This document shows positions 1-64,000 of a DNA stretch of 64,000 nt, piece after piece (within the stretch, counting starts at the first letter, position 1; every line of letters starts with the position of its first letter). The position numbers and the translations under genes are program-made. The DNA comes from Methanobacteriota archaeon (GTDB taxonomy: Archaea > Halobacteriota > Methanomicrobia > Methanomicrobiales > Methanospirillaceae). The DNA lies in contig JAKPPB010000063.1 of NCBI GenBank assembly GCA_029547605.1, forward strand, positions 62,001-126,000, written 5' to 3'. The notes below the pieces were generated by a model. It saw only the letters and a list, made by a program, of their open reading frames with translations. It did no database searches and was not told the DNA's origin.

Positions 1-665
1 TCGTAAGAGATCTCCGAATAGGCGTTGTCGTGGATAATGATGACCCCGTGTTCGCGGGCGAATTCTACTGCACTCTCAAAGAATCCGGGGAGGGTCACCG
101 CAGATGTGGGGTTGTTTGGGTAGTTGAGGAACATCAGGGTTGCAGCGTCGGCAACCTTCTTCGGGATATCTTCGAGTACTGGGATGAAGTGGTTCTCGGC
201 GAGGAGCGGCATCTCGTAGACCTTTCCCTCGGCAAAGAGTGTGGAAGTCCGGTATACGGGATACCCCGGGCTCGGTACAAGGACATAGTCCCCGGGATTC
301 ACGAAGGCCTCGGGTGCATGGGCTATCCCGTCCTTTGAGCCCATCAGTGCCAGCACCTCTGTGGCAGGGTCAAGGTCCACACCGAAACGACGGCGGTACC
401 ACGCCGCGACAGCCTTCCGGTAATCAACCATCCCTGCGTAGGAAGGGTAATGGTGGTGGGCGGGATCTCTTGCCGCCCGGCAGAGTTCCTCCACCACGAA
501 GGAGGGGGTGGGGAGATCCGGGTCGCCCACCCCCAGGTCGATGACATCGACTCCGGCCCGGATCTTCGCTGCCTTCATCTCGTCGATCCTGGCGAACAGG
601 TAGGGGGGGAGCATCCCCATTCGTTCCGCGTACATGTGAGAGGAGTATAGGGGCTGCTCATTCAT
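1..665 (-). CDS. dapL: LL-diaminopimelate aminotransferase (partial, N-terminal part)
   Basis: A minus-strand frame opens with ATG at 665 and runs off the left edge, leaving about 221 N-terminal residues. The protein is a PLP fold-type I aminotransferase: it shows LGVGDPDLPTP near residue 45 and LNYPNNPTS further on, the Asn-Pro cofactor/substrate motif of class I/II aminotransferases. The N-terminal reading (YSSHMYAERMGMLPPYLF) resembles the archaeal LL-diaminopimelate aminotransferases that convert tetrahydrodipicolinate to LL-diaminopimelate for lysine synthesis. A GGTGATCC ribosome binding site precedes the ATG. The PLP lysine lies beyond the window, so an aspartate-type aminotransferase cannot be fully excluded. 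Confidence 0.8.
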   Translation of the reverse strand, partial: MNEQPLYSSHMYAERMGMLPPYLFARIDEMKAAKIRAGVDVIDLGVGDPDLPTPSFVVEELCRAARDPAHHHYPSYAGMVDYRKAVAAWYRRRFGVDLDPATEVLALMGSKDGIAHAPEAFVNPGDYVLVPSPGYPVYRTSTLFAEGKVYEMPLLAENHFIPVLEDIPKKVADAATLMFLNYPNNPTSAVTLPGFFESAVEFAREHGVIIIHDNAYSEISY

Positions 666-721
666 TAAGGATCACCCCGGGGCCTGCACCAAAAGAGCCA
701 CCGATGCTGCCAGATCCGAAA

Positions 722-765
722 AAATACCCTGGATTGGGTGTATTGGAACAATGCACTTATATCCC
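722..765. promoter_or_regulatory. Divergent promoter region between dapL and cutA
   Basis: The 204 bases between dapL and cutA hold TATA-like boxes for both directions. For cutA, CTTATATC at 755-762 would place transcription start near 785. For dapL, the minus strand reads GTATTTTTTCGG around 722-733. The cutA box sits inside a long inverted repeat, listed separately. The calls rest on archaeal box consensus and spacing only. Confidence 0.45.
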
Positions 766-787
766 GCGCCCGGGTAACTAAGTGCAT
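751..787. promoter_or_regulatory. Perfect 9-bp inverted repeat over the cutA-fdhD promoter
   Basis: ATGCACTTA at 751-759 is mirrored by TAAGTGCAT at 779-787 with a 19-base spacer. The left arm overlaps the TATA-like box and the right arm covers the expected start of transcription, the geometry of a repressor operator. The regulator is unknown. Confidence 0.45.
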
Positions 788-792
788 GCGCA

Positions 793-811
793 CCCCTCTG
801 CAGCTGAGGGG
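793..811 (+). other. Stem-loop in the cutA leader
   Basis: CCCCTC (793-798) and GAGGGG (806-811) form a perfect 6-bp stem with a 7-base loop. It lies just after the inverted repeat and 58 bases before the cutA start, so it would form in the 5' leader of the mRNA. Its function is unknown. Confidence 0.4.
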
Positions 812-869
812 GGATGTGCAGAGAAGAAAAATGAGGAGTCTTCAAATGGATGGAGAGGAGGTGTCTCAG

Positions 870-1175
870 GTGCGGGTCATCCTCGTCACTGCAAGTCGAC
901 GGGAAGGGCCCGGGATTGCCCGCCACCTCGTGGAGAAGAGGCTCGCTGCCTGCGTGAACATCACCGAGATCAGTTCATGTTACCGCTGGGAGGGCAGGTA
1001 CTGTGAAGAACCTGAAGCCCTCCTTGTGATCAAGACGACGGATGAGAAAGTCCGGGAGACTTTGGCGGCTATCAGGGACGTGCACTCCTATGAACTCCCG
1101 GAAATGATAGTGCTCCCCGTCATCTCAGGCTACCCCCCCTATCTTGCCTGGGTGAAAGAGGAGACACTTTCATGA
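870..1175 (+). CDS. cutA: CutA-type divalent cation tolerance protein
   Basis: Small trimeric CutA1-family protein, about 101 residues. Family hallmarks visible are VILVTASRREGPGIARHLVE at the N-terminus, the RLAACVNI stretch, SCYRWEG and VKEETL near the end. CutA proteins are linked to copper/divalent metal tolerance, but the biochemical role is unsettled. I chose GTG at 870 because GGAGGTG at 857-863 lies six bases upstream; an ATG at 846 and a GTG at 861 are alternatives in the same frame. The stop overlaps the fdhD start by four bases (ATGA), so the two are probably translated together. Confidence 0.85.
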   Translation: MRVILVTASRREGPGIARHLVEKRLAACVNITEISSCYRWEGRYCEEPEALLVIKTTDEKVRETLAAIRDVHSYELPEMIVLPVISGYPPYLAWVKEETLS

Positions 1176-1939
1176 ACACGGTCACCATACACGGCATCCA
1201 GGTCAGGAATGGACAAACCTGTGCGATCCATGACACTGTGATCCGCGAGAGCCGTTTCTCCCTTTATCTGAACGGGACATATTTTACCGGGATGGTGGCA
1301 AGTAACGACCAGCTCGAGGAACTCGGCGCAGGGTTTGTGACGTGCCAGGGAATCTCCGGCAGGGTTGACAAGGTGACCGTGACGGGAGATGAGATCCATA
1401 TCAATGCCCCCATCACGGGAGATCTGCTCCAGGAGATAATCTCGACCGGCGCGGTCGGGGTCAGGAAACCTTTTCTTCCTGTCACCTCGTCTCTTACCCT
1501 CACCCCCGATGACGTGTACCGAATTACGGGCGAGATAGAGACAGAGACATGGCGGCGGACCGGTGGTGTCCACTGTTCCGTCCTCTTCCACGAGCTTGAG
1601 CTTCTGGTGAAGGCCAGCGACCTTGGCAGGCACAGCACGGTCGACAAGGTGGTGGGACATGCCGTGCTAAGGGGAATCGACAGGTCAAGGTGCATCCTGG
1701 GTTGCACTGGCCGGCAGCCACGTGACATGGTGACGAAGGCCGCGCATGCGGGGATTCCGGTGGTCATATCCCGTGCGGCATCGACAGAGCAGGGCATAGA
1801 AACTGCAAGGAAGGCAGGAATCACCCTCATATGTTTCTCCCGCGGCGACCGGTTCACAGTCTACACGCACCCTGAGAGGGTGAAAGGGCTTGAGCACTTT
1901 TCCGCGAAGGATTGGAGTGGAGAAGAGGAAGTGAAATAG
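1172..1939 (+). CDS. fdhD: FdhD-like formate dehydrogenase accessory sulfurtransferase
   Basis: 255 residues of FdhD/NarQ type. Family members pass sulfur to the Mo/W-bis-pterin cofactor so that formate dehydrogenase becomes active, which suits a methanogen able to use formate. RTGGVHCSVLF near residue 130, DKVVGHAVLRGID near 160 and the C-terminal GIPVVISRAASTEQGIETA are recognisable FdhD segments. The loop that usually carries the catalytic Cys-x-x-Cys pair after TSS reads TSSLTLTPDD here, so that pair is missing; only the Cys of TGGVHC remains. Either sulfur transfer differs or the protein has another role in cofactor handling. Starts inside the cutA stop codon. Confidence 0.82.
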   Translation: MNTVTIHGIQVRNGQTCAIHDTVIRESRFSLYLNGTYFTGMVASNDQLEELGAGFVTCQGISGRVDKVTVTGDEIHINAPITGDLLQEIISTGAVGVRKPFLPVTSSLTLTPDDVYRITGEIETETWRRTGGVHCSVLFHELELLVKASDLGRHSTVDKVVGHAVLRGIDRSRCILGCTGRQPRDMVTKAAHAGIPVVISRAASTEQGIETARKAGITLICFSRGDRFTVYTHPERVKGLEHFSAKDWSGEEEVK

Positions 1940-1978
1940 GCAAGGTAAGCATTATCTGGTACGTGAGGGAGGGAACTC

Positions 1979-2458
1979 ATCATCGCTACAGGAAAAGAGA
2001 GTAAGGACGCGCTCCTGGTCCTGGGATGCCCGCAGGTCCCGGTCCAGACCGCCATTGCCCTGTACCTCATGTACAGGCTTCGAATGCTCGGCGTTACTCC
2101 TGTAGTTGCAGGCAACCAGGCCGCGCGGATGCAGATCGAGGTCTCGGACCCACTTCACCATTACGCGGGCCAGATGGTGGACCTCGATACCTGCATCGCG
2201 GACCTGGCAGAGGGAAAGCGGAGTTATTCGTATTACATGATCTTCGTCCACAACGATGCAGGTATCTCGTATGCTGCCACAGTCCAGTCGATCACCGGGA
2301 AGAAGGTAATCGCCATCCTTTACGGGGAGCACTTCAGGGAGATGAGCGAGACTATCGACTTCCCCTGCGAGAAGATTGCAGCCAAAGCGGTACATAACCC
2401 CATGCCGCTCAAAAAGAAGATAGACGAGGTGATCCATTGGGTTGTATCGAATCTCTGA
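1979..2458 (+). CDS. DUF1890 family methanogen protein, no standard start codon
   Basis: About 159 residues of the DUF1890 family, a small protein found in methanogens with no assigned reaction. The conserved N-terminus ALLVLGCPQVPVQTAIALYL is clearly coded here, followed by RLRMLGVTPVVAGNQAA and IEVSDPLHHYA. The frame is open from 1967 but has no ATG, GTG or TTG before the conserved block; the first ATG (2069) would remove the GCP motif. A GGGAGGGA ribosome site at 1967-1974 points to an ATC codon at 1979 or 1982 as start. A sequence error or a real non-standard start both explain this. Overlaps the DUF1894 gene by 22 bases. Confidence 0.72.
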   Translation: MIATGKESKDALLVLGCPQVPVQTAIALYLMYRLRMLGVTPVVAGNQAARMQIEVSDPLHHYAGQMVDLDTCIADLAEGKRSYSYYMIFVHNDAGISYAATVQSITGKKVIAILYGEHFREMSETIDFPCEKIAAKAVHNPMPLKKKIDEVIHWVVSNL

Positions 2459-2715
2459 AGTATGAGATTGTACTTCAAGGGGCGTCCTTTGCGGAATGCC
2501 GAAGTTACGTAATGGCACACTGCAGGGAACAGGTGACCGTCGATCCCGGGTTCAAGATCTTCGAGAAGCCCATCATTGGTATCCCTCCGATCCTGATCGG
2601 GCTTGACGGGGACTTGATCACTTTCCCGTATACGAAACCATGCTATGGGACATTCCTCCTCCAGACAGAGAATCCCCCGGAGGCGGCCCGGATACGGTCC
2701 CTTGGGAAGAAATAA
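2437..2715 (+). CDS. DUF1894 family methanogen protein
   Basis: 92 residues with CIESLKYEIVLQGASFAEC at the N-terminus and GIPPILIGLDGDLITFPYT in the middle, typical of DUF1894, which commonly sits next to DUF1890 in methanogens. The TTG start at 2437 is supported by GAGGTGAT at 2425-2432 and by overlap with the upstream gene, which suggests translational coupling. No catalytic motif or membrane segment is seen. The function is unknown; the fixed pairing suggests the two proteins work together. Confidence 0.78.
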   Translation: MGCIESLKYEIVLQGASFAECRSYVMAHCREQVTVDPGFKIFEKPIIGIPPILIGLDGDLITFPYTKPCYGTFLLQTENPPEAARIRSLGKK

Positions 2716-2813
2716 ACTGCTCCTCCTGACTTTTCTCAGGAAAAAAGCGCACTGCCTGTTTTCGCGTGGTATCCCTGTATCCTGATGGGGAATCATGTGA
2801 TTCTTTTGGGAAG

Positions 2814-2830
2814 AACCTATATCTCTCCCT
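2814..2830 (+). promoter_or_regulatory. Probable korA promoter (TATA-like box)
   Basis: CCTATATC at 2816-2823 lies in the 124-base gap after DUF1894. It is about 44 bases before the preferred korA ATG, fitting a short leader. Assigned from base composition and spacing only. Confidence 0.4.
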
Positions 2831-2866
2831 GAAAAGAGAGTGTTGTTCGGGGTGCGCTTGACGTTC

Positions 2867-4519
2867 ATGGAGGAATCATCTATTCTTATCGGGGGGAAGG
2901 CCGGTGACGGGATCAACAGTGCCGGCATGGTGGTTGCCCACCTCTTCAACAGGATGGGATACCGCGTCTACATGTATTTTGACTACCCGTCCCTCATCAA
3001 GGGCGGGCACAATTTTGCCATTGTACGGGCTGCCAGGGAGGAGATCGGGGCTCACCGGTCACAGGTTGACTTCATCCTCGCACTGAACCAGGACACCGTT
3101 GACTTCCATGGAGGCATGGTTCATAGCAGCACAGTGGTCCTTTACGACCGCTCGAAGGTCAGGGCAGAGGGGATCGGGATCGATCTCCCGCAAATCTTAA
3201 AGGAGGAGGAGGCCCCGCCGGTCATGGGAAACTCGTGCATCATTGGGGCGTTTGCAAAGGCGGCTGGAATAGAGTGGAAAGTACTTGAGGAGGTATTTGC
3301 CCGCCAGGTACCAAAGGCGCTGTCATTGAACCTCAAGGTAGCGCGCCGGGGATATGAGACGGCCAGTGAGTGCTGCAGGATTGGGACGCTCGGCTCATCC
3401 CCGGTACCGGTTATCTCCGGGAACGAGGCAATCGGCCTTGGCCTCATCCATGGTGGCCTCGATGCCTATGTTGCCTACCCGATGACCCCTACCTCGAACA
3501 TCCTCCATTTCATGGCCGAGGTTGCGGAGACGCACGATCTCCTGGTCTTTCATCCCGAGAATGAGATCGCGGTGATCATGATGGCGCTCGGCCTCGGGTA
3601 CGCTGGGAAGAAAGCTGCGGTAGGGACATCGGGCGGCGGCTTCTGCCTGATGACAGAAGGATTCTCTCTCTCAGGTATGAGCGAGGTTCCGGTCGTCGTA
3701 GTGCTAGGGCAGAGGGCGGGCCCGAGTACTGGGATGCCGACCTACACCGCACAATCCGACCTTCACTTCGCGCTGCATGCAGGCCAGGGGGAATTTCCCC
3801 GTCTTGTGGTGGCCCCTGGAGATGCTGAGCAGGCCTATACCTGGTCAGACCTTGCACTTCGCCTCTCCTGGAAATATCAGGTCCCGGGCGTGATCCTCTG
3901 TGACAAGACGCTCTGCGAGGGGTTCTACAGCTTCAGCCGGCTGGATGCGGTGATTCCCCGGATTGATCTGCCGACAAAGGCAAGCCCCGGCCCTGGGTAT
4001 TCCAGGTACCTCTTCAGCGAAAACGGGGTGTCTCCATTGCTCTTTCCCCCCTCTCCGGGTACAGTGATCAAGGTCAATGGGTACACCCACGACCAGGCTG
4101 GGATTACCACAGAGAATTCAGAGATCGCTGCCCTGATGAGTGAAAAGAGGCAGAAGAAAGGAGCCGCGCTTGCGAGTGAGGTATCCTCGCTCAATCCTGT
4201 TGTGGTCGGTGGCGATACGGGCTCGGACATGGCACTGATCTGCTGGGGCTCTCCCATCGGCGTGTGCCGGGAGGTTGCAGGTTCCATGGGACTCAGGGTG
4301 GTGCAGCCCGTCGTTCTCTCTCCTTTCCCAAAACTGGTTCTGCAGGATGCATTACAGGGGACGGAAAGGCAGATTGTGGTAGAGGAGAATGCCGAGGGGC
4401 AGCTTGCGATGCTGCTCGCGCGGCATGGCATCAGGCCGCATTCCCACATCCGACGCTACGATGGAAGGCCTTTTGCAGTCGAGGAACTGGAAGCGCGCAT
4501 CAGGGAGGCGCTCGCATGA
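2867..4519 (+). CDS. korA: 2-oxoacid:ferredoxin oxidoreductase, fused gamma-alpha subunit
   Basis: About 550 residues. Residues 1-190 are the gamma domain (ILIGGKAGDGINSAGMVVA at the N-terminus); the remainder is the alpha/pyrimidine domain (GNEAIGLGLIHGGLDAYVAY and YPMTPTSNILHFMAE). With KorB it forms a thiamine-diphosphate enzyme that oxidises a 2-oxoacid to acyl-CoA and reduces ferredoxin, or runs in reverse for carbon fixation. No separate delta ferredoxin subunit is encoded beside it, as in two-subunit OFORs. ATG 2867 is preferred by similarity of the N-terminus; GTG at 2840 or 2855 is possible. It overlaps korB by four bases. Substrate is inferred: the neighbouring glutamate dehydrogenase favours 2-oxoglutarate. 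Confidence 0.85.
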   Translation: MEESSILIGGKAGDGINSAGMVVAHLFNRMGYRVYMYFDYPSLIKGGHNFAIVRAAREEIGAHRSQVDFILALNQDTVDFHGGMVHSSTVVLYDRSKVRAEGIGIDLPQILKEEEAPPVMGNSCIIGAFAKAAGIEWKVLEEVFARQVPKALSLNLKVARRGYETASECCRIGTLGSSPVPVISGNEAIGLGLIHGGLDAYVAYPMTPTSNILHFMAEVAETHDLLVFHPENEIAVIMMALGLGYAGKKAAVGTSGGGFCLMTEGFSLSGMSEVPVVVVLGQRAGPSTGMPTYTAQSDLHFALHAGQGEFPRLVVAPGDAEQAYTWSDLALRLSWKYQVPGVILCDKTLCEGFYSFSRLDAVIPRIDLPTKASPGPGYSRYLFSENGVSPLLFPPSPGTVIKVNGYTHDQAGITTENSEIAALMSEKRQKKGAALASEVSSLNPVVVGGDTGSDMALICWGSPIGVCREVAGSMGLRVVQPVVLSPFPKLVLQDALQGTERQIVVEENAEGQLAMLLARHGIRPHSHIRRYDGRPFAVEELEARIREALA

Positions 4520-5367
4520 CTGCGAGGAACCTGATCACCGGGGCCCAGAACACCTGGTGCCCGGGATGCGGCAATTTCGTCATCCAGTTCGCCCTGAAAA
4601 ACACCATAACAGCCCTCGGCAATGAGGGAGTTGACAGTGACAGGATAGTGCTCGTATCCGGTATTGGTTGCCATGCAAAGATGGCGGACTATCTCAACGT
4701 CAACAGTTTCTACTCCATCCATGGGCGCACACTGCCGGTTGCAACCGCGATCAAGATGGCCAATCCCGAGCTCGTGGTCATCGTGTGCGCAGGTGACGGA
4801 GACTGTTATGCCGAGGGTCTTGACCACCTTGTCTTTGCCGCAAAACGAAACTCAGATATTACCCTGCTTGTCCACAACAACCGCGTATACGGGCTGACCA
4901 CGGGGCAATACACTCCTACATCCCCGCTCGGGTTCAGGGGCCGTTCAACGCCATCGGGGACTGTAGAGGAGCCTTTCAATCCTCTCGCGATCATGCTTGC
5001 ATCCGGCGCCACGTTCGTGGCGAGAGGGTGCACGCGGAGAATGGATCTCCTCCAGCGCACGATCATGGAAGGCATACGTCATCCGGGCTTTGCCTTCATC
5101 GATGTCTTACAGGTCTGCGCTTCCTACTACAATCTCTCGGACTATTATGATTCAAGAGTGTATGAGATCAGCGACCACGACGAGAGGGACTTCGAGGCTG
5201 CCTGCCGGAAGGCAAGAGAATGGGATTACAACGCTGATGCCCCTATTGGCCTTGGGACAATCTACCGGGCAAAGAGACCCACCCTCGAAGAGCGGCTCTC
5301 TGCCATCAGGGGCACAGAAACAGACAGGGATACCACCATCAGGAATGTGCTGGAGAAGAGAACGTGA
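4516..5367 (+). CDS. korB: 2-oxoacid:ferredoxin oxidoreductase, beta (TPP-binding) subunit
   Basis: 283 residues. WCPGCGNFVIQ near residue 15, GIGCHAKMADYLN, and the thiamine-diphosphate signature GDGDCYAEGLDHL followed by LLVHNNRVYGLTTGQ are characteristic of OFOR beta subunits, which bind TPP-Mg and a [4Fe-4S] cluster. The gene starts on the korA stop (ATGA), so alpha and beta should be made in equal amounts. Acts in the cytoplasm with ferredoxin as partner. Confidence 0.88.
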   Translation: MTARNLITGAQNTWCPGCGNFVIQFALKNTITALGNEGVDSDRIVLVSGIGCHAKMADYLNVNSFYSIHGRTLPVATAIKMANPELVVIVCAGDGDCYAEGLDHLVFAAKRNSDITLLVHNNRVYGLTTGQYTPTSPLGFRGRSTPSGTVEEPFNPLAIMLASGATFVARGCTRRMDLLQRTIMEGIRHPGFAFIDVLQVCASYYNLSDYYDSRVYEISDHDERDFEAACRKAREWDYNADAPIGLGTIYRAKRPTLEERLSAIRGTETDRDTTIRNVLEKRT

Positions 5368-5476
5368 AATATGAGGATCAGGATTCACACGGTCAAGCCA
5401 CACCTGGTGGCACAGTGCGGTATCCCTGCGAACCTGAGTACCCTATGGTCCTGAAACCATTCGTTGGAGAAGAAGA

Positions 5477-6724
5477 ATGACCGAACAGAACCTCTTTGAG
5501 ATGGTGAAGAAGCACCTCTGTTCCTGCGCGACGGACCTTGTGATGGACAAGAACGTAGAGGCAGTGCTGAAGATGCCTCGGAGGGAGATCCACGCCTCCA
5601 TCCCGGTCAGGATGGATGACGGAAAGATTCGGGCTTTCCTGGGATTCAGGGTCCAGTACAATGATGCGCTCGGCCCCACGAAGGGCGGGATCAGGTTCCA
5701 CCCCGAGGAGACAATCGATACTATCCGGGGGCTTGCATCCCTGATGACCTGGAAGTGCTCCCTTCACAAACTCCCTCTCGGCGGGGCCAAGGGTGGGGTC
5801 GTCTGCAACCCAAAGGAGCTCTCTGTCCATGAACTCGAACGACTGAGCCGCGCTTACGTGCAGGTGATGTTCCCGTACCTTGGACCGGACAGGGATATCC
5901 CTGCACCCGATGTCTACACGAATCCCACGGTGATGGCATGGATGATGGACGAGTACTCAAAGATCGCGGGGAAGACAACTTTTGGTTCCTTCACAGGAAA
6001 ACCACTTGGTCTTGGTGGCTCCGAAGGGCGGCTTGATGCCACGGCCAGGGGCGGGTGGTATGTGGTTCGCGAGGCTGCCAGGGACATCGGCATGAATATC
6101 GCAGGGGCAGGTGTTGCAGTGCAGGGATTTGGCAACGTGGGCTCACATGCCGCACTCATAGGGCAGGAGGTCTTCGGCGCCAGGGTGGTGGCAGTGAGCG
6201 ACAGCCATGGCGGGATTTACAATCCAGAGGGGTTTTCCGTGCGCGAACTCGTCGCACACAAAGCTGCGACCGGGTCGCTGCAGCATTTCCCGGGTGCCAC
6301 GCACATCACGAACGAAGAACTGATCAAACTTCCCGTGGATATCCTCGTTCCGGCGGCGCTCGAGAATGTGATTGGCATCAGGAACGTTTCCCAGGTCCGT
6401 GCAGGGATCGTGGCGGAGTTTGCGAACGGCCCGGTGGACAACGATGCCGATCAGGTACTCTTTGAGAAGGGTATCACCGTGCTCCCTGATTTTCTCACGA
6501 ACGGCGGCGGCGTGATCGTCTCATACTTCGAGATGGTCCAGAACTTCAACATGGACCAGTGGGATGAGGAGAAGGTGCACAGGAAACTTGAGAAGAAGAT
6601 GACAGATGCCTACCGCGAAGTCCATGACCTTGCGGTCCAGAATAATGTACCTCTTCGAAAGGCGGCGTACTCCATTGCCGTAGCAAGGGTGGTGGAGGCC
6701 ATGAGAGAGAGGGGCTGGGTATAA
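5477..6724 (+). CDS. gdhA: Glu/Leu/Phe/Val-type (glutamate) dehydrogenase
   Basis: 415 residues, the usual length of hexameric archaeal and bacterial GDH. The N-terminal substrate domain shows GPTKGGIRFHP and LPLGGAKGGVVCNP (catalytic Lys region) and DIPAPDVYTN; the Rossmann domain has VQGFGNVGSHAA. It would interconvert 2-oxoglutarate plus ammonia and glutamate with NAD(P)H. The gene follows korAB after a 109-base gap, consistent with assimilation of 2-oxoglutarate into glutamate. Specificity for glutamate rather than another amino acid is inferred from the overall family and context. Confidence 0.88.
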   Translation: MTEQNLFEMVKKHLCSCATDLVMDKNVEAVLKMPRREIHASIPVRMDDGKIRAFLGFRVQYNDALGPTKGGIRFHPEETIDTIRGLASLMTWKCSLHKLPLGGAKGGVVCNPKELSVHELERLSRAYVQVMFPYLGPDRDIPAPDVYTNPTVMAWMMDEYSKIAGKTTFGSFTGKPLGLGGSEGRLDATARGGWYVVREAARDIGMNIAGAGVAVQGFGNVGSHAALIGQEVFGARVVAVSDSHGGIYNPEGFSVRELVAHKAATGSLQHFPGATHITNEELIKLPVDILVPAALENVIGIRNVSQVRAGIVAEFANGPVDNDADQVLFEKGITVLPDFLTNGGGVIVSYFEMVQNFNMDQWDEEKVHRKLEKKMTDAYREVHDLAVQNNVPLRKAAYSIAVARVVEAMRERGWV

Positions 6725-6894
6725 TCTCCTGGACATCGATCTTTTCCCAGCCATTGCCGCGCGGGAATTATCAGGAATAACATTCAACGATACATCGGCA
6801 TGGAATGGCCTTGTGGCACGGGTTGGCATCCGCCCCCATGTTTGAAAGGGTCAGGGATCGGGGGGAACGCGCATCTTCCGGAGGTGATTGTCCA

Positions 6895-7494
6895 GTGCTG
6901 GAATTCACAATCTCAACGGATGTGTATGCATGGATAATACTCCCCCTCCTCATCTTCCTGGCGAGGATATGCGATGTGAGCCTCGGCACGCTCCGGGTGA
7001 TATTCATTGCCCGTGGGTTTAAGTACATTGCCCCGGCGATCGGCTTCTTCGAGGTAATTATCTGGCTTCTGGCCATCGGCCAGGTGATGCAGAATGTAGG
7101 GAATGCTGCGTCGTATATCGCGTATGGGGGAGGGTTTGCGGCAGGAACCTTCATCGGAATGGCCGTCGAGGAGCGTCTCTCCCTTGGGAACGTCGTCATC
7201 AGGATCATCACGAACCGCGATTCGCGGGGTCTTGTGGAAGCCTTGAGAGATCAAAACTTCGGCGTAACGACCATCGATGCGGAGGGGGCAAGTGGGCCGG
7301 TCACAGTGATCCTCACGATCAGCAGGAGAGAGGATCTTCACCTGGTCTTCGACCTCATCCACCAGTTCCAGCCAAATGCCTTTTTCACCGTGGAAGAGAT
7401 AAAATCGGTGAATGAAGGCGTTTTTCCAAGGAAACACGGCTCCTCACTTCTCAACTGGCGGGACCCCCTGGGTTTTTTCAGGAAAGGGAAATGA
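6895..7494 (+). CDS. UPF0316/DUF2179 membrane protein
   Basis: 199 residues: three hydrophobic segments in the first half (IILPLLIFLARICDVSLGTL, then FFEVIIWLLAIGQVM, then SYIAYGGGFAAGTFIGMAVE) and a soluble C-terminal half with an alternating beta-alpha pattern (VIRIITNRD to VTVILTISRRED) typical of the DUF2179 regulatory domain. This order matches UPF0316 proteins of unknown function. GTG 6895 is chosen over upstream codons because GGAGGTGA ends seven bases before it. It stands alone between gdhA and a convergent gene. Confidence 0.78.
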   Translation: MLEFTISTDVYAWIILPLLIFLARICDVSLGTLRVIFIARGFKYIAPAIGFFEVIIWLLAIGQVMQNVGNAASYIAYGGGFAAGTFIGMAVEERLSLGNVVIRIITNRDSRGLVEALRDQNFGVTTIDAEGASGPVTVILTISRREDLHLVFDLIHQFQPNAFFTVEEIKSVNEGVFPRKHGSSLLNWRDPLGFFRKGK

Positions 7495-7621
7495 GTGTGA
7501 GCAGCTCATGCGGGTTCTGCATCCCTCATGCATCTTCGCAGTATCTTTAAAAATACAGGGAGGGATCACCATTCTCGTCCGCCCTGTCACATGGACAATA
7601 GCCGCAACCGGAGAACTATAG

Positions 7622-8269
7622 CTATTCTAGCAGTACCAGGCCGATCGAGGTGATGTTCCCGTGCTCAACCATGCCATATTCGAGATTCCTGCACGGTACA
7701 GTATGCAGTACCCAGCCCGCATTCCTGGCAGTGGCGAAGACATCCATACCGGCAGCCTCCATGCTGGGCCGGACAAGGTCCATGTGCCTGCATCTCCTCC
7801 TGATGCTCTCGTCAACAATCCCCTCTTGTTCCTCTGCGACGCAGTGCTCGTGCTCGCAGTAGATGCATGGGTATGCACCGAACCCGAACGCCTTGTAAAA
7901 GTCGTCATAGAATGCGGTCTTCTCAAGGAAATGGACGGTCCCGTTCACCCATAGGATAAGATCGCGGAAGAATGGGTGGAAATCTTCTGGAATCTGGTCA
8001 GGGGAGAGATCCCTGTGCCCTGGAATTCCGTCGAATTTGAGGAGAAGCCCCGTCTCGTACTCCCTGACCATCCGCCTGGTCTCCTCCGGTCCCGGTGCGT
8101 AGGGCGGGCAGCTCATGTGCTTCCCGTACCCCTTGCACCCAAAACGGCACTTGAAGCGGACCCAGTCTGAGACGATGACGTCCCGCGAGGATATGACGCG
8201 GGCCTCGGCCCCCCTCTCAGCAGCGAGGCGGGTAAGTTTCTGTATCTCCTGTTCACGCATCTCCGGCAT
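7622..8269 (-). CDS. DUF2284 predicted metal-binding protein
   Basis: 215 residues with two Cys clusters: FKCRFGCKGYGKHMSCPPYA near residue 35 and GAYPCIYCEHEHC plus a later Cys-Arg-His segment near 130-165. This Cys-rich layout is that of DUF2284, a predicted metal or Fe-S binding family common in methanogens and other anaerobes; no reaction is established. The start is set at ATG 8269 (MPEMREQEIQKL), although the frame is open further upstream. Divergent from the iron-sulfur flavoprotein gene at 8365. Confidence 0.78.
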   Translation of the reverse strand: MPEMREQEIQKLTRLAAERGAEARVISSRDVIVSDWVRFKCRFGCKGYGKHMSCPPYAPGPEETRRMVREYETGLLLKFDGIPGHRDLSPDQIPEDFHPFFRDLILWVNGTVHFLEKTAFYDDFYKAFGFGAYPCIYCEHEHCVAEEQEGIVDESIRRRCRHMDLVRPSMEAAGMDVFATARNAGWVLHTVPCRNLEYGMVEHGNITSIGLVLLE

Positions 8270-8364
8270 TACATATTCCCAGACGAGAATTCTTCCGGTG
8301 CGGCACCATAATAGTATCACTTCCGACTGGAACGTATATCCCCCACTACTCCTACTTCTCTTTC
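8270..8364. promoter_or_regulatory. Divergent promoter region (DUF2284 / iron-sulfur flavoprotein)
   Basis: A 95-base divergent spacer. ACGTATATCC at 8331-8340 is a TATA-like box about 30 bases before the plus-strand ATG, implying a very short or absent leader. ACCATAATAGTATC at about 8306-8319 is AT-rich and may serve the minus strand. Confidence 0.4.
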
Positions 8365-9234
8365 ATGGAGCAGTCCGAAAAGAGTGTCCGGGACCCCTAT
8401 GTGGAGGCGCGCGGGACTGTGTATCATGTCGTCGTCCGTGAGGAGGATCTTTCCCGTTTTTATCCCGGGATGGTGCGGTATGTCATCGAGGCCAGGGCCG
8501 GGCAGGAGGTTCTCGCGCTCTCCAGGACAAACTCCTATGAATATTCACCCGACATGCCGTTCAGTGCCAGGCAGTTGGCAGAGGAGAGGGCCGCTTCATG
8601 GGAAGCGGAGTTGCGTGCAGATCCCGGTGCATTCCGCGAATCACATCCCGCACCTTCACTGCCTGCCGGGCGCGTCCAGGGGCGTGACGTCGTTATCATA
8701 CAGGGAAGCCCCCGCGCGGGAGGAAACAGCGCCATCCTTGCATCGTGGGCTGCCGAGTCTGCACGCCGTGAAGGGAGGAAAGTGGAAGTCATATACCCCC
8801 ACGACATGGACATCCATCCCTGCATTGGATGCTACCAGTGTTACAACACCGGGACGTGTGTCTTTCAGGACGATATGAATGGGATTATTGATGCAGTCGC
8901 AGTCTGCAGCCTGCTCGTCATCTGCTCTCCCGTCTATACCAACTCGGTCCCTGCAGGCCTGAAAGCCCTTCTTGACCGTTTTATGGCTCTGCATGCAGAA
9001 ATGACCCTTGGAGGTAACCTACCTCCGCGCAAGGGTCTGCTGATGGCCGTTGCCGGGCGCAAGGGCCATGAAAATTTCAAATGCGTGAAGGAAGTGATCA
9101 GGGCTTTCTTTTCGCTTCTTGGGATGACCCCCCTCCAACCCGTTCTCGTTGATGCAACAGACGTGATACATGATGTGACAAGGGTGGAAGGCCTAAAAGA
9201 TCGTGTTATGTCCGTGATAAGGGATAACCTTTGA
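8365..9234 (+). CDS. Iron-sulfur flavoprotein (Isf/FMN-reductase family) with extra N-terminal region
   Basis: 289 residues. From about residue 112 it is a flavodoxin-like NADPH-dependent FMN reductase fold (VVIIQGSPRAGGNSAILASW, phosphate-binding loop) with CIGCYQCYNTGTC, the compact Cys motif that binds a [4Fe-4S] cluster in Isf proteins. Such proteins take electrons from ferredoxin or reduce O2/H2O2 in methanogens. Residues 1-105 form an additional region (YHVVVREEDLSRFYPGMVRY, then a Glu/Arg-rich helix) that I do not recognise in the compact Isf family. Confidence 0.82.
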   Translation: MEQSEKSVRDPYVEARGTVYHVVVREEDLSRFYPGMVRYVIEARAGQEVLALSRTNSYEYSPDMPFSARQLAEERAASWEAELRADPGAFRESHPAPSLPAGRVQGRDVVIIQGSPRAGGNSAILASWAAESARREGRKVEVIYPHDMDIHPCIGCYQCYNTGTCVFQDDMNGIIDAVAVCSLLVICSPVYTNSVPAGLKALLDRFMALHAEMTLGGNLPPRKGLLMAVAGRKGHENFKCVKEVIRAFFSLLGMTPLQPVLVDATDVIHDVTRVEGLKDRVMSVIRDNL

Positions 9235-9255
9235 GAAAATACCGGGAGGGGTGGA

Positions 9256-9939
9256 TCAGAGATCGAGCGTCCGATCCCCTGACCTCCGTATGAGTTCAGG
9301 CCCCTCCCGGGAGGGATCGTTGACCGCCCTTGAGACAGGGTAGGAGTCGAGGATGTCATCAGGGCAGGGTGCGAGAATGGATGCACGGTCCCGTTCTGCG
9401 AGGGGGCCGGGTGTCAGCCAGCGTTCCTCGTTCTCGCGCATGAGGATGGCAGGCATCCGGTCGTGGAATCGCGCCACGAGGGAGTTTGGTTCCGTGGTGA
9501 TGATCGCAAACGTCCAAAGGGGGGGATTTCGCCCTCTCAGCACATCGTAGAGCCCTGCAAACGCAAGGAAACCCTGGTCCTTCCTGCAGATATAGTAGGG
9601 TGTTTTCTGGGGCCCGGACTTCTGCCACTCGTAAAAGCCGGTTGCAGGGACGATGCAGCGGTGCCGTGCAAGGGGCCCCCGAAAGGACGGGCGTTCGGAG
9701 AGCGAATCGGCCCGCGCATTGATCAGCGGGCGGGCACCTGTCAGGTCACGGGTCCAGGATGGCACCAGCCCCCATGTCATTGGCTGCGCGACCCGCTTTC
9801 CTGTTGGCGTGGTGAAGATGACTGGTACCTGCTGCGAAGGGGCGATATTGTAGCGCGGGGCAAGGTCAAGGGATGACTCGTCGACCCCGAACCGCTCGCC
9901 GAACCCTACAGTCAGCGTGATGGTGAACCTGCCGCACAT
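9256..9939 (-). CDS. SRAP domain protein (YedK/HMCES type)
   Basis: 227 residues, full length for the SRAP family. The protein starts MCGRFTIT, exposing Cys2 after Met removal; Asn74 (NARADS), Glu104 (GFYEWQK) and His159 (ARFHDRMPAIL) are all present. These residues make the thiazolidine DNA-protein crosslink at abasic sites in single-stranded DNA that shields them during replication. The start overlaps the end of the upstream HAD gene by 28 bases, so they are probably co-transcribed. Confidence 0.9.
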   Translation of the reverse strand: MCGRFTITLTVGFGERFGVDESSLDLAPRYNIAPSQQVPVIFTTPTGKRVAQPMTWGLVPSWTRDLTGARPLINARADSLSERPSFRGPLARHRCIVPATGFYEWQKSGPQKTPYYICRKDQGFLAFAGLYDVLRGRNPPLWTFAIITTEPNSLVARFHDRMPAILMRENEERWLTPGPLAERDRASILAPCPDDILDSYPVSRAVNDPSREGPELIRRSGDRTLDL

Positions 9940-10649
9940 GGTGATCTCCTGACTTTCCCTTCAACTTCGAGGCCAGATAAGAGAGGAAGCAGCTGGGCGA
10001 AACCGTCTATGGTGAAATCTGCACCCCCATCCGTCCCTGGCAACGAGAAACGGTCGCCGTAACGGGCATATACGGTTGTCATTCCAAGTTTCTTTCCCGG
10101 CGCGATATCCCTTCTCGGGCTGTCTCCGACGATCATGGCATCACCCGGCGTGGTATTTATCATCTGGAGGGCATAAAGGAATGGCACGGGGTCAGGCTTC
10201 TTCTGCCATGTCATGTCGTAAGTGATGATATGGTCAAAAAACCCACGCACGCCGGCCCTTTCAAGTCTGGGGATCGCGTCGTTCCTGTGGGCATCGGTGA
10301 CAAGAGCAAGGGGGTAATCCCTTTCGACGAGGCGCTCCAGTGTCTCACGGACTCCCGGGTAGGGCTCGATATTCGAGAGCTTCACCTCGCGGTACATGGT
10401 GTCGCATACCCCAAAGAGGGAATCCGAGTATACTCCTTCATCGACAAGGAAGTCCAGGATATTCCCAGGGTCCTCGAATCCCCTTGTCCGCCGTAAGAAA
10501 TACGAGAAGAGCAGATCGGCATCTCCCACTCCTGTCTTCTCAACGATCGCACGGCACGCCGCACGTTTTGCGCCGACAAGATCAAAGAGGGTGTTGTCCA
10601 TATCTATGAGCAGTGCCCTGACAGGACGGGGTGTATGCATTCCTTTCAC
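9912..10649 (-). CDS. HAD-superfamily phosphatase
   Basis: 245 residues. LLIDMDNTLFDLVGAKRAAC is motif I (nucleophile and general acid Asp pair), ALVTDAHRND motif II, KKPDPVPF motif III Lys and MIVGDSPRRDI motif IV. The helical cap between motifs I and II resembles pyrimidine-nucleotidase/phosphoglycolate-phosphatase-type HADs. The natural substrate cannot be told from sequence. GTG 10649 and ATG 10640 are both plausible; neither has a convincing ribosome site. Confidence 0.82.
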   Translation of the reverse strand: MKGMHTPRPVRALLIDMDNTLFDLVGAKRAACRAIVEKTGVGDADLLFSYFLRRTRGFEDPGNILDFLVDEGVYSDSLFGVCDTMYREVKLSNIEPYPGVRETLERLVERDYPLALVTDAHRNDAIPRLERAGVRGFFDHIITYDMTWQKKPDPVPFLYALQMINTTPGDAMIVGDSPRRDIAPGKKLGMTTVYARYGDRFSLPGTDGGADFTIDGFAQLLPLLSGLEVEGKVRRSPCAAGSPSR

Positions 10650-10938
10650 TGATTAAAGAGGTCTCTTTTGTGCCTTATGGAAGTATTGTTTGGCATCATG
10701 CGAAACAAGCCGATAGGAAAATCACCTGGACCTGGGAGCAGTCCTTTCATGAATGCCAGAAAATTCCGTGGAAATCTTCTTTCTAAGCGACCAGCCTGTC
10801 ATCAACCCGGCCCCCCCCACAGCAGGCGTTCAGCATGCCATCCACCCCATCCCATGCGTTCTTTTGGGACCCAGGTTTCTCCTTGTGTCCTTTTCCCTAG
10901 GCGCAAGGATACACAAAATATAAGAGAGAGGGATCGTA
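10650..10938. other. Intergenic region, divergent promoters
   Basis: 289 bases between the HAD gene and the split-barrel gene. An AT-rich AAAATATAAG at 10914-10923 is the likely plus-strand TATA-like box, placing the 10939 start at or near the transcript end. No gene, RNA or repeat is recognised in the rest. Confidence 0.35.
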
Positions 10939-11433
10939 ATGCTGAATGCGGTAGTTATGGAGATAGTGAAGATCCCCCGGATGGATAAGAAGGAGTATGA
11001 CTCCCTGATTGAAAAGGGCTATATCTGCCGGATTGCCTTCCAGGGGGAGAAGTATCCTTATATTGCACCTTTCCTCTACGTCTTTGACGGAAAATTCCTC
11101 TATTTCCTCTCCACAAAGTATGGAAAGAAGCTCGAGTACTTCAGGAAAAGCCCGTACGTCGCGGTGGAAGTGGAGAAATACACCCGGGACCTCTCCAGTT
11201 ATACTTTCGTCAGTATGCAGGGGTACCTCGAGGAGGTGACCGACTCGATCGAGAAGAAGCTGATCCGCCAGGAGTTCGTTGATCTGATCAAGGAAAGGCA
11301 CCTCTCCCCGAACATCCTCGCAGCCCTCGGGCACTCTCCCCAGGATCCCCCCGAGGCAATTGCCAGGGAGGAGAGATCCCTCGTCTGGAAACTGACAGGG
11401 GTAATGGACATGGTGGCCCTGAAGAACCTCTGA
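10939..11433 (+). CDS. Pyridoxamine 5'-phosphate oxidase-like flavin-binding split-barrel protein
   Basis: 164 residues. IPRMDKKEYDSLIEKGYICR, IAFQGEKYPYIAPFLYVFDG and FLSTKYGKKLEYFRKSPYV match the FMN- or F420-binding split barrel of the PNPOx-like superfamily. Members reduce small molecules or bind flavin/heme; the substrate here is unknown. ATG at 10939 has an AGAGAGAGGGAT ribosome site; ATG at 10960 is a possible later start. It converges on the DUF255 gene. Confidence 0.75.
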   Translation: MLNAVVMEIVKIPRMDKKEYDSLIEKGYICRIAFQGEKYPYIAPFLYVFDGKFLYFLSTKYGKKLEYFRKSPYVAVEVEKYTRDLSSYTFVSMQGYLEEVTDSIEKKLIRQEFVDLIKERHLSPNILAALGHSPQDPPEAIAREERSLVWKLTGVMDMVALKNL

Positions 11434-11481
11434 TCACTCAATTTTTCCGGAAAGGATGCACCTCTGATATCCCAAGACTTT

Positions 11482-13602
11482 TCATGCGACCCGCGCCGAG
11501 AGGTCCTCCACAGAGGACACAGGTGGTGCGCACGAATTCCTCGTGCAGACATGGGCGACTGCTGCTTCTCCTGCAAAGCGATGCAGGGCGAGTAAAGGGG
11601 CGAGTCGGAAGAAGAGCTCTTCATGCTTCCCGTGCTCCAGTGAAACGGGGATTGTGAAGGGCAGGTAATTGCGGTCAAGAAACTCATTCATCGCGAGGAA
11701 GGTGGGATCAGTGCCCTTTCCTGTCACCACCACCCGAGTTGCAGGGCCCAGAGAGAGGGTGAACCCAGCCATGAATAATCCGCATGATGCAGGACCATTC
11801 TCAACCAGGGGTGAGTAGAGACGTGAGAGGGCGTCGGCACGCCGGCTGTACTTCTCTTCTCCGGTAAGGAGCCCCAGTCGCACGAGGTTGTAGAACGAGA
11901 CAGAGTTCGGGGAAGGGATCGCCCCGTCGGAGAACTCCTTCCTTCTTGCGAAGAGGTCTGTCGCGCTCACCTGGGAAGTGAAGTATCCGCCTGACCTTTT
12001 ATCCCAGAAATGGGAATCTTGGTAGTCCTCAAGCAGAAGGGCCGATTCAAGGTGCCGTGGATCCCTGGTCGCCACAGACAGTTCGAGCAGTCCCCAGACC
12101 ATTGCCGCGTAGTCGGCCGAGAGACCAGGTATTCCTGCAGAGCCATCCCTGAACCGGTGGTAGAGGCCTCCATCGTCCATGCGCATCCGCGAAAGGATAA
12201 AAGAAGCAGCCTTTTCGGCTGCATCGAGGTATACCCTCCTGCCAGATGCTCTCCCGGCCATGGCAAGCGCAGCAATCGCGAGCCCGTTCCAGTCGGCGAG
12301 GATCTTATCGTCGCAAAAAGGCCGTGTTCGCATCTCACGGGCCCCGAGCAGAGTGGCCTTCACCCTCTCAATACGCGCTCTGACTTCACGGGGAGAAAGA
12401 GAGAGGATCCTTGCCACCTCATTTTCGGAATGGGTGCGGTGGAGGACGTTCTCCCCTGTATGCAGGCCGGTGTGCGGGTCGGGATAATTTCCGGTCCGGC
12501 TGACAGGGAAGACCAGAAATGCGACCCGCGCGTCTTCAGCGTCAAGGAGGGACGCAATCTCGTCACGTTTCCAGAGGTAATATTTCCCTTCCACGCCCTC
12601 GCTGTCGGCGTCCTCTGCCGATAAGAACCCTCCACCCGGGGACATAAGCCTGGAGCAGACATAGTCCAGGCAACCGGATGCGACCTCCCAATACTCCTGG
12701 TTCCCAGTCGCGAGCCATGCCTCGGTGAAGGCGATCGCAGCCAGGGCCTGGTCATAGAGCATCTTCTCGAAGTGCGGGACCAGCCACCTCGCATCGGTCG
12801 AGTACCGGTGAAATCCGCCTCCGAGGTGGTCGTAAATGCCTCCCCTTGCCATGGATAGGAGGGTCTTTTCGGTCATGCCGAGGGCTTTGCCGTTGCCGGT
12901 CCACTTCCAGTAACGGAGGAGGAAGAGGTGGAGGTGAGGCATCGGGAACTTCGGCGCAGGACCGAATCCGCCGTTCAGGCTGTCGTACTTGAGGAGAAGG
13001 TCCTGGAACAGCCGGTCAGCTGCGTCCTTTCTCACCCTTCCCCCGGGTCTCGTCTTGCGATTGTCAGCGATCGCGCGTGCGAGGTGTCCGGCAGACTCAA
13101 GCGCCTTTTCCTGATTCTCTTTCCAGAACTCTGCGAGCCTTGGGAGGACCTCCAATAGTCCAGGCATCCCCATCCTGTTCTCTTTCGGGAGATAGGTGAC
13201 CGCAAAAAACGGGTGGAGATCCGGGGTGAGAATGAGATTGAGGGGCCAGCCGCCCGAGCCCGTAAGGGCGATCGCGGCATCCATGTAGAGCTGGTCGATA
13301 TCCGGGCGCTCTTCGCGGTCCACCTTGATGCAGATAAAATGGGCATTAAGGATTTTGGCGACGTCGCGGTCGGAGAAAGACTCTTTCTCCATGACATGGC
13401 ACCAGTGGCAGGTAGAGTACCCGATAGACAGAAAGATCGGCTTTCCTTCGGCCCGCGCTTTAAAAAACGCCTCCTCGCCCCATGGATACCAGTCAACAGG
13501 GTTATGCGCGTGCTGTTGCAGGTAAGGTGACACCTCGTGAATCAGCCGGTTTGTCGGATTCGGTGATCCCTTCTCTCCGGGGCCTGGATCAGTCACTGGC
13601 AC
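11482..13602 (-). CDS. DUF255 thioredoxin-like / six-hairpin glycosidase-like protein (YyaL/SPATA20 family)
   Basis: 706 residues, full length. The N-terminal thioredoxin-fold domain has [20 protein letters not shown], the Cys-x-x-Cys motif [14 protein letters not shown] and [14 protein letters not shown]. From about residue 180 an alpha/alpha-toroid region follows ([35 protein letters not shown]). The biochemical role of this widespread family is not known. GTG 13602 is preceded by CAGGGAG. It is divergent from mutS. Confidence 0.88.
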
Positions 13603-13843
13603 CGCTCCCTGGACTCAAGGACTCCATAAATTCGCTCTTCACCCGATGGATCCCTCGAAATTGTATGGAATGCACGAAAGAGGGAGAATGTGTGGCAGGG
13701 AAATACACGATCCACACGGGAGAATATGGAAAAGTGGACATTTGAATATTCGCACCGGGGTATCAAGGGGGATGAGACAGTCACATTCGCTAAAGCCCCG
13801 CGATCGTTACACATAACTCTCACCATGCACGAGAATATGTGTG
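13603..13843. other. Divergent intergenic region (DUF255 / mutS)
   Basis: 241 bases. TTTGAATATTCGC (about 13741-13753) is the most TATA-like stretch for mutS. No structured RNA or repeat was identified. Short open frames here do not look coding. Confidence 0.3.
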
Positions 13844-16510
13844 ATGGAAAAGGGTTCGCGGCCCAGGGAGCCAGGGGCGGAGATCCGTCTTCCCCCTGCC
13901 ATGGCCCAGTACCAGGAGATCAAGTCTAAATATCCTGATGCGATTCTTCTTTTTCATATCGGAGATTTTTACGAGACATTCAACGAGGATGCAGAGACCG
14001 TCTCCAGGGAGCTTGACATAGTCCTCACTTCCCGTTCCAGGGACCGCAGCGGAAACCGGATTCCTCTCGCGGGAGTGCCATGCCATGCGGTTGAAGGATA
14101 CATTGCAAGGCTGATCGCAAAAGGCTACAAAGTCGCGGTCTGCGACCAGGTGGAAGATGCACGGGCCGCAAAGGGGGTTGTAAAGAGGGAGGTGGTCCGT
14201 GTTGTGACTCCTGGCATGGTGATGGACGAGACACTCATCCCCTCTCCGGATGCCCACTACCTCCTCGCCATCTCTCCTGATGCAAAGAAAGGACAGGCGG
14301 GACTTGCGTTCCTCGACATCACCACCGGCGAGTTCTCGGTGGTGAATGTCGCGCTTGAACACGGGTATTCCGCGCTCCTTGGGGAGATCGCGAGGAATGC
14401 CCCTGCAGAGTGCCTGCTGCCAGACGATGCTCCCCCTGAGCTTGCAGAGTTTCTCTCGAGGAACGGCCTTGTGGTGAGCCGCGCAGCAGCAGGTACGTTC
14501 TTGCCGGAGAAGGGAAGAGACGCACTCTGCAGGCATTTTGGTGTCGCGAGCCTCGAAGGATTCGGAATTGCACGGAATTCTCCCGAAGAGCAGGCGGCTG
14601 GGGCGGCACTCCTCTATGCACAGGAGACACAGCGGTCGGAACTCGCGCAGATCAGCACCCTCTCGGTGCGGAATTCGGGCGAGTCCTGCCTCCTGGACGC
14701 GGTAACCCTGCGGAACCTTGAGATCGTGCAGGGGATCAGGGGAAGGGGGAAGGAGGGAACACTCCTCTCTGTCCTCGACCGGACCGCCACACCGATGGGT
14801 GGCCGGCTCCTCCGGCAATGGCTCTGCGAGCCCCTGGTGAATGTCACTGCCATCAACGCCCGCCTTGACGGCGTCGAATACTTCGTCAGGAATACGGCGA
14901 CCAGGATGGAAGCTTCCCGTGCACTCCGCCGCTGCGCAGATCTCGGCCGGATTGCAGGGAGGATAGCCTTTGGAAACGCGACCCCAAGAGACTTGAAAAG
15001 CCTCGAGCGGTCACTTGCCGCTATCCCGCAACTGAAAACGATCCTGGGATGTGGACAGGGATCGGATGTCCCCGCATTTATTCGTGATGCCTGTGGCATG
15101 CTCTCCGATCTCTCCTGGGTTGGGGAGACCATCGGAGCCGCGATTGTGGACGATCCCCCTGCGGCGGTGCGGAATGGCGGCGTGATCCGCGACGGTTTTT
15201 CGCCGGAACTGGATTCGCTCAGGCGGATCTCGACATCAGGGAGAGAGTGGATCCTGGAACTCCAGCAGCGGGAGCGGGAGAGAACGGGGATCAAATCGCT
15301 CAAGGTTGCCTATAACTCGGTCTTTGGCTACTACATCGAAGTGACCCGTCCCAATCTTTCCCTTGTCCCGCCCGAGTACCAGCGCAAGCAGACCACCTCC
15401 ACCGGTGAGCGCTTCACCATCCCGGAGTTGAAGGAGAAGGAGGCGGTCATCTCGTCTGCGGAAGAGCGCCAGCTGTCACTTGAACAGGAGGTCTATTCAG
15501 GTCTCCTGGAACGACTGAACGAGGCGGTTCCCCTGATAAAGGAGATCTCCCGGGGAATTGCGCTCCTTGATGTGGCGGTCTCGCTTGCGGAGGCGGCAGA
15601 GTCGGGACATTACTGCAGGCCGGTAATAGACGAGTCCACGCATCTCCTGGTGCGGGAAGGCCGCCACCCCGTGGTCGAAGTGGGGATGCCCGGGAAGTTT
15701 GTCCCAAACGATCTGGAACTCTCGAGCGAGAGAGACCAGATCCTCATCGTTACGGGAGCAAACATGGCAGGCAAGTCGACCTACATGAGGGCAGCGGCCC
15801 TCGTTGCAATCATGGCACAGGCCGGAAGCTTCGTCCCTGCTGCATACGCCCGAGTCGGCGTGGTGGACCGAGTCTTTACGCGGGTGGGGGCATTCGACGA
15901 CCTCGCGAGCGGGCAGAGCACATTCCTCGTCGAGATGATCGAGCTTGCAAACATCCTCAACAACGTGACTGTGAGAAGCCTGGTGATCCTCGATGAGATT
16001 GGGAGGGGGACAAGCACGCTTGACGGACTCTCCATCGCAAGAGCGGTTTTGGAGTTCCTGCACGGTAAAAAGTCCCGGGGACCACGGACCCTCTTTGCCA
16101 CGCATTTCCATGAACTCGTCACCTTCGAAGGGGAGTTTTCACGCGTGAAGAACTTCCACTTCGCGGCAAAGGACACCGGAAAAGAGGTCGTCTTCCTCCG
16201 GAAGATCATCCCCGGCGCGACCGACAAGAGTTACGGGATTCACGTCGCGACGCTTGCCGGGGTTCCACGCAGGGTTACTGACCGGGCTCGGGAGATCCTT
16301 GAAGAGATTTCCGATGCCAAAAACCCATCGACAGGTGAGAGAGTGAAGCGGTATACCCAGATGCTCCTGCCGGATATCCCCGCGGTGGACGCGCCGTCTC
16401 ACCCCGTCATCGAGATGCTGAAGAACTTGAACCTTGATGATATGACCCCGCTCTCGGGCCTCTCACTCCTATATGACCTCCAGAAGAGGGCACGGGATGG
16501 GGAGCGGTGA
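13844..16510 (+). CDS. mutS: DNA mismatch repair protein MutS
   Basis: About 888 residues, bacterial MutS1 length. The mismatch-contact motif GDFYETF lies near residue 45, the clamp/lever region follows, and the ATPase has Walker A GANMAGKST at about 638 and DEIGRGTSTLDG near 717, with FATHFHEL after it. It recognises mispairs and recruits MutL. GTG at 13841 is immediately upstream in frame; ATG 13844 is preferred. Three bases separate it from mutL, so they form one operon. MutS/MutL occur patchily in archaea and are usually explained by ancient transfer from bacteria. Confidence 0.95.
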   Translation: MEKGSRPREPGAEIRLPPAMAQYQEIKSKYPDAILLFHIGDFYETFNEDAETVSRELDIVLTSRSRDRSGNRIPLAGVPCHAVEGYIARLIAKGYKVAVCDQVEDARAAKGVVKREVVRVVTPGMVMDETLIPSPDAHYLLAISPDAKKGQAGLAFLDITTGEFSVVNVALEHGYSALLGEIARNAPAECLLPDDAPPELAEFLSRNGLVVSRAAAGTFLPEKGRDALCRHFGVASLEGFGIARNSPEEQAAGAALLYAQETQRSELAQISTLSVRNSGESCLLDAVTLRNLEIVQGIRGRGKEGTLLSVLDRTATPMGGRLLRQWLCEPLVNVTAINARLDGVEYFVRNTATRMEASRALRRCADLGRIAGRIAFGNATPRDLKSLERSLAAIPQLKTILGCGQGSDVPAFIRDACGMLSDLSWVGETIGAAIVDDPPAAVRNGGVIRDGFSPELDSLRRISTSGREWILELQQRERERTGIKSLKVAYNSVFGYYIEVTRPNLSLVPPEYQRKQTTSTGERFTIPELKEKEAVISSAEERQLSLEQEVYSGLLERLNEAVPLIKEISRGIALLDVAVSLAEAAESGHYCRPVIDESTHLLVREGRHPVVEVGMPGKFVPNDLELSSERDQILIVTGANMAGKSTYMRAAALVAIMAQAGSFVPAAYARVGVVDRVFTRVGAFDDLASGQSTFLVEMIELANILNNVTVRSLVILDEIGRGTSTLDGLSIARAVLEFLHGKKSRGPRTLFATHFHELVTFEGEFSRVKNFHFAAKDTGKEVVFLRKIIPGATDKSYGIHVATLAGVPRRVTDRAREILEEISDAKNPSTGERVKRYTQMLLPDIPAVDAPSHPVIEMLKNLNLDDMTPLSGLSLLYDLQKRARDGER

Positions 16511-16513
16511 AGG

Positions 16514-18307
16514 ATGGAGACCAGGAGAGAAGCAGGAGAGATCCAGTTGCTCGACCAGCAGACCGTGGCCCGGATCGCCGCGGGAGAGGTGGTCGAACGA
16601 CCTGCGTCGGTAGTAAAGGAGCTGGTGGAGAACGCACTCGATGCGGGAGCGACACGCGTGGAAGTGGAGATCACCTCGCGAAAAGGGACCATCACCGGGA
16701 TCAGGGTCACTGATAATGGTTCGGGAATGACCCCGGAAGACGCAGATCTCGCCTGTGTCAGGCATGCCACGAGTAAGATCCGAACTCTTTCTGACCTCTC
16801 GCGGGTACAATCGCTTGGGTTCCGCGGTGAGGCACTCGCAAGCATTGCTGCGGTCTCGAGGCTCTCCCTTACCACCAGAAAAGCGGGCAGCTCCCTCTCG
16901 GGTATCCGGATTGTAAACGAGGGAGGAGAGGTGATCGAGCGGGCTGAATGCGGGTCTCCTGAAGGGACGACGGTCGAAGTGGAGGAGATCTTCTTCAATA
17001 CCCCTGCACGGAGAAAATTCCTGCGCTCTCTCCCGGCAGAGATGGCATATATCACAGGCATATTGGAGCGGATTATCCTCTCCCGACCGGACGTCGCGTT
17101 CCGCGTCTTCCATAACCGGAAGCTGCTGATGTCCGGGCCTGGTGGATCTGTCCAGGACGCAGCCCTCCACCTCTTCGGTGCCGGGGTAGGAAGCGCCCTG
17201 ATCCCACTTGGCTACGAGGGGGCATTCATCAGGGTGGAGGGAGTGATCTCGCAACCCTCGCTCTCAAGGCAGAACCCCTACCAGGTCTTTCTCAGCATCA
17301 ACAGGCGGCCGGTACAGTCAAGGGCGCTCTCACTTGCGGTGAAAGAGGGGTACGGCACCCTTCTCCCGGGAGACAGGTTCCCTGTGGCAATCCTCGACAT
17401 CACGATCGACCCGCACCTTGTCGATGTGAACGTCCATCCAACCAAGAGGGAGGTCCGCCTGAGCAGGGAAGGAGAGGTGAAGAGGGAGATATCCCTGGCC
17501 GTGGAGGCAGCGCTCCATGACATGGATCTCACGTTCGATGCCCTGGAACCCGGAAAAGCCTCAACACAGGCAACTATCTCCCCCGCCGTTTGTTCATCGG
17601 CCTATCATATCGATGAACCTGCCCAGGCCACGGTTGCAGAACCGGGGAGATCAATCCATGCAGATACCGATCGACGCCTCCGCCAGACCGAGCTTGGTCT
17701 CTCTGCGGGGAAAGCAGGAGAGACACCTGTCCCTGATCTCGAAGTCCTCGGGACGCTTGACAATACCTATATCCTCGCCTGTCCAAGGGGTGGCGAAGAC
17801 CTCATCCTGATCGATCAGCACGCAGCGCACGAGCGGATCCTGTATGAACAGGTCCTGAAAGCAGGGGAAAGAGAGCCCGAGTGCCAGGAGCTGATCGTCC
17901 CCGTCCCATTGCACCTTTCCCCTCGCGAGGCTGCGATCCTGCCGGCGCTCTTCCCAACCCTTGAAGAGATCGGGTTCTCAATTGAGGACTTTGGAAGAGG
18001 AACGTATGCCGTCCGTGCGATACCTGTTGTTCTGGGAAAGCAGGTCGGGCAGGAAGGGGTCAGGGAAGTTGTAGCAGCCCTCCTCTCCGGGGACGTGCGC
18101 CAGGAGTCATCCGAGAAGGACCGGATCCTCAAAGTAATCGCATGCAGGGGTGCAATCAAGGGAGGGACTCCCCTGACTCTGGAGCAGTGCAGGTCACTGA
18201 TATGGCAGTTACGCCGGACTGAACATCCCTTCAGCTGTCCTCATGGCAGGCCGACGATGGTCACCTTCAAAAAAAGAGATCTTGACGGCCTTTTTTACAG
18301 AACCTGA
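16514..18307 (+). CDS. mutL: DNA mismatch repair protein MutL with endonuclease motif
   Basis: 597 residues. The GHKL ATPase shows IAAGEVVERPASVVKELVEN, DNGSGM and SLGFRGEALASI. At about residue 434 DQHAAHERILYE matches the DQHA(X)2E(X)4E nicking motif, with ACRGAIKGGTPL and CPHGRP near the C-terminus completing the metal site. This MutL should therefore nick DNA itself, as in organisms without MutH. The central linker (about 340-410) is variable. Confidence 0.95.
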   Translation: METRREAGEIQLLDQQTVARIAAGEVVERPASVVKELVENALDAGATRVEVEITSRKGTITGIRVTDNGSGMTPEDADLACVRHATSKIRTLSDLSRVQSLGFRGEALASIAAVSRLSLTTRKAGSSLSGIRIVNEGGEVIERAECGSPEGTTVEVEEIFFNTPARRKFLRSLPAEMAYITGILERIILSRPDVAFRVFHNRKLLMSGPGGSVQDAALHLFGAGVGSALIPLGYEGAFIRVEGVISQPSLSRQNPYQVFLSINRRPVQSRALSLAVKEGYGTLLPGDRFPVAILDITIDPHLVDVNVHPTKREVRLSREGEVKREISLAVEAALHDMDLTFDALEPGKASTQATISPAVCSSAYHIDEPAQATVAEPGRSIHADTDRRLRQTELGLSAGKAGETPVPDLEVLGTLDNTYILACPRGGEDLILIDQHAAHERILYEQVLKAGEREPECQELIVPVPLHLSPREAAILPALFPTLEEIGFSIEDFGRGTYAVRAIPVVLGKQVGQEGVREVVAALLSGDVRQESSEKDRILKVIACRGAIKGGTPLTLEQCRSLIWQLRRTEHPFSCPHGRPTMVTFKKRDLDGLFYRT

Positions 18308-18419
18308 ATAAAAATTCACGAAATTTTCATTGGTTGAGAGGAAAGCATATAGGTGAAGGGGTCTGATACTAGTGCGAACATGTTCCGCTGTGCGCCGCCA
18401 CGCCACACGGAGGACAATC

Positions 18420-18761
18420 ATGCCAGACAGAAAAAATACGCCCGTATTCCTGGTTCTCTGCCTCATTTTTATTGGGATAGCAGTCCCGGCAGCAGTCTCT
18501 GCAGAGGGACTTGTCGGTCCATGGATCTCGAGCAGCACCAGTGTCTCGGGCAATGCAGTCGTGAACGAATCTGCAAGCCTCAAGATGGTCACATATACAG
18601 GAAGTCTCCCTGTAAAGCAGGAATGGAAGTTTGAGAACACCTTCTCCCCTGTCCAGGGGAATACCTGGAGATCGGATCTCATCTTCAGGCCGACAGAGAA
18701 CACGATGACGTTCCAGTACTCGAGGTTGGGGCTTTTCTCCCCTGTATACCTCAGGGTATAA
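18420..18761 (+). CDS. Small secreted protein, unknown function
   Basis: 113 residues. The start at ATG 18420 has GGAGGA eight bases upstream. A signal peptide is clear: polar MPDRKN, hydrophobic FLVLCLIFIGIAVPA, then AVSAEG with a likely cut after VSA. The mature part (about 85 residues) is beta-rich with Ser/Thr/Asn-rich patches (WISSSTSVSGNAVVNES). No Cys or catalytic motif is seen after the signal. Not recognised; probably an extracytoplasmic protein. Confidence 0.65.
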   Translation: MPDRKNTPVFLVLCLIFIGIAVPAAVSAEGLVGPWISSSTSVSGNAVVNESASLKMVTYTGSLPVKQEWKFENTFSPVQGNTWRSDLIFRPTENTMTFQYSRLGLFSPVYLRV

Positions 18762-18892
18762 TCTTTTTCACCCCGGTCAACCCTGTTACTGTCACGGTGC
18801 ATTCCCCCTGATTTTTGGCCATTGAAAGGCACCCGCCGGATGCCGAAAGAGAAGGTTCCATGTAGGTGAGAATACCATTTTGTCCTGATGGT

Positions 18893-20266
18893 ATGATTCC
18901 CGGCGAGCGTATACACTCTCTCAACGCGCTCCCTGTGCGTTCTGGAGGATATGTCCTCTACTGGATGCAGTCTTCGCCGCGGACAGTGGGAAACCTTGCC
19001 CTGGAGTATGCTATCTGGAAGGCAAACAATCTCAAAATACCAGTCGTTGCCTGTTTCTGCATCGATCCCCTCTATCCTGAGGCAAATCTCCGCCACTATA
19101 CGTTCATGGCGGAAGGACTGGTATCAGCAGGAAGATCCCTCGAAAAGAAGCACATCCCTCTCGCGATCTTCTGGGGAGCGCCAGGAGAGAGTATCCCTGG
19201 TGCAGCCGAAGATGCGTCGATTATCGTGACCGACCGGGGATATCTCGCCCTGCACCGGACCTGGAGAAACGATCTGGCAGGGGTGGTGGACTGCTCCCTT
19301 GTGATGGTGGAGGACAACGCGGTCGTCCCCGTCGAAACTGCTTCCGGGAAGGAGGAGTGGTCGGCAGGCACCATCCGGAAGAAGATCCACCGCCATTTAA
19401 TACGTTTTCTCGAGCCAGTCAGGAGCAATCCTGTCCAATACCCATCCCCTTCTCTTGAACATGGGGGAATCCCCTTTACTGAGGCAGAAACACTGATCAG
19501 ACATGTGAAAGAGAAGAATCCGGGCCCATCGCCAATATACAGGGGAGGAGAGCACGAAGCACTCCTGCGACTTGAAAAGTTCATCGCAGGGGACCTTGCC
19601 CGGTATTCCTCGGGGCAGAACGACCCTGCCCACCCCGTCACCTCTGGGTTGAGCCCGTACATCCATTTCGGGCAGATATCTCCTTTGTATATCGCGCAGA
19701 GGGTGCTTGAATCCCGTCAGCCGGGTGCGGATGCATTTTTGGAACAGTTGATCGTAAGGCGCGAGCTCTCATTGAACTTCGTGCACTTCAACCCCCATTA
19801 CGACAGGTACGAGGGGTTGCCCGGGTGGGCCAGAAAGACACTCTCGGAGCATGCAGCTGATCCCCGGGAGTATATCTACACGGAGGCCGAGTTAGAGAAT
19901 GCCCGGACACATGACCCCTTCTGGAACGCTGCGCAGCAGGAACTCCTGGTCACTGGGAAGATGCATGGGTACATGCGGATGTACTGGGGAAAGAAAGTCC
20001 TGGAATGGACTGAGAGCCCCACCCAGGCGTACGCCATCACCCTTGCCCTGAATAACCGGTACGAACTTGATGGGAGGGACCCAAACGGCTATGCCGGAAT
20101 CGCCTGGTGCTTCGGCAAGCACGACCGTGCCTGGGGAGAACGCCCTGTCTTTGGAAAGGTCCGCTACATGAATGCAGCAGGACTCGAGAGAAAATTCAGG
20201 ATGGAGAAGTACGTGGAACGGGTCGCGGTGCTCGCGGAGGAGCATGGCCGGGGCGTCCCCAGGTGA
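18893..20266 (+). CDS. phr: Class II deoxyribodipyrimidine photolyase
   Basis: About 457 residues. MIPGERIHSLN and YVLYWMQSSPRTVGNLALEY open the antenna domain; the FAD domain has SGLSPYIHFGQISP, LIVRRELSLNFVHF and GKMHGYMRMYWGKKVLEWT, hallmarks of class II CPD photolyases such as those of Methanosarcina. It repairs UV-induced cyclobutane dimers with blue light. ATG 18893 matches the family N-terminus; GTG 18866 would add nine residues. Its 3' end overlaps the next gene by 23 bases. Confidence 0.92.
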   Translation: MIPGERIHSLNALPVRSGGYVLYWMQSSPRTVGNLALEYAIWKANNLKIPVVACFCIDPLYPEANLRHYTFMAEGLVSAGRSLEKKHIPLAIFWGAPGESIPGAAEDASIIVTDRGYLALHRTWRNDLAGVVDCSLVMVEDNAVVPVETASGKEEWSAGTIRKKIHRHLIRFLEPVRSNPVQYPSPSLEHGGIPFTEAETLIRHVKEKNPGPSPIYRGGEHEALLRLEKFIAGDLARYSSGQNDPAHPVTSGLSPYIHFGQISPLYIAQRVLESRQPGADAFLEQLIVRRELSLNFVHFNPHYDRYEGLPGWARKTLSEHAADPREYIYTEAELENARTHDPFWNAAQQELLVTGKMHGYMRMYWGKKVLEWTESPTQAYAITLALNNRYELDGRDPNGYAGIAWCFGKHDRAWGERPVFGKVRYMNAAGLERKFRMEKYVERVAVLAEEHGRGVPR

Positions 20267-21092
20267 ACAGGCAGAGGTGCTCTCTCAAAGGGAGGTCGCG
20301 GAGTTCCAAGAGAAGGTATACCGGTTTTACCGGGTATTCAGGAGGGATCTCCCCTGGAGAAACACGCATGATGCATATTCCATCTTTGTCTCGGAGATGA
20401 TGCTTCAGCAGACCCAGGTTGAGCGTGTTCTTGAGCGTTATTCCCGTTTCATTGTCCGTTTCCCTGACTTTTCAACGCTCGCAGAGGCCCCGTTCCCCGA
20501 AGTGCTCGGGGAGTGGAAGGGGCTTGGGTATAACAGGAGGGCAATTTTCCTGCACCGAATCGCCCGTCTTGTGATTGATGAATACGAGGGCCGCCTCCCG
20601 GATGATGAGACAACCCTCATGTCATTCCCTGGGATCGGAGAAGCCACGGCGGCATCCCTCGTGGCATTCGTCTTCAACAGGCCGTCGATCGTGATAGAGA
20701 CCAATGTAAGGAGGGTTTTTCTCCATCACTTCTTCGAGGGGCAAAGCGGGGTCAAGGACACCGAGATCCGGCCCTTCGTTGCCGTAACCTGTGATCGTGA
20801 GAGTCCGCGGGAATGGTACTATGCGCTGATGGACCTTGGAAGCGCGCTCAAAAAACAGATCCCGAACCCCAACCGCCGAAGTGCTCATTACCGGAAACAG
20901 GCCCCCTTTGAAGGCTCGGACAGGATGGTAAGGGGGAGGATCCTCGGCATCCTGGTCAGGGACGGGGAGGTCAGGGAATCGGACCTCCCGCTGAAACTCG
21001 GAATCGACCCACAGAGGGCGGAGGCAATCCTTGCGACTCTTGAAAAGGAGGGCTTTCTTAAAAGAGAAGGCGAAAGAGCAGTCCTCCTTTGA
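20244..21092 (+). CDS. MutY-like HhH-GPD adenine glycosylase lacking the Fe-S cluster
   Basis: 282 residues. RDLPWRNTHDAYSIFVSEMM plus LQQTQV, with Glu51 aligned to the catalytic Glu of MutY, and helix-hairpin-helix FPGIGEATAASL (128-139). The position of the catalytic Asp reads IETNVRRV, i.e. Glu152 in place of Asp. The four-Cys loop that binds [4Fe-4S] in classic MutY is absent; the segment after LGSALKKQIPNPNRRSAHY has no Cys. A winged-helix-like tail (EKEGFLKREGERAVLL) replaces the 8-oxoG recognition domain. It may be a cluster-less A/G glycosylase or a related base excision enzyme. ATG 20244 has GGAGGA upstream and overlaps phr. Confidence 0.8.
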   Translation: MAGASPGEQAEVLSQREVAEFQEKVYRFYRVFRRDLPWRNTHDAYSIFVSEMMLQQTQVERVLERYSRFIVRFPDFSTLAEAPFPEVLGEWKGLGYNRRAIFLHRIARLVIDEYEGRLPDDETTLMSFPGIGEATAASLVAFVFNRPSIVIETNVRRVFLHHFFEGQSGVKDTEIRPFVAVTCDRESPREWYYALMDLGSALKKQIPNPNRRSAHYRKQAPFEGSDRMVRGRILGILVRDGEVRESDLPLKLGIDPQRAEAILATLEKEGFLKREGERAVLL

Positions 21093-21125
21093 ACCCTCTC
21101 CTCCCCTCGCGCCCCCTCTGCCCTG

Positions 21126-21305
21126 CTAACCCCGGAGGTAATATCCGATTACCATCAGCAGCAGGCCGCAATAGAACATGATCGCCCAGGGCCACGAGAA
21201 ACCGAGGTCGATAGTCGAGAACCCCTTGAGATCCTGGATAAGGAGCAGGATAAAGCCGGCTGCGAAACATATCAGGCTGATCTGCTTTTTGACGTTCTTC
21301 TCCAT
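21126..21305 (-). CDS. Small two-helix membrane protein
   Basis: 59 residues. The preferred ATG at 21305 has AGGAGA seven bases upstream. A short basic N-terminus (MEKNVKKQ) is followed by hydrophobic ISLICFAAGFILLLI and, after a polar turn, PWAIMFYCGLLLMVIGYYL ending in RG. Predicted as two transmembrane helices. Not recognised; it stands alone between the glycosylase gene and cbiE. Confidence 0.6.
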   Translation of the reverse strand: MEKNVKKQISLICFAAGFILLLIQDLKGFSTIDLGFSWPWAIMFYCGLLLMVIGYYLRG

Positions 21306-21455
21306 AGAAAATCTCCTGTATGGACAGTGTCCTGTATTGAGATATGAGGTAGTTGGATATATTCCTCTTGTGGAAAATCCTGCCAGACCCCGGGAATTGT
21401 CCAAGGAAGGGGAACTTTTTTCGACGCCTTCGCACTTTGGTGGAAAAGGGTTTAT

Positions 21456-22055
21456 TCAGCGGCTCCTTCTCACTGCACCTGGGTTGACCAGGAGGACAAA
21501 GAGTTCACTGCAGGGCAAAGGGGGGTCATCGGGTGTCCCGGTTATCACCCGCTCTTCGGGGTATCCAAGCTGCTCGCAGAGGGTGATGGTCAGTCCGGGC
21601 GGGGGTGGCAGAAAGTGCCGGGCGAGGCGCGTAACTTCAAACCCGGGGTCAGCCAGGAGGAAGACTGTCTTTCCCCTGGAAACCTCCGCTACGGTATCCC
21701 GGATTGCCGCATCATGGTCCCGCCCATGGGCCGCCACGACAGAGATTTGGACCATCGGTATATGGAGGCGGGCAAGAGTGACCTGAAGGGATGAGATGCC
21801 GGGAATCACCTCTCCTTCAAGGTACCCAAGACCTGCGAGCATGGGGTCACCGGTAGAGAGGACGACTGCGCCTTCCGGAAGTGTCCGGAGAGCCCGATAG
21901 TCCTCGATCTCCCTGACGGTGCATTCTTTGGAGATGTACATTCTCGCGAGATCGATGGCCCTGTGGGAACCGTATACGAGGGACGCGCGGGATATTGTTG
22001 CGATCGCTTCTTCCGTGAGCATCCCGGGCCCGCAGCCCACTCCGACGATCTTCAT
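21456..22055 (-). CDS. cbiE: Cobalt-precorrin-7 (C5)-methyltransferase CbiE
   Basis: 199 residues of the tetrapyrrole methylase fold: IVGVGCGPGMLTEEAIATI at the N-terminus, VLSTGDPMLAG and VIPGISSLQVTLARLHI. CbiE methylates C5 of the corrin ring in the anaerobic cobalamin route, working with CbiT, which is a separate gene here. It is the last gene of the cbi operon and its ATG overlaps the cbiD stop by four bases. Confidence 0.87.
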   Translation of the reverse strand: MKIVGVGCGPGMLTEEAIATISRASLVYGSHRAIDLARMYISKECTVREIEDYRALRTLPEGAVVLSTGDPMLAGLGYLEGEVIPGISSLQVTLARLHIPMVQISVVAAHGRDHDAAIRDTVAEVSRGKTVFLLADPGFEVTRLARHFLPPPPGLTITLCEQLGYPEERVITGTPDDPPLPCSELFVLLVNPGAVRRSR

Positions 22056-23095
22056 CCACTATCCCCCAGCACATCTCCCTGGCGGGAGAGCACAATTACC
22101 CGGAGGCCGGGATATTGAATCCTGGATCTCATGAAAACACCTTCAAGGAGGCGGTCGAAGCCGGGCCTGCCAGAGAGTTCCTCTACCGTCGCGCACCCTG
22201 TCCCTTCGAGGATCTCTGGGTCAAGGAATTTCAGGAGCAGTCCCGGGAGGCCGCAGAGGATCACCTCCCCCCTGGCACGCTCCACGGCTTCCCGAATTTT
22301 TGCCCCGGCGAGCACCACGTCGTGTTCGGGGAACAGGAGCCGGGAATAACGAAGGCCAAGTCTCCCGGTAGTGATCACCAGGCGGTCTGCACTCTCCACT
22401 CTCTCAAGCATCGATTCTGTGAGGTGATCGTCCCACGGCTCGACAAGCCCTGTGGTCCCGAGCACCGATATTCCCGAAAGGATGCCAAGCCTTGGGTTCA
22501 GTGTCTTTGCCGCAACGATCTCCCCTTTTGGGACAGAGAGAGAGACCTCAACAGCAGAGAGGCCGATCTCCCTGGCCGCGCTGTCAATCGCATCCATAAT
22601 GCACTGGAGGGCAGCCCTGCTGATTGCAGGCTCCCCTGCCCTGTTCCGGGAAGTGTCCCGGGCAAACCGGCCGATCCCGGTCCCTGCAAGGAGGACGATA
22701 CCCTGGTCAATAGGTCTTGCATCCGCAGAGAACGTCACTCCTGCAGTGGCATCTCCAGGGTAGTCTCCGGCAAATTTCTCAGCTTCGGCATGTCCTCGCA
22801 CACCGCAGGCGGGGACAGCGACAAGGAGGCCGCAGGGGATGTGGATCTGCACCTCTTGCACGGGCCCGCGAAGGGAGAGAATGGCCGCGCTGCACGCCGC
22901 CGCTGCAGTCGTGCCTGTGGTAAATCCCCTCCTCAATACGCGCCCGCCGGACGTGAGCACCCCAAGGCCGGACGAAGCGAGCTGTCTCAATTCAGGGTCC
23001 TCGCAGGCACTCACCCACTCCACAGGATAGGTGAATCCGGTCACGGGGTCGGTGATGGTCGTTCCCTCAGGGTCAGGTCGGGTGCTCTTCGGCAT
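22052..23095 (-). CDS. cbiD: Cobalt-precorrin-5B (C1)-methyltransferase CbiD
   Basis: About 347 residues. RRGFTTGTTAAAACSAAILS is the conserved N-terminal CbiD segment; later GTGIGRFA, VPKGEIVAAKTLNPRLGILS and GTTGLVEPW follow. CbiD methylates C1 during ring contraction in anaerobic corrin synthesis. ATG 23095 gives MPKSTRPDPEGTTITDP; an upstream TTG (23131) would lie deeper in cbiC. The first 23 bases overlap the cbiC 3' end. Confidence 0.88.
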   Translation of the reverse strand: MPKSTRPDPEGTTITDPVTGFTYPVEWVSACEDPELRQLASSGLGVLTSGGRVLRRGFTTGTTAAAACSAAILSLRGPVQEVQIHIPCGLLVAVPACGVRGHAEAEKFAGDYPGDATAGVTFSADARPIDQGIVLLAGTGIGRFARDTSRNRAGEPAISRAALQCIMDAIDSAAREIGLSAVEVSLSVPKGEIVAAKTLNPRLGILSGISVLGTTGLVEPWDDHLTESMLERVESADRLVITTGRLGLRYSRLLFPEHDVVLAGAKIREAVERARGEVILCGLPGLLLKFLDPEILEGTGCATVEELSGRPGFDRLLEGVFMRSRIQYPGLRVIVLSRQGDVLGDSG

Positions 23096-23735
23096 GGATG
23101 GTGATGATCTCGTTGATGGCCGCGACGGCAACGGGGGTACCTCCCCTGGTCCCGACGTTTGAGATCGAGGGTACAGGCAGTGTTCTCAGCAGTTCCTTTG
23201 ATTCGGCGGCATTCACGAACCCGACAGGTGTGCCCACCACAAGGGAGGGCTTTTTCCCTTCCCTTATGAGGTCGCAGAGCGAGAGGAGGGCTGACGGAGC
23301 GTTTCCTATCACCACCACTGCGCCGTCGATCTTCTCCCCGAGGGCAAGGATACCTGCCCTCGATCGGGTGATCCCTTTTTCAGCAGCGAGACCTGCATGG
23401 TCGAGGGCGCATATGATCTCGCTTTTATGCCCCTTCTTCTGGATCCCGACCTGCACCATGCGGATATCGGTGATGATGGGAGCCTGATGTTCCAGGGCAC
23501 GGAGCCCGGCAGGAATAGGATCCCCCACGAACCTGATGAGCGAAGCCATTGAAAAGTCTCCGACTGCAATGGAGCAGCGCTGTCGCACCCTGTCCTCGTA
23601 ATCGTGGTCCCCGATGGTCTTTCTCGCAAGTTTCCTGCTCGTCTCCGAAATCTGGTGGGCCTCTTTTGTGGTGGCCCCAAGGTCAGTATAGGTATTTCCT
23701 GTGGTATCCCCGCGGGGTGATGATCCCTCTTGCAT
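23073..23735 (-). CDS. cbiC: Precorrin-8X methylmutase CbiC
   Basis: About 220 residues. Segments EAHQISETSRKLAR, DYEDRVRQRCSIAVGDFSMA, IITDIRMVQVGI and SISNVGTRGGTPVAVAAINE fit the CbiC/CobH family, which moves a methyl from C11 to C12 to give cobyrinate. The ATG at 23735 has an excellent GGAAGGAGGGATC site, which lies inside the cbiH coding sequence; the two genes overlap by 53 bases. Confidence 0.88.
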   Translation of the reverse strand: MQEGSSPRGDTTGNTYTDLGATTKEAHQISETSRKLARKTIGDHDYEDRVRQRCSIAVGDFSMASLIRFVGDPIPAGLRALEHQAPIITDIRMVQVGIQKKGHKSEIICALDHAGLAAEKGITRSRAGILALGEKIDGAVVVIGNAPSALLSLCDLIREGKKPSLVVGTPVGFVNAAESKELLRTLPVPSISNVGTRGGTPVAVAAINEIITIHAEEHPT

Positions 23736-24465
23736 GCGATCCCTCCTTCCAAATCCTGCTTTCTCTTCCTCCCACAATCACAGAGCTGTGCATATCCACC
23801 CGTTTTTCGATCGTGGCTACCTGCCCAAGCGTTGTAATGACTATCTCCTCGCCATCCCGGTAGGCATTCTTTACCAGTCCGAGGGGAGTCGAGGGATCCC
23901 TGTGGGAGGCGGCAATCTCCATTGCACGGGCAAAGTTGTAAGGGCGGCCCCTGCTCCTGGGATTGTAAAGCACGACAGGTACCCCCATGGCAAATGCATG
24001 CTCGAGTCGCTCCTCGATCACCTCGATGGGCGTCAGGAGGTCCGAGAGGCTGACGACGACAAAGTCACCGGAGAGCGGAGACCCGAGCCTTGATGCTGCA
24101 GCTGTCGCGGCGGTGACGCCAGGTATCACTTCGATCCTTGCAACCGAGCCAGAACGTTCTGCGACTTCGAGGACAATGCTGGCCATCCCATAGACACCGG
24201 GATCTCCTCCGCTGACCATGGCCACCACGTGATCCTGTGCCAGGGCGACTGCCTCCCTCGCCCGCTCCACCTCTTTTCCCATGCTGCTCCGGATCACATT
24301 CTTTCCTTCGAGAAGGGCTGACAGGGGCGTCAGGTACGAGTCGTTCCCGAGAACGTACTCCGCATCGCGTATAGCCTGGAGCGCTCTTCCGGTCATCTGT
24401 TCCGGTGAACCGGGACCCGAACCCACGATGTAAAGGACGCCCCGCCCATCACCGTGCGATGGCAA
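23683..24465 (-). CDS. cbiH: Precorrin-3B C17-methyltransferase CbiH
   Basis: 260 residues with the SAM-binding N-terminus LYIVGSGPGSPEQMTGRALQ, VSGGDPGVYGMA and IPGVTAATAAASRLGSPLS, then VLYNPRSRGRPYNFARAMEI. CbiH catalyses C17 methylation and ring contraction. The protein extends 53 bases into cbiC in another frame. The start overlaps cbiG by 17 bases. Confidence 0.88.
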   Translation of the reverse strand: MPSHGDGRGVLYIVGSGPGSPEQMTGRALQAIRDAEYVLGNDSYLTPLSALLEGKNVIRSSMGKEVERAREAVALAQDHVVAMVSGGDPGVYGMASIVLEVAERSGSVARIEVIPGVTAATAAASRLGSPLSGDFVVVSLSDLLTPIEVIEERLEHAFAMGVPVVLYNPRSRGRPYNFARAMEIAASHRDPSTPLGLVKNAYRDGEEIVITTLGQVATIEKRVDMHSSVIVGGRESRIWKEGSHARGIITPRGYHRKYLY

Positions 24466-25318
24466 TGGTCACCTCTCCGTATACAGTCTTTCTCATCACG
24501 AGCTCCTTTCTCTTTGAAGCCGCCAGGGCCGCAGGTTCCGCCACTCCCGCGAGGCCCACTTTCCCGGCACGGGAGGGGGACTGCGGGGGGTACCTTGCGA
24601 GTACTTCGTCGTCAAGGTAGATGAGGGTCCCGCGAAGGGCCCTCACCCCCTCGACTATTCCCGGCTCGCAGGCTTTTTTCGCGGTAGTGGCATAGACGCT
24701 CACTTCATCGGCCGATATTCCGGATAACTCGAGGGCCTTCCTGACCGCATCCTCGACCTCTTTTGCGGAAGTGCCCCTGCGGCAGCCAAGCCCGACTGCA
24801 AACTCGCCGTCCCTTGAAAGGAGCGCAACGCCGGGCCCCGCGATGACAATGGCCGGGCCGGACACGACATGCACCGGGACTTCCCCATCAAGGAGTGCCG
24901 AATTGACTGAAACGGTGGAAGCATGGTTCAGGACACGGCACCCTTCCCTGGCGGCGACCACTTCCACGGCAGCCTTTCCTTCACGTTCCGTGGCGGTCGT
25001 GATTACCGCAGTAAGCCCCAGGCCGGCGAGTTCCCTTGCAATGTCGTTGGCACCGTGGTGCCCACCAGCCAGGGGAACTGCGAAAGAGAGACCAGGGTCA
25101 ACTACAACGACCGCGGGGTCAATCCACTTATCTTTGAGGAGTGGGGCGATTGCCCGGACTGCAATCCCTGATGCCATCACCGCGACAATGGCGTCCGAGC
25201 GGGAGAATGCAAGGGAAAAAGCATCTTCCGAGTAGCGGATCAGGTCTGCGTGCAGGAACTCGGCAACCTTCCTCCCTGCGTCTTCGAACCGTTCCAGGGC
25301 GATGACTGTCCTGTTCAT
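24449..25318 (-). CDS. cbiG: Cobalt-precorrin-5A hydrolase CbiG
   Basis: 289 residues. The N-terminal and central CbiG domains show VAVMASGIAVRAIAPLLKDK, PLAGGHHGANDIARELA, and the C-terminal domain has VGLGCRRGTSAKEVEDAVRK and TTAKKACEPGIVE. CbiG opens the delta-lactone and releases acetaldehyde in the anaerobic pathway. It overlaps cbiF by four bases. Confidence 0.88.
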   Translation of the reverse strand: MNRTVIALERFEDAGRKVAEFLHADLIRYSEDAFSLAFSRSDAIVAVMASGIAVRAIAPLLKDKWIDPAVVVVDPGLSFAVPLAGGHHGANDIARELAGLGLTAVITTATEREGKAAVEVVAAREGCRVLNHASTVSVNSALLDGEVPVHVVSGPAIVIAGPGVALLSRDGEFAVGLGCRRGTSAKEVEDAVRKALELSGISADEVSVYATTAKKACEPGIVEGVRALRGTLIYLDDEVLARYPPQSPSRAGKVGLAGVAEPAALAASKRKELVMRKTVYGEVTIAIAR

Positions 25319-26031
25319 GAGTAGAGTTGAGACCTGTGGTGACCGGAGTGGACGGGGTCAAGTACCCCACCGATGAGAAGAAGTGCCGTCTTCTCGATAC
25401 CTGCTGCTCTTGCCTTCGCTGCGATGTCTGACACGGTCCCCCTCACCACCTTCTGGTCTGGCCAGCTGGCGTGGTACACGACCGCGGCAGGCGTTTCCCG
25501 CGGGCACGCGACCCGCGAAGTGATCTCCTCCAGGTGGGCACTTCCAAGGAAGAAGACCATGGTGGCTTTGTGGGTGGACAGAGTGGGGATCTCATCCTGT
25601 TCGAGAGTGGCACCTGCCGGGCGGGTGACGATCACGCTCTCCGCGACACCTCCGAGAGTGAGCTGTACACGGAGAGCGGCGGCGGCAGCAAAGAGGGACG
25701 AGACGCCGGGGACCACCTCGTAATCGATCCCTTCCCGCGAGAGGCCCTGCATCTGCTCCACAATGGCCCCATAGAGCGCCGGGTCGCCGGAGTGGAGTCT
25801 CACCACGCTGGCGCCGCCTCGGGCGTGCAGGACCATGGCGTCCACGATCTCCTCAAGTTTCATCCCGTAACTGTCAAGTTTGATCCCTGCATGAGATCGC
25901 GCCACCAGTTCCGGGTTCACGAGAGATCCAGTATATACGAGGACATCGGCCTCTTCGAGGAGCCGGAGGCCCCTGACGGTGATAAGATCGGGGTCGCCCG
26001 GTCCTGCGCCGACGAAGAAGACCTTTGGCAT
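25315..26031 (-). CDS. cbiF: Cobalt-precorrin-4 C11-methyltransferase CbiF
   Basis: 238 residues. FVGAGPGDPDLITVRGLRLL, VRLHSGDPALYGAIVEQM and YEVVPGVSSLFAAAAAL are the SAM-binding loops of CbiF/CobM, which methylates C11. ATG 26031 follows the cbiL stop by one base, in a tightly packed operon. Confidence 0.9.
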   Translation of the reverse strand: MPKVFFVGAGPGDPDLITVRGLRLLEEADVLVYTGSLVNPELVARSHAGIKLDSYGMKLEEIVDAMVLHARGGASVVRLHSGDPALYGAIVEQMQGLSREGIDYEVVPGVSSLFAAAAALRVQLTLGGVAESVIVTRPAGATLEQDEIPTLSTHKATMVFFLGSAHLEEITSRVACPRETPAAVVYHASWPDQKVVRGTVSDIAAKARAAGIEKTALLLIGGVLDPVHSGHHRSQLYS

Positions 26032-26032
26032 C

Positions 26033-26638
26033 TCACCGCCCCGCGTACATGATGCTCAGGTAATCGCAGGTCTCTGGCAGTTCGGCGTCCCGGCAGATGC
26101 GCATGTCCGGGAGGTACATCCGTTCGACGAGGACGAACCTGCTAAAACCCTCTTTCCGGAGTCTTTCGGCCATCTCCTTCGGTCTTTTGACCTTGAGGAG
26201 TATCCGGCAGCGTGGCTCGCCCCGGTCTGTGACGATAAACCCTTCGGAGAGTGCAATCCCGGCGGCAGCTGCAAAGGCGGTGATCGCACTGATCCCTGGT
26301 TCTGTTCGGCATGGGATTTCGGGGTAGCGCTGCGCCATCACCTCAGAGAGGCGGGTGAACGTCGAGAAGAAATTTGGGTCCCCGATGAGCGCAAGGACGG
26401 CGGTCCGCGTTGCAGCCACCTTTGCGATCCTGTCCGCATTCTTCTCCATGCAGGAACGGATCCTGTCCTCGTCCCCGGTCATCGGAAAGTCGAGCACCTC
26501 CGCGTCCCGGTAAGGAGCGACGAGGGTCTTTGCCAGCCTCCCGGGGACAAAGACAACGTCAGCTTCCCTGAGAAGGCGGACGGCCCGCAGCGTGAGGAGC
26601 TCCGGGTCTCCCGGACCGAGCCCGAGCCCTACGAGCAC
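26033..26638 (-). CDS. cbiL: Precorrin-2 C20-methyltransferase CbiL
   Basis: About 201 residues. GLGLGPGDPELLTLRAVRLL, VLALIGDPNFFSTFTRLSEV and TEPGISAITAFAAAAGIAL identify a CbiL/CobI-type methylase acting at C20. The start is taken as GTG 26638 with GGGGGTG just upstream, overlapping cbiT by ten bases. The frame stays open for 140 codons upstream but that part is antisense-like, out-of-frame cbiT and not coding. Confidence 0.86.
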   Translation of the reverse strand: MLVGLGLGPGDPELLTLRAVRLLREADVVFVPGRLAKTLVAPYRDAEVLDFPMTGDEDRIRSCMEKNADRIAKVAATRTAVLALIGDPNFFSTFTRLSEVMAQRYPEIPCRTEPGISAITAFAAAAGIALSEGFIVTDRGEPRCRILLKVKRPKEMAERLRKEGFSRFVLVERMYLPDMRICRDAELPETCDYLSIMYAGR

Positions 26639-27162
26639 CCGGCAGCACCCCCAACGATGACGGCGACAGGGTGGGCCGGTTTCCACATGTGGCCGGCCCC
26701 AAGGGGGCTCGCGTGCGAGATCTGCACCAGGACCGCCTCGCGGAACACCCCTAGGTCCCGCAAGACGGTAATGGCAGTATTGATGGTGTCGATCTTCACC
26801 GCATTTATGACAATCGATCGCACATCCATCCCAACCAGCAGGTGCAGGATTCGGCCCATGTCGCGGGAACCTCCCAGGAATACGGCGTCCGGGCGGGGGA
26901 GCGTGGGGATGAGGTCGACCGCGTTCCCCTCGATAAACACGATGTTTTCCACGCCCGCACGCTTTGCCTCGTTTCGGGCATACTCTATGGCTTCTCTTCT
27001 GATGTCGATGGCGCACACGCTCCCTGCCTGCCGTGCGGCGTGGATCGAGACCTTTCCCGTGCCGCAACCGATGTCCATGAACCGGTCTCCGGGACGTAGG
27101 CCAAGCTTGAAGAGCGAGACTGCCATCACCTCGTCCTTCGTAGGTCCGCCGGGAAGGCTCAT
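26629..27162 (-). CDS. cbiT: Cobalt-precorrin-6B C15-methyltransferase (decarboxylating) CbiT
   Basis: 177 residues with a class I SAM fold: FMDIGCGTGKVSIHAARQ, then AIDIRREAIEYARNEAKR. GGPTKDEVMAVSLFKLGLRP at the N-terminus is typical of CbiT. It methylates C15 and decarboxylates the C12 side chain. It is the first gene of the cbi operon and is preceded by GGTAGGTGATT as ribosome site. Confidence 0.88.
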   Translation of the reverse strand: MSLPGGPTKDEVMAVSLFKLGLRPGDRFMDIGCGTGKVSIHAARQAGSVCAIDIRREAIEYARNEAKRAGVENIVFIEGNAVDLIPTLPRPDAVFLGGSRDMGRILHLLVGMDVRSIVINAVKIDTINTAITVLRDLGVFREAVLVQISHASPLGAGHMWKPAHPVAVIVGGAAGCS

Positions 27163-27324
27163 TTCGTAATCACCTACCTGATGCGTCCTCGAGGAGTATT
27201 AATGCTTGTATTTTTTGAAAAATGAAGGGTATTGAAGGCCGGATTGGAATGCAGCAGCAGGTACGAGGCCCGTTAATACAAGAGTTGCGGGGAAAGTGAC
27301 CTTCATCCCATCGAGAGCGGGCTC
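27163..27324 (-). promoter_or_regulatory. Probable promoter and leader of the cbi operon
   Basis: 162 bases between cobA and cbiT. On the minus strand AAAAAATACAAG (about 27208-27219) and GCATTAATAC (about 27198-27207) are AT-rich TATA candidates upstream of the cbiT ATG. The leader is too short and lacks the conserved B12-box for a cobalamin riboswitch. No hemD-like gene is present here. Confidence 0.45.
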
Positions 27325-28077
27325 TCACATGGGAACAAGCCCTGGTTCGTCCTCCCGGTAGAGCCTGACCACGTCACCGATGACGATGATTGCCGGGGGC
27401 CGTACATTCCGCGACTTCGAAAGGTCTGCAATTGTCCGAAGCGTCCCGACAGTAACCCGCTGGTCTGGGCGAAGGCCCCGTTCAATGATGGCAACAGGAG
27501 TATCGGGGTCCTTGCCATGATCGACAAGGCTTCGTGTGATATCGGGGATGTTCTTCACCCCCATAAGGATGACAAGCGTGCCGGGATTCCCCGCGAGGTT
27601 CTCCCAGTCGAGGCCGGACTCTGCCTTCCCGGGCTCCTCGTGGCCGGTAAGGATAGTCACCTGCGAAGCATATTTCCGGTGGGTGAGCGGGATTCCCACC
27701 GCGCCTGGGACCGCAAGCGCGCTCGTGACTCCTGAGACGAGCTCGACCGGGATCCCATGCTCCCTCATCACCTCGAGCTCCTCGCCGCCCCTTCCGAAGA
27801 GGAAGGGATCGCCGCCTTTCAAACGCACGACCTTCTTCCCTTCTCTTGCCTTTGTGACCATCAGGGCTTCGATGTCGTCCTGTTCGAGAGTGTGCTTTCC
27901 GCCGAACTTCCCGCAGTCGATCTTCTCGGCTCTTTCCGGGAGGGTTGCCAGGACATCTTCGCCGGGGAGCTGGTCGTAGAGGATTACGTCTGCCTGGTCT
28001 ATGACTTCGCGTGCCCGCAGGGTGAGGAGCCCGAGTCCCCCCGGGCCGGAACCCACAAGATATACCTTTCCCGTCAT
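27325..28077 (-). CDS. cobA: Uroporphyrinogen-III C-methyltransferase (SUMT)
   Basis: 250 residues: VYLVGSGPGGLGLLTLRARE, LYDQLPGEDVL, VVRLKGGDPFLFGRGGEELE and VSGVTSALAVPGAVGIPLTH are diagnostic of CobA. It methylates uroporphyrinogen III twice to precorrin-2, the branch point to siroheme, F430 and cobamides. There is no fused HemD domain. The ATG overlaps the hemC stop (ATGA). Confidence 0.93.
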   Translation of the reverse strand: MTGKVYLVGSGPGGLGLLTLRAREVIDQADVILYDQLPGEDVLATLPERAEKIDCGKFGGKHTLEQDDIEALMVTKAREGKKVVRLKGGDPFLFGRGGEELEVMREHGIPVELVSGVTSALAVPGAVGIPLTHRKYASQVTILTGHEEPGKAESGLDWENLAGNPGTLVILMGVKNIPDITRSLVDHGKDPDTPVAIIERGLRPDQRVTVGTLRTIADLSKSRNVRPPAIIVIGDVVRLYREDEPGLVPM

Positions 28078-28958
28078 TCTTTCAGCCCCAGTCTCATGTA
28101 TGCCTCCTGTATCAGGTGAAACGCATCTCTTCTGAGCAGTTGCCCGAACTTGCGGGCATCGTCCTCTGACGAGAGGTACCCTTCCCTCCTCACTCTCCTG
28201 CACCCGTCGAGCGAGAGGATCTCTGCCCTGATATGCCTTGCCCTGCAATATATACCCTGTGGGGTGAAACACCCGCCTCCCACCTCTTCCATCACCACGC
28301 GCTCGAACGTAACGTCCCTCCGGGTTTCCGGATGATCCAGCGAGTGCGCGAGTAGAGCTGCCTCATCTCCCTCCCGGCTGACGACGGCAATTGTCCCCTG
28401 GTTCGGGGATGGTATGTACATCTCTGGAGCAAGCCGCGTTCCCCGGACGCAGAGCCCGAGCCTCTGGAGCCCCGCCTCTGCCAGCACGACAGCGTCGTAT
28501 GTTCCTTCCCGGAGTTTCCTGAGGCGGGTATCCACGTTCCCGCGGAGCGGCTCGATCCTCCATTCAGGATGGTGCATGAGCAGCTGGGCCTTCCTCCTTG
28601 TACTCGATGTCCCGATACTCCTGATCTTCTGGAACTGTGGTACGTGCACAAGGAAATCGGCGGGTGAGTCTCTCGGGAGTATCGCGCACGTCACGAGCCC
28701 TTGAGGTCTCTTTGCGGGGATATCCTTCATGCTGTGCACCGCTGCATCGATCCTCCCCTCGAGGATCGCGTCATCAAGTGCACGGACAAAGACCCCCTGC
28801 CCCCCGATCTCGTGCAGCGGGACTCCCGTCGCGGTGTCGCCGTGCGTGGTGATGATCACTCTCTTTGATTCTACCCCCGCATCTTCCAGGAGAGAGATAA
28901 CCCTGTCTGCCTGGGCAAGTGCGAGCGCACTCCCCCTGGTCCCTATTTTGAGAGGCAT
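28074..28958 (-). CDS. hemC: Porphobilinogen deaminase HemC
   Basis: 294 residues. [45 protein letters not shown] and [20 protein letters not shown] match HemC; the dipyrromethane cofactor Cys is in [11 protein letters not shown] near residue 230. It polymerises four porphobilinogens to hydroxymethylbilane. Its start overlaps hemL by 16 bases. Confidence 0.93.
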
Positions 28959-30190
28959 GCCCTGTACGCCGTGCAGATAGCATCGATGTCCTGGTCGCTG
29001 TGCGCCGCAGAGAGGAAGTTGGTCTCGAACTGTGAAGGTGGCAGGAATATCCCCTGCCTGAGCATCTTCTCCCAGAAATCACGGAAGGCGGCGGTATCAC
29101 ACTCCTTTGCCTCGACGTAGTCTCTCGGGGGGGTTCTTCGGAAGAAGAACTTGAACATCGACCCAAGGGTGACCATGGCGCCGCAGCGTGCTCCGGCTGC
29201 GGCCTCGGCGATTACTTCTGTCTTCTCTTCAAGCATCCGGTAAATCCCACGGTTTACATGGAGCCATTCGACCATCGCCTTGCCCGCAGCAAGCGAGAGC
29301 GGGTTGCCAGAGAAGGTCCCTGCGTTGTAGACAGGTCCGGCAGGCGCGACCATCTCCATGATCTCTCTCCTTCCCCCGAATGCACCGATGGGAAGACCCC
29401 CGCCGATGACCTTCCCGAGCGTCGTGATGTCAGGAATGACCCCGAAACGGACCTGTGCGCCCCCGATCCCCACCCTGTACCCGGTAATCACCTCATCAAA
29501 GATGAGGAGAACATCGTGGGCCCTCGTGATCTCGCGGACTCCGGTAAGGTATCCCTTTTCCGGAAGGATGGGTCCAATATTTCCCATCACCGGCTCGAGG
29601 ATGAAGGCGGCGATATCACTGTTCCGGGAGAGGAGGTCTTCGAGCGCGTCAAGGTCGTTGTAGGGGACCTGCCGGGTGCGTGCGGCGACTTCGGGGAGCA
29701 CACCAGCCGAGTCCGGAATGCCAAGGGTCGTGGCCCCGGACCCGGCCTGAACCAGCACGCCATCATGGGCGCCATGGAACCCCCCCTCTACCTTTACGAT
29801 CTCATTCTTCCCGGAGAATCCTCTGGCCAGCCGGATCGCGGCCATCGTGGCCTCGGAGCCACTCGAGACGAACCGTATCATTTCGAGGCCAGGGTGGTCC
29901 CTGACAAGGAGGGAGGCATACTCGGGCTCAAGGGGGGTGGGAGTCCCGTAAAGCCACCCTTTTTCCAGCTGTGCCTCTATAGCGGCCCGGATTGCCGGGT
30001 GAGAATGGCCGAGAAGCAGCGGGCCGTATGCCATGCAGCAGTCAATCAGCTCCTCCCCGTCAACGGTCCTGATCCTCGATCCGGAAGCCTCGCGTGTGTA
30101 GAAAGGGTACGGCCTGATCGCGCGGACAGGACTGCTCACTCCTCCCGGCATCAGTTTCCGCGCCTCCTGGAAAAACTCAATGCTCTCCAT
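28943..30190 (-). CDS. hemL: Glutamate-1-semialdehyde 2,1-aminomutase HemL
   Basis: 415 residues, PLP fold type [20 protein letters not shown] at the N-terminus, [34 protein letters not shown] and the PLP Lys in [19 protein letters not shown] are present. It makes 5-aminolevulinate in the C5 pathway used by archaea. ATG 30190 overlaps the hemB 3' end by 14 bases. Confidence 0.94.
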
Positions 30191-31142
30191 CGAGCCATCC
30201 CGCGATGTCGCGTGCAAAGTAAGTGATGATGAGGTCCGCCCCGGCACGCTTGATGCAGGTGAGACTCTCTATCACTACCTCTTTCTCTTTTATCAATCCC
30301 TTTTCGGCGGCGGCTTTTATCATGGCATACTCACCGCTCACCTGGTATGCCGCGACCGGAATGCCGAGTGTGCGTATCTCTGCCAGGATGTCAAGGTAGA
30401 ACCCTGCAGGTTTTACCATAAGGATATCTGCCCCCTCGTCCAGGTCAAGCATCGACTCCATGACTGCTTCACGGGTGTTTCCGGGATGGACCTGGTAGGT
30501 GGTCCGATCCCCGAACTGGAAGCCCGAGTCCGCCGCTTCCCTGAATGGCCCGTAGAGTGCGCTCGCGAACTTGGTCGAATATGACATGATCAGGACGTCT
30601 TCGAACCCCTCCCTGTCAAGGGCGTGGCGAATCGACCGGACCACCCCGTCAAGCATGCAGGAGGGTGCGACCACATCCGCCCCGCTCGCTGCATGGCTCA
30701 AAGCGATGCGATCCATAACGTCGAGCGAGGGGTCATTCAGGAGATCGATTCCTGAATGGGTGTCGCCCACGATGCCGCAGTGTCCGTGGTCAGTATATTC
30801 GCAGGCACACACATCCGTGATCACCACCATCCCCGGGACCGAATTCTTTATCGACCTTATACCACGCTGAACCACCCCATCCGGATCGTACGCACTGGAT
30901 GCCTGTGCATCCTTCTCCTTCGGTATTCCAAAGAGCAAAACGGCCCTGATCCCTGTGTCCCAGAGATCCCTCGCGACTGACTCTACTTCGCGTGGAGGGT
31001 AACGGAACTGTCCCGGCATGGAAGGAATCGCCCTCCTCGATGACGCGGTCTCGTCGATGAACAGGGGGGCAACGAGGTCTGTCTTCTGCAGCACCTGTTC
31101 CCTGAGGAGGGGCTGAATAATTCTTTTCCTGAGTCTTCTCAT
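30177..31142 (-). CDS. hemB: Delta-aminolevulinic acid dehydratase HemB
   Basis: 321 residues. The zinc-site motif [14 protein letters not shown] is intact, and the two active-site Lys regions appear as [18 protein letters not shown] and [13 protein letters not shown]. It condenses two aminolevulinates to porphobilinogen. ATG 31142 overlaps the hemA stop by four bases. Confidence 0.95.
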
Positions 31143-32422
31143 TCTTCTTTGCGGAAACACAGATTCTCACCTCTGGTGATGGCAGATACCAGCGATTCAG
31201 CTGACTCGAGTTCGCCCATCTCTGCGCAGTGGCGGATGGAGACAGTCACATCCGAGAGGATCTTCTTTACGAGCACCCTGGAGAGGTCGTCGATGACCTC
31301 CCTTGCCCTGGGGTCTCCTCCCCCCAGCCTGGCAAGTGCCCTGTCGCGCTCCCTGAGACGTATTGCCTCCGCCCAGGTATGCAGTGTGGCCAGGGTATCG
31401 TCAGCAGCCCTGCTGTTGAGGAGCCTTATGAAATGGAGCAGCTCACCATCCAGAAATTCCCTCGCTCTCTCGGCTTCCGTCCTCCTGGCATGCATTGTCA
31501 TCTCGTTGATCCTCCGGAGGTTGTCAATGGAGAAGAGGGAGATCCCCGCGATTGCATCCGCACCCTCCTCGACGTCTCTTGGTTGGGCGATGTCGATCAG
31601 GATGAGGGGCCGGGGTGTGTTGTCGTGAGGCCAGCAGCGGGCCTTCATCACGTCCCGGAGGGTATTGCAGTGGATGACCGGGTGCGGTGCAGAGGTGCAT
31701 GATATGACCACGTCTGACTGGACCATGTAGCGGGGCAGGTCGTCGAGCCTCACCGCCCTGCCCCCTATCTTCTTTGCAAGTATCTCGGCCCGGGAATAGG
31801 TCCTGTTTGCGACATAGATGGCAGTGAGGTCCTTTGCGGCAAGTGCCTGTGCAACCAGCATTCCCATCTCTCCTGACCCGATCACGAGGATGTGCTTTCC
31901 CTGGAGCGAGCCGAGCTGCTCTTCCGCAAGCAGCACTGCAGCAGAACCGATCGATACGGCACCCCTGTTGATCTGCGTCCTCCTCCTCGCCTCTATCCCT
32001 GCGTGGACCGCCTTGTTGATGCAGAGCTCGAGCACTGGGCTTGCGCAACCTGCGTCCTTCGACTGCTGGAGGGCCTTCTTGAGCTGGCCGAGGATCTGGT
32101 CCTCCCCCACGATCATCGAATCGATCCCGCAGGCAAGCTCGAGGAGGTGGCGCATGGCCTCCACCCCACTGCAGATCGAAAAATCCCCCCGCCCTTCTTC
32201 CTGGAGGAAGGCTGCCAATGTCTCGGCTTCTCCATGGACAAATATCTCCACGCGGTTGCAGGTCTGGAGGAGCATCACCCCGCGGAACCGCTCACGGGCT
32301 TTTCCCAGGAATGCCTCCTCATCAGGGTACCTCGCCTGCTCGAGTACGTCCACCGTTGCAGTGTGGTGGCTGACACCCGCGATGGCAAGTGGAGTGAGGA
32401 GGCAGGACGGGGCCATGTTCAT
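31139..32422 (-). CDS. hemA: Glutamyl-tRNA reductase HemA
   Basis: 427 residues. The catalytic Cys55 lies in LLQTCNRVEIF; ACGIDSMIVGEDQILGQLKK and the NADPH-binding VIGSGEMGMLVAQALAAKDL follow, with a C-terminal dimerisation helix region. It commits glutamyl-tRNA to tetrapyrroles. ATG 32422 has GGAGGTA seven bases upstream; the start overlaps sirC by four bases. Confidence 0.95.
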   Translation of the reverse strand: MNMAPSCLLTPLAIAGVSHHTATVDVLEQARYPDEEAFLGKARERFRGVMLLQTCNRVEIFVHGEAETLAAFLQEEGRGDFSICSGVEAMRHLLELACGIDSMIVGEDQILGQLKKALQQSKDAGCASPVLELCINKAVHAGIEARRRTQINRGAVSIGSAAVLLAEEQLGSLQGKHILVIGSGEMGMLVAQALAAKDLTAIYVANRTYSRAEILAKKIGGRAVRLDDLPRYMVQSDVVISCTSAPHPVIHCNTLRDVMKARCWPHDNTPRPLILIDIAQPRDVEEGADAIAGISLFSIDNLRRINEMTMHARRTEAERAREFLDGELLHFIRLLNSRAADDTLATLHTWAEAIRLRERDRALARLGGGDPRAREVIDDLSRVLVKKILSDVTVSIRHCAEMGELESAESLVSAITRGENLCFRKEE

Positions 32423-33042
32423 TGCAGGTACCTCCGGGCAATAAGGGACCAGGCGGCTGTCTCGCCCGCGTGAAGGGCCCTCCAGACCTCTCTGTCCATA
32501 AGCACTTTCCACAGCACATCCTTTCTTGCTTCCGTGTCAGGCTGGCACTCTTTTAAGTATGCCCGAAGCCGCTCCTGAAGGGCGATCATCCGGTCGAGGT
32601 CAGGGAGAGACTTCTCAAGGAACTCGCGGAGGAAACGGGAGATCGCCGGGCTCGATCCCCCGGTGCTTACGGCCAGCAGGAACCGCTCCCCCTTCACCAC
32701 AGAGGGGATCAGGAGGTCACCGGAAATTCCTTCGGCATTATTGAAGAGGATTCCCCTTTCCTGGCACAACTCACCGATGCGGTTATTCAGTTCCCGATCC
32801 GGGGTTGCCGCAACCGCGAGAAACGCTCCCTTAAGGAGGGAAGGGAGGCGCTCGTCTCCGGCGCCATGAAGGTCAATGAGCTCCTTCTCGACATCCAGCC
32901 CTGAAAATGCAGGGGAGAACGATCTGCTGTAGACATGCACCTTCGCTTCGGGAGCAAAGTATGCAGCTTTCCGGGCTCCCACATCACCACCTCCGAAGAT
33001 CACCACAGTCTTTTTGGAAAATTCCACCAGGAGGGGGATCAT
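32419..33042 (-). CDS. sirC: Precorrin-2 dehydrogenase / sirohydrochlorin ferrochelatase-like
   Basis: 207 residues, the size of the NAD-dependent Met8p/CysG N-terminal module. IFGGGDVGARKAAYF is the Rossmann loop; AVAATPDRELNNRIGELC, GILFNNAEGISGDLLIPSVV and LAVSTGGSSPAISRFLREFL are typical. It oxidises precorrin-2 to sirohydrochlorin, needed for siroheme, F430 and cobamide. First gene of the hem operon. Confidence 0.9.
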   Translation of the reverse strand: MIPLLVEFSKKTVVIFGGGDVGARKAAYFAPEAKVHVYSRSFSPAFSGLDVEKELIDLHGAGDERLPSLLKGAFLAVAATPDRELNNRIGELCQERGILFNNAEGISGDLLIPSVVKGERFLLAVSTGGSSPAISRFLREFLEKSLPDLDRMIALQERLRAYLKECQPDTEARKDVLWKVLMDREVWRALHAGETAAWSLIARRYLQ

Positions 33043-33326
33043 TGTTATAGATCTACCCTGTCTTTTTTAATTAAGATGTTGGAATCGGGATGAAAATTGT
33101 ACTTCGGGAGGTCGGCTGATTTTCCTTTCGCAGGTACCTAGAAGGAAAGTTCAAGTCCCATGAGATGGAACAGAGACCATCTCTGGCCCCGCCGGAAGAT
33201 ATCCATCGCAGGAGAGATTCCACAGGGATATGCCGTTCATACATGAGGAGAGGCATCATACGCCAGTTTTACCGGGAATTCGATACCCTTATTAGAGATT
33301 ACCTCATATTGTGTAGAGCAAAAATT
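33043..33326. other. Intergenic region: hem operon promoter and tRNA promoter
   Basis: 284 bases. On the minus strand CTTAATTAAAAAAGA (about 33061-33075) is a good TATA-like sequence 20-30 bases before sirC, implying a nearly leaderless transcript. On the plus strand CTTATTAGAGATT (33290-33302) could be the tRNA promoter. Short open frames here are not convincing. Confidence 0.4.
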
Positions 33327-33398
33327 GCGCCGATAGTGTAGTGGTTATCACTAGGCGTTGCCAACGCCTAAACCCGGGTTCGAGTCCCGGTCGGCGCA
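33327..33398 (+). tRNA. tRNA-Gly (GCC)
   Basis: A complete 72-base cloverleaf: acceptor arms GCGCCGA (33327-33333) and TCGGCGC (33391-33397) with discriminator A; anticodon stem AGGCG/CGCCT around loop TTGCCAA, anticodon GCC; T arm CCGGG/CCCGG with TTCGAGT. No intron. CCA is not encoded. Confidence 0.96.
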
Positions 33399-33914
33399 TC
33401 TTCTTCTGCAGTCTCTGTATCATTCAAGTCTTCTCGTGTTCTCAACAGGCATCAGTGAGAGGCTGGATCCTCCCAGATGGAATCTCATTGCAGGAATTTT
33501 TCCCGTGCTCGTCAGTGAAAAGAGGAGCATTTCAGCATGTCCCATGGAATGTACACGACATGAAAGGGGGACAGCTCATTGTCTCACTTGCGTGGACTGC
33601 CGGCAGGAATCTATTGTGCACCCGAACACGGGGTCTTCCGCCTGTCCTTCATCTCTTTTATGCGAGTATCGGGACAAGGATCCTTCTCATGGCCAGCAGA
33701 ATGGAGAGTTTTTTTCCTCCTCGCTGTTTTGTGCGTGGAGACTGAATCGAGGTTGTTATCTGCATACCAATTCAGTCACTGAATCGCCGCCGGGGCGTCC
33801 TTTTGGGGCGGCGGTGCCCATCGCATATGGGGGTGTGAGATTGAACAGCCCGCACAAAGTGTATCCGATTCATCATATCCTACGCACACCAGATAGCGAA
33901 GAGCCATTTTTTTG
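33399..33914. other. 516-base interval without a confident gene
   Basis: The interval lies between tRNA-Gly and the end of the META gene. Codon choice in the open frames is unlike the GC-rich neighbours. T runs occur at about 33702-33709 and 33907-33913. The right half contains several perfect inverted repeats, listed separately. A Cys-rich frame from 33544 was considered and not accepted. Confidence 0.5.
33743..33872. repeat. Cluster of inverted repeats, possible structured RNA
   Basis: TGAATCG (33743-33749) can pair with CGATTCA (33866-33872) and closes a region holding ATTCAG/CTGAAT (33770-33775 / 33779-33784, three-base loop) and CGCCGCC/GGCGGCG (33785-33791 / 33807-33813). The plus strand meets a seven-T run at 33907. 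This looks like a multi-stem RNA, but no known RNA family is recognised; it could also be the 3' untranslated region of the minus-strand META gene. Confidence 0.35.
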
Positions 33915-34870
33915 TCAGCACCGGGTTTCAAACTCCAGGAGGGTCTCACCCTGATCGTTCACCAGGATGAGCAAATCATCGCCCGGCACATACGCGTCCA
34001 CCTCTTTCATTCGCTTAAAGAAGAGGCGTTCCTGTTCCCTCATGGTCTCGTTCCTGCACCACGTATCGGTCACGAGGGGGCTTTCTATCCGGGTGGCAGC
34101 GCCGCTGACATGAGCCGGCGCAACATAGGAGTTGCAACCTGAAAACCAGAGACTCTCCCTTCTCCAAACCTTGCGGTCACAAGAACCCCATGGGGGAGCA
34201 TGATGATCGACCCCCGATCATCCCTCAAAGCAGTCAGGTACCAGGTCTCCCGGAAGATATATGATACATCTTCAGGGATGGCCTCCTTCCTGAAGAGCAG
34301 GACCGTCCTCCCTTTGCCGTCGGAGAGGGATAAAAAGTCCCCCTCGACTCTGTACGTGTTCGCCTTCCCGAGATCGACAAGGTACATCGATTCCTGGGAA
34401 AGCACTCCGGAAGGAGTATTGCAGACGGCATTCGTCCGTTGCGGGAAGTCAATCGAGACCCGGGTGGATGAAGCCTCGTATCGCGCCCAGTACTGGTTGC
34501 AACCGGAGATCCCATGTACAATGCCTTCGCGCTCGAAGCGGGCAGTAACGATGCTGCCAGGGATAATGCTCTCCTGTGCGAGCCTCCCGCTGTCATAGGC
34601 AACGAGTTCCCATGTGATCCCCGAGATGGGAAGCGTACCCTCTCGCCAGAGTGCGGGGTTGACGGGGGAGGAGTTCCTTCCGTGTTCATCCATCCCCGGG
34701 CCGGGAGACAGCGTGAGGCACCCGGAGAGGACACCTGTGAGGACAAGGACCATGGCGAAGGTGGTCCCTGTACCCAGTCTCGAAACCCCGTTCCCGCAAA
34801 CTTCTTGGGATCGCTTACCTGCCCGGATCCGTGGTGCAGGGATCATCGGTGCTCGCTTATCTTGTGCCAT
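33915..34870 (-). pseudogene. Lipoprotein with tandem META domains, interrupted by a one-base frameshift
   Basis: The first frame (stop at 34085) has a signal peptide with lipobox LSGC and one complete META/HslJ-like domain (ITWELVAYDSG, ISGCNQYWARYEA, TNAVCNT, LLF). A second META domain begins (WYLTALRDDRGSI to GRVSGF) and is cut at a TTTT run (34142-34145). Adding one base restores SGCNSYVAPAHVSGAATRI, then DTWCRNETMREQERLFF and LLEFETRC, ending at 33915. The restored second domain is full length, so this is a recent mutation, a sequence error, or frameshift decoding. ATG 34870 is the assumed start. META domains are cell-envelope modules of unknown mechanism. Confidence 0.8.
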
Positions 34871-34895
34871 GACAACTGCACCGGCGGACCACTCT

Positions 34896-35495
34896 TCACG
34901 CCCTCTTCTCCCGCATCTTCTGGATGTAGTCATCAAGCGATATTCCGGTCGCCCTCAGGAGGTCCCTGTGACCGGCCCCTCCCGTCGATTCGGCATCTTT
35001 CAAGGCATTCCGGGCAGCCTCGGCATAATTCTGTGCAAGGCCAAACTGAAGGTCCATTTCCGCTCCCGCGGCATCGGCCGTGTTTCCCGCGATCTTGCGT
35101 ATCGAGGAGAGATACTTAAGGTATTCATTTCTCGCATACTCCTTCTCTCTCTCCTGGAAAGGTGTGATCTTGATCATGGAAGTGTGGTAAGCGTCGGCAG
35201 TAGCCTTCAGATCAAGCGCAGAGGATCGTAGCTCACTTGCCAGGTATGGGGCGTTCCTGGTCGCGGCGCCAACCGGGAAATGACGGTTCATCCGTTCAAG
35301 CGCGGCCGCGATATCCGATTGAGCGGTATCGTACAGGGAGAGGAACACCGCATCGCCTGTCTTGTGTGCCCCCATCGCAGCAGTGGGGCCCGCTGGAGGA
35401 GGAGTAGAGGCGGAGGGGACCATGCATCCTGCTGCGGCCACAATCAGGACAGCGAAGGTGAGAAGGACTATCTGGGGTCGGATATGAATTCGCAT
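34896..35495 (-). CDS. Predicted lipoprotein, unknown function
   Basis: 199 residues. MRIHIRPQ then hydrophobic IVLLTFAVLIVAAAGC gives a lipoprotein signal with lipobox AAGC. A Pro/Ala/Ser-rich linker (SASTPPPAGPTAAMG) leads into a mostly helical domain with charged heptad-like segments (ALERMNRHF, PFQEREKEYARNEYLKYL, AQNYAEAARNALKDAES). Not recognised. It lies 25 bases before the META lipoprotein on the same strand, probably one transcript. Confidence 0.68.
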   Translation of the reverse strand: MRIHIRPQIVLLTFAVLIVAAAGCMVPSASTPPPAGPTAAMGAHKTGDAVFLSLYDTAQSDIAAALERMNRHFPVGAATRNAPYLASELRSSALDLKATADAYHTSMIKITPFQEREKEYARNEYLKYLSSIRKIAGNTADAAGAEMDLQFGLAQNYAEAARNALKDAESTGGAGHRDLLRATGISLDDYIQKMREKRA

Positions 35496-35669
35496 GACGT
35501 ACTCTCTTGCACAGGGGCATTCATAGTAATTTTGATGGGATATGAGAAGCGAAATTATGCAGGTGTCATATCGAGAGCCTGCTTTCACCTCTTTGGCGTG
35601 TCGGACTCAAGGGCCGATCTTTACTGCGTACATTGAGCGCCGGTCAGGCAAGGCAGGTTGAACAGACGA

Positions 35670-37439
35670 ATGAAAATACGCAGAACTGTTATATACGCTA
35701 TTCTCATCCTGGTATTTGCCATTGGTGCGGCAATCTTTGCCGGCATGCAGTTCGTGATGATCCCTGCCATTGCGCAGATCGAGTCAAGGGAGGCATCAGA
35801 GAGCGTGCTTCGGACGGTCCGGGTTGTGGAGAACGATCTGGTCTCACTTGAAGGAACAGCACTGGATTGGAGCAAATGGGATGATACCTACTTTTTTGCA
35901 CAGGACCGCGATGGAAAATATATCGAAAATAACCTTATGGACACTACTTTCACGAGCCTGCAACTCAACCTCATGCTGTATTATGACCTCAACGGGACGC
36001 TTTTTTATGGAAAAGGATACGATTTTCGCGAATCCCGGGAGATTGGAATTCCGCAGGCGCTCACAGTCAACCCTGGAAAAGGGATTCTTGATGAAATTTA
36101 CAGGAACGGAGGCGATGAAGATGCCAGAATCAGCGGGATCATCAGCCTTCCTGAAGGGCTGCTTCTCCTCTCTGTAGATCCAATAATGAGGAGCGATTCC
36201 AAGGGGCCTGTGGCAGGCTATCTCTGTATCGGACGGTACCTTGGTGATACAGAGGTCGCAAGGATCGCATACCTGACTTCCACAAACCTCTCGATCATCA
36301 GTGCATCGGAGAGAGAGACTGCACATGATATTATCCAGGAACGCATAGGGAGACAGGAGAAATTCCCCGGTGTGAGTATTTCGCCAGATGGGAACACCAT
36401 CACCGCCATTATGGTGGTTGAGGATATTTACGGGATGCCCGCAGCCGTATTCCGGGTTGAAAGTCCGAGGGCAACACACCGGATTGCGATGGAGAACCTG
36501 CTCCTCTTCATGTACCTCATCGCCGCAATAGGGTGCACCAGCGTCCTTGCAGTCATTTATATAATTGACCAGAGATTCCTCTCAAGGCTCTCCCACCTTG
36601 AGCAGAAGATGAAGGGGATCGCTGACACGCAGGATTTTTCAGCCCGAACCCGTCTTTCAGGTGACGATGAACTCTCCAGCCTCTCTTCGATGATTGACCG
36701 TACCCTTGATGCGCTTGAAGAACATATTACCGCGGAGCGTGCCGCGAGGGAGAGTGCGAGGATAGCAAACGAGAAGCTGGTCCTGCTGTCGAAGATCACG
36801 CGCCACGATATTTTGAACCAGATTACAGTGATCAGGGGTTTTGCAGACCTCTCCCGCGATTCACTGCCTTCCGACTCACCGGTGACCCCGTTCATCAACC
36901 GCATCAGTTCCGCGTCTGCGGCAATAGAAGAGCAGCTGGCATTCACACGGGAGTACGAGTTGGGCGGGGACCATGCGAAGCCGGCGTGGTTCAACATCCA
37001 TGATCTCGCCTCCGGCATCGTGAGGAAGATGCCGCTGGGTGAAATCGATGTGGACATCGATACTGGGGATCTCGAGATATATTCCGATCCGCTCCTCGAG
37101 AGAGTGATATTCAACCTGGTGGACAATTCACTCAGTCATGGAGAGAAGGTGACCAGGATCCGGTTTACATTCCATGAAGAGGAGGGTTCAGGCGTCCTTG
37201 TATACGAGGACGACGGAATAGGAATTCCCTCTCACCAGAAGGGCCTGGTCTTCGAGCAGGGATTCGGAAGGAAACGCGGCCTTGGCCTGTTCCTGACGAG
37301 GGGAATACTGTCAGTGACGGGTATAAAAATATCAGAAACCGGAGTCCCGGGAGAAGGCGCACGCTTCGAGATCCGGGTTCCGAAAGGGATGTACAGGTTC
37401 CGCAACGCCCGGGACCAGGATCCCAATCGGACAGGCTAA
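35670..37439 (+). CDS. CHASE4-HAMP sensor histidine kinase
   Basis: About 589 residues. TM1 (VIYAILILVFAIGAAIFAGM) is followed by an extracytoplasmic CHASE4 sensor with the signature ALDWSKWDDTYFF; TM2 is LLLFMYLIAAIGCTSVLAVI. A HAMP segment and a coiled coil lead to the phosphoacceptor motif TRHDILNQITVIRGF (His379) and a HATPase_c domain with NLVDNSLSHGE and YEDDGIGIP, then GLGLFLTRGILSVTG. It should autophosphorylate on an external signal; no response regulator is adjacent. A TTG at 35658 is an alternative start. Confidence 0.88.
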   Translation: MKIRRTVIYAILILVFAIGAAIFAGMQFVMIPAIAQIESREASESVLRTVRVVENDLVSLEGTALDWSKWDDTYFFAQDRDGKYIENNLMDTTFTSLQLNLMLYYDLNGTLFYGKGYDFRESREIGIPQALTVNPGKGILDEIYRNGGDEDARISGIISLPEGLLLLSVDPIMRSDSKGPVAGYLCIGRYLGDTEVARIAYLTSTNLSIISASERETAHDIIQERIGRQEKFPGVSISPDGNTITAIMVVEDIYGMPAAVFRVESPRATHRIAMENLLLFMYLIAAIGCTSVLAVIYIIDQRFLSRLSHLEQKMKGIADTQDFSARTRLSGDDELSSLSSMIDRTLDALEEHITAERAARESARIANEKLVLLSKITRHDILNQITVIRGFADLSRDSLPSDSPVTPFINRISSASAAIEEQLAFTREYELGGDHAKPAWFNIHDLASGIVRKMPLGEIDVDIDTGDLEIYSDPLLERVIFNLVDNSLSHGEKVTRIRFTFHEEEGSGVLVYEDDGIGIPSHQKGLVFEQGFGRKRGLGLFLTRGILSVTGIKISETGVPGEGARFEIRVPKGMYRFRNARDQDPNRTG

Positions 37440-37464
37440 AAACAGGAGGTGGGGAAAGGAGGGA

Positions 37465-38781
37465 TCACGGCAAGGCCGGTCCAGGGACATACCACGCTGG
37501 CAGGACGAAATCAGCCTCTTTCATGTGGTCAGGCCATACGATCACGGGCCGGAGTTCCTGGCTGGTCTCATTCCATATGAGCTGCTCCATGTAGAGATCA
37601 AACTTTGCCTCACGGAAATCATCGGTGAAGGTGATCACCCCTCCCTTCATCGCCTCGATCATCTGTGGCATCGACAGCGCATCGAGCGCGGCGTTGACTT
37701 TTTCCTTCTCCCTGGTTCCCGCCTCCTCAACCGCGCGGGCCGCGATATAGACTCCCTCGTAGGTCGACGCTCCCATCATCCCGGGGTATGAACCCCATCT
37801 CTTCTGGAAGTTCTCCCTGAACGCGGCCATGTCATCCGCGATGTCTCCCCGTGGTATCGCATAGGGGCTGAAACGTGTCTCGATGATGGAATATTCTCCG
37901 TATCTCCCGAGGCCCTCGTAGTAATCGGGATCGTCATTGCACTCGACGGCAAGGAAGATGGTATTCAGACCGACATCTCTCCTTGCCTGGGTCACCATCG
38001 GGATCTGCTCGTTTAAGAATGCAGCAGGATAGACCACGTCCGGCTGTGCAGCTTTTATTGAAGTGAGCGCGGTCCGGAAGTCAGTCTCCCCCATCTTGAA
38101 GGTCTCTTCCGCAACGATTACGATATTGAGATTCCTCTTCACGATGGTATCTTTTACTGCCTTCTGGACGCCTTTCCCGTACGGGCTGTCCTGGACAAGC
38201 AGGGCCAGGCGGAGCGGCCGGCTGTCGGAGTATCCAAAGCGTACATTTATTGCATCCCTTATGACATCATCGACGAAGAGTGTCGTCTGTTCCCCGTAAT
38301 CGTCTGTAGTCGGGCAGTAGTGGAACATAGTTCCTGTATCGATATCAGTCCTCTGCGTGATGGTGGGGGTGGAAGCCCCGGTGATGATATAGGGAACGCC
38401 ATGCTCGGCCACGATGGATTGGTGTGCCGAGACCACCGCGCTCGAGAAGCCGCCAACCAGGATATCCACCTTGTCCTGTGTGATCATCCGTGAGACCGCC
38501 TTCTGTCCCCCCTCCCTTGTCGATTCGTCATCTCCCTGGATGAGAGTGATGGGAATCTTTGCGTTTTGGTCTTTGACAAACACGCCGCCCCGGGAATTGA
38601 TCTCATCGGCGGCAAGCACGGCTGATTGCCAGATGTCCTTTCCGGTGGTGCTGGCCGGCCCTGTCATCGATGCCACAACCCCTATCTTCACTGTCTCCTG
38701 AGATAGGGGCTGCTGCTCAGTACATGCGGCACAGAGCACCAGGGCCAGGAGAAGCCCCACGTACAGGTAAGAATACTTCAT
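37465..38781 (-). CDS. livK: Branched-chain amino acid/amide ABC transporter substrate-binding lipoprotein (copy 1)
   Basis: 438 residues. Lipoprotein signal with lipobox CAAC, then the type I periplasmic-binding fold: VKIGVVASMTGPASTTGKDI, DDESTREGGQKAVSRMITQD, VDILVGGFSSAVVSAHQSIV. Strongly similar along its length to the second copy at 42415-43740. It would deliver a small amide-type ligand to LivHMGF. Its ligand cannot be read from sequence; amino acids, urea and aromatic acids are options. Divergent from livG across a short operator-like region. Confidence 0.88.
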   Translation of the reverse strand: MKYSYLYVGLLLALVLCAACTEQQPLSQETVKIGVVASMTGPASTTGKDIWQSAVLAADEINSRGGVFVKDQNAKIPITLIQGDDESTREGGQKAVSRMITQDKVDILVGGFSSAVVSAHQSIVAEHGVPYIITGASTPTITQRTDIDTGTMFHYCPTTDDYGEQTTLFVDDVIRDAINVRFGYSDSRPLRLALLVQDSPYGKGVQKAVKDTIVKRNLNIVIVAEETFKMGETDFRTALTSIKAAQPDVVYPAAFLNEQIPMVTQARRDVGLNTIFLAVECNDDPDYYEGLGRYGEYSIIETRFSPYAIPRGDIADDMAAFRENFQKRWGSYPGMMGASTYEGVYIAARAVEEAGTREKEKVNAALDALSMPQMIEAMKGGVITFTDDFREAKFDLYMEQLIWNETSQELRPVIVWPDHMKEADFVLPAWYVPGPALP

Positions 38782-38819
38782 CGCTTCAATTCACCCCGAA
38801 GGATATGCTTATATTGTTA

Positions 38820-38851
38820 CATGCTAACATATATCATGCTATTTGTTAGCA
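38820..38851. promoter_or_regulatory. Operator-like repeats in the livK/livG divergent promoter
   Basis: TGCTAACA (38822-38829) and TGTTAGCA (38844-38851) form a perfect 8-bp inverted repeat with a 14-base spacer. CATGCTA occurs at 38820-38826 and again at 38835-38841. The same CATGCTA word builds the palindrome upstream of the second livK gene, suggesting one shared regulator. Confidence 0.5.
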
Positions 38852-38862
38852 GGGTGCATGGA

Positions 38863-39591
38863 ATGCTCAGGGTCAACGGAGTGACAAAATCATTCGGGGG
38901 TCTCACCGCGGTGAACAGGGTTGACCTTTCGCTCAACGAAGGCGAGATCCTGGGCCTTGTAGGCCCAAACGGCGCAGGAAAAACAACCCTGATGAACCTC
39001 ATTTCAGGCATATACCGCCCTGATTCGGGAGGTATCTTATTTGGAGGGGAGGATATTACACGTCTCTCCCTCGATGCTGTCTGCAAGAAAGGAATCTCCA
39101 AGACCTTCCAGCACCCGCGCTCGTTTCCTGGGCTTACTGCAAGAGAGGCAGTAATGATCAGTGCCCTTTATGGCAATGGCCGCCGCCCGTCGGTGAAGGA
39201 GGCGCATTCCGAGGCAGAGGAATGCCTCATCAGGGTCGGGTTTCCTGTAGCGAAGATCGACAGCCCTATCAGCAGCCTCAACACAATCGAACTCCGGAGG
39301 TCGCAACTGGCGAGGGCGCTTGCATCCCATCCGAAACTCCTCCTTCTTGACGAACTCACTACCGGTCTCACGCCGAGCGAAGGGAAGGAGGCGATGCGTC
39401 TCATACAGGAGATAAGGAACGATGGCCTGACGATCCTTATCATCGAACATGTCATGCGCATCATCATGGGGGTCTCCGACCGAATCGTCGTCCTCGACCA
39501 TGGTGAGAAGATTGCCGAAGGGACACCGGAAGAGATCGCTTCCAACGAGCAGGTCATAGATTCATATCTTGGGGAACGCTATCACTTCTGA
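38863..39591 (+). CDS. livG: Branched-chain amino acid ABC transporter ATP-binding protein LivG
   Basis: About 242 residues. Walker A GLVGPNGAGKTTLMNL, a signature region degenerate for LSGG (LNTIELRRSQLARAL), Walker B LLLLDELTTGLTPSEG and H-loop IIEHVMRIIMG. The tail EGTPEEIASNEQVIDSYLGE is typical of LivG. ATG 38863 matches the family N-terminus (MLRVNGVTKSFGG); upstream ATGs at 38821 and 38836 fall in the operator region. Confidence 0.9.
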   Translation: MLRVNGVTKSFGGLTAVNRVDLSLNEGEILGLVGPNGAGKTTLMNLISGIYRPDSGGILFGGEDITRLSLDAVCKKGISKTFQHPRSFPGLTAREAVMISALYGNGRRPSVKEAHSEAEECLIRVGFPVAKIDSPISSLNTIELRRSQLARALASHPKLLLLDELTTGLTPSEGKEAMRLIQEIRNDGLTILIIEHVMRIIMGVSDRIVVLDHGEKIAEGTPEEIASNEQVIDSYLGERYHF

Positions 39592-39606
39592 ACGGAGTAG
39601 AATCCC

Positions 39607-40299
39607 TTGCTCGCCATAGAGAACCTGAACGTATCGTATTCACACCTCCAGGTGTTGTGGGATGTCTCCCTGCAGGTCTCAAGGGGAGAGGTAGTCACTC
39701 TTATAGGCTCGAACGGTGCGGGAAAGAGCACCCTCGTTTCAACCATCTTCGGACTCAACTCCTCTCCTACAGGGCGGATCCTCCTGCGGGGGGAGAACAT
39801 CCTCGGGCTTCCCACCTACGAGATCGTCCGCCGCCGCCTCTCCCTTGTGCCAGAGAAGAGGGAGCTCTTCCCGAGGATGACCGTCAGAGAGAACCTGGAG
39901 CTTGGCGCATATGTACGCAGTCATGGTGACGCCTTGGACCATGTGTTTGATCTCTTTCCCATCCTAAAAGACAGGCAAGCGCAGAATGCGGGAACTCTGA
40001 GTGGGGGCGAACAGCAGATGCTTGCAATCGGGAGGTGCCTCATGGCAGACCCCGAGATCATCGTTCTCGACGAACCATCGCTTGGCCTCTCCCCGAAACT
40101 CGTCCATATGGTACTCGGGACCGTGCAGCGTCTGAACGAGGAGGGCCTGACAATCCTGCTTGTTGAGCAGAACGTGCGAAGGGCGCTTGAGATCTCTCAC
40201 AGGGCATATGTCCTCGAGAGCGGGAGGATCACAAAGACCGGGCCTGCCGAAGAGCTTCTCCACGATGATCAGATAAAGGAAGCGTATCTCGGGATGTAA
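39607..40299 (+). CDS. livF: Branched-chain amino acid ABC transporter ATP-binding protein LivF
   Basis: 230 residues. Walker A LIGSNGAGKSTLVSTI, signature AGTLSGGEQQMLAIGR, Walker B IIVLDEPSLGLSP and H-loop LLVEQNVRRALE. It pairs with LivG as the ATPase heterodimer. TTG 39607 starts directly at the conserved N-terminus (LAIENLNVSYSHLQVLW), 15 bases after livG. Confidence 0.9.
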   Translation: MLAIENLNVSYSHLQVLWDVSLQVSRGEVVTLIGSNGAGKSTLVSTIFGLNSSPTGRILLRGENILGLPTYEIVRRRLSLVPEKRELFPRMTVRENLELGAYVRSHGDALDHVFDLFPILKDRQAQNAGTLSGGEQQMLAIGRCLMADPEIIVLDEPSLGLSPKLVHMVLGTVQRLNEEGLTILLVEQNVRRALEISHRAYVLESGRITKTGPAEELLHDDQIKEAYLGM

Positions 40300-40538
40300 T
40301 CGCATTTCCGGTATCAGGTTTCCCAATTTTCAGGTGGACAATGCGCCCACCAGTCTTCTCCCCGCTCACTGGTATAAGTGATCCTGCACACCATCATCTG
40401 AACGGCACATTGCTGAACCGCGATTCACTGGCCAGATCATGTAGGAGGGAAACCCGGCGTGGGGGGAATCGGGTGAGAAGTTCTTGTGAACCCGTTCGCT
40501 GGCACGCCCCGCAGTTCCCCCTCCCTCAAGAGAAAGGG
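40300..40538. other. Convergent intergenic region between livF and livM
   Basis: 239 bases between converging ends. I see no gene, RNA, clear terminator hairpin or repeat. Confidence 0.4.
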
Positions 40539-41504
40539 TCAGGATCTCCTCCCTTTGAGTCTCTTTCTGATCTCTTCGGGAAGCGAGACGAGTCCCCTCG
40601 GCAGGAAGATGATGATGAGGACGAGGAGGACTCCGATGATGATAAAACGCGCATAAGTCAAACCTAATGCGTTCAGACCGTCCCAGAGCAGTGTGACGAC
40701 GATCGTCCCCACAATCGGCCCTGAAAGTGTCCCGAGTCCTCCCGTGATGGAATAGATGATTGGCCAGAACGAGAGATCAATCCCAAATATCTCTGGGGTG
40801 ATATACCCGAAGTGAAATATCTCAAGGCTCCCTGCGATCCCCGTGACGAACGCGCTGACCCCGAACGCAAAGAGCTTGAAAGGTACAGGGTTGATTCCGG
40901 CAGCTCTCGCCTCTACCTCGTTCTCCCGGATCGCTGCCAGTGCCAGCCCGATTCTCGACTGGAGAAGGTATCGGAAGATGAGGATGACCGCGATCGCAAT
41001 CACCAGGACCAGGTAATACTCGATCATCAAATACCCCGGGATGGTGGTTGGGACAAGTTTAGGGACTGGAAACCCGTCCCACCCGCCGGTCACCGGGGCG
41101 AGCTGGCTCACGATAAGCGTCTGGATGATCACCGCGAACCCGAACGTCACCATGGCAAGGAACCACTCCCTGAGCCGGACACACGTAAGCCCGATGAGAA
41201 CCCCGATCAGTGCGGCAAAACACCCACCGAATACGAGGGTGACGAGTGACGGAAGACCCAATTTCACGGCCATCAGCGATGCGGCATATCCTCCGAGACC
41301 AAAGAAAGCCGCATGCCCAAGTGAGCCCTGCCCTGAGAAGGTGAGGAAGTTCCAGGCTGAGGCGTAGATAATAAAAATCAGCATCAGGATAAGGATGGTC
41401 AGGTAATAGAGGCTCGATCCGATGACGAGTGGAATCAGGAACGCGAGCACCAGGAATCCCACCATGAGCAGGTGGCGGGGATCGCGCGAGTCGAACAGTT
41501 TCAT
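40539..41504 (-). CDS. livM: Branched-chain amino acid ABC transporter permease LivM
   Basis: 321 residues, about eight to ten hydrophobic helices. SGQGSLGHAAFFGLGGYAAS and ALAAIRENEVEARAAGINPV followed by KLFAFGVSAFVTGIAGSL are the LivM landmarks. It forms the membrane channel with LivH; the two overlap by four bases. Confidence 0.9.
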   Translation of the reverse strand: MKLFDSRDPRHLLMVGFLVLAFLIPLVIGSSLYYLTILILMLIFIIYASAWNFLTFSGQGSLGHAAFFGLGGYAASLMAVKLGLPSLVTLVFGGCFAALIGVLIGLTCVRLREWFLAMVTFGFAVIIQTLIVSQLAPVTGGWDGFPVPKLVPTTIPGYLMIEYYLVLVIAIAVILIFRYLLQSRIGLALAAIRENEVEARAAGINPVPFKLFAFGVSAFVTGIAGSLEIFHFGYITPEIFGIDLSFWPIIYSITGGLGTLSGPIVGTIVVTLLWDGLNALGLTYARFIIIGVLLVLIIIFLPRGLVSLPEEIRKRLKGRRS

Positions 41505-42382
41505 TCCTCGTCCTCCCCGAAGAGGCCGGTCGGCCTGATCACGAGCACCACGATCAGCAGGATGAAGGATACGGCATCCTTCCAGGAACCGCCAAGGGTA
41601 AATGCGGTGAAGTTCTCAACCATGCCGATGGCAAGGCCCCCGATAATGGCTCCCGGGATGCTCCCGAGTCCGCCGAGGATGATGATGGCAAAACCCTTGA
41701 TTGCAGGGATCGAACCCATGTACGGGTTGAAGACCTGTCCGCTCACTGCCCACAATGTCCCCGCCGCGCCGGCGAGTCCTGCACCGATGCCGAAGGTGAG
41801 CATATCGACCTTCTCAACGTTGACTCCCATCAGCATGGCGCCCTTGCGGTTCTGACTCGCCGCCCTGATCGCCCTGCCGAGCGCAGTCTTCTGGAGGAAG
41901 ATGTAGAGGGAGACGAGGATCATCGCTGTCACTGTGATGATGATCAGGTAATCCAGAGGCAGCTGGAGTGGGCCGAGATTGATGAGGATATCCGCATACG
42001 GGCTTCTCATAGACCTCCATTCATCGGTCCAGATGAGTGCGACAAGGTTCTGGAAGATGTAGATCAACCCGAGGCTGATGAAGATCTCGTTCAGCTTACC
42101 TGTGCCGAGGATAGGCCGGAAGCACAGCCTTTCGACAATGACCCCTGCAATAATAAGTATGGGAATTGAGCCTATCAGGAGGATATAGGGGTTGAACCCG
42201 CTTATTACAAAGAGGAAGAACGTGATATAGGTCCCGAGCATAAGGAATTCACCATGGGCGAAATTCACGATCTTCATGACCCCGAAGATGAGGTTAAGAC
42301 CGGTAGCCAGCAGGATGTAGATGCACCCCGAATAAAGGCCCCAGAAGGCAACCTGGCTGAGTATCCCGATGGTCCCGTCCAT
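41501..42382 (-). CDS. livH: Branched-chain amino acid ABC transporter permease LivH
   Basis: 293 residues, about eight hydrophobic helices. LNLIFGVMKIVNFAHGEFLM and AIRAASQNRKGAMLMGVNVE are conserved in LivH, as is GGLGSIPGAIIGGLAIGMVE. It follows the second livK on the same strand after 32 bases. Confidence 0.9.
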   Translation of the reverse strand: MDGTIGILSQVAFWGLYSGCIYILLATGLNLIFGVMKIVNFAHGEFLMLGTYITFFLFVISGFNPYILLIGSIPILIIAGVIVERLCFRPILGTGKLNEIFISLGLIYIFQNLVALIWTDEWRSMRSPYADILINLGPLQLPLDYLIIITVTAMILVSLYIFLQKTALGRAIRAASQNRKGAMLMGVNVEKVDMLTFGIGAGLAGAAGTLWAVSGQVFNPYMGSIPAIKGFAIIILGGLGSIPGAIIGGLAIGMVENFTAFTLGGSWKDAVSFILLIVVLVIRPTGLFGEDEE

Positions 42383-42414
42383 ACAGTAATCCTTCTCCAG
42401 TCCGTAAAAAAGAT

Positions 42415-43740
42415 TTAGGAGGATCCAGGAGTATACCAGTCAGGCAACACAAATTCCCTGTCTTTTAAGTTATCAGGCCAGACGATAAAGGGCCTCGGCT
42501 CTCCCGATGCCGGGTCCATTGCAAGCTGGACAACGTAGAGGTCGAACTTGCTCTCACGGAAATCCGGGGAGAACGAGATGACCCCTCCCTTCATGATCTC
42601 CATCATCTGGGGCATGGAGAGGGTCGCAAGTGCGTCCCTTATCTTTGCCTTGTCTAGGCTCCCGGCTTTCTCGATCGCCTCCTTTGTGATATAGACGGAT
42701 TCGTACGTCGCAGCACCCATCATCCCCGCAAAGCCACCGTACTTCTTGTCAAAGTTGGCAAGGAACTGCTTTGTGGCCTCTTCGGTCGAGCCCCTCGGGA
42801 CTGCATAGGGGGAGAACCGGCTCTCCATCACCTGACCGTCACCGTATATCCCCACGCCCTTGTAATAGTCAGGGTCATCATTGTTCTCGATTGCAAGGAT
42901 CAGGGTGTTGAGGCCGACGTCCCTCCTTGCCTGCTGAGTCATGGGAACGAGTTCGTTTAAGAACGTCACAGAGTAGATCATATCAGGGTTCTTCGCCTTC
43001 ACGGAGGTGAGTACGGTCCTGAAATCCGACTCCCCCATCTTGAACGGCTCTTCTGCAATGATCTCTATTTTAAGGTTGCGCGCCGCGATGACGTTCTTGA
43101 CGGCATCCAGCTGTCCCTTCCCGAACGGGCTGTCCTGGTAGATGACGGCGAGCTTCAGCGGGCGGTCTTCGGAGAACCCGAATTTTCCATTCAGAGCCGG
43201 TCTGACGACCTGGTCGACGAACAGGATGCTCGCCTCGCCCGAATCGTCGGTGTTCGGGCGGTGGAAGAACATATAACTGGTGTCGATATCATTGCGGTGC
43301 GATACAGAAGTACTCGAACCACCGGAGATGATGTAAGGTACCTTGTATTCCGCGACGATTGCCTGATGGGCAGAGACCACCGCGCTCGAATAGCCGCCGA
43401 CGAGGACATCCACCTTGTCCTGGGTAATCAGCTTGGATACTGTCTTCTGACCCCCCTCGCGGGTGGATTCATCGTCACCCTGCACAAGGCGGATAGGGAC
43501 TGATTTGCCGAGTCCGCTCACATAAATACCGCCCTTGGCATTTATCTCTTCGGCTGCCAGTTCGGCTGACTGCCAGATGTCTTTGCCGGTCGTGCTGGCC
43601 GCACCGGTCATGGAAGCGACCACTCCAATCCTGACTTCTCCCCCTTCTCCGGAAGGCTGCTGCTCGGTGCAGCCTGAGCTCAACAGCAGGAACGTGAGGC
43701 AGATGGCCAGAAATACATATAAAATACTCTCGCGCTTCAT
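42415..43740 (-). CDS. livK: Branched-chain amino acid/amide ABC transporter substrate-binding lipoprotein (copy 2)
   Basis: 441 residues. The lipobox is SSGC after a hydrophobic YVFLAICLTFLLL. Core segments VRIGVVASMTGAASTTGKDI and VDVLVGGYSSAVVSAHQAIV mirror copy 1, with shared tail features (SMPQMMEIMKGGVISFSPDF). It heads a livK-livH-livM unit. Two paralogous binding proteins facing one transporter imply two ligands or two affinities. Confidence 0.88.
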   Translation of the reverse strand: MKRESILYVFLAICLTFLLLSSGCTEQQPSGEGGEVRIGVVASMTGAASTTGKDIWQSAELAAEEINAKGGIYVSGLGKSVPIRLVQGDDESTREGGQKTVSKLITQDKVDVLVGGYSSAVVSAHQAIVAEYKVPYIISGGSSTSVSHRNDIDTSYMFFHRPNTDDSGEASILFVDQVVRPALNGKFGFSEDRPLKLAVIYQDSPFGKGQLDAVKNVIAARNLKIEIIAEEPFKMGESDFRTVLTSVKAKNPDMIYSVTFLNELVPMTQQARRDVGLNTLILAIENNDDPDYYKGVGIYGDGQVMESRFSPYAVPRGSTEEATKQFLANFDKKYGGFAGMMGAATYESVYITKEAIEKAGSLDKAKIRDALATLSMPQMMEIMKGGVISFSPDFRESKFDLYVVQLAMDPASGEPRPFIVWPDNLKDREFVLPDWYTPGSS

Positions 43741-43750
43741 GGAGACTCAC

Positions 43751-43769
43751 CATGCTATGGCATAGCATG
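43751..43769. promoter_or_regulatory. Perfect palindrome upstream of the second livK
   Basis: CATGCTATG and CATAGCATG flank a single G: a 9-bp perfect inverted repeat starting 11 bases before the livK ATG. It shares the CATGCTA word with the other liv promoter. Position near the start codon suits a repressor-type operator. Confidence 0.5.
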
Positions 43770-43901
43770 ACACACTAAAGACTGCGATGCCGTAGTTAAT
43801 AGGATTTCCGATGTTGTTGCGCCGGATCAGGAGGGGGGGTTCTGGAAAGAACTCCAGGTGTGCATATGGGCGATATCAGTGGGATGAGAGAAAGAAGCCC
43901 G

Positions 43902-44186
43902 TCAGGGAGACTCGGACGTCTTTTTGGTCACTGCCGCGCCCGCTGGCGAAACCTCCCTTGCATGAAATTCTAAAAGCCTCTCTATGGCGAGCCGGTAGGC
44001 ACTGTCGAGTGCGTCCTGGTTCTCCTGTTGCATTTCAGGAGGAAGGTTCCGAACAGCCTGCAGTCCCATTATCCGATAACGGTCCAGGCTGAGCTTTGCT
44101 GTCTCGATTGAAGACCTGGTACGGATATGCGTCTCAATGATCTTGGGGAAGAACTCTTCGACGATCATGCGCACTTTCGGATTCAT
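43902..44186 (-). CDS. Small helical protein, unknown function
   Basis: 94 residues from ATG 44186, which has GGAAGAGAG just upstream. The protein is nearly all helical and charged (VRMIVEEFFPKIIETHIRTR, AKLSLDRYRIMG, MQQENQDALDSAYRLAIERL). No signal, Cys or membrane segment. Not recognised. On the minus strand CTTTTATCGC (about 44230) is a TATA-like box. It may be a small DNA- or protein-binding factor, but nothing shows this directly. Confidence 0.6.
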   Translation of the reverse strand: MNPKVRMIVEEFFPKIIETHIRTRSSIETAKLSLDRYRIMGLQAVRNLPPEMQQENQDALDSAYRLAIERLLEFHAREVSPAGAAVTKKTSESP

Positions 44187-44463
44187 TCTCTCTTCCTTGT
44201 ATCTTCTTCTCACCTTTTTCTTGCCTTGCGATAAAAGTCACTTTCAGGGAACAAATGCGATCAGGCGAGATTACATGGCCTCTCACACTTCTATTCGTGT
44301 ATGTGTGTTCATGTTTCGGCGGAATGGATACGTCCGGATCGCGGGCTCCCCATCCTTTCAGACTAATTCGGGATATAGACATACTCTGGAAAAAAATGGT
44401 TGCGGAGTTGCATTAACGAACAACCTGTTCTGGGGCAGTGTACCAATGATGAACCCGTCCCCG
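44187..44463. other. Intergenic region upstream of the small helical protein
   Basis: 277 bases. Apart from the TATA-like element near 44230 I see no gene, RNA or repeat. Confidence 0.35.
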
Positions 44464-45036
44464 TCACAGGCAGGAGGCACCCGGCACGTCAGCCCTTGTC
44501 TGGGTCTGGATAATGGAGAACGCACTGCTCACGGATGCGGTCCTTTTTGCTGCCTCCTGCATTGAGAGGATGAGCACCTTCACCGCGTCCTCTCGCGTAC
44601 CTCCGCGGGGGTTCCATAGCTTCCGTATGCAGGTGTAAGCGATGGCCTTTGTTGCCTCGTTTCCAAGGACCAGGAAATGGCTTCCTTCTCCCCGGGACAG
44701 GACAGTCCATTCAGGCCCCGTCTTCTCGATGATGGCATACTTCCCACAGGAGACACACAGACGCCTCCTTTTGATAACGGGGCCGTCCGTTTCTGTCACC
44801 TCTCCAACAAGTACGCCGTCGCGAGAGGTCACCTTGCACTTGTCGTCCCTTATGGCAATCGCGATACCCAGATCTTTTGCACGGGAACGGAGCTGTTCAT
44901 CGTCCCTGAGAAGGTTTGAGTTGAGTTCCGCCTCAAGGATTCCGATGCGGGACTCGTCTCCCTGAAAGAAGATCTCCCTCTGGTCCCCTGCCATCACTGC
45001 ACCCGACATCCCCGAGAATGCCATCACCAGGCTCAC
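44464..45036 (-). CDS. DUF2121 family protein
   Basis: 190 residues. The opening SLVMAFSGMSGAVMAGDQRE resembles the strand-loop of proteasome/Ntn-hydrolase-like folds and is typical of DUF2121, a methanogen-conserved family of unknown function. RRRLCVSCGKYAIIEKTG carries a Cys-x-x-Cys pair. GTG 45036 is chosen because it begins directly at the conserved motif. It is the last of three packed genes. Confidence 0.75.
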   Translation of the reverse strand: MSLVMAFSGMSGAVMAGDQREIFFQGDESRIGILEAELNSNLLRDDEQLRSRAKDLGIAIAIRDDKCKVTSRDGVLVGEVTETDGPVIKRRRLCVSCGKYAIIEKTGPEWTVLSRGEGSHFLVLGNEATKAIAYTCIRKLWNPRGGTREDAVKVLILSMQEAAKRTASVSSAFSIIQTQTRADVPGASCL

Positions 45037-45040
45037 AGCC

Positions 45041-45226
45041 TCACACGCCCTTCATTTGGAACCGATGAGATGATTTTTTCCCCCCGTATGAAGGAGACAG
45101 GAATGGCGCTACTGATGCGAATGCCAGGAATAATGGAGATCCGTCGGCGTAACGCTGTATAGTGCCAGAAACCATGCTTTGGCCTGCTGCCGCCCCGATG
45201 GAAATGGCCGCGCGTTCCTCATTCAT
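45041..45226 (-). CDS. Small conserved-position protein, unknown function
   Basis: 61 residues. It overlaps the stop of the PF06695-type membrane gene by four bases and ends four bases before the DUF2121 start, so its place in the operon supports it being real. AAISIGAAAGQSMVSGTIQR and SPLFLAFASVAPFLSPSYGG are weakly hydrophobic; the tail is basic. Not recognised. Confidence 0.5.
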   Translation of the reverse strand: MNEERAAISIGAAAGQSMVSGTIQRYADGSPLFLAFASVAPFLSPSYGGKKSSHRFQMKGV

Positions 45227-45972
45227 TTTTGCAATCTCCTCTTATACAGGAAATATGCGACTGCGAGGAGTATCAGGACTGCCATCAGCACCCCAATCCC
45301 CGCGATAAGGTTCATGAAGATGAGTTCCTTTATCAGCTGGGCCCCGACAGCAATCAGCATACATCCCGCAATCGCCCCAAGTGAGATCGCCACGAGTGTC
45401 CGCCCGGCCGAGAGACCTATCATCCTTCCCACGAGGGTTCCCCCGATCCCCCCGCTCCCCTGAAGCGGAAACATCACGAAAAGGGCCACCCCGGCAAAGT
45501 AAAAGCGTTCGAGCCATGGTCTCCTGTTCACAAAGTCTCCGCCTCTCTCCAGGAAATGCTGTATCCACTTCCCCAGCAGGGGGATCTTGAGTGCCAGGTC
45601 ACAGTTCAGGGCCATGAATATCGCAGACAGCATGTCCATGAGGGCAATTGACCATGCCATCAGCCACCACGGGAACCCGATGGCAATCCCAAGAGGGATG
45701 ACGCTCTCTTTGCCGGCGGGGGGGAAGACGTATGCGAGCATCAGCCCGCCGAGGATAAGCGCATTCTCATAAGGGAGCATGAGCAGGCAGATCCCGAAAT
45801 ACGCTCCCCCGATAAGGAAAGGGAGAACGAGGCGGACGACCCGCTCGGGGAGAGAGACCTCTTTGTAAGGACAGATGTCGAGATAAGGTATGCGGACGGG
45901 GAGCGGCATGCGGCAGGGGGTATGTATGAACGCTCTGGATTTGCCAGGCTCTTCTTGAGGACATGTCATCAT
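45223..45972 (-). CDS. Small multidrug export-type membrane protein (PF06695-like)
   Basis: 249 residues. From about residue 45 there are five or six hydrophobic helices (LVLPFLIGGAYFGICLLM, LILGGLMLAYVFPPAGKESV, MFPLQGSGGIGGTLVGRMIG). The P-x-G-K-E-S and GSGG(I/V)GG features suit the Sm_multidrug_ex family, whose real substrate is unknown. ATG 45972 is used; later in-frame ATGs exist. It leads the DUF2121 operon, with AT-rich promoter sequence around 46022-46031 shared with the divergent gene. Confidence 0.72.
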   Translation of the reverse strand: MMTCPQEEPGKSRAFIHTPCRMPLPVRIPYLDICPYKEVSLPERVVRLVLPFLIGGAYFGICLLMLPYENALILGGLMLAYVFPPAGKESVIPLGIAIGFPWWLMAWSIALMDMLSAIFMALNCDLALKIPLLGKWIQHFLERGGDFVNRRPWLERFYFAGVALFVMFPLQGSGGIGGTLVGRMIGLSAGRTLVAISLGAIAGCMLIAVGAQLIKELIFMNLIAGIGVLMAVLILLAVAYFLYKRRLQK

Positions 45973-46055
45973 GCGAATACATTACACTATTTGTTCAAGA
46001 GAAGGAGGGACAGACCCGTCGATTATTTTAATCAGTGGTGAAAGAATCCCCATTG

Positions 46056-46736
46056 ATGTTCATTGTGGGCCACAGGGGCACAAGGGTTGGGGGTCCTGAG
46101 AATACCTGCAAGGCAATACGGAGGGGCATGGTGTGTGCGGATTTCGTTGAGGTGGATGTCAGGCTCTCCCGTGACAGGGTCCCGGTCATCATGCATGACC
46201 CGACCCTGGACCGTACTACCAGCGTGAGCGGACGAGTCGCAGACCTGACCGCGAATGAACTGGCAGCCCTTGATGCGGGGGAGGGAGAGCATGTTCCTTC
46301 GCTCAGGGAAATATGTGAAGAGATCAGGGGAAAGTGCGGGCTCTTCGTCGAGATAAAGGAGCCAGGATCCGAGATTGAGGTCTGCCGGGTCCTGGACAGG
46401 GAGGCCCCTTCCCCTCTCATGGTGGTCTCGTTCCACCGTGCATCGCTCGAGATGGTCTCAGAGATCCTTTCCGGCATACAGAACGGCCTGATCTATTCAC
46501 AACCACTCCCTGACGTTTCAGCCATGGCCGTCCGAAAACACATCCGGGCCATCCTGCCCAGGAAGGATCTCCTTGATCGAGAACTTGTTGCTGATGCCCA
46601 ACGACATGGTATCCTCGTGATCCCCTGGACCCTGAATGCAGAAGATCAATGGGAGGAAGCGAGGGATCTCGGAGTTGATGGGTTTGTCACCGATGATCCA
46701 TGCAACGCCAGGAGATGGAGAGATGGAGCAATCTGA
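46056..46736 (+). CDS. Glycerophosphodiester phosphodiesterase family protein
   Basis: 226 residues. FIVGHRGTRVGGPENTCKA holds the catalytic His and Glu, DFVEVDVRLSRDRVPVIMHD the metal ligands, and LDRTTSVSGRVADLT follows, all typical of GDPD. It would cleave glycerophosphodiesters, perhaps in lipid turnover. ATTATTTTA at 46022-46030 lies about 26 bases before ATG 46056, so the transcript is probably leaderless; a GTG at 46035 is the alternative. Confidence 0.85.
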   Translation: MFIVGHRGTRVGGPENTCKAIRRGMVCADFVEVDVRLSRDRVPVIMHDPTLDRTTSVSGRVADLTANELAALDAGEGEHVPSLREICEEIRGKCGLFVEIKEPGSEIEVCRVLDREAPSPLMVVSFHRASLEMVSEILSGIQNGLIYSQPLPDVSAMAVRKHIRAILPRKDLLDRELVADAQRHGILVIPWTLNAEDQWEEARDLGVDGFVTDDPCNARRWRDGAI

Positions 46737-46893
46737 AATGCAGGCACCTCTACCTCACCGGTTCACTTCGGCGCCACCGGGTCCCAAGGGCCCCATCGCA
46801 ATCCCCGGTATCTTCATTCGTTGGGGAAATTGTTGCCCGCGGGAAAATGGGGAATCTTTTTTTTCTCCTCTGCCGCATCTGCCTAATGACGCC

Positions 46894-48672
46894 ATGGATA
46901 CCGGAATTCTCCTTCTTGGGGCAGTCCTTGCAGTCACGATCATCCTCTTCGTGAGCGAATGGGTCAGGATAGATATGGTCGCCATCATGGCGAGCCTATC
47001 CCTGGCCTGGCTTGGCCTCATCTCCCCAATGGATGCGTTCTCTGGATTTGCGTCGAACGCGGTCATTGCAATGGTCGCGGTGATGATCCTTGGGTATGGC
47101 ATCGAGCGGACGGGCGTCACCTCACGCATCGCCGATGCCATCATCCGGCATGCCGGGACAAGCGATCAGCGGGTCGTTGCCACCACCTCGATGACAGTAG
47201 GTCTCCTCTCGTCAGTCCTTCAGAACATCGGGTCGGCGGCGCTCTTTCTGCCCGCAGTGAGGAGGATTGGGAAACAGACCAGGATCCCCGTTTCACGCCT
47301 GATGATGCCGATGGGGTTTGCCGCGATCCTCGGGGGGAGCATCACGATGATCGGGTCAAGTCCCCTGATTGTCCTGAATGATCTCCTCAGGCAGTCCGAT
47401 GCAGCCCCATTCTCCCTCTTTGCGGTCACGCCGATAGGGGTACCCCTCCTTGCTGCAGGGGTGCTGCTCTTTGCATTCGCCGGGGATCGCATTCTCCCAA
47501 GAAGGGAGGAGGTGGTCAAAAGGACGAGTGTTGCCGAGATCTGGGGGATAGACCATCCGCTCAGGACCGCAACCATCACTCCTTCCTCATCCCTTGTGGG
47601 AAAGACCCGGGAGGAGGCATTTTTCAAGATTCGGTACGGCCTTGACCTTCTTGCTATCCGGTCCCTCCGCGAGATCACTATTGCACCCTCGCGTGCGACG
47701 CGCTTCGCGGAAGGCCAAGAACTCGCCTTCATCGGGCCGGAGGAAGGGTTTTTAAAGTTCATCAGGGAATCCGGCTGCATATCCCCGGGGCCTGAAAGCA
47801 GGTTCAAGGAGATCCTCGATGGTGAAGGATATGGATTTGCGGAGTTGATAGTCAGGCCGAAAGCCTCCCTCATCGGCAAGACAATGCGCGAGATAAGGTT
47901 CAGGCAGTTGTTCTCGATCGAACCAATCGTTCACCAGAGGGGAGAGACCGAGACCCGCGCCGACTTTTCGCATATGCCCCTTGCTGCAGGAGATGTTATT
48001 GTGGCGTTCGGGGCCTGGGACACACTCCGGCTCCTCGCCGGGCACAAGGACCTCCTTCTCCTCACCCATCCCGAAGGTGACGCGGTGCGGCATGGTATGG
48101 CGCACCTTGCAGTGCTGATATTCGCTGCGTCACTTGCCCTCACCGTGACCGGTGTCCCCCTCTCGCTTGCCCTCCTCACGGGTGCGGCAGCGATGGTCAT
48201 TTCGGGAGTGCTGACCATTGACGAGGCCTACCGGGCAATCGAATGGAAGACAATCGCCCTGATCGGTGGACTGATACCGCTCGGCATTGCAATCGAGAAG
48301 ACTGGTGCGGCAACACTCATCGCGGGAGCCCTCATCGGGGGACTTGGAGGTGCGCATCCACTCGTGATCATGTCTGCCGTGGCAGTACTCGCGACGGTGC
48401 TCTCTCTCGTGATCTCCAATGTGGCTGCGACGGTACTGCTTGTCCCGCTGGTAATGATTGCCGGAGCCGGGACCGGTGTCGATCCCCGTGCCCTCGCCCT
48501 CCTGGTCGCGGTCTGCGCATCAAACTCATTCATACTTCCCACACACCAGGTCAATGCGCTCCTGATGGGTCCTGGAGGGTATTCCACGAAGGACTTCATC
48601 AAGGCAGGGAGTGTCATGACGGTGATCTTCATCGGGATCGCAGTAACACTCATCTATCTCCTTATCGCATAG
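46894..48672 (+). CDS. SLC13-type anion permease with two RCK_C (TrkA-C) domains
   Basis: 592 residues. Two membrane halves flank a soluble middle. The first half has SVLQNIGSAALFLPAVRRIG and GGSITMIGSSPLIVLND; residues of about 210-390 show two TrkA-C-like units (SSSLVGKTREEAFFKIRYG and KASLIGKTMREIRFRQLFSI); the last half has SNVAATVLLVPLVMIAGAG and SNSFILPTHQVNALLMGPG. This matches SLC13/DASS permeases for sulfate, dicarboxylates or similar anions. Next to the sulfur cassette a sulfur oxyanion is plausible but unproven. ATG 46894 lacks a clear ribosome site. Confidence 0.82.
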   Translation: MDTGILLLGAVLAVTIILFVSEWVRIDMVAIMASLSLAWLGLISPMDAFSGFASNAVIAMVAVMILGYGIERTGVTSRIADAIIRHAGTSDQRVVATTSMTVGLLSSVLQNIGSAALFLPAVRRIGKQTRIPVSRLMMPMGFAAILGGSITMIGSSPLIVLNDLLRQSDAAPFSLFAVTPIGVPLLAAGVLLFAFAGDRILPRREEVVKRTSVAEIWGIDHPLRTATITPSSSLVGKTREEAFFKIRYGLDLLAIRSLREITIAPSRATRFAEGQELAFIGPEEGFLKFIRESGCISPGPESRFKEILDGEGYGFAELIVRPKASLIGKTMREIRFRQLFSIEPIVHQRGETETRADFSHMPLAAGDVIVAFGAWDTLRLLAGHKDLLLLTHPEGDAVRHGMAHLAVLIFAASLALTVTGVPLSLALLTGAAAMVISGVLTIDEAYRAIEWKTIALIGGLIPLGIAIEKTGAATLIAGALIGGLGGAHPLVIMSAVAVLATVLSLVISNVAATVLLVPLVMIAGAGTGVDPRALALLVAVCASNSFILPTHQVNALLMGPGGYSTKDFIKAGSVMTVIFIGIAVTLIYLLIA

Positions 48673-48686
48673 ACCCTTGAGTGTAT

Positions 48687-50054
48687 ATGATTATCAGGCA
48701 GTTTTTCATCCCCGGCATAGCCCACAGTTCTTACATCGTTGCAGGGAGCAGGACCTGTGCGGTTGTCGATCCTTCCCGCGACGTGGGTCGGTACATTTCT
48801 GCTGCTCGCGAGATGGGGCTTCGGATCACGCATATCCTGGAGACCCACCTCCACGCGGATTTCATATCCGGCCACCTTGACCTTGCGGAGGCAACCGGCG
48901 CAGAGATCTATGCGCCAAAATCCGGTAAGTGTGAATTCCCCCATGTTGCACTTACTGAAGGCGACGAATTACCGCTTGAGCACATCCATTTCAGGATAAT
49001 TGAGACGGCCGGCCACACTCCCGAGCACATCTCATATATTGCGACCGATACGTCCCGCGGCGAGACCCCCGTTGCCCTCTTCTGCGGCGATACTCTCTTT
49101 GTCGGAGATGTAGGCCGTCCTGACCTTTTTCCCGGGAAAGCCCAGGACCTCGCATCGGCTCTCTACGACAACCTCCATACCAAGATCATGACACTCCCCG
49201 ATGAGTGCGAGGTTTACCCCGCCCATGGGATGGGCTCGCTCTGCGGGAGGGCGATGGCAGCGAAGAGGACGAGCACCGTCGGTTACGAGAAGAAGTACAA
49301 CTACGCCCTCCGGATAAGTGAGCGGGGAGAGTTCATCCGCGCCCTTACATCCGATATGCCGGCTGCGCCGGATCACTTCGCCCGCTGTTCAGAGATCAAC
49401 CGGGCAGGACCTGCCCTGATGAGAACACTCCCGACACCTTCCCCTGTCGATCCGAAAACCTTCTCAGAGTGGATCCGCAGGAATGATGCGGTTATCCTCG
49501 ATGCCCGGAGTTACCCGGCATTCTCGGGGTTACACATCCCTGGTTCGTGGCACATCGACCTTTCCGGAAACTTCGCCACGCAGGCGGGATGGATCCTCCC
49601 GCCAGGGAGGGATATCCTCCTTGTTGTCGAGTCAAGGGACCAGGCAGAAGAGGCGGCACTCCAGCTCCGCCGCGTCGGATTTGACCGGGTGCCGGCATTC
49701 CTCGAGGGTGGCTTGCTTGCGTGGGGGTCATCGAACCTTCCGATAAGCCGTGTGCCGGTGATCTCGGCAAAGGAGGCCCATTCCCTTGTCAGTTCAGGCG
49801 ATGCGTTACTTGTTGATGTCAGGTCATGGGAGGAATGGGAGGCCGGCCATCCGGTTGGGGCTGTGCATATCCCATGGCACGACCTCAGGACTCGATATAC
49901 CGAGCTTGATCCCGCCAGGCATACCATCGTGATGTGCAAAGGTGGACAGAGAGGGAGCATCGCGGCAAGCATCCTGAAGATGCATGGCTTTGAGAAGGTC
50001 TCGAACCTCGCGGGGGGATTCCTCGCGTACCAGAGGGCGGGTTTTACGCCATGA
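48687..50054 (+). CDS. Persulfide dioxygenase-rhodanese fusion (CstB-like)
   Basis: About 455 residues in three parts. The metallo-beta-lactamase domain (1-245) has ETHLHADFISGH (His54, His56, Asp58), GHTPEH (His110) and CGDTLF (Asp135); Phe59 replaces the second-metal His, as expected for mononuclear-iron persulfide dioxygenases. A middle rhodanese-like domain (about 255-350) has no catalytic Cys. The last rhodanese domain has Cys417 in VMCKGGQRG. The layout equals that of CstB, which oxidises persulfides and makes thiosulfate. ATG 48687 is preferred over GTG 48681. Downstream are two YedE genes. Confidence 0.85.
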   Translation: MIIRQFFIPGIAHSSYIVAGSRTCAVVDPSRDVGRYISAAREMGLRITHILETHLHADFISGHLDLAEATGAEIYAPKSGKCEFPHVALTEGDELPLEHIHFRIIETAGHTPEHISYIATDTSRGETPVALFCGDTLFVGDVGRPDLFPGKAQDLASALYDNLHTKIMTLPDECEVYPAHGMGSLCGRAMAAKRTSTVGYEKKYNYALRISERGEFIRALTSDMPAAPDHFARCSEINRAGPALMRTLPTPSPVDPKTFSEWIRRNDAVILDARSYPAFSGLHIPGSWHIDLSGNFATQAGWILPPGRDILLVVESRDQAEEAALQLRRVGFDRVPAFLEGGLLAWGSSNLPISRVPVISAKEAHSLVSSGDALLVDVRSWEEWEAGHPVGAVHIPWHDLRTRYTELDPARHTIVMCKGGQRGSIAASILKMHGFEKVSNLAGGFLAYQRAGFTP

Positions 50055-50106
50055 TGGGAGATATTATCATAGGATAACCCAATCCTCCCTGGAACGGAGA
50101 TCGTGC

Positions 50107-50640
50107 ATGTTCACATGGCTTTCAATGGCGACCTGGTCGCCCTATGTCGTCGGCGCGGGGATTGGAGTGCTCGTGTGGGTGGCATTCCTCCTCTCTGACC
50201 GCCCCCTCGGGGCATCAACCGCATATGCGAAGACTGCCGGGATGGTTGAATTGGCAGTCTCGAAGAAAAAGGCAACGGCGATGCCTTACTACAGGAAGTT
50301 CACGCCGACCGTTGACTGGCAGTGGATGATAGTTGTTGGTATAATTATCGGAGGGTTCCTCTCTGCCTGGATCGGAGGAACCTTTTCGGTGTTTATTGTC
50401 CCCCCCCTCTTTGCAGGAGTTTTCTCTGCGGATCCGCCTCTGCGGATAGCGGTGGCGCTCATCGGGGGGATCCTGATGGGGCTCGGGGCCAGGTGGGCCG
50501 GCGGCTGCACATCGGGACATGGTATATCCGGGACCCTTCAGCTTTCAGTTGCAAGCTGGATAGCGGTGATCTGCTTCTTTGCCGGGGGGATCCTCGTTGC
50601 CGGCATGATCTTTGGGTTCCCGTTCCTTTCGGGGGGCTGA
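50107..50640 (+). CDS. YedE/YeeE-type sulfur transport protein, half 1
   Basis: 177 residues. Hydrophobic helices begin at VVGAGIGVLVWVAFLLSD and continue through MIVVGIIIGGFLSAWIGG; the signature GARWAGGCTSGHGISGT carries the conserved Cys of DUF395/YeeE proteins, which relay thiosulfate or persulfide sulfur across the membrane. It lies 52 bases after the rhodanese fusion and three before the second half. Confidence 0.85.
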   Translation: MFTWLSMATWSPYVVGAGIGVLVWVAFLLSDRPLGASTAYAKTAGMVELAVSKKKATAMPYYRKFTPTVDWQWMIVVGIIIGGFLSAWIGGTFSVFIVPPLFAGVFSADPPLRIAVALIGGILMGLGARWAGGCTSGHGISGTLQLSVASWIAVICFFAGGILVAGMIFGFPFLSGG

Positions 50641-50643
50641 ACC

Positions 50644-51201
50644 ATGGCACTGGAGAAGATCAGGTCGAATTCACACGTGCAGATTGTACTCGGGCTTCTC
50701 ATCGGCATCGCGTTTGGCTTTCTCCTGCAAAAGGGTGAGGTGACAGAGTACGGCGTGATAATCGGACAGCTCCTCCTTTCCGATTTCACCGTCGTGAAGG
50801 TGATGCTTTCAGCGATCCTCGTGGGGATGATTGGGGTCCATGTGATGAAGGCAAAGGGGCTTGTCCGCCTCCACTGCAAGGCGGGATCGATTGGTGCAAC
50901 GGTTGTGGGGGGATTGATCTTTGGCGCCGGGTTTGCCGTTCTCGGGTATTGTCCAGGGACTGCGGCCGGAGCATTTGGATCTGGAGCCCTGGATGCAGCA
51001 GTGGGAATGGCAGGGATAGTGATTGGTGCAGGTCTTTTTGCCCGCCTCTTCCCGTATCTTGAGCGAAAGATCCTGAACAAAGGAGTATTTCCCGCGGAGA
51101 CAATCCCCGACATGCTGGGTGTCCGTCCGGCGTGGGTGGTCGTCGTGGTCGGGATCTTCATCGTCGGGGTCCTTACCGTTCTTGCAGAACTCGGCTTATG
51201 A
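50644..51201 (+). CDS. YedE/YeeE-type sulfur transport protein, half 2
   Basis: 185 residues with about four to five helices. VQIVLGLLIGIAFGFLLQKG opens it and GFAVLGYCPGTAAGAFGSGA holds the conserved Cys of the second YedE repeat. With the previous gene it probably forms a two-chain sulfur permease (PmpA/PmpB-like). ATG 50644 starts three bases after the stop of half 1. Confidence 0.85.
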   Translation: MALEKIRSNSHVQIVLGLLIGIAFGFLLQKGEVTEYGVIIGQLLLSDFTVVKVMLSAILVGMIGVHVMKAKGLVRLHCKAGSIGATVVGGLIFGAGFAVLGYCPGTAAGAFGSGALDAAVGMAGIVIGAGLFARLFPYLERKILNKGVFPAETIPDMLGVRPAWVVVVVGIFIVGVLTVLAELGL

Positions 51202-51230
51202 TGGAGAGATCTTCCCCCTCCCTCTCCATC
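51200..51230 (+). terminator. Stem-loop at the end of the sulfur cassette
   Basis: GATGGAGAG (51200-51208) and CTCTCCATC (51222-51230) pair perfectly, with a 13-base loop; the left arm overlaps the stop codon. No T run follows on the plus strand, so termination is uncertain; an mRNA-end stabiliser is equally likely. Confidence 0.4.
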
Positions 51231-51439
51231 AAAAGGCTGTATGAGAGAGGGAATCTCAATTCAACCTAAAATATACGGGACCATGTTTCCATCCATTATG
51301 AAGACCGCTTCTTCGGCTTTCCTGAAGAGGTGTGCATTTAAGAATAAAGGAAAAGGATTCAGCCATCCCCTTTTTTTCCGCTATTAGTCCAGTGAGTGGG
51401 CATCAGCACACCCTCCAGAAAAGGTTTAAAGGGGCCGGG

Positions 51440-51880
51440 ATGGAGTACTCAGGTATGGCACAGCCTCCGGGGGCAGGTGAAGGCATACAGCCAAGAAAGA
51501 GCGTACAGATCCCCCTCTTTTACCAGGTGCTGGTGAGCATGATCTTTGTCGCGGTCATCCCGGTCCTCCTCCTCTCGGTCGTCTCCATGGGAGGAACGGC
51601 CAGCATAGTAGCCACGATTGGCACCCCTGCCACGGTGCTCCTTCTCACCATAGGCACTGTCCTCCTGGTCCTCCTCTGGAGCTACTTTGTGGCGTCACAC
51701 ATCACCCGGCCGATCGTAGAGCTCTCTTCCATCGCCACAAGGATCAGCAGGGGATATCTGCCGGACAGGGAGATGGAGATCAGGTCACATGACGAGATCG
51801 GGGAACTCGTGGCCGCATTCAACCGGATGATCAATACCTACCGGATTCTGGATACCCTTGCAAAGGAAGAGCCGGAGTGA
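51440..51880 (+). CDS. HAMP-domain membrane protein without kinase or sensor domain
   Basis: 146 residues. Two transmembrane helices (VLVSMIFVAVIPVLLLSVV and VLLLTIGTVLLVLLWSYFV) are joined by a loop of only about 15 residues, then a HAMP domain (SHITRPIVELSSIATRISRG to DEIGELVAAFNRMI), and the chain ends. There is no kinase, cyclase or methyl-accepting region. It opens an operon of Roadblock and receiver proteins and is probably the membrane anchor or transmitter of that module. ATG 51455 is an alternative start; GTTTAAAGG at 51424-51432 is TATA-like. Confidence 0.8.
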   Translation: MEYSGMAQPPGAGEGIQPRKSVQIPLFYQVLVSMIFVAVIPVLLLSVVSMGGTASIVATIGTPATVLLLTIGTVLLVLLWSYFVASHITRPIVELSSIATRISRGYLPDREMEIRSHDEIGELVAAFNRMINTYRILDTLAKEEPE

Positions 51881-51917
51881 GCGCCTGTCCAACCTGGTGA
51901 AGGGAGGAACTGATCGG

Positions 51918-52265
51918 ATGCTGAAGAACGAACTCCAGCACCTCTTCTCACTCGAAGGGGTGAGGATGGCAATCGTCATCGACTCTGAGGGCCGGGTCGC
52001 CGATGAGATGGGGGCGTCGAATATTCGAGGAGAGCAGCTTGCGGCGGTAGTGGCATTTGTGATGGCAGAGTCCAAAGCAATGGCCACACGCCTTGGCCAG
52101 GAGCAGATCTCGATGGTCTTCGTTGAGTTCCGGGAACTGGCATTGATCTCTGTTCCCCTCGTCAAGGGGTATTTCCTGGTCGTGATCACCGAGGTCGGGG
52201 CAAATGTAGGCCAGGTCAGTTATGAAATGAAGAAGCACCAGGATATGATCTCGTCGTTCCTATGA
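51918..52265 (+). CDS. Roadblock/LC7 domain protein
   Basis: 115 residues covering one Roadblock fold: LKNELQHLFSLEGVRMAIVI, SEGRVADEMGASNIRGEQLA, ISMVFVEFRELALISVPLV and FLVVITEVGANVGQVSYEM. Roadblock proteins dimerise and regulate small GTPases (MglB-like), but no GTPase gene is present here. ATG 51918 has GGGAGGAAC upstream and lies 37 bases past the HAMP gene. It overlaps the next gene by four bases. Confidence 0.8.
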   Translation: MLKNELQHLFSLEGVRMAIVIDSEGRVADEMGASNIRGEQLAAVVAFVMAESKAMATRLGQEQISMVFVEFRELALISVPLVKGYFLVVITEVGANVGQVSYEMKKHQDMISSFL

Positions 52266-53140
52266 CCGGATCTCTGCCCGCCGGGTTTTTTGTTGGGGAG
52301 ATGCAGGCACCGTTCAAGTGGATTCTCATCCACGCGGCACGTTTCCAGGGGATGATCCGCGTGCTCACGCCGGATGGGGAGGGGCATGTCCTCGTTCGGA
52401 AGGGCAATCCGATGGGCTGCAGCTTCCGCAGGGGGAAGGAGGAACTCAAAGGAGAGGCCGCGTATCGTCATATACTCAGCTTTCCCGTGGTCGACCTCTC
52501 CATCTACCGTTACACGAGCGAGGAGATGGAGGAGGCCACCCATCTCTTGATGGAATACGGCTCTCTATGCACCAGCAGTGACAAGAAACCGGGGGACAAA
52601 CCCCCAAGAGCAGATCACTTCTTCCCTCAAACCACGGGGGAACGGGAACCGGCTTCTGTGAATGCCCCCGGTCCGAGGGTTTTACCTCCCCTTCCCAAGA
52701 GGAAACTTCCACCCCGGGAGGCTGTTGCTGAGAGCACCGAAGATGCTGCCGAAGAGACCCCCGTTGTTCTCCCGAGCGGCCTCGATCTCGAGGACCTCGC
52801 CTATCTTCTCCTGGGCCGGATCCTCAGGCTCCCGGGAGTCCAGGCAGTCTCCATATTCGGGAGAGGAAAATCGGTGCTCTCCATTGGGAACATGGAACTT
52901 GATTCCCTTGTAGTCCTTGCCGAGGACATGCTTCGTGCCGCAACAGAGATCAGCACCGTCATGCGTACCGGCTCGTTCGTCCACCTGACACTGCAGATCC
53001 CTTCAGGGAAGGTGATTGTCGCCCCCTATTTCAATGAGTACCTCTGTATCCTCACCAGCCCCGGAGTCAACCTGGGCCAGATACGCAAGATCTTGAAGGA
53101 AATCCCTGATATGGCCGAAGAAGGGAGGGAGGTCGCCTGA
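52262..53140 (+). CDS. PATAN/DUF4388-like and Roadblock/LC7 two-domain protein
   Basis: 292 residues. Residues 1-95 (FKWILIHAARFQGMIRVLTP, GHVLVRKGNPMGCSFRRG, EAAYRHILSFPVVDLSIYRY) resemble DUF4388/PATAN domains of bacterial and archaeal regulators. A low-complexity Pro/Glu linker (about 100-165) follows, then a Roadblock domain (RILRLPGVQAVSIFGRGKSV to LCILTSPGVNLGQIRKIL). It starts on the upstream stop and overlaps the receiver gene by one base. It could bind the smaller Roadblock protein to make a hetero-oligomer. Confidence 0.72.
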   Translation: MTGSLPAGFFVGEMQAPFKWILIHAARFQGMIRVLTPDGEGHVLVRKGNPMGCSFRRGKEELKGEAAYRHILSFPVVDLSIYRYTSEEMEEATHLLMEYGSLCTSSDKKPGDKPPRADHFFPQTTGEREPASVNAPGPRVLPPLPKRKLPPREAVAESTEDAAEETPVVLPSGLDLEDLAYLLLGRILRLPGVQAVSIFGRGKSVLSIGNMELDSLVVLAEDMLRAATEISTVMRTGSFVHLTLQIPSGKVIVAPYFNEYLCILTSPGVNLGQIRKILKEIPDMAEEGREVA

Positions 53141-53802
53141 TGTACCGGATCCTCATTGTTGACGATAACCCCGCCATTACTGATATCCTGGCAAGGATGG
53201 TGAGGCACGAGGGCCTGGAGGCGATCGAGGCACACTCGGGCGAGGAGGCCCTTGCAGTGATCCGGCAAAAGCACCCCGACCTCGTATTCCTCGATATCCT
53301 CATGGAGCCCATGGACGGGTGGGAGACGCTCTCCCGTATCAAGCAGGATGAGGGGACTGCAGATATCCCGGTGATGATGATCACGGCCAAGAGCCTCGAT
53401 CCCGCAGAGGTCCAGGCCCATACCGCGCAGTTCGAGGACTATATCCAGAAGCCTATCACGAGGAGAGATCTCTGCAGGGTTATAAGGCGCTATTTCAAAA
53501 AGGAGTCTGAGATTGGGGACGAGGTGGAGAGGGCCCGTATTTCGGGGGTTGACGCCGGGCTCCTGGATGAGTTCCGGCGAATCTCGAGGGACATCGAGGT
53601 ACACCAGAGGCTTCTCCTGCTGCTCTGGAACGTGTTCCGCACGAGTGAGGAGGGAGACCCCCGGAAAGGGGACCTTCTTGAGGCTATCGGGCGCATGGAG
53701 ACCGCACAGAATGCGATGAGAGCACGTCACCAGGAGATCAGAAAGGTGATTCGAATGCACCTGAAGGGAGAAGAGCGCGGGGGAGATCCCGGCAGAGAAT
53801 GA
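53140..53802 (+). CDS. Response regulator with unknown C-terminal helical domain
   Basis: 220 residues. The receiver domain (1-120) is complete: acidic pocket Asp8-Asp9, phosphoacceptor Asp52 (LVFLDILMEP), Thr82 (MMITAKS) and Lys104 (YIQKPIT). Residues 130-215 are a helical, charged region (LLDEFRRISRDIEVHQRLLL, AQNAMRARHQEIRKVIRMHL) without a DNA-binding helix-turn-helix that I can recognise. It probably acts by protein contacts with the Roadblock partners. No histidine kinase is in this operon. It overlaps the protease gene by four bases. Confidence 0.85.
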   Translation: MYRILIVDDNPAITDILARMVRHEGLEAIEAHSGEEALAVIRQKHPDLVFLDILMEPMDGWETLSRIKQDEGTADIPVMMITAKSLDPAEVQAHTAQFEDYIQKPITRRDLCRVIRRYFKKESEIGDEVERARISGVDAGLLDEFRRISRDIEVHQRLLLLLWNVFRTSEEGDPRKGDLLEAIGRMETAQNAMRARHQEIRKVIRMHLKGEERGGDPGRE

Positions 53803-54302
53803 GCGTCAAGTCATGCCCTGTTCGCGTTTGTCATCGCGTGAGGAACATGCTTCTTGGCATCGGGAACCCCCTCAGGAGGGATGACGGTGTGGGGAATTAC
53901 GTGGCCTCCTGTTTTCGCGCCCAGGGATGGAGAACGGCAGACTGCGGGACTGCGCCTGAGAACTTCACAGGCTTTGTAAGGCGACACCATCCCGATCTCC
54001 TTGTTCTTGTAGACGCTGCAGATATGGGCGTTGCCCCCGGGGAGTGTATGATCATCCCGAAGGAGAGGATCAGGGATGTGGGTATCGGGACCCACCAGCT
54101 CCCCCTCGACTTTTTCATCGGTTTTGTGGAGGACAGTGCCGGAGCGATCATCCTCATTGGGATCCAGCCAATGGTGGTAGGTACAGGTGAGGGACTGAGT
54201 CCCCAGGTGCAGGAGGGTGCAGACCGACTCATCCGGGTTCTGGAGAAGGGGGATGTTGGGGCGATCCCGGTGCTTGGGGAAGAACCGGAAGCATCAGGAT
54301 GA
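53799..54302 (+). CDS. Hydrogenase maturation protease (HycI/HyaD family)
   Basis: 167 residues. MLLGIGNPLRRDDGVGNYVA is the conserved N-terminus with the nickel-sensing Asp; LLVLVDAADMGVAPGECMII and GTHQLPLDFFIGFV (His) follow. HycI-type proteases cut the C-terminal extension of NiFe-hydrogenase large subunits after nickel insertion. It starts on the receiver stop and converges on mbhN; MbhL has a 33-residue tail after its last Cys, the likely substrate. An internal ATG at 53847 begins the conserved part. Confidence 0.85.
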   Translation: MSVKSCPVRVCHRVRNMLLGIGNPLRRDDGVGNYVASCFRAQGWRTADCGTAPENFTGFVRRHHPDLLVLVDAADMGVAPGECMIIPKERIRDVGIGTHQLPLDFFIGFVEDSAGAIILIGIQPMVVGTGEGLSPQVQEGADRLIRVLEKGDVGAIPVLGEEPEASG

Positions 54303-54407
54303 GGAAACGGAGATTATTTCGCGTAATAGCTCTCCGATCCGATCTCTCTACCGGGATGAATACGATCCAGTCACTTACGGAGATAGGCGAAAAATGAGGG
54401 ATTCCCT

Positions 54408-54809
54408 TCACTCCACGATCAGGTTCTCCGAGTACCTGTCCTCATCCGCAAGGAGAAATTCAGCGCTCATGGAAAGGCTGCTTTTGGGACAGATGCTGGT
54501 GCACTGCGAACAGAAGATGCACTGGCCAACCCAGATGCGTATCTTTTTTGTCGGCAGAAGTTCGATGGCATGCGAGGGGCATATCTTAGTGCAAAGGCCG
54601 CAGCCGATGCAGGAATCACGCGCATAGGAGATTTTGCCCCTGAACTCCGGAGGCGTGGGTACCGGGGGGGTGAGTTGCGCCCTTCCCGCCGCCACGTCAC
54701 GTAAAAATCCCGTAACCGTGGGCGGAAGGTACTTGGCAGGGAACCGGTTTGTGGCGGGCTCGCGGAAGAGCTGGCGGACGAGTTCGGGGAAGAGCGGGAG
54801 AAGCCTCAT
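54408..54809 (-). CDS. mbhN: Mbh hydrogenase ferredoxin-like subunit MbhN
   Basis: 133 residues. Two [4Fe-4S] motifs, CIGCGLCTKICPSHAIEL and CIFCSQCTSICP, form an 8Fe ferredoxin domain after an N-terminal arm like NuoI. It passes electrons from ferredoxin to the proximal cluster in MbhJ. It is the last gene of the operon; its ATG overlaps the mbhM stop. Confidence 0.9.
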   Translation of the reverse strand: MRLLPLFPELVRQLFREPATNRFPAKYLPPTVTGFLRDVAAGRAQLTPPVPTPPEFRGKISYARDSCIGCGLCTKICPSHAIELLPTKKIRIWVGQCIFCSQCTSICPKSSLSMSAEFLLADEDRYSENLIVE

Positions 54810-55825
54810 GACCCTACCCCCACGAGTGCAGGAAGCGCGGCATCGGCCATCAGGAGGATGAGGCCGAAGAGGCCGATTACCGAGAGAGAACGCCAGTAGA
54901 TTGAGACCACCTGAGTGATCCGGAACCTCGCCATTCCCACCCTTACCAAAGTGACGGCAAAGAAGAGCACGACGATTGCCTTTGCGAGGAAGAAGAGGAG
55001 ATCCGCGGGAAGGGCCAGCCAGGGGGGCATCGCGAGGAATCCCGAGAGGTTCCACGGGAAGAAGATCGCAACGATCACGGCCGCGAGGATAAGTGTCTTG
55101 ACTCCCTGGGCGAGGTAGAACATGGCAAGGTTTCTGCCTGAGTACTCCACCAGCAACCCGCCTGCAAGCTCGGTCTCCGCCTCCTGGGTGTCGAAGGGGA
55201 TGCGGGAGAGCTCGGCGGGGGTGACTACTGCGAGCACGAGGAGGAGAATGAAGGCCCCAATAAGCCCCAGGGGCCCGACAACGGTCCATATCGGGGTTGC
55301 AGCGATCGTCGCGAGTGCAAACGGCGAGGAGAGTCCGGCCGCCCCGATACGCCACGCAACCCCGATCACGACAATCGCGAGAGGAAACTCGTAGGCGATC
55401 ATGGTGACCATCTCTCGCTGTGCACCTACTGTTGCGTACGGTGAACCGGATGCAAAACCCCCTGCGACCATCGCGAGTGCGGGCACGGTCAGGAGATACA
55501 TCACCAGTACAAGGTCCCCATACATCCCGAGGATTGGAAGGATGCTTCCCACCGGGAGGTAGAAGAGGATCAGGATGCTCGATGCCAGCGCGATCACCGG
55601 GGCAAGGTTAAAAATGCCGGAAATGGCGTTTTCAGGGACAACGTTCTCTTTCTGGAGAAGCTTTACAATGTCGATGAACGGCTGGCGGATCGGCGGCCCG
55701 ATCCTGGCCTGCATGTGGGCGGCGAGCTTCCGGTCAATACCGAGGAGGAAGAGCCCGCCTGCCAGGGCAAAGAGCGAAAGGAATATGCCCCACCCCAGGA
55801 GGACGGCAATTCCGGCCGGGGTCAT
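54806..55825 (-). CDS. mbhM: Mbh hydrogenase membrane anchor subunit MbhM (NuoH-like)
   Basis: 339 residues, about eight helices. ARIGPPIRQPFIDIVKLLQK is the conserved NuoH loop near the hydrogenase module and TPAELSRIPFDTQEAETELA the second. It anchors the catalytic arm and links it to ion translocation. Overlaps mbhL by four bases. Confidence 0.92.
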   Translation of the reverse strand: MTPAGIAVLLGWGIFLSLFALAGGLFLLGIDRKLAAHMQARIGPPIRQPFIDIVKLLQKENVVPENAISGIFNLAPVIALASSILILFYLPVGSILPILGMYGDLVLVMYLLTVPALAMVAGGFASGSPYATVGAQREMVTMIAYEFPLAIVVIGVAWRIGAAGLSSPFALATIAATPIWTVVGPLGLIGAFILLLVLAVVTPAELSRIPFDTQEAETELAGGLLVEYSGRNLAMFYLAQGVKTLILAAVIVAIFFPWNLSGFLAMPPWLALPADLLFFLAKAIVVLFFAVTLVRVGMARFRITQVVSIYWRSLSVIGLFGLILLMADAALPALVGVGS

Positions 55826-57051
55826 CGCTGCAGCCTCCTGGTCTTCTCCACCGAGAGCCTGTGGAGGTGTTCCTTTGTGAGGATAGTCCGTATCCCGTCC
55901 TGCACAACCGCTACCCTATCGGTACATGAGAGGCATGGGTCGATGGATGCGACGATGATGGGTATGTCTGCGATCTGTTCCCCCTTGAGCATCGGTATCC
56001 ACGACATGAGATTGCTGTATGACGATGCCTTGACCTTCCACGCGGTAGGAGAATCTTTCCCGTCCATCCGGACGTAATGGAGGCATTCACCCCTTGGGGC
56101 CTCGACTCTCCCTATGGCCTCACCCTGTGCTTTCTTGCAGATCGCAAGGAGCTTCGCCAGTTTCTCTTCAGCGGTGATCGGCCCTGCCGGAATCTCGGAG
56201 AGGCATTGCCGGATTATCTGGCAGGATTGCCCCACCTCCAGCAACCTGACCACGATCCTGTCGTAGACATCGCCATGGGTCTCCCCTATGTACTGTTCGG
56301 GGAGGATGGCCCTGACATCAAGATCTCCATAGGCAGCGTATGGATAGTCCTGCCGAAGATCGACGTTGACGCCTGACGCCCGCGCAGTCGGCCCCACGGT
56401 GCATAACTCAATGGCATCCTTCCTCGTCAGAATTCCGCAATCCCTGCAGCGCATGGCGATCGTGCGGTCTTCGAGGAAGAGGTTCAGGAGCTTTTCAAGA
56501 AGCCCTTCGTATGTTGACAGGCAGGTCTCGATGATCGGGTGCTGTTCGGGAGCGATGTCCCTCCGGACGCCACCCACCTGGACAATCCCGTAATTGACAC
56601 GGTTTCCTGTAAGGTTCTCTATCACATCCATGGCCTGCTCACGCACCCTCCATGTCAGGTGCAGAAGCGAATCAAAACCGAGCTCATGAGCCGCAACACC
56701 GGCCCACAGGAGGTGGGACTGGATACGCTCGAACTCGTGGAGGATTGACCGGATGTAATCGGCACGCTCCGGGACCTGGATCTCTGCGATCTGTTCGACT
56801 GCAAGGGAAAATGAGAGGGTATGGACAACCCCGCATATACCGCAGATCCGGTCTGTGAGATGGACAATCTGCACAGGATTCCGGCGCATACCCATCCACT
56901 CGATACCCCTGTGAGTCTGCCCCGGAGCAAAGTCGACCGTCTTCACCTGCTCTCCATCCATCTCGAAAGTGAACATCACAGGTTCCTTCAGTGCAGGGTG
57001 GACCGGTCCGATCTGGACGGTATATGGTGCCTTCTTTTCATCGGGGGCCAT
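55822..57051 (-). CDS. mbhL: Mbh NiFe-hydrogenase large subunit MbhL
   Basis: 409 residues. The NiFe ligands are complete: RICGICGVVHT (Cys70, Cys73) and DPCLSCTDR (Cys373, Cys376). This separates it from the cofactor-less complex I NuoD. A 33-residue C-terminal tail follows the last Cys, to be removed by a maturation protease such as the neighbouring HycI-like enzyme. It reduces protons with electrons from ferredoxin, or the reverse. ATG 57051 has AAGGAGGACACC upstream. Confidence 0.95.
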   Translation of the reverse strand: MAPDEKKAPYTVQIGPVHPALKEPVMFTFEMDGEQVKTVDFAPGQTHRGIEWMGMRRNPVQIVHLTDRICGICGVVHTLSFSLAVEQIAEIQVPERADYIRSILHEFERIQSHLLWAGVAAHELGFDSLLHLTWRVREQAMDVIENLTGNRVNYGIVQVGGVRRDIAPEQHPIIETCLSTYEGLLEKLLNLFLEDRTIAMRCRDCGILTRKDAIELCTVGPTARASGVNVDLRQDYPYAAYGDLDVRAILPEQYIGETHGDVYDRIVVRLLEVGQSCQIIRQCLSEIPAGPITAEEKLAKLLAICKKAQGEAIGRVEAPRGECLHYVRMDGKDSPTAWKVKASSYSNLMSWIPMLKGEQIADIPIIVASIDPCLSCTDRVAVVQDGIRTILTKEHLHRLSVEKTRRLQR

Positions 57052-57052
57052 G

Positions 57053-57688
57053 TCAGGTGTCCTCCTTTGATGACTCACTGGTCTTTTTTGCTGGTTCTGC
57101 ATCGATTCCGGACACCTCTTTGATCTCAACCACTGGTGCCGGCCGGTCTTTCGGTCTCCTGGATGCCCAGAGATCCTTCACCATTCCAGGGGGTATCCCG
57201 GTTTCATCCTTCCTCCAGGGATACACCCCTGCAGGGAAATCATCGGGAAGGAAGAGGCGCCGGTTGTCCGGTATTCCGATCACCTTCACCCCGAGGAACT
57301 CTTGCTTTTCGCGTTCGCCGAACACTGCACCGGGGATAAGATCGGATATGGTAGGAATAGTAAGATCGGACTTTTGCAGTGTCACCGCGAAGGTCACCAT
57401 GTACTCGCTCTTTACTTCACCATACTGAATGGAGAAAATATATACGAGGCGTATCGAATCCCCAAGGTCATTTGCACCTATGACAGAGAGGTGCGGGAAC
57501 CGGATCCCAATCAGGATCTCGATGGCGGGCCTGAGCAGTTCCTTGTCGATCTCGAACCAGATAGTGTAGTGGGGATTTTTCTTCTTCCCCTCGCGCCGTT
57601 CAGAGATGCGGGCTTCCCGAATCCCGCTTCCAATGCGAGCCGTGAACCGTTCCACCACCTGTTCAGGAGAGAGGATAGGTACTGTCAT
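57053..57688 (-). CDS. mbhK: Mbh hydrogenase subunit MbhK (NuoC-like)
   Basis: 211 residues. EREKQEFLGVKVIGIPDNRR, FLPDDFPAGVYPWRKDE and the beta-rich N-terminal half match the 30-kDa NuoC-type subunit of group 4 hydrogenases. It is not cofactor-binding and stabilises MbhJ-MbhL. It ends one base before mbhL. Confidence 0.88.
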   Translation of the reverse strand: MTVPILSPEQVVERFTARIGSGIREARISERREGKKKNPHYTIWFEIDKELLRPAIEILIGIRFPHLSVIGANDLGDSIRLVYIFSIQYGEVKSEYMVTFAVTLQKSDLTIPTISDLIPGAVFGEREKQEFLGVKVIGIPDNRRLFLPDDFPAGVYPWRKDETGIPPGMVKDLWASRRPKDRPAPVVEIKEVSGIDAEPAKKTSESSKEDT

Positions 57689-58119
57689 GCTCTTTCCCCC
57701 TGGAGCCTTTCGAGTTTTGCGAGGGCGGTGACCACTCCGTGGATGATCGCCTCCGGCCGGGGTGGACAGCCCGGAACATACACGTCTACAGGGATGACCT
57801 CGTCAACCGGCCCTTCCAGGTTGTAGGAGTCAAAGAACACGCCCCCCGAGATCCCGCAGGCTCCGATGCACATCACCAGTTTTGGGTCAGGCATCTGGGC
57901 GTATACCCGGAGCAGCCGGTCCTTCATCTTGTGGACCACCGGCCCGGTGATGAGCATCACGTCGGCATGCCGGGGGCTCCCCACCAGTTTTATGCCGAAC
58001 CGCTCCGGGTCGTACCTGGGGGTGATGGTCGCCACGATCTCGATCTCGCAGCCGTTGCATGACCCCGAGTTGAAATGGTAGACCCAGAGGGAGCGGTTGA
58101 ACGAGGAGTTCAATTTCAT
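57685..58119 (-). CDS. mbhJ: Mbh hydrogenase small subunit MbhJ (NuoB-like)
   Basis: 144 residues. The proximal [4Fe-4S] ligands Cys21 and Cys24 (GSCNGCEIE), Cys88 (GACGISGG) and Cys118 (VPGCPPRPE) are all present. It transfers electrons from MbhN to the NiFe centre. Overlaps mbhK and mbhI by four bases each. Confidence 0.94.
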   Translation of the reverse strand: MKLNSSFNRSLWVYHFNSGSCNGCEIEIVATITPRYDPERFGIKLVGSPRHADVMLITGPVVHKMKDRLLRVYAQMPDPKLVMCIGACGISGGVFFDSYNLEGPVDEVIPVDVYVPGCPPRPEAIIHGVVTALAKLERLQGERA

Positions 58120-58466
58120 GGGAAGATCACCACCAGAAAGAGGAAGAGCGCGGTTATCCCGAGATACCAGAGGATATAGTCGTGAAGGTTCCCCGAATGA
58201 AGCGGGACCAGGCGGTCGTAGTACCCCCTGAGCGCCTCGAGGTATCCCCAGTACAGGTTCCCTGCCCTGACATGGACCTCTCCCTTCATCTCGGGCTCTT
58301 TGTTCCCAGAAATGAAGGGCTCTGCCTGCGCGGTGCCGGGCTTGTACCCCTTCTCACCCATCGAGTAGATGAGCCAGGCGATAATGAATGCAACAAGGAG
58401 GCCGAGCAGCCATGCCAGCGGGTTCCAGTATCCGGCCCCAGTCAGGAGTGTTGAGGTCGGGTCCAT
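58116..58466 (-). CDS. mbhI: Mbh hydrogenase subunit MbhI
   Basis: 116 residues. Two hydrophobic helices, PLAWLLGLLVAFIIAWLIYS near the N-terminus and YLGITALFLFLVVIFP at the end, bracket a soluble middle. Its place between mbhH and mbhJ matches Pyrococcus MbhI, which bridges the antiporter-like and hydrogenase modules. ATG 58466 has GGAGGTG upstream. Confidence 0.82.
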   Translation of the reverse strand: MDPTSTLLTGAGYWNPLAWLLGLLVAFIIAWLIYSMGEKGYKPGTAQAEPFISGNKEPEMKGEVHVRAGNLYWGYLEALRGYYDRLVPLHSGNLHDYILWYLGITALFLFLVVIFP

Positions 58467-58470
58467 CGTA

Positions 58471-60045
58471 TCAGACACCTCCCAGCACTGCGGCAACATA
58501 GGCTCCCTGGTCCACCAGGGCATGGGCCGCAGGGGCAATCAGGCTCTCCACGACAATGCCCGGGAAGAGGCCGAACAGTATTACCACGACAGCAAGGATC
58601 CCCATGCCTGCAAGCATCGGCATCGGAGCCTCTTTTACTTCCGAATACTCGGGGAGTGCGGGCCCCATGAAGATGGAATGGAAGACCTTGACGAACGACG
58701 CGAGGGTCAGGATACTCACCACCATCGCGATCACCGCAAGCAACGGGTTGAAGACGAAGACGGACTCGTAGATCATGATTTTTGAGGCAAACCCATTGAA
58801 GGGTGGAATCCCGGCAATGGCCAGTGCTCCTATCACGAAGAAGACCATCGTCCACTTCATCGAGTGGCCGAGGCCACCCATCCTGTTCAGGTTGTAGGTC
58901 CCAAGGCGGAGAAAAATCGCCCCCGCGGTGAGGAAGAGGAGCCCCTTGTACATCGCATGGTTGATGATGTGGAAGATCCCTCCTTCCATGGCCATGTACC
59001 CGAATGCGTCGAGAAGTGACTGGTTCCCGAGCACCGCAAGCCCGACTCCCACCCCGAGAAGCATGTATCCTGTCTGGGATACGGCATGGTAGGCCATCAG
59101 GCGTTTCACGTTCTTCTGGGGGATCGCCATCGTCACCCCTACAACCATCGAGAGGACGCCGAGGATGATGATCAGCCACCCGACTGTTGCGGCGTTGAGG
59201 GTGACGTTATAGAGTGTGAAGACAGTCCTGAAGAGGCCGTAGAGACTTGCCTGGCTTGCCACCACCAGGAGTGCAGTGATGGAAGAAGGTGCCATCGAGT
59301 AGGCATCAGGAGTCCAGAAGTGCATCGGCACTGCCCCGCACTTCATCGCGAGTGCGGCGATGATCAGGACAAGGGCCACCTGGTCAAGGACCGAGAACTG
59401 CATCCTCGCGGCGATCATGGCCATGTTCAGGGCGTTGTACTGGCCGTAATATATGCCGATCGCCACGAGTATCGCAAGGGCCCCGATAGTGCTAAGGACA
59501 AAGTACTTGAGGGCTGCTTCAACCGCAACTCCCCCATCGATCCGGTATGCGATAAGGCCTGCGGATGCGAGGGAGAGGATCTCGAGGAAGACGAAGAAGT
59601 TGAAAATATCGCCGGTCGAGACCATTCCGAGTATCCCCGTGATCATCAGGAGGTAGAGAGTGTAGTAGCTCTCAAGGCCGGTGTGAGAGCGCTCGCTCGA
59701 GAGGGAGTAGACGATGATTGCGAATCCCGATATGGCGGTGATCACGAGCATCAGGGCGCTCATCGGGTCGATCTCGAAGATGATCCGGATGGGAATGCCA
59801 CCGGAATCGGGGGGGATTGCAGCAGATGCCGTGGAGGCACCAAAGACATACAGTCTGGTCCCCGCGGAATACACGTTGAGCGCGAGGATGAGTGCGATCG
59901 CGGACGTGACAGCCATCGCACCCCCCACCCAGATCGAGCGGACCGTCGATGAGATGCGGCAAATGAAAGGAGAGAGAAATGCCCCGACAAGGGGGGCGAT
60001 TATCATCAGGGCCGGGGAGTGTGTGACAATGAATGCCGGGATCAT
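58471..60045 (-). CDS. mbhH: Mbh antiporter-like ion-translocating subunit MbhH (MrpD/NuoN-like)
   Basis: 524 residues, about 14 helices. FFVFLEILSLASAGLIAYRI, AMKCGAVPMHFWTPDAYSMA and HIINHAMYKGLLFLTAGAIF are typical of MrpD/NuoM/NuoN subunits. It should move ions, coupled to hydrogenase turnover. The ATG at 60045 has AGGAGG eight bases upstream; the open frame upstream of it is not coding. Confidence 0.92.
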   Translation of the reverse strand: MIPAFIVTHSPALMIIAPLVGAFLSPFICRISSTVRSIWVGGAMAVTSAIALILALNVYSAGTRLYVFGASTASAAIPPDSGGIPIRIIFEIDPMSALMLVITAISGFAIIVYSLSSERSHTGLESYYTLYLLMITGILGMVSTGDIFNFFVFLEILSLASAGLIAYRIDGGVAVEAALKYFVLSTIGALAILVAIGIYYGQYNALNMAMIAARMQFSVLDQVALVLIIAALAMKCGAVPMHFWTPDAYSMAPSSITALLVVASQASLYGLFRTVFTLYNVTLNAATVGWLIIILGVLSMVVGVTMAIPQKNVKRLMAYHAVSQTGYMLLGVGVGLAVLGNQSLLDAFGYMAMEGGIFHIINHAMYKGLLFLTAGAIFLRLGTYNLNRMGGLGHSMKWTMVFFVIGALAIAGIPPFNGFASKIMIYESVFVFNPLLAVIAMVVSILTLASFVKVFHSIFMGPALPEYSEVKEAPMPMLAGMGILAVVVILFGLFPGIVVESLIAPAAHALVDQGAYVAAVLGGV

Positions 60046-60386
60046 TCTTTGAGCCTCCTGATCCGGTCGATGTCGATGCTCCCGTATTTCTTCCAGATAA
60101 TGATTGCAAACGAGAGGAGGAGCGCGCTCGTCGCCACCCCGATCACGATTGAAGTGAGGGTGAGTGCCTGTGGCGTGGGAAGCACCATTGTTGCCGGGGG
60201 TGCGTTTGTGTAGATCGGGGCAATACCGCCTTCGCGGTACCCGAGGGTAATCAAAAAGAGGTTTACCGCGGACTCCAGGATTACGATCCCGAGGAACACC
60301 TTGATCAGGTTCTTCTTGAAGACGATGATTGCAAGTGCGATGAGGATAAGTGTAACCACCGCAACGAGCGGCAGGTTCCAGAACAT
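60042..60386 (-). CDS. mbhG: Mbh antiporter-like subunit MbhG (MrpC/NuoK-like)
   Basis: 114 residues, three helices (LVAVVTLILIALAIIVFKK, VFLGIVILESAVNLFLITLG, ALTLTSIVIGVATSALLLSF). The NuoK-type Glu in ILESAVN is present. ATG 60386 has GGAGGGG upstream. Confidence 0.88.
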   Translation of the reverse strand: MFWNLPLVAVVTLILIALAIIVFKKNLIKVFLGIVILESAVNLFLITLGYREGGIAPIYTNAPPATMVLPTPQALTLTSIVIGVATSALLLSFAIIIWKKYGSIDIDRIRRLKE

Positions 60387-60388
60387 GG

Positions 60389-60856
60389 TCAGGACCCCTC
60401 CTTCGGAATACTTGAGAGCATGTAAAGGACGATGATAGCAAGACCTCCCCACACCTCGATCCCCACCGCGAGGTTCATGATGGGAATTACTCCCGCGGTG
60501 TTCAGGTCACCGGGGTTCGGACCCGACGGGATGGATTGCCCGAAGAGCAGGCCGCTGTGTGCGAGGAAGTTTGAGAAGAAAGGGGCGCCTACTGCCAGCG
60601 CGCCAATCCCGGCGCCGATGAAGATGAGGAGTCCAATCGACTCCCTGGCTTTCATCCCCACTTTCTTTATCATTGAAGTCACCTCCTCGAAGGAGTATGC
60701 AACGATGACCAGCGCAACTCCGGTTGCAACCACTGCCCCTCCCTGGAAACCCCCTCCTGGGGTGAGGTGCCCGTGCATGATCACGTAGAGGCCAAAGATA
60801 AGGATGAACGGGTAGAGGAGGTTGGCCCCCGTCCGCACGATCTTACTCATCCTCAT
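60389..60856 (-). CDS. mbhF: Mbh antiporter-like subunit MbhF (MrpB-like)
   Basis: 155 residues. [20 protein letters not shown] followed by [19 protein letters not shown] is the MrpB/MnhB signature, with four or so helices. ATG 60856 has GGGGAGGAAGAGC upstream and lies inside the end of mbhE. Confidence 0.9.
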
Positions 60857-61127
60857 GCTCTTCCTCCCCTCGCATCGATCTGAACATCAGTCCCACACCG
60901 ATGACCGCGGCAAAGAGAATGACCGACTCGCCAAGGGTATCAAAGCCCCGGTAGTCAAAGACCACAGATGTGACGATGTTGTTTGCGGCAGCCTGCGCCT
61001 GCCCATTCCCGATGAAGTACTGGTCCATGCCGGACTCTGCGGGTTCTCCGAATGTGAGGAATGCCGGGATGGCGCAGAGGCCTGCGGCAAGGACGACGAA
61101 AATGACTACAGACAGCTCCCTCTTCAT
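60843..61127 (-). CDS. mbhE: Mbh antiporter-like subunit MbhE
   Basis: 94 residues. One or two N-terminal helices ([20 protein letters not shown]) and [20 protein letters not shown], the conserved motif of the MrpA C-terminal/MbhE module. The acidic tail ([10 protein letters not shown]) overlaps mbhF. Confidence 0.88.
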
Positions 61128-61378
61128 GGATTCCCCCCCTCGTACCTTGAAGTTGCCCGGATGGTGATAATGAAGATGGCTGTGGTAAGCCCTGCCCCTA
61201 TTGCGGCCTGCGAGATCGCCACGTCCGGCGCCTGTAGGATGTAAAACTCTACCGAGATGAGAAAGCTGAAGAAGCCTGCAGCCAGAGTCGCCGCAAGCAG
61301 GTCGCGGAAGTAAAATACCATCAGGGCGGATACGATCAGCCCGGCAATGACCAGGGAGTGAATTGCCATTTCGATCAT
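61124..61378 (-). CDS. mbhD: Mbh antiporter-like subunit MbhD (DUF4040)
   Basis: 84 residues, three helices. [20 protein letters not shown] followed by [16 protein letters not shown] is the DUF4040 motif of MrpA/MbhD. ATG 61378 has GAGGAG eight bases upstream; GTG 61387 is an alternative. Confidence 0.88.
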
Positions 61379-61731
61379 GGCATCCACTCCTCAAGCCTGT
61401 CAACGATTGCCGGGGCAGGCTTTATCCCGGCTCGGTGAGCTCCCCGTGCGATGGCATGGGACCCTACCGCGTTTGTGAGCGCCAGCGCGAGCGCTGCGAT
61501 AAGGGTGTGGAGAGAGAGTGTCATGAACTGGCTGTCATTGGTCGAGATAAACTGGACAGCCCCGAATATGATCACCGCAAGCGCCGTAAACATTGACCCG
61601 AACGTGGTCATCTTTGTCGTGGCATGCATCCTTGTATATACATCAGGGAACCGGAGAAGCCCCACGATTCCCAGGGTATTGAAGAGAATTCCTATGGAGA
61701 GGCATGCCAGGACCAGGATATCTGCGATCAC
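61375..61731 (-). CDS. mbhC: Mbh antiporter-like subunit MbhC (MrpG-like)
   Basis: 118 residues, three helices. [20 protein letters not shown] followed by [10 protein letters not shown] is the MrpG signature. GTG 61731 is chosen because GGGAGGGG lies just upstream and because it overlaps mbhB by four bases like the other genes of this operon. Confidence 0.88.
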
Positions 61732-61985
61732 AGTTCCCCTCCCAGGTACTTCGCGATGTAGAGCGTGCTGACAAACGAGAGCACTGCATAGACTATCGCG
61801 ACATCGATGAAGATGATCTGCTGGTAGGCAACTCCGAGGAGGATCAATACGGCCACAGAGAGGGTGTTGACCGTGTCGACCGCGACTGCCCGGTCTGCGG
61901 GTGTTGGTCCAAGGAACAGCCTTACAAGTGCGAGGCAGACAAGGATGACCAGGAACAATGCCGCGATATACCAGGGATCGATCAT
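61728..61985 (-). CDS. mbhB: Mbh antiporter-like subunit MbhB (MrpF-like)
   Basis: 85 residues, three helices. VRLFLGPTPADRAVAVDTVN followed by QIIFIDVAIVYAVLSFVSTL is the MrpF motif. It overlaps both neighbours by four bases. Confidence 0.9.
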   Translation of the reverse strand: MIDPWYIAALFLVILVCLALVRLFLGPTPADRAVAVDTVNTLSVAVLILLGVAYQQIIFIDVAIVYAVLSFVSTLYIAKYLGGEL

Positions 61986-62509
61986 TCCGCAATCCTCCGT
62001 ATCCAGGCAGGGATGTCAGCGAGGGAGAAGAGCTCGCTGTCACGAACCTCTTTTTTCGCTTCCCACCCTTCAGGGACATTGATATTGTGGACAAAGAGGT
62101 CGTGGCTCTCTTCATCGATGTCGACCGTGATCGTCCCTGGTGTGAGGGTAATCGAGTTTGCGAGCATGAAAATACCAAGATCGGTCTTCAACCCTGAATG
62201 CACCCTGATGATGCCGGGACGGATCTTCCCCGTGATCACCCGGTATGCCACGTCGAGATTGGCCAGTGTCACCTCCAGCAGGAACGGGCCGAGGAGGTAT
62301 AGGGGGATGAGGATGAGCCTGAGTGGATTTGCCATCCGGAAGTTGTGCGACCGGCAGAGGAGGTTCTTTGCAACCGCAGCGGCAAGAAGTGAGAGCACAA
62401 TCCCTGCCGCCAGTTCCTGGGGGGACCAGAGCAGGAGGCTCCCGCTACCGGCTGTCAGGACAAGATACAGCAGGAGAGCGAGGAGAAAGGTGAGCAGGAA
62501 CGGTATCAT
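61982..62509 (-). CDS. mbhA: Mbh antiporter-like subunit MbhA (MrpE-like)
   Basis: 175 residues. Two or three N-terminal helices and a cytoplasmic C-terminal domain with HSGLKTDLGIFMLANSITLT followed by PGTITVDI, the MrpE hallmark. ATG 62509 has GCAGGAGGTC upstream. First gene of the operon, in the same order (A to N) as the Pyrococcus mbh operon. Confidence 0.9.
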   Translation of the reverse strand: MIPFLLTFLLALLLYLVLTAGSGSLLLWSPQELAAGIVLSLLAAAVAKNLLCRSHNFRMANPLRLILIPLYLLGPFLLEVTLANLDVAYRVITGKIRPGIIRVHSGLKTDLGIFMLANSITLTPGTITVDIDEESHDLFVHNINVPEGWEAKKEVRDSELFSLADIPAWIRRIAE

Positions 62510-62866
62510 CAAGACCTCCTGCGGGCATTGCCCTGGTATTCTAAACATGCACCAATCATCATGGGTATCACAGGATGCCTGATTCTTAGGGAATAGTAAC
62601 CGGGCTGAGGAGACCCGGATACTTATCCGGAATACTCAATTTATCATGATCAATTATGTAGATCAAGAGAGATAAATAATGTTGTCTCCTGAAATTCCCA
62701 AAACGATTTAAATGATTTTTTGAAGCAAAAAAAGGATTTAAATCACTCGCACGGCAATTTGCTTGGTCTGCGGTATACATATAAGGGGAAGGCAGCTACC
62801 TGTGGATATTTATGGATATATCTGCAAAATGTACCTCCAATGCGCCCTCCGTCACCCCGCAGGGGT
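62510..62866. promoter_or_regulatory. Divergent regulatory region of mbh and the PAPS-reductase-like gene
   Basis: 357 bases without a gene. On the minus strand ACATTATTTATC (about 62670-62681) is a TATA candidate that would start the mbh transcript near 62645, leaving a leader of about 135 bases. On the plus side GATTTAAAT occurs twice, at 62705-62713 and 62735-62743, exactly 30 bases apart; these may be TATA boxes or factor sites. A 16-base palindrome is listed separately. Confidence 0.5.
62600..62630 (-). promoter_or_regulatory. Adjacent inverted repeats in the mbh leader
   Basis: CCGGATA (62615-62621) and TATCCGG (62624-62630) form a perfect 7-bp palindrome with a two-base centre. Directly beside it, CCGGG (62600-62604) and CCCGG (62614-62618) form a second stem sharing bases with the first, so the two RNA hairpins are mutually exclusive. 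This could be an operator or a two-state leader. Confidence 0.45.
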
Positions 62867-64000
62867 ATGCTCTGGTGGTGTGATACCTGCCACACCCCCG
62901 CACTCGCAAGGGTCTGCTCATCGTGCGGCTCACGGTCAAGAGAGGTCACACTTACCCCCCCCGGAGATGCAAGACCCGCATTTCCGGCAGACATCTCCCT
63001 GGTGAACAGGATTTACTCGGAACACTTCGGCGAACCACTCATTCCCCCGGGGCACCTGGCGCTCCTGAACAAGGTACCCGATCCCGATCGGATGGAAGAG
63101 ATAATTGTCGGAGGGGGCGTGGCAGGGTCGATAAAGTACCTCCCGGGTGAGTCAAGGTGGGAGGCGATCCCCCGCACCCAGGCATCGGTCTTCCTTTCGC
63201 CCCGGAGGAAATATGTCATCGTGGACAACGGCGCGGTTCCATCAATACAGGGGCAAGGGGCAAGCGTGCTTGCTCCCGGGCTCGTGGAGATCGAGCCGTC
63301 GGTAACCCGGGGGGATGAGGTGTTCGTCCTGGACGAACAGGGGAATGTTGTTGCGGTCGGACGGGCCAAAGTTGACGCTGGCGATGCCGAACGGATGGAA
63401 CGGGGCCCGGTTGTCAGGACGAGGCGCAACTTCCCCTCGATCTGTACCAGGGGGGAGGCAACTTGGGACGATGCGGTGAGATCCTGTGAAGGGGTTCTCG
63501 AAGAACGGGAGGCAGAGGCAGTCTCGTTTATCAGGGATGTCGCGGCGAGAAACGCCATGCCGGTGAACGTGTCGTATTCGGGTGGCAAGGACAGCCTTGC
63601 AACCCTCCTCCTGGTGAGAAAAGCGCTCGGGCTCGTCCCCATTCTCTTTGCAGACACAGGGCTTGAGTTCCCCGAGACGTGCCGGAATGTTGAAGAGGTC
63701 TCCCGCACTTTCGATGCCCCTATCGTGCGGGCAGATGGAAAGGAGTCCTTCTGGAAGGCTTTTGAGACCCAGGGGCCTCCTGCAGTCGATTTCAGGTGGT
63801 GTTGCCGCACCGCAAAACTCGGGCCGGTGGAGGAAGCGATCAGGGAGAGATGGGGCGAATGCCTCTCATTTATCGGCCAGAGAAAATTTGAGTCGTTTCG
63901 GCGGATGGCGAGCACGAGAGTCTGGAGAAATCCGCACCTGAAACGCCAGCTCTCTGCGGCGCCCATCCACCACTGGACTGCACTTGCGGTCTGGCTCTAC
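62867..64000 (+). CDS. Zinc-ribbon/PUA/PAPS-reductase-like protein (partial, C-terminus beyond window)
   Basis: 378 codons are visible. The N-terminus holds a zinc ribbon (WCDTCHTPALARVCSSCGS), then a linker, a PUA-like domain (RKYVIVDNGAVPSIQGQGAS, LAPGLVEIEPSVTRGDEVFV) and from about residue 220 a PP-loop domain: NVSYSGGKDSLATLLLV, ADTGLEFPETCRNVEEV and FRWCCRTAKLGPVEEAI. Archaeal proteins of this layout are annotated as PAPS reductase-like, but zinc ribbon plus PUA suggests RNA or another substrate. ATG 62840 is an alternative start. Divergent from mbhA. Confidence 0.82.
   Translation, partial: MLWWCDTCHTPALARVCSSCGSRSREVTLTPPGDARPAFPADISLVNRIYSEHFGEPLIPPGHLALLNKVPDPDRMEEIIVGGGVAGSIKYLPGESRWEAIPRTQASVFLSPRRKYVIVDNGAVPSIQGQGASVLAPGLVEIEPSVTRGDEVFVLDEQGNVVAVGRAKVDAGDAERMERGPVVRTRRNFPSICTRGEATWDDAVRSCEGVLEEREAEAVSFIRDVAARNAMPVNVSYSGGKDSLATLLLVRKALGLVPILFADTGLEFPETCRNVEEVSRTFDAPIVRADGKESFWKAFETQGPPAVDFRWCCRTAKLGPVEEAIRERWGECLSFIGQRKFESFRRMASTRVWRNPHLKRQLSAAPIHHWTALAVWLY

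Follow-up and report, generated by a model that had tools for sequence, protein, structure and literature searches.

Roadblock proteins serve as scaffolds in nutrient sensing in eukaryotes, as in Ragulator, and in cell polarity in bacteria, as in the Mgl system. To our knowledge, little has been learned about their role in archaea outside the Asgard lineages. The family described here extends across an order of methanogens and includes an anchor in the membrane, a receiver as partner, and a hydrogenase–Roadblock gene pair that is strictly retained, thus offering concrete and testable partners. In the MglB/MglC–RomR system of Myxococcus xanthus, which acts with the GTPase MglA, RomR is a response regulator whose C-terminal helix binds directly, at nanomolar affinity, to the Roadblock protein MglC (PMC12719032). 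MglA group 4 GTPases were found in 56% of the methanogenic Euryarchaeota surveyed (PMC4316618). The response regulator output domain MetOD2 is presented in PMC5847659 as four predicted helices that possibly form a nucleic-acid-binding HTH variant.

The window, a 64,000-nucleotide stretch of an archaeal contig, contains four consecutive signalling genes that encode a HAMP protein, a stand-alone Roadblock protein (ROB), an N-domain–Roadblock protein (PATROB), and a response regulator (REC-MetOD2). They are followed by a hydrogenase maturation protease gene and an mbh operon (Table 1). A preliminary description had listed the four signalling genes and the protease gene, and all five are present about where it placed them. 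The overlaps between genes 2 and 3 and between genes 3 and 4 are real: the PATROB start overlaps the ROB stop, and the receiver start overlaps the PATROB stop. As also proposed, the cluster is devoid of kinase, GTPase, and known DNA-binding domains by Pfam, and no MglA-family GTPase is linked to the module within it. The dN/dS values between the window and two relatives are well below 1 for every part (0.03–0.26), indicating that the four genes are under purifying selection. The four signalling genes are real and always together.

Table 1. Positions of the module and its flanking features in the window.
Feature	Position	Strand	Evidence
Promoter-like element GAAAAGG-TTTAAA (BRE/TATA-like)	51418..51430	+	similar form in aligned Methanolinea-type copies
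Kinase-less HAMP protein	51455..51880	+	Pfam HAMP E=1.8e-10; alignment
ROB, stand-alone Roadblock/LC7, 115 aa	51918..52265	+	Pfam Robl_LC7 7e-13; alignment
PATROB, N-domain and C-terminal Roadblock	52262..53140	+	weak Pfam Robl_LC7 0.0014; AlphaFold2 model; Foldseek
Response regulator REC-MetOD2	53140..53802	+	Pfam Response_reg 2.5e-27, MetOD2 3.4e-12; alignment; model
HycI-type [NiFe]-hydrogenase maturation protease	53838..54302	+	Pfam HycI 6.6e-15; TIGR00072; TIGR00142
mbh-type membrane-bound [NiFe]-hydrogenase operon	54408..60441	-	ORFs; convergent with protease

The HAMP protein is sequentially composed of two membrane helices separated by a short outside loop, a HAMP domain, and a C-terminal tail. 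The tail follows the consensus N-[TSA]-Y-x-[ILV]-L-D-x-L-[AS]-[KRQ]-[ED], which is near-invariant in all 47 HAMP proteins compared across the order, and reads NTYRILDTLAKEE in the module protein. These 47 proteins end at the tail or shortly beyond, with no domain after it. We infer that the tail is the output of the protein, a docking peptide for Roadblock partners. The start of the gene, previously placed at 51440, is most likely the ATG at 51455, because the methionine encoded there is invariant in the alignment of HAMP proteins and a GAAAAGGTTTAA-type TATA-like element lies ~28 nt upstream of it. The element is similar in seven aligned Methanolinea-type copies and gives the module a conserved promoter-like element of its own.

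ROB belongs to the Roadblock/LC7 family, scoring 48.6 bits against the Pfam Robl_LC7 cut-off of 23. PATROB scores 18.7 bits with the same model (E=0.0014), below the cut-off. In the AlphaFold2 model, PATROB folds into a compact N-terminal domain predicted with fair confidence (residues 1–101), a disordered linker, and a Roadblock domain (residues ~175–280) with the helix/strand order a-b-b-a-b-b-b-a. The overall pLDDT is 61 with a pTM of 0.44, and the N-domain alone reaches 72–91. The modeled Roadblock domain matches Ragulator p14/MP1, Asgard Roadblocks, MglC, and MglB in Foldseek searches, p14/MP1 being the best matches. The structure search on the predicted model confirms a Roadblock fold that is weak by sequence. 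The gene had been described as PATAN-like plus Roadblock, and the second half of that name stands on the weak Pfam score and the fold match. The first half is without Pfam support: the N-domain has no Pfam match, and a search for PATAN (DUF4388, PF14332) gave zero matches in the whole genome even at E=10. "PATAN-like" denotes at most a fold-level resemblance of the N-domain.

The helical output of the receiver, earlier regarded as unrecognised, corresponds to the Pfam domain MetOD2 (PF18548, E=3.4e-12). It scores 46.6 bits against a cut-off of 30.6, and the protein has the REC-MetOD2 architecture. The phosphorylation site is intact, with D52 as phospho-acceptor and D8, D9, D52, T82, and K104 invariant in the alignment. 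The closest solved structure to the receiver is 3c3m from Methanoculleus marisnigri, with 52% identity (Foldseek). The other Foldseek matches of REC-MetOD2 are mainly receivers as well; PorX, a receiver with further domains, aligns over ~200 columns with an rmsd of ~15, too loosely to identify MetOD2 with a solved fold. A phosphotransfer histidine in MetOD2 was also considered and rejected, since the single candidate residue is not conserved in the alignment.

The model of REC-MetOD2 has a pLDDT of 86 and places the MetOD2 helices at residues 108–134, 139–168, and 175–212. At 27–38 residues, these helices exceed the length that an HTH would lead one to expect. The other REC-MetOD2 genes of the order are preceded directly by a Roadblock gene, at a spacing of −1 to +2 nt, in 29 of 31 genomes; it is missing in genomes G026 and G036. 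An overlap of 1 nt is the usual spacing of these pairs (loci L039–L068), and their Roadblock gene differs from the ROB of the module. The Roadblock–receiver combination is therefore a conserved pairing that occurs in two settings. REC-MetOD2 might instead be an ordinary transcription or RNA-binding regulator with the Roadblock genes as mere neighbours, as could be expected from the helical DNA/RNA-binding module suggested in PMC5847659. This alternative is highly improbable, as the modeled helices do not resemble a compact HTH and a Roadblock gene directly before REC-MetOD2 across many families is not explained by neighbourhood alone. The pairing suggests that MetOD2 may be a Roadblock-interaction domain rather than an HTH.

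The receivers of the module (Methanolinea and genomes G014, G151, and G152) form one clade with a support of 99/98, the program flagging long branches. A single recruitment of the receiver, in one branch, is therefore most likely. The conserved core of the module is the triad HAMP–ROB–PATROB, and homologs of the HAMP and PATROB proteins are found across Methanomicrobiales. The HAMP protein is matched at E<1e-40 in 67 of the 232 genomes of the order. Of 40 loci examined beyond Methanolinea, 39 show HAMP and then PATROB in the same orientation, and the 40th stops at a contig edge. ROB lies between the two in all of these loci except seven of family f5. The signalling genes therefore stay together in related genomes, a point on which the preliminary description had staked its reading. 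Many Methanoregulaceae triads have housekeeping neighbours (MCM, TatD, NMD3, TRM5, DFP, PPS_PS). In family f2 (genera g23 and g37), four of the five loci examined have the triad and an Mvh-like operon in divergent orientation, and most triad loci from other genera are away from any hydrogenase.

The protease is a HycI-family member, scoring 55.5 bits with PF01750 (cut-off 23) and 98.5 with TIGR00072 (cut-off 47.45). It falls just under the cut-off of the equivalog model TIGR00142 (111.4 against 119.1 bits). The mbh large subunit (55822–57051) is matched in relatives and to NuoD/FpoD-like models. The protease does face the mbh operon as described, the two being convergent. The reported overlap of the receiver stop with the protease start relies on an ATG at 53799 that is not conserved in relatives. 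An in-frame stop lies 14 codons upstream of the conserved start of the protease protein in the nearest relative, and 4–29 codons upstream in the relatives overall. From this comparison of sequences, GTG 53838 is the probable start of the protease, leaving 35 nt between it and the receiver stop. A functional tie between module and protease through gene overlap is rejected, as the overlap is not conserved.

HAMP, ROB, PATROB, and REC-MetOD2 lie beside the protease and mbh, always in this order, in eight of 13 Methanolinea-type genomes. The remaining five retain the protease and mbh but not the module, and yeeE-like genes lie immediately upstream. These five form one clade in the ancestral-receiver tree, so that one gain or one loss in the genus is enough to explain the distribution. 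Genome G014, from another genus of the same family, has all four signalling genes and neither the protease nor mbh on the contig stretch examined. Among 41 genomes examined, 27 have the protease ortholog, and in about 23 of these it adjoins mbh. The protease belongs to the mbh neighbourhood and not to the module, keeping its place beside mbh with or without it. The linkage of the protease to the signalling genes, which the preliminary description had expected in related genomes, does not hold, the protease lying elsewhere in most lineages, and a five-gene unit kept across Methanomicrobiales is ruled out by the neighbourhoods in the genus and the order. Most genomes of the genus carry, ahead of the module or the protease, a metallo-beta-lactamase/rhodanese gene and two yeeE-like genes (window 48681–51201). 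In the eight module-bearing Methanolinea-type genomes, the metallo-beta-lactamase/rhodanese gene is upstream in seven, and with the two yeeE-like genes in five.

It had been proposed that HAMP, Roadblock, and receiver proteins are together tied to hydrogenase maturation. The idea of a membrane HAMP protein acting with Roadblock proteins and a receiver is supported in outline, and is strengthened by the order-wide triad and the separate receiver–Roadblock pairing; the link to maturation, seen in eight of 13 genomes only, is weak and is not supported. In its strongest form, the proposal would have the module devoted to Mbh, sensing membrane or redox state and controlling Mbh maturation or activity with the protease. 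We judge this to be quite improbable: the eight genomes in which the module adjoins protease and mbh are of one genus, and against them stand the five genomes of that genus with protease and mbh alone, the location of most triad loci of other genera, the surroundings of the four genes in G014, and the unconserved overlap. The place of the module beside protease and mbh is local, secondary, and specific to one Methanolinea branch.

There is strong evidence for a hydrogenase association of another kind, in which both partners differ: the hydrogenase is not Mbh, and the Roadblock pair, ROBp–PATROBp, is paralogous to that of the module. The pair is directly downstream of an Mvh-like large-subunit gene in 73 of the 76 genomes of the order carrying that gene, at a median gap of 25 nt. 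The three exceptions have no ROBp on the same contig, and in two of them the hydrogenase gene is incomplete. Because the two pairs are of the same family, this operon is also a point in favour of a role of the module in Mbh. The gene order is ferredoxin, a ~196-residue protein, MvhG-like, MvhA-like, ROBp, and PATROBp, for example at L155:4375-8534, and also at L172–L174, L178, L179, L182, L183, L187, L188, L190, L191, and L199–L202. Within the phylum, four family f14 genomes share this hydrogenase–Roadblock order. The MvhA-like subunit retains the RICGIC and DPCISC motifs. It scores 397 bits against VhuA (cut-off 800) and is therefore a relative rather than a proven F420-non-reducing hydrogenase. 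The ~196-residue protein was considered as a V4R domain, but one copy has no Pfam match and another matches ATC_hydrolase marginally.

Methanoregulaceae genomes gave no match to the Mvh-like hydrogenase at the threshold used, and retain ROBp–PATROBp. In the window genome, the pair is located between a MinD-like ATPase block and genes for a PilB3-like ATPase and two T2SSF proteins (L203, G000:C3). Further Methanoregulaceae loci place the pair between a MinD-like block and a pilus motor (L175–L177, L180, L181, L186, L189, and L204), and in 18 of 30 ROBp-pair loci the stretch examined includes a type IV pilus motor. In the literature available to us, no paper was seen to connect Roadblock proteins with the hydrogenases or pili of methanogens. 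Two loci (L050:10663-12181 and L203:10871-12142) encode another N-domain protein (MQLPRGTF...) and, after it, a membrane protein that by eye resembles Roadblock proteins and has no Pfam match.

The preliminary description had also suggested looking for a distant MglA-like GTPase, and a candidate exists on another contig of the genome. This fusion joins a KaiC-like protein to a Ras-type GTPase bearing a TPGQ motif (L192:829-1992, G000:C103); another KaiC-like gene precedes it, and it is the strongest MglA-like candidate encountered. Among Methanolinea genomes, matches of similar frame length turn up both where the module is present and where it is absent, so the fusion is a candidate and not a demonstrated partner. 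The Roadblock proteins could serve as GAP, GEF, or scaffold for a distant Ras-like GTPase or MinD-type ATPase, and so place or activate type IV pili or similar machines. The KaiC-like–Ras GTPase, the position of the paralogous pair between MinD-like and PilB3-like/T2SSF genes, and the resemblance of the receiver–Roadblock pairing to RomR–MglC in Myxococcus all favour such a polarity or positioning switch. We nevertheless consider it unlikely, since no gene for a GTPase, MinD, or a pilus protein adjoins the four-gene module itself, genomes that lack the module can also carry the GTPase, and family f6 has the GTPase with little or no recognisable Roadblock protein of these kinds. A wider proposal, which we regard as decidedly unlikely, is that a Methanomicrobiales Roadblock scaffold family ties H2 metabolism to cell-surface organisation. 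The Mvh-like hydrogenase would then be, or feed, an H2 sensor whose Roadblock pair controls the MinD ATPase and the type IV pilus motor, and the HAMP–Roadblock–receiver module would be a membrane, kinase-controlled branch of the same network.

As the best reading of the conserved genes of the module, we infer a membrane-tethered Roadblock scaffold of the Ragulator or MglBC kind, with a RomR-like receiver switch and with kinase and NTPase acting in trans. The HAMP protein would anchor the scaffold in the membrane and its invariant tail would dock the Roadblock partners. ROB and the Roadblock end of PATROB may build a heteromeric platform, as is the habit of the Roadblock family. D52 of REC-MetOD2 would be phosphorylated by histidine kinases encoded elsewhere, and the protein could then bind or release the platform through the helical MetOD2, switching it. 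The target of the platform would be an NTPase or membrane machine encoded elsewhere; candidates in the same genome are the KaiC-like–Ras GTPase and the MinD-type ATPase with the type IV pilus motor. In favour of the scaffold are the triad kept across the order, the near-invariant tail, the single clade of module receivers, the repeated receiver–Roadblock pairing, the Roadblock fold of PATROB, the long MetOD2 helices, the RomR–MglC precedent, the module's own promoter-like element, and purifying selection. Our confidence in this scaffold is evenly balanced, because every interaction in it is deduced from gene order and analogy. It also has to accommodate the weak sequence match and low overall model confidence of the PATROB Roadblock, the seven f5 loci without ROB between HAMP and PATROB, the cognate kinase and GTPase not being linked, and the nucleic-acid-binding HTH variant suggested for MetOD2 in PMC5847659.

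The module shares Roadblock proteins and a response regulator with a helical output with MglB/MglC–RomR of Myxococcus xanthus. However, it has no linked GTPase, contains a membrane HAMP protein, carries a Roadblock domain fused to an extra N-domain, and uses MetOD2 in place of the RomR tail. Direct binding between Roadblock protein and regulator is known for the MglA/MglB/RomR type, whereas gene pairing is what is seen here. The likeness to Ragulator/LAMTOR, with its p18 anchor and p14/MP1 heterodimer, lies in a putative membrane-anchored Roadblock heteromer. Unlike Ragulator, the module has a two-helix HAMP protein instead of the lipidated p18, is without Rag GTPases, and includes a receiver in one branch. 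The absence of a linked GTPase, the different anchor, and the different output domain indicate that the module is not a member of either system. The Streptomyces conservons (CvnA–D) similarly bring together a HAMP-containing membrane protein, a Roadblock protein, and another small protein in gene clusters (PMC4316618), but these clusters include a histidine kinase domain and a GTPase that are both absent from the module. By Pfam and architecture, the fourth gene belongs to the REC-MetOD2 response regulators; a Roadblock pairing is absent from the available part of their description (PMC5847659) and is found systematically here.
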